Of a DNA stretch of 64,000 nucleotides, positions 1-64,000 are shown piece by piece (within the stretch, counting starts at the first letter, position 1; each line of letters starts with the position of its first letter). The stretch is from Bolinopsis microptera (Eukaryota; Ctenophora; Tentaculata; Lobata; Bolinopsidae). The stretch is from assembly GCF_026151205.1 (NCBI RefSeq), contig NC_087084.1, positions 14,803,760-14,867,759 of the forward strand, given 5' to 3'. The notes beneath the pieces were generated by a model, which was not told where the DNA came from, did not search any database, and saw only the letters and a list, made by a program, of their open reading frames with translations. The position numbers and the translations under genes are program-made.

Positions 1-792
1 CACTATTTGTGTCGGTGTTCCTGTTTTTAATAACGGGAACGTTTGTGGTACTGCCTCTATTCTCGGAGGAAAGTAGGGTCACCACCCTGTTGGGTACGTG
101 AGGAATACTTAATGGATAATTAATTAATTAATTAATTACTTGATGGATAGTTAATTAATTCATTATTAATTACTTAAAATTACCTGTTAAAAGTTCAAGA
201 AACTTCCTAGGATACCCCTTCAGTGCATACTGTAAACATAGTTGATAGTACTATTACTATTATATTACTATTATTACTTAATGGATAATTAATAGATTCA
301 TTCAAATAATGAATCAATTTCTATAATCGTATAAAATTCGTTTTTGGAGGATGAGGGAAGTATTTATTAATAATTAATTAAACACGAAGGATTTTAAAAG
401 AAATATTGCCAATATTTGAACAACAAACCTTGACAGGTCTATGCTGGATACCACTAGGAGCAGCGTTTTACGGTATCCGGCATCTTATAACACGGTATCT
501 TGTTAAGCAGAATGCGGTACCCGGCATCTTATAGCACGGTATCTTGTTAAGCAGAATGCGGTACCCGGCATCTTGTAACATGGTATATTGTTAAGCAGAA
601 TGCGGCATCTTACAGCACGGTATCTTATCAGGTCTAAGCTGGTTACCACTAGGAGCGGCAGTTTACGGCATCCGGCATCTTATTAAACAGTGCTGCTACA
701 AGAAGCTCGAACAGAAGACCTCAAGTCAGTCTAGTTTAGATTCTGGGTATAGTGAGGTTGACCGACACATCAAGGAATGTAAACTTAGCTAA
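1..792 (+). CDS. SLC7-like amino-acid transporter, 3' end only (partial; last two exons)
   Basis: Two terminal exons of a gene that begins before the window. Exon 1-93 is read with codons starting at base 3 and ends in phase 1 at a GT donor (94-95). It encodes a hydrophobic segment containing FLITGTFVVLPLFS, matching the penultimate exon (16954-17050) of the complete neighbouring transporter, which reads FLITGTFVILPLFS. The best terminal exon is 632-792: acceptor TTATCAG, then G|GT, then LSWLPLGAAVYGIRHLI, a cytoplasmic tail rich in Lys, Ser and Gln, and TAA at 790-792. A second copy of this exon (437-534) lies just upstream. The gene is in tandem, same orientation, with the 4634-17269 gene, suggesting local duplication of an amino-acid permease. 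AATAAA signals at 855-860 and 888-893 fit its 3' end. The family assignment rests on the downstream paralogue. Confidence 0.8.
437..534 (+). other. Duplicated alternative last exon of the upstream SLC7-like gene
   Basis: The acceptor TTGACAG is followed by G|GT and LCWIPLGAAFYGIRHLITR, clearly homologous to the exon at 632-792. It then runs into a degenerate repeat and stops at TAG 532-534. It is in the same phase as 632-792, so either could be spliced to 1-93. Its C-terminus is a repeat-derived tail (YLVKQNAVPGIL) instead of the charged tail of the other copy. It is either a mutually exclusive terminal exon or a decaying copy. Confidence 0.65.
463..631 (+). repeat. Degenerate tandem repeat derived from last-exon coding sequence
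   Basis: About three to four copies of a unit of roughly 44 bp containing GGCATCTTAT and GCACGGTATCTTG. The unit starts inside the exon at 437-534 and continues to the acceptor of the next exon copy. It looks like local amplification of the coding end of the exon. Confidence 0.6.
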
Positions 793-3700
793 GACTGAGT
801 TGAACTGAGATAACATTTGTATGATTCTTTTATATTAGTGTTTTATATTAATATAATAAAAACTTTTGAGAGTTTGACATTCAGATTAATAAAACATCCA
901 AAGAATTATTCTAAATTCTAATTGGTAATATTATGAAGGAGTATATAATTGGTAAACAAAACAAAGTTACATCTGAAGAGTTTTTAGTTTTTATGTTTGG
1001 TCCCTATCATGTACCTGCAGCATTCTGTTACGGGTATTTGTTTTTGTTTTAACTTGGGTTTAAGATTGTGACTTTTCATTTGTACGGCATTTCAAGCGTT
1101 AAAATTGTTAACATTATAACATTTTAATAGTATAAATACTGTTAAAAATTGTCAAACATAGACGATTTCCCATCAAAATACGAGACTTGAGAATAAAAAT
1201 GAGTATGTAATTTTCAACCATTCCGAACTCTAAAATAACTTCTGGTTGGCTGTCACGAGTCAGTCACGTGTCACGTGTCAGTTGTGTACTTAAGTAATCA
1301 GTCACGTGCCAGTTGTGTACTAAAGTAATGAATACGTTAGAATTGTTTTGTCTGATAAAAGTGAGAACTGCATGCAAAGTGGTTAATTCATTGCTCAAAA
1401 TGATGCAGCCCCCAATTCGAATGAGATAACAAAACATAAGTCCGCTTATCCTACGCTACAGAGAGCATGAACAGGAGTGTGAAGTTGTATCTCGTAACGT
1501 AGCATCTCCTCCCCTTATTTTATAATAAAAAACAATCGGAAATTTTATTGAAAAATCGTCGAATAATGCTCGATAACGGTGCAAGACTAAATCAAAAGAT
1601 AAGGAAAAACAGCTCATTTTACGAACACGGATGTCGGATACCAATTGCTCAAATCTAATTTGTCGTTTAAATTTTCTCTTCTAAATTTTTCCGTTGATGA
1701 ACTGCCAAGTGGTTTCTAGAATCAAATTCTTAAATATTAAATTCCCCTATCAATTTTGGTCGACACACGTTAACTAAGAGCAGAATGAAGCAAGTTGAAG
1801 AACTATTGCATACTACTCCAGTAGCAGGGAGTAGTTGAGTGTGCAATTTGGTGTATAGAGTTTTTGCTACTGGATATATGGTTAAATAGGTCATTGGTAA
1901 CTCAAATCACCGAGAGCCTCGCCCATATGTCATATTAGCAAAAAACTCTATACATCGAAGTGCACACTCAACTCCTCCCTGCTACTGCAGAGTATATGTT
2001 GAATGCGTCAAATTGGATGTGCTTTCTGTGGAGATACGTACCTGTGTGCCGCCCCCGCTGACTTCTTTTCCGCCCAACTAAAATTTGTCTAATTTCTTAA
2101 GGAAGAAAACATGCCTTGTTTTTTGCCGACCCGTACAGACTTTTTTAGCGTCGACCGAATGTTCAAGTGGACGTAGTTTAGCGTAGAGTCTCACGCAGTA
2201 GAGTCCGGACCCAAGCAAAAAATGTGATAGTCGAGTATAGAGTGATTCATCAGATCATCCCATTTCCTCTTGACTAATGTTAACTACATCCTGGAGGGGG
2301 ATATTTAAAACAAATAAGTGATACGAAAGGATTGTATTAGCAGGAGCTTTCTAAATACTTGTGTAAATCGTCTTCAGTAAATCGTCTTCTTTAACTACAT
2401 CATATATCATTTCAAGTCCCAGTTAACAGTTAGACACATTCCTCATTTCAAGGTGATTAGATAATTGGTTTACAGCTCCCCCAGACCAATTATAAAGTCT
2501 TTTGATTCCTGATAGCTTCCGTTACCAGTCTACAAAGCTGTCTCATCTTGTGACGTTACATTTTTATTTTTATTTTAAGAACATTCTTGTATATTATTTA
2601 TTTTCCTATTTAGTCAAGACGTGAGTGTTAGGGCTCTCATTGACGAATTTATTTATGTTTAATCCTGTTTAATCCTGTTTAGTTGCTAGCTCTTCGTTGG
2701 GTATTATATATCCTTGTTATTGCGATTGGTGACGTGTCTTTAGTGACAATAAGATATTTAGATATGACTTATGAGAGCGAGCGCTAAAAGTAAATAGGTT
2801 TTTACTCATTCGATCCTTGATCTTAAACTATTACCCGTTCAATTTTGGTATAAACACGTAAACTTAGTGCAGAATAAAGCAAGTTATACAACTATTTTAT
2901 ACGTATCAAATTGGATGTGCTTTCGGTGGAGATATAGCGCGGGCCGTTTAATTATGGTTAGGGTTTTAGCATATAACTATAAGTATATACTTCAGATAAG
3001 AATCTGGTGAGATATAGGGTTGGGATCTCAATAATCCCTCAGGGCCATCTATTTCTAAAGAACATGTTTAAGTAAAACAAAATATCTAATCTTGTGTGAG
3101 TTTTTGACTTTTAATAGATAATAATTATTATATATATTTTTGAGTAAATATTGGCTGGTACTTTGGGCCGGTCCCTAACGAAAAACGTGATAGTCGAGTG
3201 TAGACTGATTCATCAGATCATCCTATTTGGTTTACAGCTCCCCAGACCAATTATAAAGTCTAACATTTCCTCATTTCGAGCCCGTGAGCGGGTGAGCCGT
3301 AGAGTCTGACGCAGTAGAGACTGCAGTAGAGTCCGGACGCAAGCTGGGGTGGTCGTTACGCCACTGTGCACTTGCATAAAGCATAAAATATAAATGATAA
3401 GACGAGTTTATCTCATTTTTTCTAATATTGGATTATAAACAAACCCTGCTTGCATTGGACGTGGTGCTTCTTCAATGGACGTTCATGCAGATTTCTAAAA
3501 ATATATTTAAAACCTCCTCGTTATAATACAAAGTAATCTGCCTGGAAAATTGAACACATTATGAACATTATCTTGAACACATTATGCAAGATAAGCAGAG
3601 AACGTGTCTAATCTTGAATATCAGTTAAGATAAAGATGCTGGGAAATAATATCTTATGAAAATAAGGTGATAGACAAACAGATGTTTCCTCGCTCGGGGG

Positions 3701-4440
3701 CAATGCAGTTTCCTATCATACACAGTCAAAGCTAAAACGATCACGTGGTGTTATTACGAGTAACGTTATTGGTCAGGAGCCAATCCCTCCGGGCTATTTA
3801 AGCTTAAAATATAATTCTGTTTATTTTAATTTTTGTCTGGTTTTTCTGTTTACCTCATACTTGGTATCCTCACCTTAAACTCCGGAAAATTCTTGTTCTG
3901 TAGCAGTAGCTTTTGCTGAATTTAATGAATAAGGCGAACGTGGTTTAAATTGCTACAGCTGATTTCAATATCTTTGCTCAGTCTTACATGTAAAAAAACT
4001 AACTTCATGAATATTATCGGTCTACCTCCATCAATTCTGATAAGAGATGGATTAGTCGGAATCTTACGTCGGAATTTATAATCTTGCTGATATAATATAT
4101 GAACGGTCTTAAAACAAATTATAGGCCCTTAAAATTGGCATTCTGAATAACAGTTGAACAGGTAATGTAATAACAATACCGTTATCATCTGACAATGTTC
4201 CAAAACCCTAAAAAGATAAGTAGATTTTTGGAGAATCACTCAGCAATCAGCATCAATACAAAGCAATTTCACGTCTTTTTCAACATTATCTGAGCGGTTT
4301 AATTACGGGCCTTGCTAATAAAACAATTGAAACCGTGTTTCGTTACATTTGATTAGGATATCTGGTATTTTTACTGATTAATTTGTCATACCCCTTATTG
4401 TTTCACGTAGTATCCCATCTCATAATTACAGCAATATTAC
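793..4440. other. Intergenic region with no recognisable gene
   Basis: AT-rich non-coding DNA between the two transporter genes. I see no exon chain. It holds poly(A) signals of the upstream gene, a foldback element (1814-1994), a related empty site (about 2825-2940), and shuffled short duplications. For example, GATTCATCAGATCATCC occurs near 2247 and 3208, and CAGACCAATTATAAAGTCT occurs near 2485 and 3245. Confidence 0.6.
1814..1994. mobile_element. Foldback / MITE-like inverted repeat element
   Basis: Two arms of about 54 bp are inverted copies at roughly 85-90% identity. The left arm starts TACTCCAGTAGCAGGGAG. The right arm, read on the minus strand, starts TACTCTGCAGTAGCAGGGAG. Both continue into TTGAGTGTGCA and end at TATAGAGTTTTT. 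The loop is about 75 bp and no ORF is present. The flanking sequence (about 1745-1811 and 2005-2040) matches 2825-2940, which lacks the element, supporting insertion. Confidence 0.65.
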
Positions 4441-4446
4441 TGGGTT

Positions 4447-4460
4447 ATATATATATAGAA
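4447..4460 (+). promoter_or_regulatory. Possible TATA-like element upstream of the SLC7-like gene
   Basis: TATATATATAGAAG lies about 185 bp upstream of the predicted ATG and is the only TATA-like string close to it. Assignment is by position only. Confidence 0.25.
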
Positions 4461-4537
4461 GCTAGGTCACTATCAGTAGCGATTCAGACATCATTCAGCT
4501 AGTTTGTGATAAGTTTGTCATGTGTGTTCCAGTTCAG

Positions 4538-4616
4538 TGAACTTTAGTAACTTTAGTGACTTTAGTAACTTTAGTGACTTTAGTGACTTTAGTGACTTTA
4601 GTAACTTTAGTGACTT
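4538..4616 (+). repeat. 9-bp tandem repeat in the presumed 5' UTR
   Basis: About eight to nine copies of ACTTTAGTG/ACTTTAGTA, ending roughly 18 bp before the ATG at 4634. If transcribed it lies in the leader and carries no upstream ATG. Confidence 0.8.
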
Positions 4617-4633
4617 TGTTTCAAGGTGGGAAT

Positions 4634-7600
4634 ATGAAGGGGGACAATGAGATGGCACCACTCTTTAATAAGGTAACATTTTATAGTTTTCTTGTGTTTA
4701 GTTGATAAACTTTGTCCGCGCCAATTTGGCTAAAATATGTGATTTTGAAGTTTAAACGCCAATGAAAACAGAGGAAAAGTATCGGGTGATCCTGACAAAT
4801 ATTTCCTTGTGCTTCAGAAATTTTATTAATCCATACACTAAATAATATATTTCCTTGTGTTTCAGGAAGGGTTTGAACCGAAGGTACAAAGAACAGTAGG
4901 AGTGCTAGCTGCCAGTGCTGTGTTATTTGGAAACTGTGTCGGTGCAGGAATCTTCATTTCTCCCAAAGGTACCCTATTAAGATTTTAGATATCTTCAGAT
5001 TCTGTTTGATTACCAAAGTAAGTAAGACTCTAGTACTAAAATTACCGCTAATAATGTCCCAGGAGTCTACGAGAAGGCAGCAAGCCCTGGAGCAGAACTT
5101 GTTAATTAAAATGGTCCGAGAATTCCGAGTTTTCCAGTAGTATCAACTAGATACCATGCTCAGAGCTAAATAATTGAACTAAATAAATTTTTAAATAAAC
5201 TAAATAACTAATAATTGAACTAAATAAATTTTTAAATAAATTTTCATTTCAGGGGTCTACGAGAAGGCAGGGAGCCCTGGAGCGGGACTGTTGATATGGG
5301 GACTAGCTGGTATTATTGCTACACTCTGTACTCTAGCCTACGCTGAGCTAGGTAATTATTGCTACACTCTGTACTCTAGCCTACGCTGAGCTAGGTAATT
5401 ATTGCTACACTCTGTACTGTAGCCTACGCTGAGCTAGGTAATTATTGCTACACTCTGTACTCTAGCCTACGCTGAGCTAGGTAATTATTGCTACACTCTG
5501 TACTCTAGCCTACGCTGAGCTAGGTAATTATTACTACACTCTGTACTCTAGCCTACGCTGAGCTAGGTAATTATTGCTACACTCTGTACTCTAGCCTACG
5601 CTGAGCTAGGTAATTATTGCTACACTCTGTACTCTAGCCTACGCTGAGCTAGGTAATTATTGCTACACTCTGTACTCTAGCCTACGCTGAGCTAGGTAAT
5701 TATTGCTACACTCTGTACTCTAGCCTACGCTGAGCTAGGTAATTATTACTACACTCTGTACTCTAGCCTACGCTGAGCTAGGTAATTATTGCTACACTCT
5801 GTACTCTAGCCTACGCTGAGCTAGGTAATTATTGCTACACTCTGTACTCTAGCCTACGCTGAGCTAGGTAATTATTGCTACACTCTGTACTCTAGCCTAC
5901 GCTGAGCTAGGTAATTATTGCTACACTCTGTACTCTAGCCTACGCTGAGCTAGGTAATTATTGCTACACTCTGTACTCTAGCCTACGCTGAGCTAGGTAA
6001 TTATTGCTACACTCTGTACTCTAGCCTACGCTGAGCTAGGTAATTATTGCTACACTCTGTACTCTAGCCTACGCTGAGCTAGGTAATTATTGCTACACTC
6101 TGTACTCTAGCCTACGCTGAGCTAGGTAATTATTATTACACTCTGTACTCTAGCCTACGCTGAGCTAGGTAATTATTGCTACACTCTGTACTCTAGCCTA
6201 CGCTGAGCTAGGTAATTATTGCTACACTCTGTACTCTAGCCTACGCTGAGCTAGGTAATTATTGCTACACTCTGTACTCTAGCCTACGCCGAGCTAGGTA
6301 ATTATTGCTACACTCTGTACTCTAGCCTACGCTGAGCTAGGTAATTATTGCTACACTCTGTACTCTAGCCTACGCTGAGCTAGGTAATTATTGCTACACT
6401 CTGTACTCTAGCCTACGCTGAGCTAGGTAATCATTGCTACACTCTGTACTCTAGCCTACGCTGAGCTAGGTAATTATTGCTACACTCTGTACTCTAGCCT
6501 ACGCTGAGCTAGGTAATTATTGCTACACTCTGTACTCTAGCCTACGCTGAGCTAGGTAATTATTGCTACACTCTGTACTGTAGCCTACGCTGAGCTAGGT
6601 AATTATTACTACACTCTGTACTGTAGCCTACGCTGAGCTAGGTAATTATTGCTACACTCTGTACTCTAGCCTACGCTGAGCTAGGTAATTATTGCTACAC
6701 TCTGTACTGTAGCCTACGCTGAGCTAGGTAATTATTACTACACTCTGTACTGTAGCCTACGCTGAGCTAGGTAATTATTGCTACACTCTGTACTGTAGCC
6801 TACGCTGAGCTAGGTAATTATTGCTACACTCTGTACTCTAGCCTACGCTGAGCTAGGTAATTATTGCTACACTCTGTACTGTAGCCTACGCTGAGCTAGG
6901 TAATTATTGCTACACTCTGTACTGTAGCCTACGCTGAGCTAGGTAATTATTGCTACACTCTGTACTCTAGCCTACGCTGAGCTAGGTAATTATTGCTACA
7001 CTCTGTACTCTAGCCTACGCTGAGCTAGGTAATTATTGCTACACTCTGTACTCTAGCCTACGCTGAGCTAGGTAATTATTACTACACTCTGTACTCTAGC
7101 CTACGCTGAGCTAGGTAATTATTGCTACACTCTGTACTCTAGCCTACGCTGAGCTAGGTAATTATTGCTACACTCTGTACTCTAGCCTACGCTGAGCTAG
7201 GTAATTATTGCTACACTCTGTACTCTAGCCTACGCTGAGCTAGGTAATTATTGCTACACTCTGTACTCTAGCCTACGCTGAGCTAGGTAATTATTGCTAC
7301 ACTCTGTACTCTAGCCTACGCTGAGCTAGGTAATTATTGCTACACTCTGTACTCTAGCCTACGCTGAGCTAGGTAATTATTGCTACACTCTGTACTCTAG
7401 CCTACGCCGAGCTAGGTAATTATTGCTACACTCTGTACTCTAGCCTACGCTGAGCTAGGTAATTATTATTACACTCTGTACTCTAGCCTACGCTGAGCTA
7501 GGTAATTATTGCTACACTCTGTACTCTAGCCTACGCTGAGCTAGGTAATTATTGCTACACTCTGTACTCTAGCCTACGCTGAGCTAGGTAATTATTGCTA

Positions 7601-10600
7601 CACTCTGTACTCTAGCCTACGCCGAGCTAGGTAATTATTGCTACACTCTGTACTCTAGCCTACGCTGAGCTAGGTAATTATTGCTACACTCTGTACTCTA
7701 GCCTACGCTGAGCTAGGTAATTATTGCTACACTCTGTACTCTAGCCTACGCTGAGCTAGGTAATCATTGCTACACTCTGTACTCTAGCCTACGCTGAGCT
7801 AGGTAATTATTGCTACACTCTGTACTCTAGCCTACGCTGAGCTAGGTAATTATTGCTACACTCTGTACTCTAGCCTACGCTGAGCTAGGTAATTATTACG
7901 ACACTCTGTACTCTAGCCTACGCTGAGCTAGGTAATTATTGCTACACTCTGTACTGTAGCCTACGCTGAGCTAGGTAATTATTACTACACTCTGTACTGT
8001 AGCCTACGCTGAGCTAGGTAATTATTGCTACACTCTGTACTCTAGCCTACGCTGAGCTAGGTAATTATTGCTACACTCTGTACTGTAGCCTACGCTGAGC
8101 TAGGTAATTATTACTACACTCTGTACTGTAGCCTACGCTGAGCTAGGTAATTATTGCTACACTCTGTACTGTAGCCTACGCTGAGCTAGGTAATTATTGC
8201 TACACTCTGTACTCTAGCCTACGCTGAGCTAGGTAATTATTGCTACACTCTGTACTCTAGCCTACGCGAGCTAGGTAATTATTGCTACACTCTGTACTCT
8301 AGCCTACGCTGAGCTAGGTAATTATTGCTACACTCTGTACTCTAGCCTACGCTGAGCTAGGTAATTATTACTACACTCTGTACTCTAGCCTACGCTGAGC
8401 TAGGTAATTATTGCTACACTCTGTACTCTAGCCTACGCTGAGCTAGGTAATTATTGCTACACTCTGTACTCTAGCCTACGCTGAGCTAGGTAATTATTGC
8501 TACACTCTGTACTCTAGCCTACGCTGAGCTAGGTAATTATTGCTACACTCTGTACTCTAGCCTACGCTGAGCTAGGTAATTATTGCTACACTCTGTACTC
8601 TAGCCTACGCTGAGCTAGGTAATTATTGCTACACTCTGTACTCTAGCCTACGCTGAGCTAGGTAATTATTGCTACACTCTGTACTCTAGCCTACGCTGAG
8701 CTAGGTAATTATTGCTACACTCTGTACTCTAGCCTACGCTGAGCTAGGTAATTATTGCTACACTCTGTACTCTAGCCTACGCTGAGCTAGGTAATTATTG
8801 CTACACTCTGTACTCTAGCCTACGCTGAGCTAGGTAATTATTGCTACACTCTGTACTCTAGCCTACGCTGAGCTAGGTAATTATTGCTACACTCTGTACT
8901 CTAGCCTACGCTGAGCTAGGTAATTATTGCTACACTCTGTACTCTAGCCTACGCTGAGCTAGGTAATTATTGCTACACTCTGTACTCTAGCCTACGCTGA
9001 GCTAGGTAATTATTGCTACACTCTGTACTCTAGCCTACGCTGAGCTAGGTAATTATTGCTACACTCTGTACTCTAGCCTACGCTGAGCTAGGTAATTATT
9101 GCTACACTCTGTACTCTAGCCTACGCTGAGCTAGGTAATTATTGCTACACTCTGTACTCTAGCCTACGCTGAGCTAGGTAATTATTGCTACACTCTGTAC
9201 TCTAGCCTACGCTGAGCTAGGTAATTATTGCTACACTCTGTACTCTAGCCTACGCTGAGCTAGGTAATTATTGCTACACTCTGTACTCTAGCCTACGCTG
9301 AGCTAGGTAATTATTGCTACACTCTGTACTCTAGCCTACGCTGAGCTAGGTAATTATTGCTACACTCTGTACTCTAGCCTACGCTGAGCTAGGTAATTAT
9401 TGCTACACTCTGTACTGTAGCCTACGCTGAGCTAGGTAATTATTGCTACACTCTGTACTCTAGCCTACGCTGAGCTAGGTAATTATTGCTACACTCTGTA
9501 CTCTAGCCTACGCTGAGCTAGGTAATTATTGCTACACTCTGTACTCTAGCCTACGCTGAGCTAGGTAATTATTGCTACACTCTGTACTCTAGCCTACGCT
9601 GAGCTAGGTAATTATTACTACACTCTGTACTCTAGCCTACGCTGAGCTAGGTAATTATTGCTACACTCTGTACTCTAGCCTACGCTGAGCTAGGTAATTA
9701 TTGCTACACTCTGTACTCTAGCCTACGCTGAGCTAGGTAATTATTGCTACACTCTGTACTCTAGCCTACGCTGAGCTAGGTAATTATTGCTACACTCTGT
9801 ACTCTAGCCTACGCTGAGCTAGGTAATTATTGCTACACTCTGTACTCTAGCCTACGCTGAGCTAGGTAATTATTGCTACACTCTGTACTCTAGCCTACGC
9901 TGAGCTAGGTAATTATTGCTACACTCTGTACTCTAGCCTACGCCGAGCTAGGTAATTATTGCTACACTCTGTACTCTAGCCTACGCTGAGCTAGGTAATT
10001 ATTGCTACACTCTGTACTCTAGCCTACGCTGAGCTAGGTAATTATTGCTACACTCTGTACTCTAGCCTACGCTGAGCTAGGTAATTATTGCTACACTCTG
10101 TACTCTAGCCTACGCTGAGCTAGGTAATTATTGCTACACTCTGTACTGTAGCCTACGCTGAGCTAGGTAATTATTACTACACTCTGTACTGTAGCCTACG
10201 CTGAGCTAGGTAATTATTGCTACACTCTGTACTCTAGCCTACGCTGAGCTAGGTAATTATTGCTACACTCTGTACTGTAGCCTACGCTGAGCTAGGTAAT
10301 TATTACTACACTCTGTACTCTAGCCTACGCTGAGCTAGGTAATTATTGCTACACTCTGTACTCTAGCCTACGCTGAGCTAGGTAATTATTGCTACACTCT
10401 GTACTCTAGCCTACGCTGAGCTAGGTAATTATTGCTACACTCTGTACTCTAGCCTACGCCTGAGCTAGGTAATTATTGCTACACTCTGTACTCTAGCCTA
10501 CGCTGAGCTAGGTAATTATTGCTACACTCTGTACTCTAGCCTACGCTGAGCTAGGTAATTATTACTACACTCTGTACTCTAGCCTACGCTGAGCTAGGTA

Positions 10601-13600
10601 ATTATTGCTACACTCTGTACTCTAGCCTACGCTGAGCTAGGTAATTATTGCTACACTCTGTACTCTAGCCTACGCTGAGCTAGGTAATTATTGCTACACT
10701 CTGTACTCTAGCCTACGCTGAGCTAGGTAATTATTGCTACACTCTGTACTCTAGCCTACGCTGAGCTAGGTAATTATTGCTACACTCTGTACTCTAGCCT
10801 ACGCTGAGCTAGGTAATTATTGCTACACTCTGTACTCTAGCCTACGCTGAGCTAGGTAATTATTGCTACACTCTGTACTCTAGCCTACGCTGAGCTAGGT
10901 AATTATTGCTACACTCTGTACTCTAGCCTACGCTGAGCTAGGTAATTATTGCTACACTCTGTACTCTAGCCTACGCTGAGCTAGGTAATTATTGCTACAC
11001 TCTGTACTCTAGCCTACGCTGAGCTAGGTAATTATTGCTACACTCTGTACTCTAGCCTACGCTGAGCTAGGTAATTATTGCTACACTCTGTACTCTAGCC
11101 TACGCTGAGCTAGGTAATTATTGCTACACTCTGTACTCTAGCCTACGCCGAGCTAGGTAATTATTGCTACACTCTGTACTCTAGCCTACGCTGAGCTAGG
11201 TAATTATTGCTACACTCTGTACTCTAGCCTACGCTGAGCTAGGTAATTATTGCTACACTCTGTACTCTAGCCTACGCTGAGCTAGGTAATCATTGCTACA
11301 CTCTGTACTCTAGCCTACGCTGAGCTAGGTAATTATTGCTACACTCTGTACTCTAGCCTACGCTGAGCTAGGTAATTATTGCTACACTCTGTACTCTAGC
11401 CTACGCTGAGCTAGGTAATTATTACGACACTCTGTACTCTAGCCTACGCTGAGCTAGGTAATTATTGCTACACTCTGTACTCTAGCCTACGCTGAGCTAG
11501 GTAATTATTGCTACACTCTGTACTCTAGCCTACGCCGAGCTAGGTAATTATTGCTACACTCTGTACTCTAGCCTACGCCGAGCTAGGTAATTATTGCTAC
11601 ACTCTGTACTGTAGCCTACGCTGAGCTAGGTAATTATTGCTACACTCTGTACTCTAGCCTACGCTGAGCTAGGTTAACAATCAAAACTTAATAACTTTGC
11701 AATCATAACAATACAACTTTAAACAATGAGAAAATCTCAACCAGGGATATTCACAAATAAATGAATAAAATGATTGTTCCCCAGGTACGATGATACCCCA
11801 GAGTGGGGGAGAGTTTGTGTACATAAAGAAAGCGTACGGGAAACTTGCAGCCTTCCTCTTCTCTTTTTGTGCAGTCTTCCTTATCAAGTGAGAAACAAAT
11901 CAGTGGCGAAACCACCTACTGCTCTATTAATCATTATCAATACTTAGCTTTTGTTTCTAGTTTTCTTACAAAAACTGATAACAAGTCTCGCGATAAAAGT
12001 AAACTCGTGCGCTGGTTATACCTTCATGCTAAGTCTTTCCTTCATTCGAATATTTTCATCTTCTCTGAGGGTCGCTCTTGAAGGACGACCCTGGCATTAA
12101 CACTACAACTCTTCTCAGGCCTGCCTCAATGTCAGTGGTTGCCCTGGTGTTCGGGGAGTACTTCTCTCACCTTACTTTGGGGCATGCTAGCAACTTATGG
12201 TTTTCTAAAGGAGTTGGTGCTCTTCTTATAGGTATAGTCCTGTTATTTACAAGACTGACCAAAATAACGACCGGTAAACATTACGATAAATAAACATTAT
12301 CCTCGGATACGTCTTTTTAAAAAACCCAGTTTATTCTAACCCCCTCCCCCTCCCTAGTGGTTCTAGGTATTTTCAACGTAGTGGGAGTACAGGCTATAAC
12401 CAAGCTACTTAGTCTAGCTTCAGTGTTAAAGTTAGCGGTGGTGGGGTTCCTTATCTCGTGTGGTATCACTGTCCTTATCAAGGGTCAAGGTTAGTTGATA
12501 TTATATGTGAAATATATTAAGACGCAATGAAATGATATTATGAAGGAGTATATTAGGACGCAATGAAACTATCACCACTAGATTAATATGTGATCTTTTG
12601 ATTCACAGGTATGCGACAAGGGATCGTTCACATATTACACATTTTGCTTTTCTACGCCTCCTACCACCAAGAAATATTGTTCTTGACAGCTAACCACTAC
12701 CAACAGGAGAAATAGGAAACTTCCAACCTCCCCTTTCCTTTGAAGGGTCCTCTACTAACCCCGCAGACTACGGGCTAGCATTTTACTACTGTCTGTGGAC
12801 ATTCCAAGCCTGGAATTCTCTAAACTACATGACAGGTACAATTCTTAAAGTTTTACTTTTTTACTTTTTACTTTTGCGACGAGTCCCCTAGTTCAGCAAT
12901 TTGGACGAGTATCTCTCGGAGCATCTGATAATCTACACCATGACCATATACAGTATACACATCAGTGGGTGCCCCACGCGCTACAATTTTAAATACATGA
13001 GTTAAGTATTTCTGCTTTTAACAACCTCACAATGAAAATGTTGGCAAACTTCCAAAGTCAGACTAACAAGACCCTTACACTCCCCAGAGGAGCTGAAGAC
13101 ACCAGAGAAGACACTGCCAATAGGAGGGTTGGTGGGGATGGTAGCAGTGGCTGTCAGCTACTTTCTCTGTAACCTAGCTTACCTCATGATGTTCTCACTG
13201 CACCACATTGTGGATACTAAAACTATTGCTATGGTTAGTTGCTAGGTTACTAGTGTAGTTGCTAGGTTACTAGTGTAGTTGCTAGCTTACCTCATGATGT
13301 TCTCACTGCACCACATTGTGGATACTAAAACTATTGCTATGGTTAGTTGCTAGGTTACTAGTGTAGTTGCTAGGTTACTAGTGTAGTTGCTAGCTTACCT
13401 CATGATGTTCTCACTGCACCACATTGTGGATACTAAAACTATTGCTATGGTTAGTTGCTAGGTTACTAGTGTAGTTGCTAGGTTACTAGTGTAGTTGCTA
13501 GCTTACCTCATGATGTTCTCACTGCACCACATTGTGGATACTAAAACTATTGCTATGGTTAGTTGCTAGGTTACTAGTGTAGTTGCTAGGTTACTAGTGT

Positions 13601-16600
13601 AGTTGCTAGCTTACCTCATGATGTTCTCACTGCACCACATTGTGGATACTAAAACTATTGCTATGGTTAGTTACTAGGTTACTAGTGTAGTTGCTAGGTT
13701 ACTAGTGTAGTTGCTAGCTTACCTCATGATGTTCTCACTGCACCACATTGTGGATACTAAAACTATTGCTATGGTTAGTTGCTAGGTTACTAGTGTAGTT
13801 GCTAGGTTACTAGTGTAGTTGCTAGCTTACCTTATGATGTTCTCACTGCACCACATTGTGGATACTAAAACTATTGCTATGGTTAGTTGCTAGGTTACTA
13901 GTGTAGTTGCTAGGTTACTAGTGTAGTTGCTAGGTTACTAGTGTAGTTGCTAGGTTACTAGTGTAGTTGCTAGGTTACTAGTGTAGTTGCTAGCTTACAT
14001 CATGATGTTCTCACTGCACCACATTGTGGATACTAAAACTATTGCTATGGTTAGTTGCTAGGTTACTAGTGTAGTTGCTAGGTTACTAGTGTAGTTGCTA
14101 GCTTACCTCATGATGTTCTCACTGCACCACATTGTGGATACTAAAACTATTGCTATGGTTAGTTGCTAGGTTACTAGTGTAGTTGCTAGGTTACTAGTGT
14201 AGTTGCTAGCTTACATCATGATGTTCTCACTGCACCACATTGTGGATACTAAAACTATTGCTATGGTTAGTACCAGCGGCCAGTTTCTAGTTTTAATAAT
14301 GGATTACAAAGTTTCCTTTTGGCAATTTGGTAACCTGTTGACGAACACATAACACATAACACATAACGTATGGCACAGGGTGGCACAGGGTGGCACAGGG
14401 TGGCACAGGGTGGGTTAACTCATAACTGTGTGGTTATCATCCGTCACCTAATTACTGAATTGCCGTTCTTATCGACTGTCAGTCATTTAGCCCAATCTTG
14501 AGCAATTCGTGCACGCCGTTTTGTGCACGCCGTTTTTTGTGTATTTGTAATGAGCCTTTTGCTTCAGGATAGTGGGTTCATAGCGTTTGGTAGAGCGGGT
14601 GAAATAATAATGACTCTAGGACTGCTGGTGTCGTGTCTAGGTTGTGTCGGAGGTTCTATCTGCTGCATTTCACGGAATCTTCAGGTAAGGACAATTGTTA
14701 AAACAAAGTTGGAAATTCCAGGAATTTAAATTTAGAATTCCTTAATTCAGTTTGGAAATATTTTAATCGGAAGAGGAACTTCTACTGACGTCTGACCTCT
14801 TAGACGCCAAGTCCTCTAATAATTTAATGCATTTGGCCCTGTGCCTCATATCTAATTATTGAACAGTGCAGGCGTACTTTCTGGAGTTTACCGTTATCAG
14901 TACTGTTAATGTTATCAGCCTGCAAACAAATATTTTAATACCAACTTTTAGGAACATTTGTCGGTTGATAAACTTAGTATTTTCTATAATTGAAATCAGA
15001 TTCAGATGTGGAGTATTTCCGATATGAGTGTTTCCTACTTCCATGGGAGCAATTACTAAACATTTTCAACCTTCAAACACAAGTACTTTACTTGTAATTG
15101 TACTCAAATACAAGGAAACATCACCATTCATCCTTCAGTGTACCGCGGACTCTGGAGTGTTTCCTACTTGTATGGGAGGGATTAGCAAACGGTTCCAAAC
15201 TCCCGTTAGAGCTATAATAATCGAGGTAAGAGATTGATTATTTCTTTCGAGATACGTCGTACCAAAGATATAGTGGAAAAATCAAAGTGATTCTCTCACG
15301 TTGAAAATTAAACTCGACGAAGAACCACAAAGAAAAAAATAGTTCAGTGCCAAACCCTAATTTCAAACACAAGGAAATATTTCCAAACTGTATCTCTCTC
15401 AGTGTACGACGATGTGCCTGTACATGTTATTTGACGCGAATGCCCTCATCCCCTTCCTCAGTACAGTAGAGTGGCTGTTTTACTGCGTTACTTTCTCAGT
15501 TATTCTCTACTTGAGATACAAGCACCCTGATACGCACAGACCCTTCAAGGTGAGTCACATACTACAACACCATTAATAACCTTCCCGCTCTTTAAGTGGA
15601 CATGGAGGGAGTGTTTGATCATTAACAACCTTCCCGCTCTTTAAGTGGAGGGAGTGTTTGATCATTAACAACCTTCCCGCTCTTTAAGTGGACATGGAGA
15701 GAGTGTTTGATCATTAACAACCTTCCCGCTCTTTAAGTGGAGGGAGTGTTTGATCATTAACAACCTTCCCGCTCTTTAAGTGGACATGGAGGGAGTGTTT
15801 GATCATTAACAACCTTCCCGCTCTTTAAGTGGAGGGAGTGTTTGATCATTAACAACCTTCCCGCTCTTTAAGTGGACATGGAGGGAGTGTTTGATCATTA
15901 ACAACCTTCCCGCTCTTTAAGTGGAGGGAGTGTTTGATCATTAACAACCTTCCCGCTCTTTAAGTGGACATGGAGGGAGTGTTTGATCATTAACAACCTT
16001 CCCGCTCTTTAAGGGGAGGGAGTGTTTGATCATTAACAACCTTCCCGCTCTTTAAGTGGAGGGAGTGTTTGATCATTAACAACCTTCCCGCTCTTTAAGT
16101 GGAGGGAGTGTTTGATCATTAACAACCTACCCGCTCTTTAAGTGGAGGGAGTTTTTGATCATTAACAACCTTCCCGCTCTTTAAGTGGAGGGAGTGTTTG
16201 ATCATTAACAACCTTCCCGCTCTTTAAGTGGAGGGAGTGTTTGATCATTAAAAACCTTCCCGCTCTTTAAGTGGAGGGAGTGTTTGATCATTAACAACCT
16301 TCCCGCTCTTTAAGTGGAGGGAGTGTTTGATCATTAACAACCTTCCCGCTCTTTAAGTGGAGGGAGTGTTTGATCATTAACAACCTTCCCGCTCTTTAAG
16401 TGGAGGGAGTGTTTGATCATTAACAACCTTCCCGCTCTTTAAGTGGAGGGAGTGTTTGATCATTAACAACCTTCCCGCTCTTTAAGTGGAGGGAGTGTTT
16501 GATCATTAACAACCTTCCCGCTCTTTAAGTGGAGGGAGTGTTTGATCATTAACAACCTACCCGCTCTTTAAGTGGAGGGAGTGTTTGATCATTAACAACC

Positions 16601-17269
16601 TTCCCGCTCTTTAAGGGGAGGGAGTGTTTGATCATTAACAACCTTCCCGCTCTTTAAGTGGAGGGAGTGTTTGATCATTAACAACCTTCCCGCTCTTTAA
16701 GTGGAGGGAGTGTTTGATCATTAACAACCTTCCCGCTCTTTAAGTGGAGGGAGTGTTTGATCATTAACAACCTTCCCGCTCTTTAAGTGGAGGGAGTGTT
16801 TGATCAATCAAAAAAAACGTACTCACAATAGGACACAATCACATCCTACTTCTTGTTCCTAACAGCTTGGATTAATATTTCTGTCTCTCTAGAGACCCCC
16901 TTTATTAGTTCAACTAATTACTTAATTAAACTAATTTAACTAATTTCCTCCAGGTCCCAATATTTATATCAGTTATACTATTCCTGATAACTGGAACTTT
17001 TGTAATCCTACCCCTCTTTTCTCAAAGCAGCCGCATGCCAACTATACTGGGTACTTTTTAATATCATTAACAAATTAACGAATCGAAAAAGTAAATTTAC
17101 AGCCAAGTTTTATATTTCAGCAAAAATTTTCGAATCTAAAATGAAAGCTGGAGTTGAAATTTGAATAATTTAATTATTATTTGCAGGGTTGATGTGGTTA
17201 CCGCTCGGGGCCCTGATGTACGCTGTCAGATACTATACCTCAACGCACTGTAAAGCTTTGACATTGTGA
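4634..17269 (+). CDS. SLC7-family (LAT/cationic-type) amino-acid transporter, 13 exons, 464 aa predicted
   Basis: A plasma-membrane amino-acid permease of the APC superfamily is inferred. I joined these exons: 4634-4672, 4866-4968, 5253-5351, 11785-11887, 12119-12231, 12358-12489, 12707-12835, 13088-13233, 14568-14684, 15139-15225, 15403-15549, 16954-17050, 17187-17269 (TGA). All junctions are GT-AG, phases agree throughout, and the total is 1395 nt. TM1 carries GNCVGAGIFISPKG, the substrate-binding GxG-IF motif of the family. It is followed by LAYAELG, then TMIPQSGGEFVYIKKAYG, then WTFQAWNSLNYMTGEELKTP, and a late CTTMCLYMLFDANALIPFLS region, all in family order. Length is slightly below the usual 480-530 aa because both termini are short. 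ATG 4634 has A at -3. Substrate is unknown. Five introns or exon ends carry tandem arrays. Human LAT proteins pair with a single-pass heavy chain; no partner gene is seen here. Confidence 0.92.
5061..5105 (+). pseudogene. Relic duplicate of transporter exon 3
   Basis: After an AG (5061-5062), the sequence GAGTCTACGAGAAGGCAG continues with AGCCCTGGAGCAGAACTTGTT. This matches the first about 45 bp of exon 3 (5253 onward), then degenerates into TAATTAAAAT. It encodes VYEKAASPGAELVN followed by a stop, so it cannot replace exon 3. Confidence 0.7.
5312..11674 (+). repeat. 43-bp minisatellite, about 148 copies, spanning the exon 3 / intron 3 junction
   Basis: The first unit lies inside exon 3 and encodes IIATLCTLAYAEL. 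Every unit then contains the exon end GCTGAGCTAG and the donor GTAATTATT. Copies differ at a few positions (ATTGCT/ATTACT, TACTCT/TACTGT, GCTGAG/GCCGAG). One unit near 8267 is 1 bp short and one near 10459 is 1 bp long. The last donor is altered to GTTAAC. 43 is not a multiple of 3, and reading through the first donor meets TGA within one unit, so the array must be intronic for a functional protein. Confidence 0.97.
13170..14270 (+). repeat. 108-bp array copying the exon 8 end and its splice donor
   Basis: The unit contains the last about 60 bp of exon 8 (CTTACCTCATGATGTTC to ACTATTGCTATG), the donor GTTAGTTGC, and 20-bp sub-repeats TTGCTAGGTTACTAGTGTAG. The genuine exon end is at 13233. Nine further copies start near 13281, 13389, 13497, 13605, 13713, 13821, 13989, 14097 and 14205. 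The interval before 13989 has extra 20-bp sub-repeats. Lies mostly in intron 8. Confidence 0.95.
14341..14411 (+). repeat. Short tandem repeat GTGGCACAGG (10 bp)
   Basis: About four copies of GGCACAGGGT, preceded by three copies of ACACATA/AACACATA, in intron 8 downstream of the 108-bp array. Confidence 0.7.
15024..15072 (+). pseudogene. Relic duplicate of transporter exon 10
   Basis: GAGTGTTTCCTACTTCCATG and the following bases match exon 10 (15160-15205: GAGTGTTTCCTACTTGTATG, then GGAGGGATTAGCAAACGGTT) with scattered substitutions (GGAGCAATTACTAAACATTT). It has no clear acceptor or donor. It lies just upstream of the real exon, the same geometry as the exon 3 relic. Confidence 0.65.
15572..16805 (+). 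repeat. 43/49-bp minisatellite in transporter intron 11, about 28 copies
   Basis: Unit ATTAACAACCTTCCCGCTCT followed by TTAAGTGGAGGGAGTGTTTGATC. Early copies alternate between a 49-bp form with ACATGG inserted after AGTGG and a 43-bp form; later copies are all 43 bp. It starts 23 bp after the exon 11 donor and is entirely intronic. Confidence 0.95.
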
Positions 17270-17906
17270 AAGATATTGCAGATGTACGCTGTAAGATACT
17301 ACACCTCAACGCACTGTAAAGCTTTGACATTGTGAAAGATATTGCAGATGTACGCTGTCAGATACTATACCTCAACGCACTGTAAAGCTTTGACATTGTG
17401 AAACATATTGCAGATGTACGCTGTCAGATACTATACCTCAACGCACTGTAAAGCTTTGACATTGTGAGCTGATGTACGCTGTCAGATACTATACCTCAAC
17501 GCACTGTAAAGCTTTGACATTGTGAGCTGATGTACGCTGTCAGATACTATACCTCAACGCACTGTAAAGCTTTGACATTGTGAAAGATATTGCAGATGTA
17601 CGCTGTCAGATACTATACCTCAACGCACTGTAAAGCTTTGACATTGTGAAAGATATTGCAGATGTACGCTGTCAGATACTATACCTCAACGCACTGTAAA
17701 GCTTTGACATTGTGAAAGATATTGCAGATGTACGCTGTCAGATACTATACCTCAACGTAAAGCTTTGACATTGTGAAAGATATTGCAGATGAACGCTGTC
17801 AGATACTATACCTCAACGTAAAGCTTTGACATTGTGAAAGATATTGCAGATACTATACCTCAACGCACTGTAAGGCTTTGACATTGTGAAAGATATTGCA
17901 GATGAG
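17215..17906 (+). repeat. 66-bp repeat array derived from the terminal exon
   Basis: The unit begins GATGTACGCTGTCAGATAC inside exon 13, includes the stop (TTGTGA) and ends AAGATATTGCA. About ten copies occur, some shortened (near 17469 and 17526 the tail is missing; later copies lack GCACTG). Only the first copy is coding; the rest would be 3' UTR. Confidence 0.92.
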
Positions 17907-18212
17907 ATCTCAGAAATTAGAAAAGATCCGATCTTGCAGCGGCGTGCATTTATAGGTCAAACAGGGTGGGCCAGAATTAAAGTAACGTCAGGATATTCTG
18001 TTACCTGGTTACTTGTGGACGACTCTGTATATTTATAATTTGTTGAACTATTATAATTTAACGTTTGTTTTATTTGAGGAATGACCTCCAGGACAGGTGT
18101 ATGTTGACACAATTTTTATTTTACTTATTCACATATTCAGTAATTTGTATCTATATTCATTTACTAAGCTATTCTCGTTGTCATTAAATTGTCAAAGAGG
18201 TTTAAAACAAGA

Positions 18213-18440
<228 letters not shown>

Positions 18441-18445
18441 TTTAC

Positions 18446-18573
18446 CGGTACACTAGTTCCAGCAGCCACTACAACGAGTCCCATTATGTAGTCGTTAAAG
18501 CCAACAATACAGCCGAACCTCTCAACTAACAATACCATTCCGTAACTTAGTACTGCTATCCATAGCACACTAC
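18446..18573 (-). CDS. SLC24/NCKX-like exchanger exon: start of the alpha-2 repeat
   Basis: Acceptor TTTCCAG, then GT|AGT through to CCG and donor GTAAAT; phase 1 in, phase 0 out, 42 complete codons. It encodes SVLWIAVLSYGMVLLVERFG and then IMGLVVVAAGTSVP. The last string is the start of the alpha-2 ion-binding repeat of K+-dependent Na+/Ca2+ exchangers, where the next residue is normally the Asp that coordinates cations. That Asp and the rest of the repeat must be on a further exon. I found none between here and 17270. Confidence 0.88.
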
Positions 18574-18811
18574 CTGGAAATATGAACATTTAACACGTGA
18601 CTTCCAAATAAGGGCATAAAATAACGCCGACCTCATTCTGACAAGTTTCAGTGCAGGTAATTGTATTTTAGTGCGAATGTCACTAAATTGATTTTAAAGT
18701 ATATCTTGGTTTATTGGACTAAATTGGATCCACACATTATTGATCTTATATCGTACTATGATTTACCTCTTTCATTCTTTACAGTTCATAGAAATGGACA
18801 ATGGACATGTG

Positions 18812-19752
18812 ATGTAGTATGTAGTATGTAGTATGTAGTATGTAGTACGTAGTATGTAGTATGTAGTATGTAGTATGTAGTATGTAGTATGTAGTTTGTA
18901 GTATGTAGTATGTAGTATGTAGTATGTAGTACGTAGTATGTAGTATGTAGTATGTAGTATGTAGTATGTAGTATGTAGTATGTAGTATGTAGTAAGTAGT
19001 ATGTAGTTTGTAGTATGTAGTATATAGTATGTAGTATGTAGTACGTAGTACGTAGTATGTAGTATGTAGTATGTAGTATGTAGTATGTAGTATGCAGTAT
19101 GCAGTATGTAGTATGTAGTATGTAGTATGTAGTTTGTAGTATGTAGTATGTAGTATGTAGTACGTAGTACGTAGTATGTAGTATGTAGTTTGTAGTATGT
19201 AGTATGTAGTATGTAGTACGTAGTACGTAGTACGTAGTACGTAGTATGTAGTATGTAGTATGTAGTATGTAGTATGTAGTATGTAGTATGTAGTTTGTAG
19301 TATGTAGTATGTAGTATGTAGTATGTAGTATGTAGTATGTAGTATGTAGTTTGTAGTATGTAGTATGTAGTATGTAGTATGTAGTATGTAGTACGTAGTA
19401 TGTAGTATGTAGTATGTAGTATTTAGTATGTAGTAAGTAGTATGTAGTTTGTAGTATGTAGTATGTAGTACGTAGTACGTAGTACGTAGTATGTAGTATG
19501 TAGTATGCAGTATGCAGTATGTAGTATGTAGTATGTAGTATGTAGTATGTAGTATGTAGTATGTAGTATGTAGTACGTAGTATGTAGTATGTAGTATGTA
19601 GTATGTAGTATGTAGTAAGTAGTATGTAGTTTGTAGTATGTAGTATGTAGTATGTAGTATGTAGTACGTAGTACGTAGTACGTAGTATGTAGTATGTAGT
19701 ATGTAGTATGTAGTATGTAGTATGTAGTATGTAGTATGTAGTATGTAGTATA
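18812..19752 (+). repeat. Heptamer minisatellite TAGTATG (about 134 copies)
   Basis: 7-bp unit TAGTATG with variants TAGTACG, TAGTTTG, TAGTAAG and TAGCAGT-like. It lies in the exchanger intron between exons 18446-18573 and 19934-20114. The minus-strand ORF of Tyr/Thr/His/Leu repeats is an artefact of a 21-bp (3 x 7) open frame. Confidence 0.97.
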
Positions 19753-19869
19753 ACATGTGATGTTGTATAAAACCCCAGATAAGATACCTATTGAAATTTC
19801 CTAATTCTATTTGTCGCTGCGTGCTGCAGGGAACAGAAACTAGTAAATACTAAACCTATACAATAATAA

Positions 19870-19918
19870 TATAATGTATAATGTATAATGTATAATGTAT
19901 AATGTATAATGTATAATC
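19870..19918 (+). repeat. Heptamer repeat ATAATGT (about 7 copies)
   Basis: Short tandem repeat just downstream (in gene sense) of the donor of the exchanger exon at 19934-20114. Confidence 0.85.
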
Positions 19919-19933
19919 TAAACCCAAACTCAC

Positions 19934-20114
19934 CAACGAAAGAGAGCAAATAATACTTCTTGAGATGAGGTTTCATAGTGTTAGGTATAGTAAATGAGAA
20001 GAGGAGCTGGAAGGGGAAAGAAGCAGTGAAGTAGAAGATATTGATGAAGTAGCGGAGGAGGGAGCAGGCTCCGGCGGGTCGTTCTGGCAGGCTGGTTAAT
20101 ACTTTGGGGCAAAC
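19934..20114 (-). CDS. SLC24/NCKX-like exchanger exon: end of cytoplasmic loop and TM6 region
   Basis: Acceptor ACCCCAG, then GTTTGCCCC, to the donor G|GTGAGT; phase 0 in, phase 1 out, 60 codons. It encodes LPERPAGACSLLRYFINIF, then a hydrophobic stretch (FTASFPFQLLFSFTIPN), then KKYYLLSFVG. In NCKX proteins the position before the alpha-2 region has the same pattern: a Pro-rich loop end, a hydrophobic helix, then a short basic stretch before the G-S-x-L-W-I helix. It joins in frame to 18446-18573 to give SFVGSVLWIAVL. Confidence 0.85.
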
Positions 20115-20151
20115 CTGGGGTATCATGAAGGTGTTAGGGGGAGGGGGTCAT

Positions 20152-20216
20152 ACTTGTAATATAGGGGGGGGGGTCATACTTGTAATATAGGGGGGGGGAG
20201 GGAGGGGGTCATACTA
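20152..20216 (+). repeat. G-rich triplicated segment
   Basis: Three imperfect copies of GGGGGTCATACTTGTAATAT with poly-G runs of 7 to 9, in an exchanger intron. Confidence 0.7.
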
Positions 20217-20310
20217 GTAATATCACGACGTATAGGGGAGAGTTCCTCAAAATTAAGATGTAAAAGTCCAACACAGGATAAATAAAAATTCCACCAACAA
20301 TCCCACAAAC

Positions 20311-20603
20311 CTCACAGCAGCAGACTGTGACCTCATCAAAGTCCTCTTCCTCCCCCTCCGTCTCCGTGCTCTTATCACGCGGCGGCGTGACGTCACGCGG
20401 CAGATTAATGACGTCACGTTGCGTGTCCGTCCCGGGAGAGGAGCTACTACTGTGCCGCGCCTCTCCGTTAGTTTTCGTAACGTCGTCCACACAGACAGAG
20501 TCCAGACTCTCGCTCTTGTGTACTCCAGGGTCACGTGACCAGGGTTTCTCCTCGGGTTCTGTAGAGGGTTCGGATTGGTAGACATTGGACCTGCTGGCGT
20601 CTT
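20311..20603 (-). CDS. SLC24/NCKX-like exchanger exon: acidic cytoplasmic loop
   Basis: Acceptor CCCCCTAG, then AA|GAC, to GAG|GTTTGT; phase 1 in, phase 0 out. It encodes a hydrophilic loop: EDASRSNVYQSEPSTEPEEK, later a serine run (HSSSSSPGTDTQRDV), and an acidic segment ETEGEEEDFDEVTVCCCE. This is typical of the large low-complexity loop between the two helix bundles of NCKX proteins. The polypyrimidine tract before the acceptor is the C-rich strand of the adjacent poly-G array. A downstream AG (20591) is an alternative acceptor but breaks the phase with the upstream exon. Confidence 0.78.
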
Positions 20604-22442
20604 CTAGGGGGCACCATTAGCAACATCTTAAATCTTATGCGAGGGGGGGGGGGGGGGGGGGGGGGGGCACCATTAGCAACATCTTAAATCTTATGCGAGG
20701 GGGGGGGGGGGGGGGTGCACCATTAGCAACATCTTAAATCTTATGCGAGGGGGGGGGGGGGGGCACCATTAGCAACATCTTAAATCTTATGCGAGGGGGG
20801 GGGGGTGCACCATTAGCAACATCTTAAATCTTATGCGAGGGGGGGGGGGGCACCATTAGCAACATCTTAAATCTTATGCGAGGGGGGGGGGGGTGCACCA
20901 TTAGCAACATCTTAAATCTTATGCGAGGGGGGGGGGGGGCACCATTAGCAACATCTTAAATCTTATGCGAGGGGGGGGGGGGGGGGCACCATTAGCAACA
21001 TCTTAAATCTTATGCGAGGGGGGGGGGGGCACCATTAGCAACATCTTAAATATTATGCGAGGGGGGGGGGGGGCGGCACTATTAGCAACATCTTAAATGT
21101 TATGAGAGGGGTGGGGGGGGGGGGGCACCATTAGCAACATCTTAAATCTTATGCGAGGGGGGGGGGGGCACCATTAGCAGCATCTTAAATCTTATGCGAG
21201 GGGGGGGGGGGGGAACCATTAGCAACATCTTAAATCTTATGCGAGGGGGGGGGAACCATTAGCAACATCTTAAATCTTATGCGAGGGGGGGGGGGCACCA
21301 TTAGCAACATCTTAAATCTTATGCGAGGGGGGGGGGGGGAACCATTAGCAACATCTTAAATCTTATGCGAGGGGGGGGGGCACCATTAGCAACATCTTAC
21401 ATCTTATGCGAGGGGGGGGCACCATTAGCAACATCTTAAATCTTATGCGAGGGGGGGGGCACCATTAGCAACATCTTAAATCTTATGCGAGGGGGGGGGG
21501 CACCATTAGCAACATCTTAAATCTTATGCGAGGGGGGGGGGCATCATTAGCAACATCTTAAATCTTATGCGGGGGGGGGGGGACCATTAGCAACATCTTA
21601 AATCTTATGCGAGGGGGGGGGGGCACCATTAGCAACATCTTAAATCTTATGCGAGGGGGGGCACCATTAGCAACATCTTAAATCTTATGCGAGGGGGGGG
21701 GGCACCATTAGCAACATCTTAAATATTATGCGAGGAGGGGGGGCACCATTAGCAACATCTTAAATCTTATGCGAGGGGGGGGGGGGCACCATTAGCAACA
21801 TCTTAAATCTTATGCGAGGGGGGGGGGGCACCATTAGCAACATCTTAAATCTTATGCGAGGGGGGGCACCATTAGCAACATCTTAAATCTTATGCGAGGG
21901 GGGGGGGGCACCATTAGCAACATCTTAAATCTTATGCGGGGGGGGGAACCATTAGCAACATCTTAAATCTTATGCGAGGGGGGGGGGGGGCACCATTAGC
22001 AACATCTTAAATCTTATGCGAGGGGGGGGGGGGCACCATTAGCAACATCTTAAATCTTATGCGAGGGGGGGCACCATTAGCAACATCTTAAATCTTATGC
22101 GAGGGGGGGGGGGGGGGCACCATTAGCAACATCTTAAATCTTATGCGGGGGGGGGGACCATTAGCAACATCTTAAATCTTATGCGAGGGGGGGGGGGCAC
22201 CATTAGCAACATCTTAAATCTTATGCGAGGGGGGGGGGGGGCACCATTAGCAACATCTTAAATCTTATGCGAGGGGGGGCACCATTAGCAAAATCTTAAA
22301 TCTTATGCGAGGGGGGGGGGGGCACCATTAGCAACATCTTAAATATTATGCGAGGAGGGGGGGGGCACCATTAGCAACATCTTAAATATTATGCGAGGGG
22401 TGGGGGGGGCACCATTAGCAAGCATCATCTTAAATCTTATGC
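20604..22442 (+). repeat. Poly-G-containing minisatellite, about 42 copies
   Basis: The unit is CACCATTAGCAACATCTTAA, then ATCTTATGCGA, then a run of about 7 to 27 G. Variation is mostly in the G-run length. It abuts the acceptor of the exchanger loop exon (20603). The last copy near 22430 is expanded to AGCAAGCATCATC. Confidence 0.97.
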
Positions 22443-22885
22443 GGAAAGCTTACCTCCTCATTCTTCAAATATTGGGCGGGCATTTTGGTTTCAATTAAAA
22501 GTTAAAACTCAGAGCACTCTATTCCCGACCAATTAAGTAACGCTTACCATACTAAACGTTACCATGAAACTTAATGATTTTCGAAATATTACCGCGACCT
22601 ATGATATAGCATTACACTAGGATCAAGAAGTGTCAAATTTATCCAGAACTGAAATCATCATTGTCAGGAAATCAGGAGTTCTAGCTAATTTAAAATCTCA
22701 TGGCTATTGCACTTCGCAGTTTCATATTACTAATGTGAATACCCGTGCCAACTGACTAATCTGCGAATGAGTAATACTTGCCTAGAGAAAAATTGGGAAC
22801 TTCAAGACCAACTAATTTTGGGAGGAAGTAAAATACATTTTAATTTTTTTGTTTCTCCAGTCTTTTTGCCCGGGCTCTTTTCAAT

Positions 22886-24005
22886 ATGTCTGTACCTCAC
22901 GACTACTCCAATAAAACGGTGTACGGAATTCAGAGCACAGCAGCGAGATACACGTGGGCAGGATACTGTCTCCTCGTTCTTATCTCCTCCCTCATTGGAG
23001 ACACTACTATTCTCATAGCAGCCATAAAATACCAAGTATTCAAACTCAACCGACTCCTGGTGGTTATGATCCTGCATTTAACGGTGTGTGATCTGCTGTT
23101 CTGCATTGTATCTCCCGTTCTGCCCATGATAGTATCCATGATAGCTGATGACTGGGTCCTAGGAAGATGGTTAAGCTTTGTACAGGTTTACTCTTCATTT
23201 TATATCAAAGCTGTTGGAATGTCCCTTATCTGCGCCATGACTTGTACCAAGCTGGTTGTCCTTCATTTTCCTTTGAGAGCTAGGTCAGTAGAAACAAGAC
23301 ATGCACATATCGGATGTGCTGTTGTCTGGACTTTATTGTTGAGTCTGCCAGTTACCTTGATATCCTTTTATGGAGACAACGTCTTCTTCAGCTATCAGCA
23401 TTACAGTAACAGTTTTGACACAAGTTCCTGGAAGTACCTAATGCCAGTGCTGATTGGGATCTTCATGTTAGTCCCACTAACTATAGTCATCATCACAACC
23501 TCTCTGCTTATCAGGTATCTGATCAAATCAAGGATAACTTCAACACGCTGCCAGGCAGCACCAAGATGGCAAGGAATCGCCACAGTCTCTCTGACAGCTC
23601 TCATCTACTGTATATCCGTCCTACCATACGCGATCTACCGTATAACTGCGTCCTATTTTGAGAAACAATCTGCCGTTCACACTACCTACTATCAGGGACA
23701 AAAGGATTTCGCGGCATGTACGAAATCGCGAAATTTCCCATTCTCCGCGACAAATTTTATGTATAGTTTAATGTATAGCCTGTTAACTTTCGCGGTACCG
23801 CGATTTTTGGCCAAAATAATCGCGAAATCCTTTTGTCCCTGCCTACTATAGACTAGCTCTATCTTGTAGCTTCCTTGATATAGTCAGCAACTTCATCATC
23901 TACTGTGCTACTGTGAGGAGCTTCAGGCAGTGGCTAAGGTTGAAGATACGGTGGTTTTACCAGCTTGTCACCAACCTTATCTCTAATAACGGTAACTTAT
24001 ATTGA
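22886..24005 (+). pseudogene. Divergent class A (rhodopsin-like) GPCR, single coding exon, TM7 interrupted by a hAT MITE
   Basis: ATG 22886 (MSVPHDYSNKT, N-glycosylation sequon at Asn9) opens a seven-helix receptor. TM1 is about 24-47, TM2 about 57-84 with LTVCD (Asp69), TM3 about 98-120, TM4 about 141-160, TM5 about 184-210, TM6 about 231-252 (YCISVLPYAIY). The DRY position reads Thr-Lys-Leu (121-123), and the usual TM1 Asn is Asp. At residue 269 a 149-bp element (23693-23841) intervenes. The native frame resumes at 23850 with LDIVSNFIIY (the NPxxY position, Pro replaced by Phe), then SFRQWLRLK as helix 8, and TGA 24003-24005. Without the insertion and one target-site copy the receptor would be 320 aa. 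With it, the frame stays open through the element and stops at 23851, giving 321 aa without TM7. Ligand unknown. Nested in an exchanger intron on the opposite strand. Confidence 0.88.
23693..23841. mobile_element. hAT-type MITE, 149 bp, with 8-bp target-site duplication
   Basis: Perfect 21-bp terminal inverted repeats start CAGGGACAAAAGGATTTCGC. The flanking 8-bp direct repeat is CCTACTAT (23685-23692 and 23842-23849). CAGGG termini plus an 8-bp duplication are typical of the hAT superfamily. There is no transposase; the interior is AT-rich with further short CGCGAAAT-type inverted motifs. The lack of decay in the terminal repeats and duplication indicates a recent insertion. Confidence 0.92.
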
Positions 24006-24608
24006 ATGTTTTCAGTGTTGAAAGTTTAGTTTCTTAAATCCTGGAGTAGTCATTCGTGTCCCTGATATTTGGGTTAATTCTAACTTATATTGCTTTATTG
24101 TTGTTGATCAATTATACGTGAATATTGATTTTCGATACTTAATTATGAACCTTTAGAATGATTGAGTACTATGGTTTATTAATCAAAAGCAGTAATAGAT
24201 AGTTGGAGTATGGTGTATCAACGGAGTAGTAATGATTATTTTTCAACAGGGACATTTTAATTATTTATAAAGGAGTATTAACTACTATACAACAGGGACA
24301 GTGATGGAGACAGTTGAGGTGTGAACGAATGGGAACATAGAAGAAAGGACAGCTCAAAGAATGAGGAAGATTAAGAGACCCAATGTTTTTCATTCAGGAC
24401 TATTTCACAATCTGTGTTCAACACAACATGTACATTTTGAATAGTCTGTCTTGTTTATTTTTTATTTGTGTTTGTTATGATTTCCGTGATGGTAAATGGT
24501 TTTAGTTTTGTATTTCATGTTTGGCGTAGGTTAGTGTTTTTTTCGTCCTTTATCAAAAGTTTACATTGCTGAACATTCAACTATTTGTTCTGTTTATTTC
24601 TGATTGCC

Positions 24609-24614
24609 AATAAA
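24609..24614 (+). terminator. Candidate poly(A) signal of the GPCR gene
   Basis: AATAAA about 600 bp after the ancestral stop codon, in otherwise featureless AT-rich DNA, with a T/G-rich stretch downstream. Confidence 0.35.
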
Positions 24615-24886
24615 ACGTGTTATCGACTGATTTTGATATTGAAATTAATTTCGTGAAGCAATAGTATCCCTTGTCCAATTACCAGTTGCAACAAATCGAG
24701 CGAAAAAATAAAATGTATGTAAGATAGCGACTTTCAGACAACGAGACTTTTTGACATTGCGCCCCTGAGTTATCTCAAGACAACTAAGAAATAATATGCA
24801 ATGTCTGACAACTGAACCTATTAAAACATGTTTAAACAAATAATTAGTGAAATGTTGGTGTACCTATTACACAATACACATGTACA

Positions 24887-25185
24887 TTGTACCTATGAAG
24901 AGATAAGTGTACCTATATGAAGTGTACCTATATAAGTGTACCTATATAAGTGTACCTATATAAGTGTACCTATATAAGTGTACCTATATTAAGTGTACCT
25001 ATATAAGTGTACCTATATAAGTGTACCTATATGAAGTGTACCTATATAACTGTACCTATATGAAGTGAACCTATATAAGTGTACCTATATGAAGTGTACA
25101 TATATAAGTGTACCTATATGAAGTGTACCTATATAACTGTACCTATATGAACAGATAAGTGTACCTATATAAGTGTACCTATATG
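24887..25185 (-). repeat. 14-16-bp minisatellite containing the exchanger loop-exon splice donor
   Basis: Plus-strand unit AAGTGTACCTATAT with GA-containing variants, about 20 copies. On the minus strand each unit reads ATATAGGTACACTT. The exon at 25179-25297 ends in ATATAG followed by GTACAC, so the array repeats this exon end and donor. Confidence 0.9.
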
Positions 25186-25297
25186 AAGAGGAGGATCGTC
25201 TGTCATACTACCAATACCGCTACTCCCTGAGCTCTGAGTCCGCATCATTGTCATGGGAACCCCCAGTCCTTTAGGGTACATCTCAACCCTCACATCA
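25179..25297 (-). CDS. SLC24/NCKX-like exchanger exon: first part of cytoplasmic loop
   Basis: Acceptor CTATTTCAG, then T|GAT, to ATA G|GTACAC; phase 2 in, phase 1 out, 39 full codons. It encodes DVRVEMYPKGLGVPMTMM, then a Ser/Gly-rich stretch (SSGSSGIGSM) and DDPPLHI. Phases join exactly to the exon upstream (28759, GG|T) and downstream (20603, G|AA). The sequence is loop-like with no domain. Confidence 0.75.
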
Positions 25298-25306
25298 CTG
25301 AAATAG

Positions 25307-25344
25307 TGACGTCATTAGTTGTGACGTCATTCGTTGTGACGTCA
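25307..25344. promoter_or_regulatory. Triple CRE/ATF-like sites (TGACGTCA x3)
   Basis: Three full palindromic TGACGTCA sites at 25307, 25322 and 25337, exactly 15 bp apart, immediately upstream of the exchanger exon at 25179-25297. The spacing shows a small tandem duplication. Bound by CREB/ATF bZIP factors in animals; function here is inferred only. Confidence 0.4.
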
Positions 25345-25349
25345 TTCGT

Positions 25350-27320
25350 TGTAGAGATGTTATTTTAAAGTATGCAAGTTGTAGCAAGTGATTTATCGCT
25401 ACTTTTTAAATTATTTTCTGCTGATACCATGGTTTCAGCCCTCATGCTTTACCATTGTTGCTCCTTTACAATATTTACATGTTTAACATATTTTAATGGT
25501 CAGTTTTAACAACATTCCATACCAACTATTTTCAATAACATGTAAAGCGGTTTATTTTTCATTCAATACAATCATATCATGATCATAACACATTTCCGAG
25601 ATAGTTTTACCACATCATGCAATTGACCGATAATTGAGAAATTTAATATTATTTTATTTTTTATTCCACAGCATCACATACAGAGAAGAATCATTTATTA
25701 GATTATAAAAGCGCTCCTTTATCAAATATTCCATCAATCAAATAGTAACAAGCTACCATTCAGCTGAAAAATTTAATCGAATAATTAATCAATTAGTTTA
25801 ACTAGCATTCATCATATAACGGGTTACCATGGTGACCGCGCTGGTTACCCTGGCAACGTGTTCCCAGCGCAGCACGTCACTTACCGGAGCGGCACATAGG
25901 AGACACTGACACTGAACGAGTATACTAGTATTACTACACATCAATAGTGGGGGATAAAACCGGACTATTTAACAGTTCAAATAGAGAAATAAATTTAAAT
26001 AATGAGCTTGGAAAGGGCGCTTAGTGACAGGTGTTAAATTGTTAATGTCACGTGACCTCCACTAATATTACTAAGCTTCACATTTACAGCGGGATATAAA
26101 ATGTTTTGTTTATTTTATTCAGCGTTAATTAAAGTTTTAAGTGAAAAGTTCACAGAGCCATTCTCCAGACACGTTAAAATATTAACGAACCAAATTCACA
26201 ATCATCAGCTGTTATCTTTAAAAAACACATTAATAAATAACTATTAAATAATTATTTAATAATTGAATAATTACGAGCTTTTTTACCTGCTATTATTATC
26301 AGTTGGAGGAGTAACTTGTACAACTGGTCCAATACTATTATCCGATAACACGTGAACCTGATTAGTAGAAACAGTGAGAACAGCAATTAGCAGCTTCAAA
26401 TTATCAGTTTAACGAATAGGGAGGATGGAAATATCTCAAATTATTGTAGCCCCATGAACCTGCAGATTTAAAAGTCATACCTTTGTATTTTCGACTTCTT
26501 CGGCTTCAGCATGAGGAACATCTTTAATACAGCAAAGACATCTGAAAAAAAAGCAGCTATTAATGTAAAGTCACCGAATCGAAGACAATTTATATCATCA
26601 GCCCATTAAAAATGTATGCTGACTTGAGATGTATGGCCACCCAAGTAGAAAAGTAAAAACAGCGTGTCTCTAAATCGGTTACTCGTGCTTTCGAAGTAAG
26701 CTAAACATTTGGTGCAAGCAACTAATTTTCCCAGAGTCAACTTTTCTTTTCCGACCACGCTTGATGCACATGCAAACGCGCAATTTGCGCGCGTCGAATA
26801 CCAACTTTTGTGCAAGATTAAAACACCTATTAAACCTGCGCGCGTTCCATTAAGTTGATGCATGCTTTTAAATTTTCAGTCCTGACCAAATATCTACCTC
26901 ATGAATTCGAAATACCTAACAGAACCAAATAGAAACTGTCCTCGACTGACCAAGGTTCCAGTCTCCGCTTAAACTAACTCACACTACAAACCACACAGTA
27001 TGCGCTGGAGAAGAGAGAGTCATCGTCAAGCAACGCATGTATAACAACTTGGATTAACATGGCTAATTATGACAGAAACTGATTACGTTTCACCGATAGT
27101 TCTTACCGCCATGACGTCAAGCTCAATTAGTGCCTGTTATTGGCTGCTCGATCACCTCACTTCAAATCTAACGACCAATGTATAACTCTCTTACTCGCTC
27201 AAATAATACGCCTCCAATAAGTGAGATAGCTCGAGTGGAGAGAACACTTGCTCTCTGTTTATCTCGACCTCCTCGTAGCTGCAGGCATAAAATGAATAAA
27301 TGTAGAACGAGTATACAAAT
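25350..27320. other. Exchanger intron with no recognised gene
   Basis: AT-rich sequence with several open frames under 90 codons and no homology I recognise, no consistent exon pairs, and no obvious repeats until the microsatellite at 27333. Confidence 0.5.
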
Positions 27321-27332
27321 AATACTAGTACT

Positions 27333-27595
27333 ATACAATATATACAATATATACAATATATACAATATATACAATATATACAATATATACAATATATACA
27401 ATATATACAATATATACAATATATACAATATATACAATATATACAATATATACAATATATACAATATATACAATATATACAATATATACAATATATACAA
27501 TATATACAATATATACAATATATACAATATATACAATATATACTATATATACAATATATACAATATATACAATATATACAATATATACAATATAC
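27333..27595. repeat. Nonamer repeat ATATACAAT, about 29 copies
   Basis: Near-perfect 9-bp microsatellite in the exchanger intron. Its length, a multiple of three, makes artificial Tyr/Asn/Ile and Tyr/Ile/Leu ORFs on both strands. It is followed by an A/T palindrome at about 27595-27626. Confidence 0.97.
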
Positions 27596-27998
27596 TATAT
27601 AGTATATAGTATATATACTATATATTACTAGTTAAGTACTACTACTCCCTGGTCGAGGTTTAATAATGTTTTATTAGTTCACATTTCACAGGTCATACTA
27701 GCATGTTCGCAAGGGAGGAGTGTGTGGTATTTATGGTATGTGAACTGATCGAGAGGGGATGTAATATGAATATGCAGGTGAATAACTACAACTATGAGCA
27801 TGTGAATGAATAATTAAGATGCAAATAAAGTGGAGATTGAACAGTTGAACATGTTATATGAGAACAACATATCTAGGATGCATACAATCTTATGTGTTAA
27901 GGTTTATCATGTGTAGGTATACTTTACCATGTGGCTGGATAAAACAAGTGAATTACTAGCACGATCAGTCCAAATCAGGAACTTCAATCCTTTTCCGT

Positions 27999-28034
27999 AC
28001 TGTAAAGTACATTCTGGCCCATGTACTTTACAGT
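27999..28034. other. Perfect 13-bp-stem hairpin
   Basis: ACTGTAAAGTACA (27999-28011) pairs perfectly with TGTACTTTACAGT (28022-28034) across a 10-nt loop. No poly-T or transposon termini are seen. It may be a foldback remnant or a structured RNA element in the exchanger intron. Confidence 0.4.
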
Positions 28035-28758
28035 CGTTGTAAGAACTCCTACACTCTTACACAGCTATAGGTAGTGTATTCGCCCACTGGGTATTAGCCA
28101 CTAATTAATTAGCCACATGTAGGATGTTGTGGGAGAGTTTGGTAGCATTGTTTGTAAATCGTAATTCCTTGCATACTAAAAGCGTGGTATTCAGGTATTT
28201 GGCGCCATTCCAATATTTTTGTGGGATCCTTTTTTGCGAGTTTCTCTACTCCATTGAGTAACACAGGGAAATGGTGAACATTTCGTACCATTGTACGTGA
28301 GGGCGGTTTTGTTTTTTTGAGAAGATATTCTAATAACGTATTTAGATTAACTAGATATATCTTTTCAAACCAAGTAATGTTACTTGTTACAGTAGACAGA
28401 ATAGTAGCGTCAGGTTATAATGTTGTATTATATTATAGCATATAATATTGCTACTCAAGTAAGCGTCAGACATTCAGTATTCGGGAAACCATAAAATGAG
28501 CAATATCTGAGATTGCAGACGATGTTTTGAAGACGAGACTCAGTACTTGCAGTTTGGGGGGTAAAATGTAAAATATTCGAGATATTATTCAATACACAAT
28601 ATCTAAAAAATGTGAACTGTGAAATATAAAAATTTAACCGTTAAAGTTAAATCTAATCGTAAAATACAGTGAAACTAATCGTAAAATACAGTGAAACTAA
28701 TCGTAAAATACAGTGAAACTAAAGAGAAAGAGAAACCTAAAGAGAAAGAGAAACTAAC

Positions 28759-28867
28759 CCTCCGAGAATGTCCAGCAGCTTAAAGAGAGCAGGGTTAAAC
28801 TTAAGAGCCAGGATGTAAATACCGTAGTAAAGTAGCGTCACCAGACTCTCTAACCACGTGAACATTC
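28759..28867 (-). CDS. SLC24/NCKX-like exchanger exon: TM helix before the cytoplasmic loop
   Basis: Acceptor ATATTTCAG, then GA|ATG, to GGA GG|GTTAGT; phase 1 in, phase 2 out, 35 codons. It encodes MFTWLESLVTLLYYGIYILA followed by LKFNPALFKLLDILG. The pattern W-E-S/W-x-x-L-x-Y-x-x-Y-x-x-x-K-x-N matches the NCKX helix that precedes the large loop. It continues in frame from exon 33031-33118 (AWDG|MFTWLE). Confidence 0.88.
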
Positions 28868-29382
28868 CTGAAATATTATATTAGCAATATTTATATGTGA
28901 ATATATTATACATGGATATTTTCACCTCACCTTTTAGAACCGCTCTGACATGGTTAGTACCTGACACTTGTGTTAGTTGCTAACCATATGGGCGGTATAC
29001 AAGCACATTATTTCATTCTTATATATAGGTGAGTTAGTAACAATTATTTTATACACAAGAAACGCTATTTTAATTCTTAGGACGCGAGGAGGATAAGGGT
29101 ATAAATGAGACATTAGTAATAGTAACCACTAACAATAGTTACTAACAGTAGTAACCATAGTTACTATTCGCGTTGTTAAGATTAGAAAGAGTACCCTCCA
29201 AAAGTTACTCAGTAACAACCTGCGTTACCATAGTTACCATATTTTCAAGGAATGAGAAGAAATTGTATAACATGACTGCTCATGTGAAGTTACTGTGAAA
29301 TCGAAATTGACTTGAACAGTTTATGATAGCTTATTGAATTATAAATTTAATAAAGTTTAATACCACAGATGATTCTGAAAGA

Positions 29383-29650
29383 ACCATACCCCTCATACCC
29401 CTCATACCCCTTATACCCCTCATACCCCTCATACCCCTCATACTCTCCACACTTATTGTAATTAATCAGCATACCCCTTATACCCCTCATACCCCTCATA
29501 CTCTCCACACTTATTGTAATTAATCAGCATACCCCTTATACCCCTCATACCCCTCATACTCTCCACACTTATTGTAATTAATCAGCATACCCCTCATACC
29601 CCTCATACTCTCCACACTTATTGTAATTAATCAGCATACCCCTCATAACC
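29383..29650 (+). repeat. Nonamer CATACCCCT repeats and 57-60-bp composite repeats
   Basis: Runs of CATACCCCT/TATACCCCT alternate with CTCCACACTTATTGTAATTA plus ATCAG in about four composite units. This array is the left boundary of segmental copy A. The related array at 53197-53330 is the left boundary of copy B. Confidence 0.9.
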
Positions 29651-30377
29651 CTGGTGTTGTTATTGACTTCTAGAACAACTTTTCTCTCCACACTTTCATT
29701 AATCAGCATCCTCCTCCTAAAATAATCAACACACAATCCAGGCGGAGCTGGCGAGACACTGGCCATCATTAATATCCCCTCGCTTTAAAAGAAGGTTAAC
29801 TGTATCCTGCATGCAGAGACCATATCCAGCGGAGGAAGTGTCATACTTGTCATGATACTGGTCACGTGGCACTTCCTGAGTCACGTGACACTACCTTTTG
29901 GTCACGTGACACTACCCAAAGGCCAGATTAGCTGCCAGATTAACTTAAGATGTGTCGCCTGGGAGGAAAGGAAGTGGGGGAGCGTATTGGGGGATATTAG
30001 GTTGATAAAATATGTATATATTATAAATATATATATTTTATATTCTTTAGAACTCTAACTTAGAGCCTCTATTATATACTATTCCTAACTAGGGGTCAGT
30101 GAGATAGCACCGCGTATTAAAATTACTTGGATTTCTACCGCTTTGATAAAATGACTACAAGAAGATGGGGAGATAATATTGTTGATTTATATAATATAGA
30201 TTATTCATTCTTTAGTGTAGATTAACTTTGTTTTTATACATTTTACTAAGTGTGAAGAATCAACCATACGTTATTGATATTGTTGAGATAATTAATGATA
30301 AATTGATATAATAATAAATGACTGTAATATTTTTATTGAGGCACATGCCACCCCATCGCGGGTTTACTACTAGTGGC

Positions 30378-30412
30378 AGGCACGTAGCCCCCCCCCCCCC
30401 CCCTGGCTACGT
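30378..30412. other. CAGGCACGTAGCC foldback around a poly-C run
   Basis: CAGGCACGTAGCC and its exact reverse complement GGCTACGTGCCTG flank about 14 C. The same structure recurs in copy B at about 54057-54098 with a slightly different C-run. It resembles a collapsed pair of transposon termini, but no element body remains. Confidence 0.45.
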
Positions 30413-30999
30413 GCCTGGACAGTGGTTAACAAGGTAATCCTACAGTTGAAATAAGGATGATTCCATCTTCTTCTTCGTAGGGGGCTGTGCTCATTATCAC
30501 TATTGGACAGATCATGACCACTGTAAGATAGAGTATTGGAGCCCTGTGCTTACCCCGGTAAAATAAAGTGGTTCATTGTCTCCTCTACCTTCATACACTA
30601 AATATTATGCAATAGTAATCTCCAGACTGAATATCAATTTAGACAAATTAAAGATTTTAATTATATTTAGTGCTATCAGAGCAGATACGTTTCGCTAATA
30701 TAACAGCTTTACCGATAAAGATGCTATTTTTAAAGCTTTAAATCTCCTGGTTAAGCTTTCATTCCAATATCTCACCCGTCACGAATTAAGATCCTTACTT
30801 TGATTGGTCGGCGGTGCTCAGCTTGACTGCATCTGTTAAACGTATGGAGATATAATGATCAGACAATCACAAATATATTCTGGGAAACTGTGGGCAAGGG
30901 AAAGGTTGTCTTGGTTTTAAGTTTATACTATAATACAATACGTGATAAAACCCAGCTTTAACATGTTATGATCGGAAGTTTATCCATCTTGGGATTTGT

Positions 31000-31118
31000 T
31001 CACCCTTTGAATCAATCAAGCTAGATGGTTTTTTGTAAATACTGAGATCAAACTATCAATTTACAGGCTATCGTCAAACATGTTGCAAGGCGTCATCTTC
31101 AGTGACATAAGTCTAAGA
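31000..31118. repeat. Dispersed repeat, copy 1 of 3
   Basis: About 115 bp including CTATCAATTTACAGGCTATC and AACATGTTGCAAGGCGTCAT, then CTTCAGTGACATAAG. Also found at about 47655-47775 (outside the segmental duplication) and about 54690-54795 (copy B). The minus-strand string CTGAAGATGACGCC resembles retroelement 3' ends, but I cannot assign a family. Confidence 0.6.
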
Positions 31119-31194
31119 AGTTAGTAAAACCCAAAATTCCTAAAAAATCTGAACATCTATCCATCTTGTATCAATCTCAACATTTACTCCAAAT

Positions 31195-31487
31195 CACGTG
31201 ACCAACAAATCACCTGACCAACAAATCACGTGACAAACTAATCACGTGACCAACAAATCACGTGACCAACAAATCACGTGACAAACTAATCACGTGACCA
31301 ACTAATCACGTGACCAACAAATCACGTGACCAACAAATCACGTGACCAACAAATCACCTGACCAACAAATCACGTGACCAACTAATCACGTGACAAACTA
31401 ATAACGTGACCAACTAATCACGTGACCAACAAATCACGTGACCAACAAATCACGCGACCAATAAATCACGTGACCAATAAATTAATA
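31195..31487. repeat. 16-bp E-box minisatellite (CACGTG), about 18 copies
   Basis: Unit ACCAACAAATCACGTG with variants (AACTAATCACGTG, CACCTG, ACGTGA lost). Nearly every unit keeps the palindromic E-box CACGTG. The copy B counterpart at 54896-55310 has more units. Confidence 0.93.
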
Positions 31488-31517
31488 ACTCGTTTTATCA
31501 AATATAAAACCTGCAGT

Positions 31518-32262
31518 TTGCAAACATTGCTACATACTGTACAGCTTGATAGAATACTGAATGCAATAAGTTGGTTATCTTTAACAATTTGGGCCCAGAA
31601 CTGATTAATTAAACTCTTAATTCTCGCTCGACAGGATTAAATTATACCATTACCACTCACTGACACACCTGGGCCCTGTTTTAGTACGCAATAATCACGT
31701 ACAGTAGATGTAGCATTAGATGCCATCGTGGAGTTGGTGGTCTTCTGCACAATTTCCACCTCGACATGGTGAAAAAAAAATTAGAAACCTAAATTTAAAA
31801 GTTGGCCCTTTTTGGCCCCTTGCCCAAATTTTATGGGGGCGATGGCCCCTCCCCCCCCCCCCCCCCCCCCCCCCGGTTTCTTCAACCCCTGTTTGCAAAC
31901 ATTGCTACATACTGTACAGCTTGATAGAATACTGAATGCAATAAGTTGGTTATCTTTAACAATTTGGGCCCAGAACTGATTAATTAAACTCTTAATTCTC
32001 GCTCGACAGGATTAAATTATACCATTACCACTCACTGACACACCTGGGCCCTGTTTTAGTACGCAATAATCACGTACAGTAGAAGTAGCATTAGATGCTA
32101 TCGTGGAGTTATTGGTCTTCTGCACAATTTCCACCTCGACATGGTGAAAAAAATTAGAAACCTAAATTTAAAAGTTGGCCCTTTTTGGCCCCTTGCCCAA
32201 ATTTTATGGGGGCGATGGCCCCCCCCCCCCCCCCCCCCGGTTTCTTCAACCCCTGATTGCTG
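31518..32262 (+). repeat. Local tandem duplication (two units of about 370-376 bp), copy A only
   Basis: TGCAAACATTGCTACATACT starts both units (31518 and about 31894). Each unit ends in GGGGGCGATGGCCCC, a long C run and GGTTTCTTCAACCCCTG. Copy B has a single unit (about 56709-57092). Proline-rich ORFs across the C run are spurious. Confidence 0.88.
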
Positions 32263-32734
32263 GTCTCCTGCACTATTTCCACAAGGCATACAACCTGCAA
32301 TCCGAAGATGATCGCAGCTCTTACGGAAGACTATAAGGTCTTCATTTTCCTATATTTAATAATACACTATACAGATGAATAAGTTGTAACCCCAGAAGTA
32401 TCGACTACCACGTACCTGTCGGTGTGTTTGTAATCTATCCTCATGGGATGTGAACAATTTAGTAAGAAGAACTCACTAGTAAGTGTATTAAATATGAACA
32501 TTTCATTAAAAGTGGAAGCCTCTAGAACAATTCTGGAAGAGTTTCATGGTAGATCTAGAGTTCTGGAACTGGGCCAAGGGTTGGGTTTCTTTCCAGAGTA
32601 TGGATCCGGGAATTGTGCACAAGGTGGCTCAAAATCAATACAGTGTCACATTGTGGCTATTTAACACTGACAGGATTATGAACAGTTATTTGAGGTGAAC
32701 AAGGATTTGAATGTATATTTCTAATATATATTTC

Positions 32735-32930
32735 TATAACATGGTTAATCAGCTTCCTTGTGTAGTTGGTTAATCATATGAGCGGGATATGAATACCTCA
32801 TTTCATTTCATTTCATAGACTGTAGAGTTAACTATGTAATTATGTAATTATGTAATTATGTAATATATTTGAGTAAACATTGTCTGGTTCTTCGGGCCAG
32901 TCCCCAATTAAAAAACACCTAAAAGCAGTA
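32735..32930. repeat. Dispersed element with (CATTT)n tail-like region
   Basis: TGTAGTTGGTTAATCATATG, GCGGGATATGAATACCTC, then repeated CATTT, (GTAATTAT)n, and GGTTCTTCGGGCCAGTCCCC. Partial relatives occur near 28965-29020 and 3140-3180 (GGTACTTTGGGCCGGTCCC), and in copy B near 57600-57775. It may be a SINE-like family, but no clear tRNA boxes were found. Confidence 0.4.
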
Positions 32931-33030
32931 TAAATTAAGAAATGAGATAAGATATCCAATTTCATAATAATTATTACTTTATTATTTATAGATAATAATT
33001 AATAATTACTATAAATTTCACAGTACTCAC

Positions 33031-33118
33031 CATCCCACGCAAATGCGCTGAACATGACGATAGAAATACCGTAGAAGAATGCGTCACGTGATAACGGTCT
33101 CCAATCCAGTAATAATAC
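33031..33118 (-). CDS. SLC24/NCKX-like exchanger exon (copy A): second TM group after alpha-1
   Basis: Acceptor ATTTTCAG, then GTA, to GAT G|GTGAGT; phase 0 in, phase 1 out. It encodes VLLLDWRPLSRDAFFYGISI followed by VMFSAFAWDG. NCKX proteins have a (L)xxxWxPLxRDxxFY motif at this position, a strong family signature. It is base-for-base identical to 57897-57984 in copy B. Confidence 0.93.
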
Positions 33119-33282
33119 CTGAAAATAATAAAGTTAACTATTGACATCTTTCTGTTTAACGTTTACACTATTAGTATTTATGTATGTTGGGCACTATTTA
33201 GTATTTACCACTATTATCTCTATCAACTGTGAGGTCGATATTATTAATCCGTTAGGATAAGACGTCACAACAAGTGCACATC

Positions 33283-33302
33283 TCTCTCTCTCTCTCTCTC
33301 TA
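33283..33302. repeat. (CT)n microsatellite
   Basis: About nine to ten CT units near the copy A exchanger exon; the copy B version near 58231-58252 is similar. Confidence 0.8.
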
Positions 33303-34069
33303 CTTAACACATCAAATCTAACATCTGCTTGATGTCTGAATAACATACAGCACTCTGTAGAGATATCTAGATAATATCTAGATACGTATCTAGATACGTA
33401 TCTGTGGGAGTATGGTAAATGAATGAGAATATCTGTGTTATTATAATTAATCTTATGTCCGAGAAGAGTACTCTCATCAAATGATTGGTCTCTCTACGGC
33501 TCGTGAATAATAAACACAATGGATATATATCAGTAACCCTAGTAACAGTAACCCTAGTAACACAATGGATATATATCATCTCGAGCTACAGGAATAGATA
33601 GCGGATACCATCTCAGATATTAGATGTGTGATTAGAACTACAGCTCAACTGACTAGACATCACTTATTCACTTTTGATATTGGATATGGAGCTTGTTCCA
33701 TATAGATACCGTCTCAGATATTGGATGTGTGCTCCGTGAGTAGAACTACAGCTCAGCACAACTGATACCAGCCAGACAGTAGACACCACTTATAATGAAG
33801 ACTTTTAGTTCTCACTAGAGATATTGGATATGAAGACTTTTAGTTCTCACTAGAGATATTGGATATGGAGCGTGTTCCATGATGTTGGATATGGACTATG
33901 CTAAGGAGCTTGTCCAATAATTAATGGGGAGTCTATCACAATAACTCACTCCAGGAAAATAGAGGAAGACCGTATTTTAATCATTAGCTAGCGAAACAAA
34001 CAGAGAAAACTGTTTGTTTGGGTAGTAGAACTACTCGAGTATTGGGTAACACTCGAGAGAAGAGCAGAT

Positions 34070-34160
34070 CACGACCGGATTGACGACCGGATTGACGACC
34101 GGATTGACGACCAGATTGACGACCGGATTGACGACAGGATTGACGACCGGATTGACACCG
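34070..34160. repeat. 12-13-bp repeat GACGACCGGATT
   Basis: About seven copies of ATTGACGACCGG in copy A; copy B (59006-59044) has only about three. Intronic. Confidence 0.85.
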
Positions 34161-34269
34161 TCAGTTGTGATTGCGCATTATTTTAAAAGTTCAGTACAAC
34201 CAAATAACGGAAAAAGTTATAAGACGCACCGATAGTGTCAACTTTATCAATACCATAGTGGAAAACATA

Positions 34270-34592
34270 TGAAACAAGTTATTTAGTTATTTAGTTATTT
34301 AGTTATTTAGTTATTTAGTTATTTAGTTATTTAGTTATTTAGTTATTTAGTTATTTAGTTATTTAGTTATTTAGTTATTTAGTTATTTAGTTATTTAGTT
34401 ATTTAGTTATTTAGTTATTTAGTTACTTAGTTATTTAGTTATTTAGTTATTTAGTTATTTAGTTATTTAGTTACTTAGTTATTTAGTTACTTAGTTATTT
34501 AGTTATTTAGTTATTTAGTTATTTAGTTACTTAGTTATTTAGTTACTTAGTTATTTAGTTATTTAGTTATTTAGTTATTTAGTTATTTAATT
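34270..34592. repeat. Octamer repeat ATTTAGTT, about 39 copies
   Basis: Near-perfect 8-bp repeat with occasional ACTTAGTT, starting about 33 bp from the donor of the SAVFN exon on the minus strand. Copy B counterpart is 59163-59486. Confidence 0.96.
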
Positions 34593-34624
34593 ATGAATAA
34601 GTTATAAAATAGCTAAAAACTCAC

Positions 34625-34682
34625 GTTTTTACTGAGAATAGCTGACAGTGAGATTATTATTAGGATGTTGAACACTGCACTC
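34625..34682 (-). CDS. SLC24/NCKX-like exchanger exon (copy A): end of alpha-1 repeat
   Basis: Acceptor TTGTTTCAG, then G|AGT, to AAC|GTGAGT; phase 2 in, phase 0 out. It encodes SAVFNILIIISLSAILSKN. SAVFNIL is the invariant end of the alpha-1 repeat (normally G-T-I-V-G-S-A-V-F-N). It joins in frame to 33031-33118. Identical to 59519-59576 in copy B. Confidence 0.93.
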
Positions 34683-35317
34683 CTGAAACAAATGATGGTA
34701 ATCAGTCGATTAATTAATTACATAATTAACTAGTCAATTAGCTTCGCAATTCATAACCTAATCAGCTGATGAGTTATATTGATTTGTGAAGAAACGTTTC
34801 CGTCCGCAAATTCTGAATGTCGCCATGACTTGTAAATTACGACAAGGAAAAGGCTCTTATCAGGAAAGGAATTATTCAACGTTTCAATGTGGCAATATCG
34901 TATTTATGATCTCAAATTATTTGTTATATAGTAATGTTGAAAGTAATAAAACAATCAACTATGCGACTCATAAATAATATTCCAATCCGGATTTTACACT
35001 TGTAAATTAGGTAACAAACAGCTGAAGACGATTTACAGATGTATTTTGAAAGCTCCTGCTAAAACAAACTTTTCGTATCACTTAAATGTTTTAAACAAAC
35101 CCCCCTCTAGATAACAAACAATTCAGTATAGAAGTATTTACCCAGGTGTGAAAAGTAAACCTGGTGGTAACTGGTGAGCTTATTGTCTGTGACTTTATTC
35201 AGATGAAACTGAACTTTTCCCCTTAGATAACCTGACCTCAGTGTTATTGTCAACAGAGTCTGTTGTATTATAAACAGGGAGATAAAGGGTTGCTCCGGTG
35301 TGTAGTGATGTCATTAG

Positions 35318-35883
35318 AGCTAATTAATTAATTACCTTCATTAGAGCTGGGTATTAAGGGTAGTGATGGTGTGTCATTAGAGCTAATTAATTAATTACTT
35401 TAATTAGAGCTGGGTATTAAGGGTAGTGATGGTGTGTCATTAGAGCTAATTAATTAATTACCTTCATTAGAGCTGGGTATTAAGGGTAGTGATGGTGTGT
35501 CATTAGAGCTAATTAATTAATTACCTTCATTAGAGCTGGGTATTAAGGGTAGTGATGGTGTGTCATTAGAGCTAATTAATTAATTACTTTAATTAGAGCT
35601 GGGTATTAAGGGTAGTGATGGTGTGTCATTAGAGCTAATTAATTAATTACTTTAATTAGAGCTGGGTATTAAGGGTAGTGATGGTGTGTCATTAGAGCTA
35701 ATTAATTAATTACTTTAATTAGAGCTGGGTATTAAGGGTAGTGATGGTGTGTCATTAGAGCTAATTAATTAATTACCTTCATTAGAGCTGGGTATTAAGG
35801 GTAGTGATGGTGTGTCATTAGAGCTAATTAATTAATTACCTTCATTAGAGCTGGGTATTAAGGGGGGGGGGGGGGGGGGGGGG
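35318..35883 (+). repeat. 63-bp repeat (about 9 copies) ending in poly-G
   Basis: Unit includes GAGCTGGGTATTAAGGGTAG, TGATGGTGTGTCATTAGAGC and TAATTAATTAATTACCTTC. It ends in about 21 G (35863-35883). Copy B has about five copies (60205-60461) and a shorter G-run. Confidence 0.93.
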
Positions 35884-35925
35884 TACCAATTAAAGGTATT
35901 AAATTATTAACAATTACCAATTACA

Positions 35926-36365
35926 GAACCCTCTTCAGTTCTTTTGAGAAAGGTTTCCAGAACCCTCTTCAGTTCTTTTGAGAGAAGTTTCCAGAACCCT
36001 CTTCAGTTCTTTTGAGAGAAGTTTCCAGAACCCTCTTCAGTCCTTTAAAGAGAAGTTTCCAGAACCCTCTTCAGTCCTTTTGAGAAAGGTTTCCAGTACC
36101 CTCTTCAGTCCTTTAAAGAGAAGTTTCCAGAACCCTCTTCAGTTCTTTTGAGAAAGGTTTCCAGAACCCTCTTCAGTCCTTTAAAGAGAAGTTTCCAGAA
36201 CCCTCTTCAGTTCTTTTGAGAAAGGTTTCCAGAACCCTCTTCAGTCCTTTAAAGAGAAGTTTCCAGAACCCTCTTCAGCTCTTTTGAGAGAAGTTTTCAG
36301 AACCTTCTTCAGTCCTTTTGAGAAAGGTTTCCAGAACCCTCTTCAGTTCTTTAAAGAGAAGTTTG
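35926..36365 (+). repeat. 34-bp minisatellite, about 13 copies (copy A)
   Basis: Unit CCAGAACCCTCTTCAGTTCT followed by TTTGAGAGAAGTTT. Ends at GAGAAGTTTGGCAGGGAGCC. The homologous array in copy B has about 92 copies. Confidence 0.96.
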
Positions 36366-36510
36366 GCAGGGAGCCAGCTTTACCTTCCCGACAAACAAAA
36401 GGGCTGTAGTGATTATACCTCAATCATATACCTTACTTTGTACTATGATGTAGCTTACTATTTATGCTACTGTGTACTGTACAGAGTACATGAGTTACAG
36501 GCTGTGAGTC

Positions 36511-36720
36511 TCAACGTGTACTCAAGTATGTAATGTATGTAATGTATGTGCATACTTGGTACAAGTTAGAAATAATTAAGAGACCCCATATAAAGATCTC
36601 AGTGAAATGGGTGAAGACCACGAATCCCTGTAGTTTCCTCTTCACATCAGCAGACATTGTACCACATACTTCTAGGTAACCACCTAAATACACCCAGCTG
36701 TACCCTACTGGTCCTCTAAC
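36511..36720 (-). CDS. Unidentified ORF or possible exon (copy A)
   Basis: An open minus-strand stretch encodes GYSWVYLGGYLEVCGTMS, then KRKLQGFVVFTHFTEIFIWG followed by LLIISNLYQ, with one hydrophobic helix. Possible boundaries are an acceptor GTACAG near 36700 and a donor CAA|GTATGC near 36553. Copy B (63768-63957) keeps the same frame with one amino-acid change (Val to Ala). I do not recognise the family. Weak resemblance to the membrane-entry helix of NCKX N-termini is offset by its position after, not before, the alpha-1 exons. Could be a separate gene's exon or a chance ORF. Confidence 0.3.
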   Translation of the reverse strand, partial: VRGPVGYSWVYLGGYLEVCGTMSADVKRKLQGFVVFTHFTEIFIWGLLIISNLYQVCTYITYITYLSTR

Positions 36721-36821
36721 TACACTGTAACTGGTGCTGCCCAGACATTGCCTCTACTAATAGAGTTAACAGGACTAGGTTCAGTGTACAGAGCGGATGT
36801 TCAACTTGTATAACAGAAGCC

Positions 36822-37080
36822 CTAGGCAGTACGGCACCCTTTTAACTACAGTACAACAACATGCCTCCTCCTTCTCCTCTGCTGCCCTACGCAGTACGGC
36901 ACCCTTTAACTACAGCACAACAACATGCCTCCTCCTTCTCCTCTGCTACCCTACGCAGTACGGCACCCTTTAACTACAGCACAACAACATGCCTCCTCCT
37001 TCTCCTCTGCTACCCTACCCAGTACGGCACCCTTTAACTACAATACAACAACATGCCGCCTCCTTCTCCTCTGCTGCTGA
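36822..37080 (+). repeat. 64-bp repeat, 4 copies
   Basis: Unit GCAGTACGGCACCCTTTAAC, TACAGCACAACAACATGCCT, then CCTCCTTCTCCTCTGCTACC. Each copy carries ATGCCTCCTCC. The last copy continues into an open frame with a Leu/Val-rich start. Confidence 0.88.
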
Positions 37081-37482
37081 GCCCTCTTCTCGGAGTATTA
37101 CTGGTAGTCTACTGGACCGGAAGTGGGGTGGTAAATTACTGGTAGTTTAATGGACAATAAACCCTGGCAACTAACAGTATCAATACTGTCTTGGCAGCGT
37201 GCCAAGGTAATCTGGGTACCTGGAAGTTAGGGTACCGGTAATTTCAGCTAGATTACTCTTTGTTAAGTTGACTTGAAACAAAGGATGTTTTGCGGAGGGA
37301 GGAGAAAGATGGCACCAGCCCCTCTACTGTAGTAGTAACTACTTGACGCACTGAGACTGACTTTATTTGAGAATATACTAGCTAACTAGTTAGGTATATA
37401 ATATATATATATATATATATTATATAGTTGTGTTTCGAACTGTCATATTTAGACCTGTACCTTTAATTAGACCACTGCAACA

Positions 37483-37530
37483 TACCCACACGCAACCCTT
37501 TAATTTTTTTTAAAGGGTTGCGTGTGGGTA
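37483..37530. mobile_element. Perfect 20-bp-stem hairpin with mariner-like terminus (remnant)
   Basis: TACCCACACGCAACCCTTTA (37483-37502) is exactly complementary to 37511-37530 across an A/T-only loop of 8 nt. The right arm continues GTTACTTTTGGGCCACCCTG. On the minus strand this reads CAGGGTGGCCCAAAAGTAAC, a sequence style common at Tc1/mariner termini. The left arm lacks that extension, so the element looks truncated. Confidence 0.5.
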
Positions 37531-37670
37531 GTTACTTTTGGGCCACCCTGTATATTGTATAATACTCCTCCACATTTAATTAGACTACTGCAATACTAAT
37601 GGTGGAATTAAACCTGAAGTCAGCAGTGTGGGGAAGTGAGTTGACGATGATCTGATGATGACTTAATGTT

Positions 37671-38453
37671 ACCTTAGTAACAGTAACCATAGTAACAGTA
37701 ACCCTAGTAACAGTAACCCTAGTAACAGTAACCCTAGTAACAGTAACCCTATTAACAGTAACCCTAGTAACAGTAACCCTAGTAACAGTAACCCTAGTAA
37801 CAGTAACCCTAGTAACAGTAACCCTAGTAACAGTAACCCTAGTAACAGTAACCCTAGTAACAGTAACCCTAGTAACAGTAACCCTAGTAACAGTAACCCT
37901 AGTAACAGTAACCCTAGTAACAGTAACCCTAGTAACAGTAAGCCTAGTAACAGTAACCCTAGTAACAGTAACCCTAGTAACAGTAACCCTAGTAACAGTA
38001 ACCCTAGTAACAGTAACCCTAGTAACAGTAACCCTAGTAACAGTAACCCTAGTAACAGTAACCCTAGTAACAGTAACCCTAGTAACAGTAACCCTAGTAA
38101 CAGTAACCCTAGTAACAGTAACCCTAGTAACAGTAACCCTAGTAACAGTAACCCTAGTAACAGTAACCCTAGTAACAGTAACCCTAGTAACAGTAACCCT
38201 AGTAACAGTAACCCTAGTAACAGTAACCCTAGTAACAGTAACCCTAGTAACAGTAACCCTAGTAACAGTAACCCTAGTAACAGTAACCCTAGTAACAGTA
38301 ACCCTAGTAACAGTAACCCTAGTAACAGTAACCCTAGTAACAGTAACCCTAGTAACAGTAACCCTAGTAACAGTAACCCTAGTAACAGTAACCCTAGTAA
38401 CAGTAACCCTAGTAACAGTAACAGTAACAGTTACCCTAGTAACAGTTACCCTA
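37671..38453. repeat. 15-bp array AGTAACCCTAGTAAC, about 50 copies (telomere-like core)
   Basis: Near-perfect 15-bp repeat, exactly four units per 60 bases. Each unit contains TAACCCTA, the complement of TTAGGG-type telomere sequence. Interstitial, in the exchanger intron upstream of copy A. Confidence 0.97.
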
Positions 38454-38848
38454 GAGTATAGTGGCTAGTTAGATAATGTCTTCCTGACTGGGTAACTAGT
38501 TAGAAACCTATTAAATATTAACCTATTAAATATTAACTTATTAAGGACATGCCTTAAGAAAAGTTTAGTGTGCAAACAGCATAAAATATTGTGCAGATAG
38601 GATTCATATCAGGATTCAAACGTTACCCAAAACCTTATTATATTATAATTATATTATTATAACCAAATAGTCTAGTACCCGAACTTCAAAACCATTAATT
38701 AAGACACACAGTGGGTACCCTGCTGAGTGGGGACCTGCAAATGTCGATATTAATTGCTGTTTAATTTCCCGCCACAATTCTTATTAAACCACATATTTAA
38801 TGTAATCCCGATATAATAACACTCGACCTCTGCCCGATCCAGAGGATG

Positions 38849-38913
38849 TCACCATTTTACCTTCACACAGACATTGAACGCTGTAAGAAGATGACGATCA
38901 GACCTCGTTAAAC
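38849..38913. repeat. Dispersed 64-bp repeat, copy 1 of 2
   Basis: TCACCATTTTACCTTCACAC, then AGACATTGAACGCTGTAAG and AAGATGACGATCAGACCTCG. A second copy at about 49523-49586 differs at two or three bases and lies near the exchanger alpha-1 exon. Confidence 0.75.
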
Positions 38914-39264
38914 CACATATATATAATAATATATAATATATTATTCTAAATTATGTGATGAATTCGCATTTAATACCGATGAACGGATATATTTCTGAAC
39001 TAAAAACATTAATCTAAGCACTGTGAGAGCAGTAAGATCACTTTTCAGGATCAGAGTCACGACAATGATCACCTGTCTCGAATAGTAGTACAGTAGTGAA
39101 CACAGCGAGAATTCATACTGAGCAATGCTGTGATTCTTAAGAATTAAATCGATAAGTAATTCAGACATGAAAATTACCGTAAATCTGCCGTCGTGTGCGA
39201 TGGAGATAATATGATTTTTAAGGTTCTGTCAGATTAGTTTTCACGACCACAGTCACGGATCCCG

Positions 39265-39420
39265 TCACGTGACTTATCACGTGACACGTTGTCTGGCACG
39301 TGGCCAGGTCACGTGTCACGTGGCACGTGGTCTGGCACGTGGCCAGGTCACGTGTCACGTGATAAGTCACGTGGTCTGGCACGTGGCCAGGTCACATGCC
39401 ACGTGATAAGTCACGTGGTT
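39265..39420. repeat. CACGTG-rich cluster with imperfect repeats
   Basis: About a dozen CACGTG or near-CACGTG hexamers within about 155 bp, in repeated strings such as TCTGGCACGTGGCCAGGTCA. Imperfect tandem units of about 40-60 bp. No gene. Confidence 0.8.
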
Positions 39421-39600
39421 AGAGAGTGGTTTGTTGACGATATTCATGGTAGAACGATCAGTACACTGTATTTCTAGTACTCTATTGGTAAATGCTGATA
39501 TACCAGATTACCATGACTACCATGACATCACTCTGGTTCAACAGCGATTAACTGTAACATGTGAATTGTGAACACAAAGTGGTTTTCCCCCGAAAGTTAT

Positions 39601-39622
39601 ATGCTTTATTGCAATAAAGCAT
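39601..39622. other. 22-bp perfect palindrome
   Basis: ATGCTTTATTGC followed by AATAAAGCAT is self-complementary over all 22 bases with no loop. Function unknown. Confidence 0.6.
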
Positions 39623-39869
39623 GGAGATGGTTCAAAATACGTAGCTCAAACAGATGACCTCATTCCTATCATACCATCTGATCGATACCATGTCAACTAT
39701 AAACGGTAATATTACTCGTAGTGGAGCTCGTTACAGCTCCCTGACATCATCTCAGAAATATAGTTACAACGGTGGTGGTAATAACCGATATTATATATAA
39801 TATAGTGTCTTCTCATCTCACAAAATGTCTTCTATCTGTCGTGTGTGGAGATTGAAACTATTATAATGA

Positions 39870-42800
39870 GGCCTAGTTTCAAGTAACCCTAGTAACAGTA
39901 ACCCTAGTTTCAAGTAACCCTAGTAACAGTAACCCTAGTTTCAAGTAACCCTAGTAACAGTAACCCTAGTTTCAAGTAACCCTAGTAACAGTAACCCTAT
40001 TTTCAAGACTCTGTTCTCTGCACTGAAACTATTATAATGAGGCCTAGTTTCAAGTAACCCTAGTAACAGTAACCCTAGTGTCAAGACTCTGTTCTCTGCA
40101 CTGAAACTATTATAATGAGGCCTAGTTTCTAGTTACCCTAGTAACAGTAACCCTAGTGTCAAGACTCTGTTCTCTGCACTGAAACTATTATAATGAGACC
40201 TAGTTTCTAGTAACCCTAGTAACAGTAACCCTAGTTTCAAGTAACCCTAGTAACAGTAACCCTAGTTTCAAGTAACCCTAGTAACAGTAACCCTAGTTTC
40301 AAGACTCTGTTCTCTGCACTGAAACTATTATAATGAGGCCTAGTTTCAAGTAACCCTAGTAACAGTAACCCTAGTGTCAAGTAACCCTAGTAACAGTAAC
40401 CCTAGTTTCAAGACTCTGTTCTCTGCACTGAAACTATTATAATGAGGCCTAGTTTCAAGTAAACCTAGTAACAGTAACCCTAGTTTCAAGACTGTGTTCT
40501 CTGCACTGAAACTATTATAATGAGGCCTAGTTTCAAGTAACCCTAGTAACAGTAACCCTAGTGTCAAGTAACCCTAGTAACAGTAACCCTAGTTTCAAGA
40601 CTCTGTTCTCTGCACTGAAACTATTATAATGAGGCCTAGTTTCAAGTAACCCTAGTAACAGTAACCCTAGTTTCAAGACTCTGTTCTCTGCACTGAAACT
40701 ATTATAATGAGGCCTAGTTTCAAGTAACCCTAGTAACAGTAACCCTAGTTTCAAGACTCTGTTCTCTGCACTGAAACTATTATTATAATGAGACCTAGTT
40801 TCAAGTAACCCTAGTAACAGTAACCCTAGTGTCAAGACTCTGTTCTCTGCACTGAAACTAATATAATGAGACCTAGTTTCAAGTAACCCTAGTAACAGTA
40901 ACCCTAGTGTCAAGACTCTGTTCTCTGCACTGAAACTATTATAATGAGACCTAGTTTCTAGTTACCCTAGTAACAGTAACCCTAGTTTCAAGTAACCCTA
41001 GTAACAGTAACCCTAGTTTCAAGACTCTGTTCTCTGCACTGAAACTATTATAATGAGACCTAGTTTCAAGTAACCCTAGTAACAGTAACCCTAGTTTCAA
41101 GACTCTGTTCTCTGCACTGAAACTATTATAATGAGACCTAGTTTCAAGTAACCCTAGTAACAGTAACCCTAGTTTCAAGTAACCCTAGTAACGGTAACCC
41201 TAGTTTCAAGACTCTGTTCTCTGCACTGAAACTATTATAATGAGGCCTAGTTTCAAGTAACCCTAGTAACAGTAACCCTAGTTTCAAGTAACCCTAGTAA
41301 CAGTAACCCTAGTTTCAAGACTCTGTTCTCTGCACTGAAACTACTATAATGAGACCTAGTTTCAAGTAACCCTAGTAACAGTAACCCTAGTAACAGTAAC
41401 CCTAGTAACAGTAACCCTAGTAACAGTAACCCTAGTTACCCTAGTAACAGTAACCCTAGTAACAGTAACCCTAGTGTCAAGTAACCCTAGTAACAGTAAC
41501 CCTAGTGTCAAGTAACCCTAGTAACAGTAACCCTAGTTTCAAGACTCTGTTCTCTGCACTGAAACTATTTTAATGAGACCTAGTTTCAAGTAACCCTAGT
41601 AACAGTAACCCTAGTTTCAAGACTCTGTTCTCTGCACTGAAACTATTATAATGAGACCTAGTTTCAAGTTACCCTAGTAACAGTAACCCTAGTTTCAAGT
41701 AACCCTAGTAACAGTAACCCTAGTTTCAAGACTCTGTTCTCTGCACTGAAACTATTATAATGAGACCTAGTTTCAAGTAACCCTAGTAACAGTAACCCTA
41801 GTTTCAAGACTCTGTTCTCTGCACTGAAACTATTTTAATGAGACCTAGTTTCAAGTAACCCTAGTAACAGTAACCCTAGTTTCAAGACTCTGTTCTCTGC
41901 ACTGAAACTATTATAATGAGACCTAGTTTCAAGTTACCCTAGTAACAGTAACCCTAGTTTCAAGTAACCCTAGTAACAGTAACCCTAGTTTCAAGACTCT
42001 GTTCTCTGCACTGAAACTATTATAATGAGACCTAGTTTCAAGTAACCCTAGTAACAGTAACCCTAGTTTCAAGACTCTGTTCTCTGCACTGAAACTATAA
42101 TAATGAGACCTAGTTTCAAGTAACCCTAGTAACAGTAACCCTAGTTTCAAGACTCTGTTCTCTGCACTGAAACTATTATAATGAGACCTAGTTTCAAGTA
42201 ACCCTAGTAACAGTAACCCTAGTGTCAAGTAACCCTAGTAACAGTAACCCTAGTGTCAAGTAACCCTAGTAACAGTAACCCTAGTTTCAAGACTCTGTTC
42301 TCTGCACTGAAACTATTGTAATGAGACCTAGTTTCAAGTAACCCTAGTAACAGTAACCCTAGTTTCAAGACTCTGTTCTCTGCACTGAAACTATTATAAT
42401 GAGACCTAGTTTCAAGTAACCCTAGTAACAGTAACCCTAGTTTCAAGTAACCCTAGTAACAGTAACCCTAGTTTCAAGTAACCCTAGTAACAGTAACCCT
42501 AGTTTCAAGTAACCCTAGTAACAGTAACCCTAGTGTCAAGACTCTGTTCTCTGCACTGAAACTATTATTATAATGAGACCTAGTTTCTAGTTACCCTATT
42601 TACAGTAACCCTAGTGTCAAGACTCTGTTCTCTGCACTGAAACTATTATAATGAGACCTAGTTTCTAGTAACCCTAGTAACAGTAACCCTAGTTTCAAGA
42701 CTCTGTTCTCTGCACTGAAACTATTATTATAATGAGACCTAGTTTCAAGTAACCTTAGTAACAGTAACCCTAGTTTCAAGACTCTGTTCTCTGCACTGAA

Positions 42801-45800
42801 ACTATTATTATAATGAGACCTAGTTTCAAGTAACCCTAGTAACAGTAACCCTAGTGTCAAGACTCTGTTCTCTGCACTGAAACTATTATTATAATGAGAC
42901 CTAGTTTCAAGTAACCCTAGTAACAGTAACCCTAGTTTCAAGACTCTGTTCTCTGCACTGAAACTATTATAATGAGACCTAGTTTCTAGTTACCCTAGTA
43001 ACAGTAACCCTAGTTTCAAGTAACCCTAGTAACAGTAACCCTAGTAACAGTAACCCTAGTTTCAAGACTCTGTTCTCTGCACTGAAACTATTATAATGAG
43101 ACCTAGTTTCTAGTTACCCTAGTAACAGTAACCCTAGTTTCAAGTAACCCTAGTAACAGTAACCCTAGTTTCAAGACTCTGTTCTCTGCACTGAAACTAA
43201 TATAATAATGAGACCTAGTTTCAAGTAACCCTAGTAACAGTAACCCTAGTTTCAAGACTCTGTTCTCTGCACTGAAACTAATATAATAATGAGACCTAGT
43301 TTCAAGTAACCCTAGTAACAGTAACCCTAGTTTCAAGACTCTGTTCTCTGCACTGAAACTATTATAATGAGACCTAGTTTCAAGTAACCCTAGTAACAGT
43401 AACCCTAGTTTCAAGTAACCCTAGTAACAGTAACCCTAGTTTCAAGTAACCCTAGTAACAGTAACCCTATTTTCAAGACTCTGTTCTCTGCACTGAAACT
43501 ATTATAATGAGACCTAGTTTCAAGTAACCCTAGTAACAGTAACCCTAGTTTCAAGACTCTGTTCTCTGCACTGAAACTATTATAATGAGACCTAGTTTCA
43601 AGTAACCCTAGTAACAGTAACCCTAGTTTCAAGACTCTGTTATCTGCACTGAAACTATTATAATGAGACCTAGTTTCAAGTAACCCTAGTAACAGTAACC
43701 CTAGTTTCAAGACTCTGTTATCTGCACTGAAACTATTATAATGAGACCTAGTTTCAAGTAACCCTAGTAACAGTAACCCTAGTTTCAAGACTCTGTTCTC
43801 TGCACTGAAACTATTATAATGAGACCTAGTTTCAAGTAACCCTAGTAACAGTAACCCTAGTTTCAAGACTCTGTTATCTGCACTGAAACTATTATAATGA
43901 GACCTAGTTTCAAGTAACCCTAGTAACAGTAACCCTAGTTTCAAGGCTGTGTTCTCTGCACTGAAACTATTATAATGAGACCTAGTTTCAAGTAACCCTA
44001 GTAACAGTAACCCTAGTTTCAAGTAACCCTAGTAACAGTAACCCTAGTTTCAAGACTCTGTTCTCTGCACTGAAACTACTATAATGAGACCTAGTTTCAA
44101 GTAACCCTAGTAACAGTAACCCTAGTGTCAAGACTCTGTTCTCTGCACTGAAACTATTATAATAATGAGACCTAGTTTCAAGTAACCCTAGTAACAGTAA
44201 CCCTAGTTTCAAGACTCTGTTCTCTGCACTGAAACTATTATAATGAGACCTAGTTTCAAGTAACCCTAGTAACAGTAACCCTAGTTTCAAGTAACCCTAG
44301 TAACAGTAACCCTAGTTTCAAGACTCTGTTCTCTGCACTGAAACTATTATAATGAGACCTAGTTTCTAGTAACCCTAGTAACAGTAACCCTAGTTTCAAG
44401 TAACCCTAGTAACAGTAACCCTAGTTTCAAGTAACCCTAGTAACAGTAACCCTAGTGTCAAGACTCTGTTCTCTGCACTGAAACTATTATAATAATGAGA
44501 CCTAGTTTCAAGTAACCCTAGTAACAGTAACCCTAGTTTCAAGACTCTGTTCTCTGCACTGAAACTATTATAATAATGAGACCTAGTTTCAAGTAACCCT
44601 AGTAACAGTAACCCTAGTTTCAAGACTCTGTTCTCTGCACTGAAACTATTATAATGGGACCTAGTTTCAAGTAACCCTAGTAACAGTAACCCTAGTTTCA
44701 AGACTCTGTTCTCTGCACTGAAACTATTATTATAATGAGACCTAGTTTCAAGTAACCCTAGTAACAGTAACCCTAGTGTCAAGTAACCCTAGTAACAGTA
44801 ACCCTAGTTTCAAGACTCTGTTCTCTGCACTGAAACTATTATAATGAGACCTAGTTTCAAGTAACCCTAGTAACAGTAACCCTAGTGTCAAGACTCTGTT
44901 CTCTGCACTGAAACTATTATTATAATGAGACCTAGTTTCAAGTAACCCTAGTAACAGTAACCCTAGTGTCAAGACTCTGTTCTCTGCACTGAAACTATTA
45001 TAATGAGACCTAGTTTCAAGTAACCCTAGTAACAGTAACCCTAGTTTCAAGACTCTGTTCTCTGCACTGAAACTATTATAATGAGACCTAGTTTCAAGTA
45101 ACCCTAGTAACAGTAACCCTAGTGTCAAGACTCTGTTCTCTGCACTGAAACTAATATAATAATGAGACCTAGTTTCAAGTAACCCTAGTAACAGTAACCC
45201 TAGTGTCAAGACTCTGTTCTCTGCACTGAAACTATTATAATAATGAGACCTAGTTTCAAGTAACCCTAGTAACAGTAACCCTAGTGTCAAGACTCTGTTC
45301 TCTGCACTGAAACTATTATATTGAGGCCTAGTTTCAAGTAACCCTAGTAACAGTAACCCTAGTTTCAAGACTCTGTTCTCTGCACTGAAACTATTATAAT
45401 GAGACCTAGTTTCAAGTAACCCTAGTAACAGTAACCCTAGTAACAGTAACCCTAGTAACAGTAACCCTAGTTTCAAGTAACCCTAGTAACAGTAACCCTA
45501 GTTTCAAGTAACCCTAGTAACAGTAACCCTAGTTTCAAGACTCTGTTCTCTGCACTGAAACTATTATAATAATGAGACCTAGTTTCAAGTAACCCTAGTA
45601 ACAGTAACCCTAGTGTCAAGACTCTGTTCTCTGCACTGAAACTATAATAATGAGACCTAGTTTCAAGTAACCCTAGTAACAGTAACCCTAGTTTCAAGAC
45701 TCTGTTCTCTGCACTGAAACTATTATAATGAGACCTAGTTTCAAGTAACCCTAGGTAACAGTAACCCTAGTGTCAAGACTCTGTTTCTCTGCACTGAAAC

Positions 45801-47520
45801 TAATATAATAATGAGACCTAGTTTCAAGTAACCCTAGTAACAGTAACCCTAGTGTCAAGACTCTGTTCTCTGCACTGAAACTATTATAATGAGACCTAGT
45901 TTCAAGTAACCCTAGTAACAGTAACCCTAGTGTCAAGACTCTGTTCTCTGCACTGAAACTATTATAATGAGACCTAGTTTCAAGTAACCCTAGTAACAGT
46001 AATCCTAGTTTCAAGACTCTGTTCTCTGCACTGAAACTATTATTATAATGAGACCTAGTTTCAAGTAACCCTAGTAACAGTAACCCTAGTGTCAAGACTC
46101 TGTTCTCTGCACTGAAACTATTATATTGAGGCCTAGTTTCAAGTAACCCTAGTAACAGTAACCCTAGTTTCAAGTAACCCTAGTAACAGTAACCCTAGTG
46201 TCAAGACTCTGTTCTCTGCACTGAAACTATTATAATAATGAGACCTAGTTTCAAGTAACCCTAGTAACAGTAACCCTAGTTTCAAGACTCTGTTCTCTGC
46301 ACTGAAACTATTATAATGAGACCTAGTTTCAAGTATCCCTAGTAACAGTAACCCTAGTTTCAAGTAACCCTAGTAACAGTAACCCTAGTTTCAAGACTCT
46401 GTTCTCTGCACTGAAACTATTATAATGAGACCTAGTTTCTAGTAACCCTAGTAACAGTAACCCTAGTTTCAAGTAACCCTAGTAACAGTAACCCTAGTTT
46501 CAAGTAACCCTAGTAACAGTAACCCTAGTGTCAAGACTCTGTTCTCTGCACTGAAACTATTATATAATGAGACCTAGTTTCAAGTAACCCTAGTAACAGT
46601 AACCCTAGTTTCAAGACTCTGTTCTCTGCACTGAAACTATAATAATGAGACCTAGTTTCAAGTAACCCTAGTAACAGTAACCCTAGTTTCAAGACTCTGT
46701 TCTCTGCACTGAAACTATTATAATGAGACCTAGTTTCAAGTAACCCTAGTAACAGTAACCCTAGTGTCAAGACTCTGTTCTCTGCACTGAAACTAATATA
46801 ATAATGAGACCTAGTTTCAAGTAACCCTAGTAACAGTAACCCTAGTGTCAAGACTCTGTTCTCTGCACTGAAACTATTATAATGAGACCTAGTTTCAAGT
46901 AACCCTAGTAACAGTAACCCTAGTGTCAAGACTCTGTTCTCTGCACTGAAACTAATATAATAATGAGACCTAGTTTCAAGTAACCCTAGTAACAGTAACC
47001 CTAGTTTCAAGACTCTGTTCTCTGCACTGAAACTATTATAATGAGACCTAGTTTCTAGTAACCCTAGTAACAGTAACCCTAGTTTCAAGACTCTGTTCTC
47101 TGCACTGAAACTATTATAATGGGACCTAGTTTCTAGTAACCCTAGTAACAGTAACCCTAGTGTCAAGACTCTGTTCTCTGCACTGAAACTATTATAATGA
47201 GACCTAGTTTCAAGTAACCCTAGTAACAGTAACCCTAGTGTCAAGACTCTGTTCTCTGCACTGAAACTATTATAATGAGACCTAGTTTCAAGTAAACCCT
47301 AGTAACAGTAACCCTAGTTTCAAGACTCTGTTCTCTGCACTGAAACTATTATTATAATGAGACCTAGTTTCAAGTAACCCTAGTAACAGTAACCCTAGTG
47401 TCAAGACTCTGTTCTCTGCACTGAAACTATTATATTGAAGGCCTAGTTTCAAGTAACCCTAGTAACAGTAACCCTAGTTTCAAGTAACCCTAGTAACAGT
47501 AACCCTAGTTTCAAGACTCT
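39870..47520. repeat. 7.6-kb composite array: 78-bp and 31-bp units with TAACCCTA core
   Basis: The 78-bp unit contains AGTTTCAAGTAACCCTAGTA, ACAGTAACCCTAG, ACTCTGTTCTCTGCACTGAA and ACTATTATAATGAG. It is interspersed with 31-bp sub-units (CAAGTAACCC...GTTT). Variation is mainly ATT/TAT trinucleotide insertions in the ACTATTATAATGAG part. 78 is a multiple of 3, giving minus-strand pseudo-ORFs of up to about 240 codons that end wherever a 31-bp sub-unit intervenes. I treat them as non-coding. Lies in the exchanger intron between the two parts of alpha-1. Confidence 0.95.
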
Positions 47521-47654
47521 GAATATTACACAAGGTTTGAAGAGCCATGATTTGTCCCTGATAAAATAATATCACCCCAAATTGGCTGATCTAAACTGAT
47601 CGGAAACTGATCCTCTCCACACATCACATACTAACCCTATAACTGAGGAATTTT

Positions 47655-47775
47655 TTTCTCCCTTTGAATCAATCAAGCTAGATGATTTACTGTAAATACT
47701 GAGATCAAACTATCAATTTACAGGCTATCGTCCAAACATGTTGCAAGGCGTCATCTTCAGTGACATAAGCCCTAA
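47655..47775. repeat. Dispersed repeat, copy 2 of 3
   Basis: Same approximately 115-bp element as at 31000-31118 (CTATCAATTTACAGGCTATC, then ATGTTGCAAGGCGTCATC). It carries one extra C and a different right flank, so it is an independent copy. Confidence 0.6.
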
Positions 47776-48344
47776 AAACCCTATTACTGTACATGACCCT
47801 GGGTTGCTATTAATAGATACACCCCTCACCAGGACACAGCTCTCTACCTTAGTTACCCTAGTAACAGTAACCCTAGTAACTATATTATAGTTCTCCTAAC
47901 CAATGTACTGACAATATAATAACCTTTATGTGACCTGCATAAGTTAACACCTTCAGTTTCAAGCTGAAAACACAGGATCCGCCCAGGTACATGTTCCGAT
48001 CCCAGCAGAATCTACTTCCTGGTGTCGTGATGGCATCCTGCCAAACTGGATGGCATCATGCCAAACTGGACAATAACAACAATATCATGTTAACATTGGT
48101 ACACCTGACAAGGGTACTGTTACATGTTTATCATATTCACAGCCTTATTTCTAACGGTGTTTGCTCGGTATTTTTAGTGATGAAAACTCTTCTCAGGTCA
48201 TTTGCCTAATGAAGATGATTGCTATAATGATAGTTGGGAGTTTTTTGCAACATTTCAGTGTTTCCGAGTGTAGATCTGAACAAATATGTGGAAAATGACA
48301 AGAATTGAGGGGTGTCTTACCTCTAGCCAATCTGTACTCTTATG

Positions 48345-48965
48345 GAAGTAAACTAAAATACAGCTTTCTGATTGGTTGGTTTATGGCACGTGACTAAATA
48401 TACAGCTCTCAGATTGGTTTGCGTAAGTCTACATTGGCAGTGGTAAAATCCATGTAACTCAGCGTTTTCAGACAGTCTAAAATGTAATGTATGTACATAT
48501 AAATAATTTATAAAATGTTCCCACAATGTACTTAAACGAATATTCCATCCTTATTTCTATGTTGAAATACAATATATAAATGTGTTTAATGGCATTAACT
48601 GTCTACTGTTTTAGTGTCCAGTTACAGCGTTTAAAACCTTATTATACGAAATCTATTTTGTATACAAAATTCAGAAACAATTTTATAAAAGAGTAAAAGA
48701 ATCAACAGCTTTAAATAGTGTTTTATTTTTAGATTCTGCGTTCTGTTAATCGTCAGAGGAACAGTTCATCAAGAAGTTACTTAAACTATTTAAGTTGGTC
48801 ATAAAGTTGGGTTTATGTCGCACGGCCCAAAATTGGTAGTTTAAGTTACTAGACGAAACACAGCCCTCTGATTGGTTGAATTGAGTCAGGTTAATAAAAC
48901 ACAGCGCTCTGATTGGTTGATTTAGATCACGTGACTAAAATAAAGCTCCCTGATTGGTCACTCAC
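48345..48965. repeat. Degenerate repeats containing CTGATTGGTT (CCAAT-box) motifs
   Basis: Five imperfect copies of an approximately 28-bp string such as AAACACAGCGCTCTGATTGG, near 48350, 48402, 48857, 48896 and 48940. Each carries ATTGG, the reverse of a CCAAT box. They lie just downstream (in gene sense) of the alpha-1 exon. Confidence 0.6.
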
Positions 48966-48967
48966 AC

Positions 48968-49047
48968 CGACAATGGTTTCCCACCCCAATATCAGAGTTG
49001 TTAGTGACTGCTGCTGAAAGACGTGAACAGCTCCGGTGCTGAGGAAC
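48968..49047 (-). pseudogene. SLC24/NCKX-like exchanger exon: alpha-1 core, frame-broken as read
   Basis: Acceptor CCTTACAG, then GT|TCC, to G|GTGTGAG. SSAPELFTSF is in the frame set by the upstream exon, but that frame runs into TAA a few codons later. AAVTNNSDIGVG is in a second frame, and the expected TIVG is in a third because of an extra A in GGGAAACC. SSAPELFTS and DIGVGTIVG are the ion-binding core of alpha-1. The exon therefore contains two apparent 1-bp insertions. Either it is decaying or the consensus is wrong; it is close to the noisy 50.5-53.2 kb stretch. Confidence 0.8.
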
Positions 49048-49283
49048 CTGTAAGGGGGAACAGTTGTGTTTATGAAGGAGCAATGCTATATACCTTTTGT
49101 GAAGGAGTATTTGTGTAGAAACATGATCGTGTAGTTTAATTAGAGTAAATTTCACTGGTTGAGGATTATAACTAAGTTTTTCTAATATACTAAGAAAATC
49201 GCAGCTAAGTAGTCAAATAATGCCCAATTATTAATTAGCATCTAAATGATTAACACCTAATTAATTACCGCCTAATAGATTAC

Positions 49284-49388
49284 CTGCTGCCATGAAAGTA
49301 GCCCCAGCCACATCTTCTGACAAGTCTAATCGCTGACAAATAACCACCAGCGAGGGTACGAAATAGTCGTCACAAACCACGGCTATAG
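49284..49388 (-). CDS. SLC24/NCKX-like exchanger exon: TM1 end and start of alpha-1 repeat
   Basis: Acceptor CCCGCAG, then CT|ATA, to GCA GCA G|GTAATC; phase 1 in and out. It encodes [20 protein letters not shown] followed by [15 protein letters not shown]. IVCDDxFVPSLxxI...[15 protein letters not shown] is the hallmark N-terminal part of the NCKX alpha-1 repeat. The upstream exon(s), which should supply the signal/leader and the rest of TM1, were not found between here and 64000. Confidence 0.93.
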
Positions 49389-49414
49389 CTGCGGGGGAAC
49401 AGAGGATTAGTTTG

Positions 49415-49460
49415 TAATTAACTAATTAGTTTGTAATTAACTAATTAGTTTGTAATTAAC
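49415..49460. repeat. Short tandem repeat of AGTTTGTAATTAACTAATT
   Basis: About three copies of an 18-bp unit close to the acceptor side of the alpha-1 exon. Confidence 0.7.
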
Positions 49461-49806
49461 TGGTTAATTGATTTAATAACACACCACTGTTACAGAGGAA
49501 CAGAGGAGTTTGTAATTAACTGATCACCATTTTACTTTCATACAGACATTGAACGCTGTAAGAAGATGACGATCAGACCTCGTTAACTGGTTAATTGATT
49601 GAATAAATGGTTAAATGAAAATCAGCTAATTTACAAGTTAATTGATGCGTTAATTGCTTAGATAACTTTCTAGGAAATGATTGAATAAAATAATGTTAAG
49701 AGAAGGGCTCGAACAGGACCACTATAAAATTAGAAATGCCTTGTTTGAAGCGTATTTACGCTATTGTACATGGTACGGAGTGGTTTGAGAAATTATTTGG
49801 AAACTT

Positions 49807-50052
49807 AGCCCCCCCTCCTCCCCCCTTAGCCCCCGGCCCCTTAGTGTCTCTCAGATAACCAGCGATATTAAACTTAGGACTTCCCGCCCCCCCCCCCCCC
49901 CTTAGTGTCTCTCAGATAACCAGCGATATTAAACTTAGGACTTCCCGCCCCCCCCCCCCCCTTAGTGTCTCTCAGATAACCAGCGATATTAAACTTAGGA
50001 CTTCCCGCCCCCCCCCCCCCCTTAGTGTCCTCTCAGATAACCAGCGATATCT
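49807..50052 (+). repeat. Poly-C-containing repeat, about 3-4 copies of about 60 bp
   Basis: Unit TTAGTGTCTCTCAGATAACC, then AGCGATATTAAACTTAGGAC, TTCCCG and a run of about 13 C. The last copy has an extra C in GTGTCCTCTC. Confidence 0.9.
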
Positions 50053-50160
50053 TATTAAAAACAGTTACATACCCGCCCACAGTTGTAGTGACTCAAACAA
50101 AGCAGCTTATCTAATAGTTTGTTGTTGCTAATGTAAGGGGGCTGCAGCTAATGGGGGACA

Positions 50161-50395
50161 CTAAACACTGTTACCATGGTAACACTAAACACTGCTACCA
50201 TGGTAACACTAAACACTGCTACCATGGTGACACTAAACACTGCTACCACCCACTTGATAAGTGTATGTCAGTCAGTGAGCTGTGTTCCATCTGATAAGTG
50301 CTCTCTGCTTATCTTCTACACTACTTAGACTACTTATAGACTACTTATAGACTACTTACAGACTACTTATAGACTACTGGGGAGAGGCTGTCGGG
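50161..50395. repeat. Short tandem repeats (ACACTAAACACTGCTACCATG; ACTACTTATAG)
   Basis: About four copies of a 24-bp unit with CTGCTACCATGGTA at 50161-50245, then about five copies of an 11-bp unit GACTACTTATA at 50325-50378. Confidence 0.8.
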
Positions 50396-50479
50396 GAGAG
50401 GCTGTGCATTATTGACAGATCCCTCCCATTGAATGTTCTCTAAGTGCTTTAAGCTCATAAATAAATTTCGATTAAGGAT

Positions 50480-53180
50480 TGATAAGTAAGGAAAAATCTC
50501 GATTTTTAACACAACCTAACTTGCCACCAAGAGGGGTTTGGTTTTTTAGGGCTAGGGCTGTTCAGAGACAAAAGGGTTTTGGGACAGTCTTTACCTCAGA
50601 GAGAGAGAGAAGGAGAAAATTTTCTGGGCAAGTCTCTGTTCTCTGCACTGAAAACTATTATTATAATGAGACCTAGTTACAAGTAACCCTAGTAACGTAA
50701 CCTAGTTTCAAGTTCTTTTCTCTGCACTGAAACTATTATTAATGAGACCTAGTTTTAGTTTTACCTATAACAGGAAACATAGTTTCAAGTAACCCTAGTA
50801 ACCTGTAACACTAGGAACAGTAACCCTAGTTTCAAGGACTGTGTTCTATGAACTGATACTATTATAAATGAGACCTTGTTTCTAGTTACCCATAGTAACA
50901 GTAACCCTAGTTTCAGTACACCCTAGTAACTGTATACCTAGTTTCAAGATCGGTTCTCTGCATGAACACTAATAATAATGAGACCTAGTTTCAAGTGAAC
51001 CCTAGTAACAGTAACACCTAGTTTAAGACTCGGTTCTATGCACTGAAAACTAATATAATAATGAGACCTAGTTGCAAGGGTAACCTAGTAAACAGTAACC
51101 CTAGTTTCTAAGACTCTGTTCTCTGCCACGGAAACTATTTTATTGAGTCTAAGTTTCAAGTATCTAGTAACAGTAACCCTTGTTTCAAGTAACCTAGTAA
51201 CAGTTAACACTTGTTTTCAAGTAACCTCGTAACAGTAACACTATTTTCAAGAGCTTGTTCTTCCTGCACTGAAACTATTATATGGAGGCCTAGTTTCAAG
51301 TAACCCTAGTAACTGTAACTCAGTTTCAAGCTCTTGTTCTCTGCACTGAAATTTTATATGAGACTTGTTTCACGTAACCCTAGTAACAGTAACCCTTAGT
51401 TTCAAGACTTGTTATCTGCACTGCAAACTATTATATTGTGACCTAGTTTCAAGTAACCCTAGTAACAGTAACCTCGTTTCATGACTCTGTTATCTGCATG
51501 AAACTAATTATAATGAGACCTAGTTTCAAGTATCCCTAGTAACAGTAACCACCACTATTTTCAAGCCTTGTTATATGCACTGAAAAACTATTATAATGAG
51601 GACCTGTTTCAAGTAAACCCTAGGTAACTGTAACCTAGTTTTCAAAGGACTCTGTTATCTGCACTGAAACTATTATAATGAGACCTAGTTTCAAGTAACC
51701 CTAGATAACTGTAACCCTAGTTTCAAGGCTGTTGTTCTCTGCACTCGAAACTATTTTAATGAGGACCTTGTTTCAAGTACCCTAGTAACAGTAACCTACA
51801 GTTTCAAGTAACCCAGTAATACAGTAACCCTAGTTTCAGTAACCCTAGTATCAGTAACTAGTTTCAAGGAACCCTAGTAACATTAACCCCTAGTGTCAGA
51901 TCTTGTTCTCTGCTGAAATATTTTTATAATGAGACCTAGTTTCTAGTTACCCTATTTACAGTAACCTAGTGTCAGACTCTGTTCTCTGCACTGAAAACTA
52001 TTATAATGAGTCCTAGTTTCTAGTAACCCTGTAACAGTAACCTAGTTTCAGACTCTGTTCTCTGCACTGAAACTATTAATATAATGAGTCCTAGTTTCAG
52101 TAACCTTAGTAACAGTAACCCTAGTTTCAAGTCTCTGGTCTTGCTCTGAAACTATTATTATAATGTAGACCTAGTTTCAAAGTAACCCTATAACCCCAGT
52201 AACCCTAGTTGTCAAGATGTTCTCTGCAACTGGAACTATTATTATAATGAGACCTAGATTCAAGTAACCTAGTACAGTAATCTAGTTTCAAGACTTGTCT
52301 CTGCACTTACTGAAACTATTATAATGAGACTAGATTCTAGTTACCCTGTAACAGTAACCCTAGTTTCAAGTAACCCTAGTAACAGTATCCCTAGTAACAG
52401 TAAACTAGTTTCAAGGCCTTTGTTCTCTGCACTGAAACTATGATAATGAGACCTAGTTTCTAGACCCTAGTTAACAGTAACCCTAGTTTCAAAGTAACCT
52501 AGGAAACAGAACCTAGTTTCACGACTCTGTTCTCTGGCACTGAAAACTAATATAATAATGAGACCTAGTGTCAAGTAAACCCTAGTAACGAACCCTTGTT
52601 TCAAGACTCTGTTCTCTGCATGAAACTAATTAATAATGAGACCTAGTTTCAAGTAACCTAGTATCAGTAACCCTAGTTTCAAGACTCTGTTCTTGCACAG
52701 AAACTATTATAATGAGAACCTAGTTTCAAAGTACCATAGTAACAGTAACCCTAGTTTCAAGTTACCTAGTAACAGTAACCCTAGTTTCAAGTAACCTATA
52801 ACAGTAACCCTATTTTCAAGGACTCTGTTCTCTGCACTGAAACTATAATAATGAGACCTAGTTTCAAGTAACCTAGTAACAGTAACCCTAGTTTCTAGAC
52901 TCTGTTCTCTGCACTGAACTAGTATAATGAGACCTAGTTTCAAGTAACCCTAGTAACAGTAACCCTAGTTATCAAGATCTGTTATCTTGCACTGAAACTA
53001 TTATAATGAGACCTTTTTCAAAGTACCCTAGTAACTGTAACCTAGTTTTCATGACTCCTGTTTCTGCACTGAAACTAGTATATGAGACCTAGTTTCAGTA
53101 ACCTTTAACAGTAACCTAGTTTCAAGACCTCTGTTCTCTGCACTGTAAATATATAATGAGACCTAGTTTCAAGTTAACCC
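50480..53180. repeat. Indel-rich copy of the 78-bp/TAACCCTA array (probable low-quality sequence)
   Basis: The same unit as 39870-47520, but with many one-base insertions, deletions and substitutions per unit, whereas the clean array has almost none. Errors fall in homopolymers and elsewhere alike (for example AACCTAGT, CTGTTTCTGCAC, TGAAAACTA). The onset near 50480-50640 and the end at the boundary of segmental copy B are abrupt. Confidence 0.85.
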
Positions 53181-54895
53181 CATACCCATACCCCCCCTAC
53201 CCTTACCCCATGTAATACCCTCATACCCCTTATACCCCTCATACCCCTCATACCCCTCATACCCCTCATACCCCTCATACCCCTCATACTCTCCACACTT
53301 ATTGTAATTAATCAGCATACCCCTCATAACCCTGGTGTTGTTATTGACTTCTAGAACAACTTTTCTCTCCACACTTTCATTAATCAGCATCCTCCTCCTA
53401 AAATAATCAACACACAATCCAGGCGGAGCTGGCGAGACACTGGCCATCATTAATATCCCCTCGCTTTAAAAGAAGGTTAACTGTATCCTGCATGCAGAGA
53501 CCATATCCAGCGGAGGAAGTGTCATACTTGTCATGATACTGGTCACGTGGCACTTCCTCGAGTCACGTGACACTACCTTTTGGTCTCGTGACACTACCCA
53601 AAGGCCAGATTAGCTGCCAGATTAACTTAAGATGTGTCGCCTGGGAGGAAATGAAGTGAGGGAGCGTATTGGGGGATATTAGGTTGATAAAATATGTATA
53701 TATTATAAATATATATATTTTATATTCTTTAGAACTCTAACTTAGAGCCTCTATTATATACTATTCCTAACTAGGGGGTCAGATAGCACCGCGTATTAAA
53801 ATTACTTGGATTTCTACCGCTTTGATAAAATGACTACAAGAAGATGGGGAGATAATATTGTTGATTTATATAATATAGATTATTCATTCTTTAGTGTAGA
53901 TTAACTTTGTTTTTATACATTTTACTAAGTGTGAAGAATCAACCATACGTTATTGATATTGTTGAAATAATTAATGATAAATTGATATAATAATAAATGA
54001 CTGTAATATTTTTATTGAGGCACATGCCACCCCATCGCGGGTTTACTACTAGTGGCAGGCACGTAGCCCCCCCCCCCCCCCCCCTGGCTACGTGCCTGGA
54101 CAGTGGTTAACAAGGTAATCCTACAGTTGAAATAAGGATGATTCCATCTTCTTCTTCGTAGGGGGCTGTGCTCATTATCACTATTGGACAGATCATGACC
54201 ACTGTAAGATAGAGTATTGGAGCCCTGTGCTTACCCCGGTAAAATAAAGTGGTTCATTGTCTCCTCTACCTTCATACACTAAATATTATGCAATAGTAAT
54301 CTCCAGACTGAATATCAATTTAGACAAATTAAAGATTTTAATTATATTTAGTGCTATCAGATACGTTTCGCTAATATAACAGCTTTAGTCTTTACCGATA
54401 AAGATGCTATTTTTAAAGCTTTAAATCTCCTGGTTAAGCTTTTATTTCAATATCTCACCCGTCACGAATTAAGATCCTTACTTTGATTGGTCGGCGGTGC
54501 TCAGCTTGACTGCATCTGTTAAACGTATGGAGATATAATGATCCGACAATCACAAATATATTCTGGGAAACTGTGGGCAAGGGAAAGGTTGTCTTGGTTT
54601 TAGGTTTATACTATAATATAATACGTGATAAAACCCAGCTTTAACATGTTATGATCGGAAGTTTATCCATCTTGGGATTTGTTCACCCTTTGAATCAAAC
54701 AAGCTAGATGGTTTTTTGTATATACTGAGATCAAACTATCAATTTACAGGCTATCGTCAAACATGTTGCAAGGCGTCATCTTCAGTGACATAAGTCTAAG
54801 AAGTTAGTAAAACCCAAAATTCCTAAAAAATCTGAACATCTATCCATCTTGTATCAATCTCAACATTTACTCCAAAATGTCCTATCAGATTATCT

Positions 54896-55310
54896 GACCA
54901 ACAAATCACGTGACCAACAAATCACGTGACCAACTAATCACGTGACCAACAAATCACGTGACCAATAAATCACGTGACCAACAAATCACGTGACCAACTA
55001 ATCACGTGACCAACAAATCACGTGACCAACTAATCACGTGACCAACAAATCACGTGACCAACAAATCACGTGACCAACTAATCACGTGACCAACAAATCA
55101 CGTGACCAACTAATCACGTGACCAACAAATCACGTGACCAACTAATCACGTGACCAACTAATCACGTGACCAACTAATAACGTGACCAACTAATAACGTG
55201 ACCAACTAATCACGTGACCAACTAATCACTTGACCAACAAATCACGTGACCAATAAATCACGTGACCAATAAATCATGTGACCAATAAATCACGTGACCA
55301 ATAAATTAAT
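54896..55310. repeat. 16-bp E-box minisatellite, copy B, about 26 copies
   Basis: Units ACCAACAAATCACGTG and ACCAACTAATCACGTG; orthologous to 31195-31487 with more copies and a different variant order. Confidence 0.93.
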
Positions 55311-55325
55311 AACTCGTTTTATCAA

Positions 55326-56706
55326 ATATATGTTTCCAGAGCTCCTTTGCAATAGTAATCACTTGTCATATGTAACCAATACAGTGAATTGCTAAATCAA
55401 ATAGAGGATAATATTTGTATGTAACCTAAATCGCGATTCTTGAGAAAAGGTTGTAAAGAATTATAGTGCACTGTGCAGCGATTTAAAATCGGATGTTGAG
55501 ATCTCTGATAATTATAGTAGATGTTGCGATCTCTGATAATTATAGCAGATGTTGAGATCTCTGATAATTATAGTAGATGTTAAAGTGTTAAGATCTCTGA
55601 TAATTATAGTAGATGTTGAGATCTCTGATAATTATAGAAGATGTTGAGATCTCTGATAATTATAGAAGATGTTGAGATCTCTGATAATTATAGTAGATGT
55701 TGAGATCTCTGATAATTATAGTAGATGTTGAGATCTCTGATAGTTATAGTAGATGTTGAGATCTCTGATAATTATAGTAGATGTTGAGATCTCTGATAAT
55801 TATAGAAGATGTTGCGATCTCTGATAATTATAGCAGATGTTGAGATCTCTGATAATTATAGTAGATGTTAAAGTGTTAAGATCTCTGATAATTATAGTAG
55901 ATGTTGAGATCTCTGATAATTATAGAAGATGTTGAGATCTCTGATAATTATAGAAGATGTTGAGATCTCTGATAATTATAGTAGATGTTGAGATCTCTGA
56001 TAATTATAGTAGATGTTGAGATCTCTGATAATTATAGTAGATGTTGAGATCTCTGATAATTATAGTAGATGTTGAGATCTCTGATAATTATAGAAGATGT
56101 TGAGATCTCTGATAATTATAGAAGATGTTGAGATCTCTGATAATTATAGTAGATGTTGAGATCTCTGATAATTATAGTAGATGTTGAGATCTCTGATAAT
56201 TATAGTAGATGTTGAGATCTCTGATAATTATAGTAGATGTTGAGATCTCTGATAATTATAGTAGATGTTGAGATCTCTGATAATTATAGTAGATGTTGAG
56301 ATCTCTGATAATTATAGTAGATGTTGAGATCTCTGATAATTATAGTAGATGTTGAGATCTCTGATAATTATAGTAGATGTTGAGATCTCTGATAATTATA
56401 GAAGATGTTGAGATCTCTGATAATTATAGTAGATGTTGAGATCTCTGATAATTATAGTAGATGTTGAGATCTCTGATAATTATAGTAGATGTTGAGATCT
56501 CTGATAATTATAGTAGATGTTGAGATCTCTGGTAATTATAGTAGATGAACTCTGAGTATACGTTTTTGTGATTGTAGAATTGTCTAAAAGTGATAAAGTG
56601 GCCCGGTAATGATTTTAAAGTAGCTGTGACCTGTTGTATCCCTTCTTCAATCTGACACGTGATCAAAACACTTTATCTGATTAGTTGGGGAGAGGTCAAA
56701 ACCTGC
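55326..56706. other. 1.4-kb block present only in copy B, containing a 28-bp array
   Basis: Copy A passes directly from ATCAAATATA to AAAACCTGCAG at about 31500-31512. In copy B these are separated by this block. Most of it is about 37 copies of a 28-bp unit GATCTCTGATAATTATAGTA plus GATGTTGA (55497-56547). A block of about 336 bp with AAGTGTTAAGATC variants occurs twice. No gene. Confidence 0.88.
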
Positions 56707-57032
56707 AGTGCAAACATTGCTACATACTGTACAGCTTGATAGAATACTGAATGCAATAAGTTGGTTATCTTTAACAATTTGGGCCCAGAACTGATTAATT
56801 AAACTCTTAATTCTCGCTCGACAGGATTAAATTATACCATTACCACTCACTGACACACCTGGGCCCTGTTTTAGTACGCAATAATCACGTACAGTAGATG
56901 TAGCATTAGATGCCATCGTGGAGTTGGTGGTCTTCTGCACAATTTCCACCTCGACATGGTGAAAAAAAATTAGAAACCTAAATTTAAAAGTTGGCCCTTT
57001 TTGGCCCCTTGCCCAAATTTTATGGGGGCGAT

Positions 57033-57034
<2 letters not shown>

Positions 57035-57077
<43 letters not shown>
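57035..57077 (+). repeat. Poly-C run (about 43 bp)
   Basis: Uninterrupted C run after GGGGGCGATGG; the homologous runs in copy A are about 25 and 19 C. Confidence 0.9.
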
Positions 57078-57080
<3 letters not shown>

Positions 57081-57896
57081 TTCTTCAACCCCTGATTGCT
57101 GGTCTCCTGCACAATTTTCACCTCGACGTGGTGAAAAAACAAGGCATACAACCTGCAATCCGAAGATGATCGCAGCTCTTACGGAAGACTATAAGGTCTT
57201 CATTTTCCTATATTTAATGATACACTATACAGATGAATAAGTTGTAACCCCAGAAGTATCAACTACCACGTACCTGTAGGTGTGTTTGTAATCTATCCTC
57301 ATGGGATGTGAACAATTTAGTAAGAAGAACTCACTAGTAAGTGTATTAAATATGAACATTTTATTAAAAGTGGAAGCCTCTAGAACAATTCTGGAAGAGT
57401 TTCATGGTAGATCTAGAGTTCTGGAACTGGGCCAAGGGTTGGGTTTCTTTCCGGAGTAAGGATCCGGAAATTGTGCACAAGGTTGAAGGTGGCTCAAAGT
57501 TAATACAGTGTCACATTGTGGCTATTTAACACTGACAGGATTAAGAACAGATATTTGAGGTGAACAAGGATTTGAATGTATATTTCTAATATATATTTCT
57601 ATAATATGGTTAACCACCTTCCTTGTGTAGTTAGTTAATCATATGAGCCGGATATGAATACCTCATTTCATTTCATTTCATAGACTGTAGAGTTACCTAT
57701 GTCATTATGTAATAATGTAATTATGTAATATATTTGAGTAAACATTATCTGGTTCTTCTGGCCAGTCCCCAATAAATAAAACCTAAAAGCAGTACAAATC
57801 ATTAAGAAGAAATGAGATAAGATATCCAATTTCATAACTAATAATTATTATTTATAGATAATAATTAATAATTATTATAAATTTTACAGTACTCAC

Positions 57897-57984
57897 CATC
57901 CCACGCAAATGCGCTGAACATGACGATAGAAATACCGTAGAAGAATGCGTCACGTGATAACGGTCTCCAATCCAGTAATAATAC
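57897..57984 (-). CDS. SLC24/NCKX-like exchanger exon, copy B duplicate
   Basis: Identical in all 88 bases to 33031-33118, with the same splice sites (GTGAGT donor, TTTTCAG acceptor). It encodes the DWRPLSRDAFFYGISI segment. No following exon equivalent to 28759-28867 exists in copy B, so as assembled it cannot be part of a complete downstream exchanger. Confidence 0.9.
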
Positions 57985-58119
57985 CTGAAAATAATAAAGT
58001 TCAGTAACTATTGACATCTTTCTGTTTAACGTTTACACTATTAGTATTTATGTACGTTGGGCACTATTTACCACTATTATCTCTATTAACTGTGAGGTCG
58101 ATGTTATTAATCCGTCAGG

Positions 58120-58165
58120 ATAACGCGTGAGAGGTAACGCGTGAGAGGTAACGCGTGAGGGGTAA
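58120..58165. repeat. 12-13-bp repeat GGTAACGCGTGAGA, 4 copies (copy B only)
   Basis: Four copies of TAACGCGTGAG within a roughly 100-bp stretch (58120-58225) that copy A lacks. Confidence 0.8.
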
Positions 58166-59162
58166 CGCGTGAGGGAGTGAGAGAAAGAGAGAGGAAGAAC
58201 CATATTCCAACCTACATTCTATCACAACAAGTGTACAGCTCTCTCTCTCTCTCTATACTTAACACATCAAATCTAACATCTGCTTGATGTCTGAATAACA
58301 TACAGCACTCTGTAGAGATATCTAGATAATATCTAGATACGTATCTGTGGGAGTATGGTAAATGAATGAGAATATCTGTGTTATTATAATTAATCTTATG
58401 TCCGAGAAGAGTACTCTCATCAAATGATTGGTCTCTCTACGGCTCGTGAATAATAAACACAATGGATATATATCAGTAACCCTAGTAACAGTAACCCTAG
58501 TAACACAATGGATATATATCATCTCGAGCTACAGGAATAGATAGCGGATACCATCTGAGATATTAGATGTGTGATTAGAACTACAGCTCAACTGACTAGA
58601 CATCACTTATTCACTTTTGATATTGGATATGGAGCTTGTTCCATATAGATACCGTCTCAGATATTGGATGTGTGCTCCGTGAGTAGAACTACAGCTGATA
58701 CCAGCCAGACAGTAGACACCACTTATAATGAAGACTTTTAGTTGTCACTAGAGATATTGGATATGAAGAGTTTTAGTATTCACTAGTGATATTAGATATG
58801 GAGCGTGTTCCATGATGTTGGATATGAAGACTATGCTAAAGAGCTTGTTCAATAATTAATGGGGAGTCTATCACAATAACTCACTTCAGGAAAATAGAGG
58901 AAGGCCGTATTTTAATCATTAGCTAGCGAAACAAACAGAGAAAACTGTTTGTTTGGGTAGTAGAACTACTCGAGTATTGGGTAACACTCGAGAGAAGAGC
59001 AGATCACGACCGGATTGACGACAGGATTGACGACAGGATTGACACGTCAGTTGTGATTGCGCATTATTTTAAAAGTTCAGTACAACCAAATAACGGAAAA
59101 AGTTATAAGACGCACCAATAGTGTCAACTTAATCAATACCATAGTGGAAAACATACGAAACA

Positions 59163-59486
59163 AGTTATTTATTTATTTAGTTATTTAGTTATTTAGTTAT
59201 TTAGTTATTTAGTTACTTAGTTATTTAGTTATTTAGTTATTCAGTTATTTAGTTACTTAGTTATTTAGTTATTTAGTTATTTAGTTATTTAGTTATTTAG
59301 TTATTTAGTTATTTAGTTATTTAGTTATTTAGTTATTTAGTTATTTAGTTATTTAGTTATTTAGTTATTTAGTTATTTAGTTATTTAGTTATTTAGTTAT
59401 TTAGTTATTTAGTTATTTAGTTATTTAGTTATTTAGTTATTTAGTTATTTAGTTATTTAGTTATTTAGTTATTTAGTTATTTATTT
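59163..59486. repeat. Octamer repeat ATTTAGTT, copy B
   Basis: About 40 copies, orthologous to 34270-34592. ACTTAGTT and TTCAGTTA variants are in different positions. Confidence 0.96.
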
Positions 59487-59518
59487 ATGAATAAGTTATA
59501 AAATAGCTAAAAACTCAC

Positions 59519-59576
59519 GTTTTTACTGAGAATAGCTGACAGTGAGATTATTATTAGGATGTTGAACACTGCACTC
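59519..59576 (-). CDS. SLC24/NCKX-like exchanger SAVFN exon, copy B duplicate
   Basis: Identical in all 58 bases to 34625-34682, encoding SAVFNILIIISLSAILSKN with intact splice sites. It pairs in frame with 57897-57984. Confidence 0.9.
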
Positions 59577-60204
59577 CTGAAACAAATGATGGTAATCAGT
59601 CGATTAATTAATTACATAATTAACTAGTCAATTAGCTTCGCAATTCATAAGCTAATCAGCTGATGAGTTATATTGATTTGTGAAGAAACTTTTCCGTCCG
59701 CAAATTCTGAATGTCTCCATGACTTGTAAATTACGACTAGGAAAAAGCTCTTATCAGGAAAGGAATTATTCAACGTTTCAATGTGGCAATATCGTATTTA
59801 TGATCTCAAATTATTTGTTATATAGTAATGTTGAAAGTATTAAAACATTCAACTATGCGACTCATAAATAATATTCCAATCCGGATTTTACACTTGTAAA
59901 TTAGGTAAACAGCTGAAGACGATTTACAGAATATGTATTTTGAAAGCTCCTGCTAAAACAAACTTTTCGTATCACTTATATGTTTTAAACAAATCCCCCT
60001 CTAGATAACAAACAATTCAGTATAGAAGTATTTACCCAGGTGTGAAAAGTAACTGGTGAGCTTATTGTTTGTGACTTTATTCAGATGAAACTGAACTTTT
60101 CCCCTTAGATAACCTGACCTCAGTGTTATTGTCAACAGAGTCTGCTGTTGAAACTACGTATTATAAATACAGGGAGATAAAGGGTTGATCCGGTGTGTAG
60201 TGAT

Positions 60205-60461
60205 GGTGTGTCATTAGAGCTAATTAATTAATTACCTTCATTAGAGCTGGGTATTAAGGGTAGTGATGGTGTGTCATTAGAGCTAATTAATTAATTACCT
60301 TCATTAGAGCTGGGTATTAAGGGTAGTGATGGTGTGTCATTAGAGCTAATTAATTAATTACCTTCATTAGAGCTGGGTATTAAGGGTAGTGATGGTGTGT
60401 CATTAGAGCTAATTAATTAATTACCTTCATTAGAGCTGGGTATTAGGGGGGGGGGGGGGGG
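60205..60461 (+). repeat. 63-bp repeat (about 4-5 copies) ending in poly-G, copy B
   Basis: Orthologous to 35318-35883 with fewer units and a G-run of about 15. Confidence 0.92.
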
Positions 60462-60502
60462 TACCAATTAAAGGTATTAAAGTATTAACAATTACCAATT
60501 AC

Positions 60503-63500
60503 AGAACCCTCTTCAGTTCTTTTGAGAGAAGTTTCCAGAACCCTCTTCAGTTCTTTTGAGAGAAGTTTCCAGAACCCTCTTCAGTTCTTTTGAGAGAAGT
60601 TTCCAGAACCCTCTTCAGCTCTTTTGAGAGAAGTTTCCAGAACCCTCTTCAGCTCTTTTGATAGAAGTTTCCAGAGCCCTCTTCAGTTCTTTTGATAGAA
60701 GTTTCCAGAGCCCTCTTCAGTTCTTTTGATAGAAGTTTCCAGAACCCTCTTCAGTTCTTTTGATAGAAGTTTCCAGAGCCCTCTTCAGTTCTTTTGATAG
60801 AAGTTTCCAGAACCCTCTTCAGTTCTTTTGATAGAAGTTTCCAGAGCCCTCTTCAGTTCTTTTGATAGAAGTTTCCAGAGCCCTCTTCAGTTCTTTTGAT
60901 AGAAGTTTCCAGAGCCCTCTTCAGTTCTTTTGATAGAAGTTTCCAGAGCCCTCTTCAGTTCTTTTGATAGAAGTTTCCAGAGCCCTCTTCAGTTCTTTTG
61001 ATAGAAGTTTCCAGAGCCCTCTTCAGTTCTTTTGATAGAAGTTTCCAGAGCCCTCTTCAGTTCTTTTGATAGAAGTTTCCAGAGCCCTCTTCAGTTCTTT
61101 TGATAGAAGTTTCCAGAGCCCTCTTCAGTTCTTTTGATAGAAGTTTCCAGAGCCCTCTTCAGTTCTTTTGATAGAAGTTTCCAGAACCCTCTTCAGTTCT
61201 TTTGATAGAAGTTTCCAGAGCCCTCTTCAGTTCTTTTGATAGAAGTTTCCAGAGCCCTCTTCAGTTCTTTTGATAGAAGTTTCCAGAGCCCTCTTCAGTT
61301 CTTTTGATAGAAGTTTCCAGAGCCCTCTTCAGTTCTTTTGATAGAAGTTTCCAGAGCCCTCTTCAGTTCTTTTGATAGAAGTTTCCAGAACCCTCTTCAG
61401 TTCTTTTGATAGAAGTTTCCAGAACCCTCTTCAGTTCTTTTGATAGAAGTTTCCAGAGCCCTCTTCAGTTCTTTTGAGAGAAGTTTCCAGAACCCTCTTC
61501 AGTTCTTTTGATAGAAGTTTCCAGAGCCCTCTTCAGTTCTTTTGAGAGAAGTTTCCAGAGCCCTCTTCAGTTCTTTTGAGAGAAGTTTCCAGAACCCTCT
61601 TCAGTTCTTTTGAGAGAAGTTTCCAGAACCCTCTTCAGCTCTTTTGAGAGAAGTTTCCAGAACCCTCTTCAGTTCTTTTGATAGAAGTTTCCAGAACCCT
61701 CTTCAGTTCTTTTGAGAGAAGTTTCCAGAACCCTCTTCAGTTCTTTTGAGAGAAGTTTCCAGAACCCTCTTCAGTTCTTTTGAGAGAAGTTTCCAGAACC
61801 CTCTTCAGTTCTTTTGAGAGAAGTTTCCAGAACCCTCTTCAGTTCTTTTGAGAGAAGTTTCCAGAACCCTCTTCAGTTCTTTTGAGAGAAGTTTCAGACC
61901 CTCTTCAGTTCTTTTGAGAGAAGTTTCCAGAACCCTCTTCAGTTCTTTTGAGAGAAGTTTCCAGAACCCTCTTCAGTTCTTTTGAGAGAAGTTTCCAGAC
62001 CCTCTTCAGTTCTTTTGAGAGAAGTTTCCAGAACCCTCTTCAGTTCTTTTGAGAGAAGTTTCCAGAACCCTCTTCAGTTCTTTTGAGAGAAGTTTCCAGA
62101 ACCCTCTTCAGCTCTTTTGAGAGAAGTTTCCAGAACCCTCTTCAGTTCTTTTGAGAGAAGTTTCCAGAACCCTCTTCAGTTCTTTTGAGAGAAGTTTCCA
62201 GAACCCTCTTCAGTTCTTTTGAGAGAAGTTTTCAGAACCCTCTTCAGCTCTTTTGAGAGAAGTTTCAGACCCTCTTCAGTTCTTTTGATAGAAGTTTCCA
62301 GAGCCCTCTTCAGTTCTTTGATAGAAGTTTCCAGAGCCCTCTTCAGTTCTTTTGATAGAAGTTTCCAGAGCCCTCTTCAGTTCTTTTGATAGAAGTTTCC
62401 AGAGCCCTCTTCAGTTCTTTTGATAGAAGTTTCCAGAACCCTCTTCAGTTCTTTTGATAGAAGTTTCCAGAACCCTCTTCAGTTCTTTTGATAGAAGTTT
62501 CCAGAGCCCTCTTCAGTTCTTTTGATAGAAGTTTCCAGAGCCCTCTTCAGTTCTTTTGATAGAAGTTTCCAGAGCCCTCTTCAGTTCTTTTGATAGAAGT
62601 TTCCAGAAGCCCTCTTCAGTTCTTTTGATAGAAGTTTCCAGAACCCTCTTCAGTTCTTTTGATAGAAGTTTCCAGAACCCTCTTCAGTTCTTTTGATAGA
62701 AGTTTCCAGAACCCTCTTCAGTTCTTTTGATAGAAGTTTCCAGAGCCCTCTTCAGTTCTTTTGATAGAAGTTTCCAGAACCCTCTTCAGTTCTTTTGAGA
62801 GAAGTTTCCAGAACCCTCTTCAGTTCTTTTGAGAGAAGTTTCCAGAACCCTCTTCAGCTCTTTTGAGAGAAGTTTCCAGAACCCTCTTCAGCTCTTTTGA
62901 GAGAAGTTTCCAGAACCCTCTTCAGCTCTTTTGAGAGAAGTTTCCAGACCCTCTTCAGCTCTTTTGAGAGAAGTTTCAGAACCCTCTTCAGCTCTTTTGA
63001 GAGAAGTTTCCAGAACCCTCTTCAGTTCTTTTGAGAGAAGTTTTCCAGGACCCTCTTCAGTTCTTTTGAGAGAAGTTTCCAGAACCCTCTTCAGTTCTTT
63101 TGAGAGAAGTTTCCAGAACCCTCTTCAGTTCTTTTGAGAGAAGTTTCCAGAACCCTCTTCAGCTCTTTTAGAGAAGTTTCCAGAACCCTCTTCAGTTCTT
63201 TTGAGAGAAGTTTCCAGAGCCCTCTTCAGTTCTTTTGAGAGAAGTTTCCAGAACCCTCTTCAGCTCTTTTGAGAGAAGTTTCCAGAACCCTCTTCAGCTC
63301 TTTTGAGAGAAGTTTTCAGGACCCTCTTCAGTTCTTTTGAGAGAAGTTTCCAGAACCCTCTTCAGTTCTTTTGAGAGAAGTTTCCAGAACCCTCTTCAGC
63401 TCTTTTGAGAGAAGTTTCCAGAACCCTCTTCAGCTCTTTTGAGAGAAGTTTCCAGAACCCTCTTCAGTTCTTTTGAGAGAAGTTTTCAGGACCCTCTTCA

Positions 63501-63617
63501 GTTCTTTTGAGAGAAGTTTCCAGAACCCTCTTCAGTTCTTTTGAGAGAAGTTTCCAGAACCCTCTTCAGCTCTTTTGAGAGAAGTTTCCAGAACCCTCTT
63601 CAGCTCTTTAAAGAGAA
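60503..63617 (+). repeat. 34-bp minisatellite, about 92 copies (copy B)
   Basis: Unit CCAGAACCCTCTTCAGTTCT followed by TTTGAGAGAAGTTT. A central domain (about 60655-61500 and 62285-62790) uses TTTGATAGAAG and CCAGAGCCC variants; the flanks use TTTGAGAGAAG and CCAGAACCC. Ends in the same GAAGTTTGGCAGGGAGCC as copy A. A few 1-2-bp indels are present (61893, 62000, 62270). Confidence 0.97.
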
Positions 63618-63767
63618 GTTTGGCAGGGAGCCAGCTTTACCTTCCCGACAAACAAAAGGGCTGTAGTGATTATACCTCAATCATATACCTTACTTTGTAC
63701 TATGATGTAGCTTACTATTTATGCTACTGTGTACTGTACAGAGTACATGAGTTACAGGCTGTGAGTC

Positions 63768-63957
63768 TCAACGTGTACTCAAGTATGTAATGTATGTAAT
63801 GTATGTGCATACTTGGTACAAGTTAGAAATAATTAAGAGACCCCATATAAAGATCTCAGTGAAATGGGTGAAGACCACGAATCCCTGTAGTTTCCTCTTC
63901 ACATCAGCAGACATTGTACCACATGCTTCTAGGTAACCACCTAAATACACCCAGCTG
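63768..63957 (-). CDS. Unidentified ORF or possible exon (copy B)
   Basis: Duplicate of the ORF at 36511-36720 in the same frame. LEVCG becomes LEACG by one base (GTA to GCA). No further evidence of coding beyond conservation between two very similar copies. Confidence 0.25.
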
Positions 63958-64000
63958 TACCCTACTGGTCCTCTAACTACACGGTAACTGGTGCTGCCCA

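Follow-up and report, generated by a model that had tools for sequence, protein, structure and literature searches.

The third intron of gene B, which lies in the 64,000-nucleotide stretch of Bolinopsis microptera DNA analysed here (the window), contains 147 tandem units of ~43 bp, each copied from the end of the preceding exon and each offering a splice donor. We regard this array as a minisatellite that was seeded by duplication of the exon end and has been tolerated since the first junction is the one used, a reading to which we give a probability of roughly 70%. The array is an extreme form of an already known sort of array.

Gene B and its predicted product

The exon model of gene B was reconstructed from splice sites and reading frame. 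The features of the gene, all on the + strand and numbered within the window, are as follows.

4634–4672, +, exon 1 (start codon)
4866–4968, +, exon 2
5253–5351, +, exon 3 (99 nt, phase 1 at both ends)
5310–5351, +, final 42 nt of exon 3, the source of the repeat unit
5352–11672, +, 147 intronic units (145 of 43 bp, one of 42 and one of 44 when cut at CTAG|GT)
11673–11784, +, non-array remainder of intron 3 (112 bp, GTTAAC...CCCCAG)
11785–11887, +, exon 4
12119–12231, +, exon 5
12358–12489, +, exon 6
12707–12835, +, exon 7
13088–13233, +, exon 8 (last 60 nt repeated downstream)
13174–14265, +, second donor array (10 copies, counting the genuine donor, of the exon 8 end with ATG|GTTAGT)
14568–14684, +, exon 9
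15139–15225, +, exon 10
15403–15549, +, exon 11
16954–17050, +, exon 12
17187–17269, +, last exon, to the stop codon TGA
17215–17903, +, third, coding-end array (TRF 10.0 copies, ending at 17851; a shorter variant unit takes up the remainder)

The 464-aa product matches Pfam AA_permease_2 over most of its length (E 2.6e-52, residues 25–433), and among PDB entries it is closest to cystine/glutamate and b(0,+)-type transporters. These matches identify gene B as the gene of an SLC7-type amino acid transporter, in agreement with the initial annotation, which had named it a transporter gene.

Structure and origin of the intron 3 array

The proposal that ~148 near-identical donors share one acceptor was borne out: TRF identified a 43-bp unit in 148.2 copies (5305–11674, 98% matches), and cutting at CTAG|GT yielded 148 junctions, from 5352 to 11673, with a single acceptor AG ending at 11784 and a total intron length of 6433 bp. 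The junction is TAG|GTAAT in 147 of the 148 cases (GTAATTA in 144 and GTAATCA in three), the last being TAG|GTTAAC, a weak donor with 5/9 consensus positions, and 144 junctions do not differ at all over 10 nt. Outside the array, 57,624 bp of the + strand contain just 108 donor-like 9-mers with a score of at least 7/9, which excludes a chance origin of the donor array. No Rfam family was matched anywhere in the window at gathering thresholds.

The unit reproduces the final 42 nt of exon 3, apart from a single A inserted after nucleotide 2 or 3, so that GTAATTATT in the unit derives from the coding sequence GTATTATT. The initial annotation had described the unit as the exon 3 end plus the intron donor; the first part stands, whereas the second does not, as the original intron sequence is absent from the unit. 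The unit is purely exonic, and the donor was therefore built from coding sequence.

The array size given here is the one in the assembly. We consider an assembly artefact very improbable, given that variant units are irregularly ordered, with one exact repeated seven-unit block and two indel units, and that a separate array is present at paralog A.

All 147 units start with GT and end with AG, in the form GTAATTATT...GAGCTAG, and whole units could thus leave piecemeal with the same mRNA as the result, a point that the initial annotation had not raised. At 146 of the 148 junctions, AG and GT are juxtaposed at an internal TAG|GTAAT unit join, the two others being the exon end and the final TAG|GTTAAC. 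Each junction might accordingly act as a recursive site, acceptor and donor at once (a zero-length exon), at which the excision of blocks of units repairs wrong first choices. Any block is formally a GT...AG intron whose excision regenerates TAG|GT, and a block of only three units, 129 nt, reaches the length of the shortest intron of the gene (126 nt); one 43-nt unit, however, is far shorter than any intron seen, and the unit ends (GCTGAGCTAG) lack, by eye, the pyrimidine run typical of many gene B acceptors, the sequence before the unit AG being GCCTACGCTGAGCTAG, with no clear pyrimidine tract. On balance, recursive removal appears unlikely. Known recursive sites are single and spaced within long introns, whereas those of gene B would be 147 in tandem and have no evident pyrimidine tracts. 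What gene B has in common with recursive splicing at zero-length exons, as described in PMC5126111 and PMC2773006, is an AG|GT able to regenerate a donor.

Donor choice and reading frame

Splicing from donor 1 gives the 464-aa transporter, and none of the other 147 donors does so; these, and likewise full retention of the intron, lead to a stop after 92 aa, just as had been proposed for the frame. To make the full protein, the cell must therefore splice at the first of 148 near-identical donors. The array donor is of ordinary strength for the gene (7/9, joint fourth among its 12 donors), and the sequence of donor 1 carries no mark distinguishing it from the inner donors over the 10 nt compared. 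RNA accessibility was considered as a cue by folding positions 5101–7000. The probability of the donor 9-mer being unpaired was 0.0050 for donor 1, against an inner mean of 0.0043 (up to ~6900); at +1 to +4, among the 12 donors listed, donors 1, 2, and 4 reached 0.04–0.06 and the others 0.015–0.018, and the values thus do not set donor 1 apart.

In competition experiments with two equal donors, the intron-proximal one is reportedly favoured; such a preference would select a non-productive donor in gene B and counts against the minisatellite reading. According to PMC5585400, proximal sites are promoted by SRSF1 and distal ones by hnRNP A1.

Comparison with paralogs

The tandem paralog A contains the same array with 27 units and 27 TAG|GTAAT donors, and the unit, the flanks, and some variants are common to both genes. 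Paralog Z and a paralog on chromosome 4 each have a single donor at the position and phase of gene B intron 3, where their introns measure 222 and 121 bp, respectively. The non-array remainder of the gene B intron is of the same scale as these two introns. Z intron 3 and this remainder share no detectable homology (an equal or higher score in 212 of 500 shuffles), and the ancestral donor is hence not proven.

Across exons 1–8, genes A and B differ in 17 codons, 11 synonymous and six non-synonymous (dS 0.053, dN 0.009); in exons 4–8, downstream of the array, nine changes are synonymous and three non-synonymous (binomial p 3e-4). These figures come from a simple pairwise count between genes that may have exchanged sequence. 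Such mostly synonymous change, at 27 versus 147 units, argues that full-length protein is still made, at the level of the pair rather than of each gene separately.

This result bears on two further explanations. One, put forward in the initial annotation, is that the array is a copy-number tuner: inner donors would compete, the share of transcripts with a premature stop would grow with copy number, these transcripts would be degraded, and array length would set expression. The short product of nearly every donor, the ordinary donor strength, and the different copy numbers of the two paralogs all fit this idea, but most codon differences between the two are synonymous although their copy numbers differ, and no sign of selection on copy number emerged among the sequence results; we regard a tuner as rather unlikely. 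The other is decay of gene B, in which the array would block splicing, exon 3 would be skipped in frame or the intron retained, and A or Z would supply the function. Skipping exon 3 is indeed frame-neutral, and intron 3 is far outside the 126–454 bp range of the introns without long arrays. The synonymous bias again speaks against it, as do the exons of gene B, all 13 of which have an open frame and are flanked by GT and AG, making decay quite improbable.

The minisatellite reading is supported by the exact composition of the unit, exon tail plus one A, and by the array-free paralogs, which keep one donor. Under this reading, the last 42 nt of exon 3 would have been tandemly duplicated, with an extra A, in the ancestor of the 5' halves of A and B. 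The duplication would have joined the exon-end ...GAGCTAG to the exon-internal GT(A)ATT, creating an AG|GT that could work as a donor, and the new donor would have arisen in front of a pre-existing intron. Repeated unequal exchange or slippage may then have expanded the array to its present sizes in A and B. Either the upstream-most donor would be used or late-spliced units would leave as GT...AG pieces, with identical mRNA in both cases. Splicing at the first junction leaves the mRNA unchanged, and the array would for this reason be tolerated. Two points are our inference: the use of this first donor, and the lack of any benefit from the array itself.

Other arrays in the gene family and in the genome

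The second donor array of gene B consists of a 108-bp unit containing internal 20-bp repeats, and the exon 8 donor is present in 10 copies in B and in four each in A and Z. Gene A is a hybrid gene, born of a crossover within this array. The 66-bp unit of the third array comprises the last coding bases, TGA, and 11 nt. The exon 8 end and the last coding bases are separate captures in the same gene family as the exon 3 array.

The genome is rich in tandem repeats, which account for 16.7% of the 200 kb sampled elsewhere, an observation that also supports the minisatellite reading. The sample (20 stretches of 10 kb from C1–C13, within the first 9 Mb) contained 90 arrays with a period of at least 15, and 175 open frames touching 76 of them were compared with Pfam (E up to 0.05). 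Eight families were matched by 83 frames, every E value being 0.019 or worse, and 10 families by the other 92, the best being SRCR (7.7e-11), FAM194 (3.1e-10), and 5_nucleotid_C (0.0012), followed by DUF7569 (0.0048) and CATIP_N (0.0098). When the first three were assigned to frames by eye, the array spanned splice sites in the FAM194 case only; the SRCR repeat is contained in the reading frame, and the 5_nucleotid_C array is located in the intron that precedes the exon. As Pfam often misses short exons, the survey count is a lower bound. Within the window, 59 frames from 18 kb onwards matched four families: Na_Ca_ex (1.1e-6), Collagen (0.0016), DUF2427 (0.021), and DUF485 (0.025). The idea that boundary arrays occur on the donor side only is weakened by L022, in which a 67-bp duplication (two copies) crosses an acceptor and exon start. 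L022 also has a 16-bp duplication (2.2 copies) containing a donor.

Comparison with known systems

The closest precedent is the donor minisatellite of human IFI6 (6-16). IFI6 and gene B each have a tandem array at an exon end with units that offer donors, which in gene B is true of every unit. The IFI6 minisatellite reportedly comprises ~26 repeats, and as their length of 12 nt is divisible by 3, extra units remain in frame; gene B differs in having 147 exon-derived units of 43 nt, whose inner donors are all non-productive and do not keep the frame. Two downstream repeat units of IFI6 serve as splice donors and give three mRNAs, according to PMC4526556.

Introns are also gained when an exon segment that contains AGGT is duplicated in tandem (Rogers 1989 and Hellsten 2011, as cited in PMC4974935). 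There, as in all gene B units, an exonic duplication makes GT and AG joins and the protein is unchanged. AGGT duplication produces a new intron, whereas in gene B an existing intron has been extended by new donors, since Z and chromosome 4 have the intron at the same position and phase. In Schizosaccharomyces SPOG_01682 and SOCG_00815, introns are built from tandem 24-nt repeats (Zhu and Niu 2013, PMC3629103) and span four and two duplicates, respectively (PMC4974935). They resemble gene B in that the intron is made of tandem copies similar to the adjacent exon; they differ in having few copies, in being new introns, and in a unit length that is a multiple of 3. Among the titles of the matches listed in a literature search on such arrays, including ctenophores with tandem repeats, no comparable array was found.

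Studies of how the spliceosome selects among identical 5' splice sites usually rely on a few engineered copies. In this single genome, the same exon occurs with one donor (Z and chromosome 4), 27 TAG|GTAAT donors (A), and 147 (B), and gene B offers a strict readout for donor choice, as the full protein comes from the first donor only. If recursive removal proved true, a genome could multiply a splice site and yet keep the gene. Exon ends can turn into minisatellites and into crossover points that yield hybrid genes.

Gene B and its intron 3 array

Gene B, the SLC7-type transporter gene within the window, was compared with two upstream tandem paralogs (genes A and Z) and with a relative on chromosome 4 (the C4 paralog).

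Transporter genes and their exon 8 array (L numbers are other stretches of the same genome, in their own coordinates; C13 is the contig that carries the window).
Gene B: window 4634-17269; 13 exons, every one open and bounded by GT/AG; 464 aa encoded
Gene A: L012 (C13:14793760-14803759) and window 1-790; upstream tandem paralog of B; 27 array units; intron 3 of 1273 bp
Gene Z: L033 and L011; upstream tandem paralog of B; single donor TAG|GTACGC; intron 3 of 222 bp
C4 paralog: chromosome 4, from a genome-wide protein search; exon 3 end TTG|GTAAGG, then a 121-bp intron
Exon 8 tail plus donor array: window 13174-14271 (B), L012:6783-8233 (A), and L011:2171-3861 (Z); present in all three tandem genes

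The gene B protein matches Pfam AA_permease_2 (E 2.6e-52), and its best PDB matches come from the SLC7 group, namely cystine/glutamate and b(0,+)-type transporters. A tandem-repeat search, followed by cutting at the junctions, identified 147 units in intron 3 (5352-11672), all in one orientation and 43 bp long in 145 cases, with one unit each of 42 and 44 bp. Ten unit types are present, i.e. the commonest (106/147 units), seven other 43-bp types (39/147), and two indel types (one copy each). When the last junction at 11673 is counted, gene B contains 148 TAG|GT sites, 147 of which read TAG|GTAAT. Translation of all 148 junctions yielded the 464-aa product when donor 1 was spliced to 11785, and each of donors 2-148, translated one by one, led to a stop after 92 aa (147/147). 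Full retention of intron 3 also stops translation after 92 aa.

Origin of the repeat unit and distribution of the array

The initial annotation took the unit to be exon sequence plus the old donor; it proved instead to consist of the final 42 nt of exon 3 and one additional A, placed after nt 2 or 3. The donor GTAATT therefore derives from coding sequence, GTATTATT, that abuts the CTAG of the exon end. This donor matches the consensus at 7/9 positions, ranking joint fourth among the 12 donors of gene B, and the last junction of the array, TAG|GTTAAC, matches at 5/9; the corresponding junction in gene A is TAC|GTTAAC. Intron 2 (window 5060-5102) holds a degenerate, incomplete duplicate of the acceptor region and beginning of exon 3, which gene A shares.

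In all four genes, exon 3 is 99 nt long and has the same reading phase. When the genome (232 contigs totalling 264.65 Mb, including C1-C13 of 15-26 Mb each, ~258 Mb in sum) was searched at the DNA level with exon 3 plus the array as the query, in a search whose counts can be lower bounds, the array turned up in genes A and B and nowhere else. Because gene Z and the C4 paralog have a single donor at the common phase and the search placed the array in A and B alone, the intron at this place and phase most likely predates the array, which would be derived in A and B. The C4 paralog has a TTTCAC array of ~36 copies directly before its exon 3 acceptor (L036:1386-1600, minus strand), about where the pyrimidine tract would be.

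Hybrid structure of gene A

As judged from the alignments, gene A is a hybrid with a B-like 5' half and a Z-like 3' half. Its exons 1-8 are 92-100% identical to those of B, and aligned stretches of introns 1, 2, 4, 5, and 6 and of the right flank of intron 3 share 95.1-99.6% identity, with 83.3% and 41 gap positions in intron 7; its 3' half and the intergenic stretch that follows match Z. The exon 8 tail, the real exon included, occurs in 10, 4, and 4 copies in B, A, and Z, respectively, and every copy is directly followed by GTTAGT, except for one A copy followed by GTGAGA. The copies are organized as a 108-bp unit in B and are scattered within a 20-bp repeat in A (72 copies) and Z (84 copies). 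Three diagnostic sites in the exon 8 tail assign copies 1 and 2 of gene A to the B type and copies 3 and 4 to the Z type, and a fourth site is mixed. Given this switch, the most likely place of the crossover is the donor array of exon 8, either in the interval L012:7189-7617 or inside the copy at 7189.

Arrays are also present at the gene ends. In gene B, a 66-bp unit containing the final coding bases with the TGA stop codon occurs ~10 times (window 17215-17903), and in A and Z the last coding bases are repeated in another, 44-bp unit (3-4 copies; window 471-605 and L011:5739-5921).

Tandem arrays elsewhere in the genome

Tandem repeats cover 53.5% of the window, compared with 16.7% of 200 kb sampled elsewhere (20 stretches of 10 kb). 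Gene B's array is unusual in size in this genome, yet not outlandish, since the highest-copy sampled array (period of at least 15) has at least 84 copies over at least 4897 bp and reaches the end of its stretch. Period 43 does not figure in the list of the 12 most frequent periods among the 90 sampled arrays of this class. The window contains two more period-43 arrays with different units, at 15571-16806 (28 copies) and 20656-22443 (42 copies), and a single open frame at 22886-23851 for a rhodopsin-family receptor (Pfam 7tm_1, E 1.5e-11). Of two glutamate receptors from this genome that were compared with PDB entries, one has its top four places filled by three ML032222a iGluR sequences and a kainate-like glutamate receptor (4zdm), proteins of Mnemiopsis and Pleurobrachia; the other shows no such pattern among its 60 listed matches. 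The genome is likely to be that of a ctenophore, possibly Bolinopsis. Repeats also adjoin splice sites in other genes.

Other exons with repeats at splice sites (families assigned by eye).
L022:107-141 and 206-339, minus strand: FAM194-like exon; donor doubled in a 16-bp duplication, acceptor and exon start doubled in a 67-bp sequence present twice
Window 49230-49425, minus strand: SLC24-like exon (Na_Ca_ex match); imperfect 15-bp array starting with the donor GTAATC (49230-49284)
Window 18210-18580, minus strand: SLC24-like exon; donor G|GTAAAT, then immediately a TCTG array of ~230 bp

Among the reports cited here, the closest precedent is IFI6, with a minisatellite that offers several splice donors (PMC4526556), and tandem duplication has been described as a source of introns (PMC4974935, PMC3629103). 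Compared with what these reports describe, gene B's array is a variant that is far larger and frame-breaking, has an exon-derived unit, and comes with array-free paralogs for comparison.

Selection and splicing of gene B

In a simple pairwise count without transition bias, which tests A and B jointly rather than separately, 17 codons differ in exons 1-8 (11 synonymous and 6 non-synonymous; dS 0.053, dN 0.009). The part of the gene that follows the array, exons 4-8, accounts for 9 of the synonymous and 3 of the non-synonymous changes (binomial p = 3e-4; non-synonymous sites, 655 of 864). The first exon, of 13 residues, holds three of the six replacements. That codon changes are mostly synonymous, downstream of the array too, argues that a full-length protein is still made. 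The data show that an exon end was duplicated and expanded and that coding downstream was preserved.

The first donor is probably the one used. Alternatively, whole units may be removed late, which could restore the same mRNA because each unit begins with GT and finishes with AG. SRSF1 has been described as favouring proximal and hnRNP A1 distal 5' sites (PMC5585400). In RNA folding of 5101-7000, accessibility of the donor 9-mer did not differ for donor 1, and at positions +1 to +4, of the 12 donors reported, donors 1, 2, and 4 were the most open. Accessibility was rejected as a cue for donor 1, as donors 2 and 4 stand out as well at these positions. Donor competition experiments lead to a competing expectation, namely that the intron-proximal donor is chosen; if this applied fully to gene B, no full protein would be produced from it.
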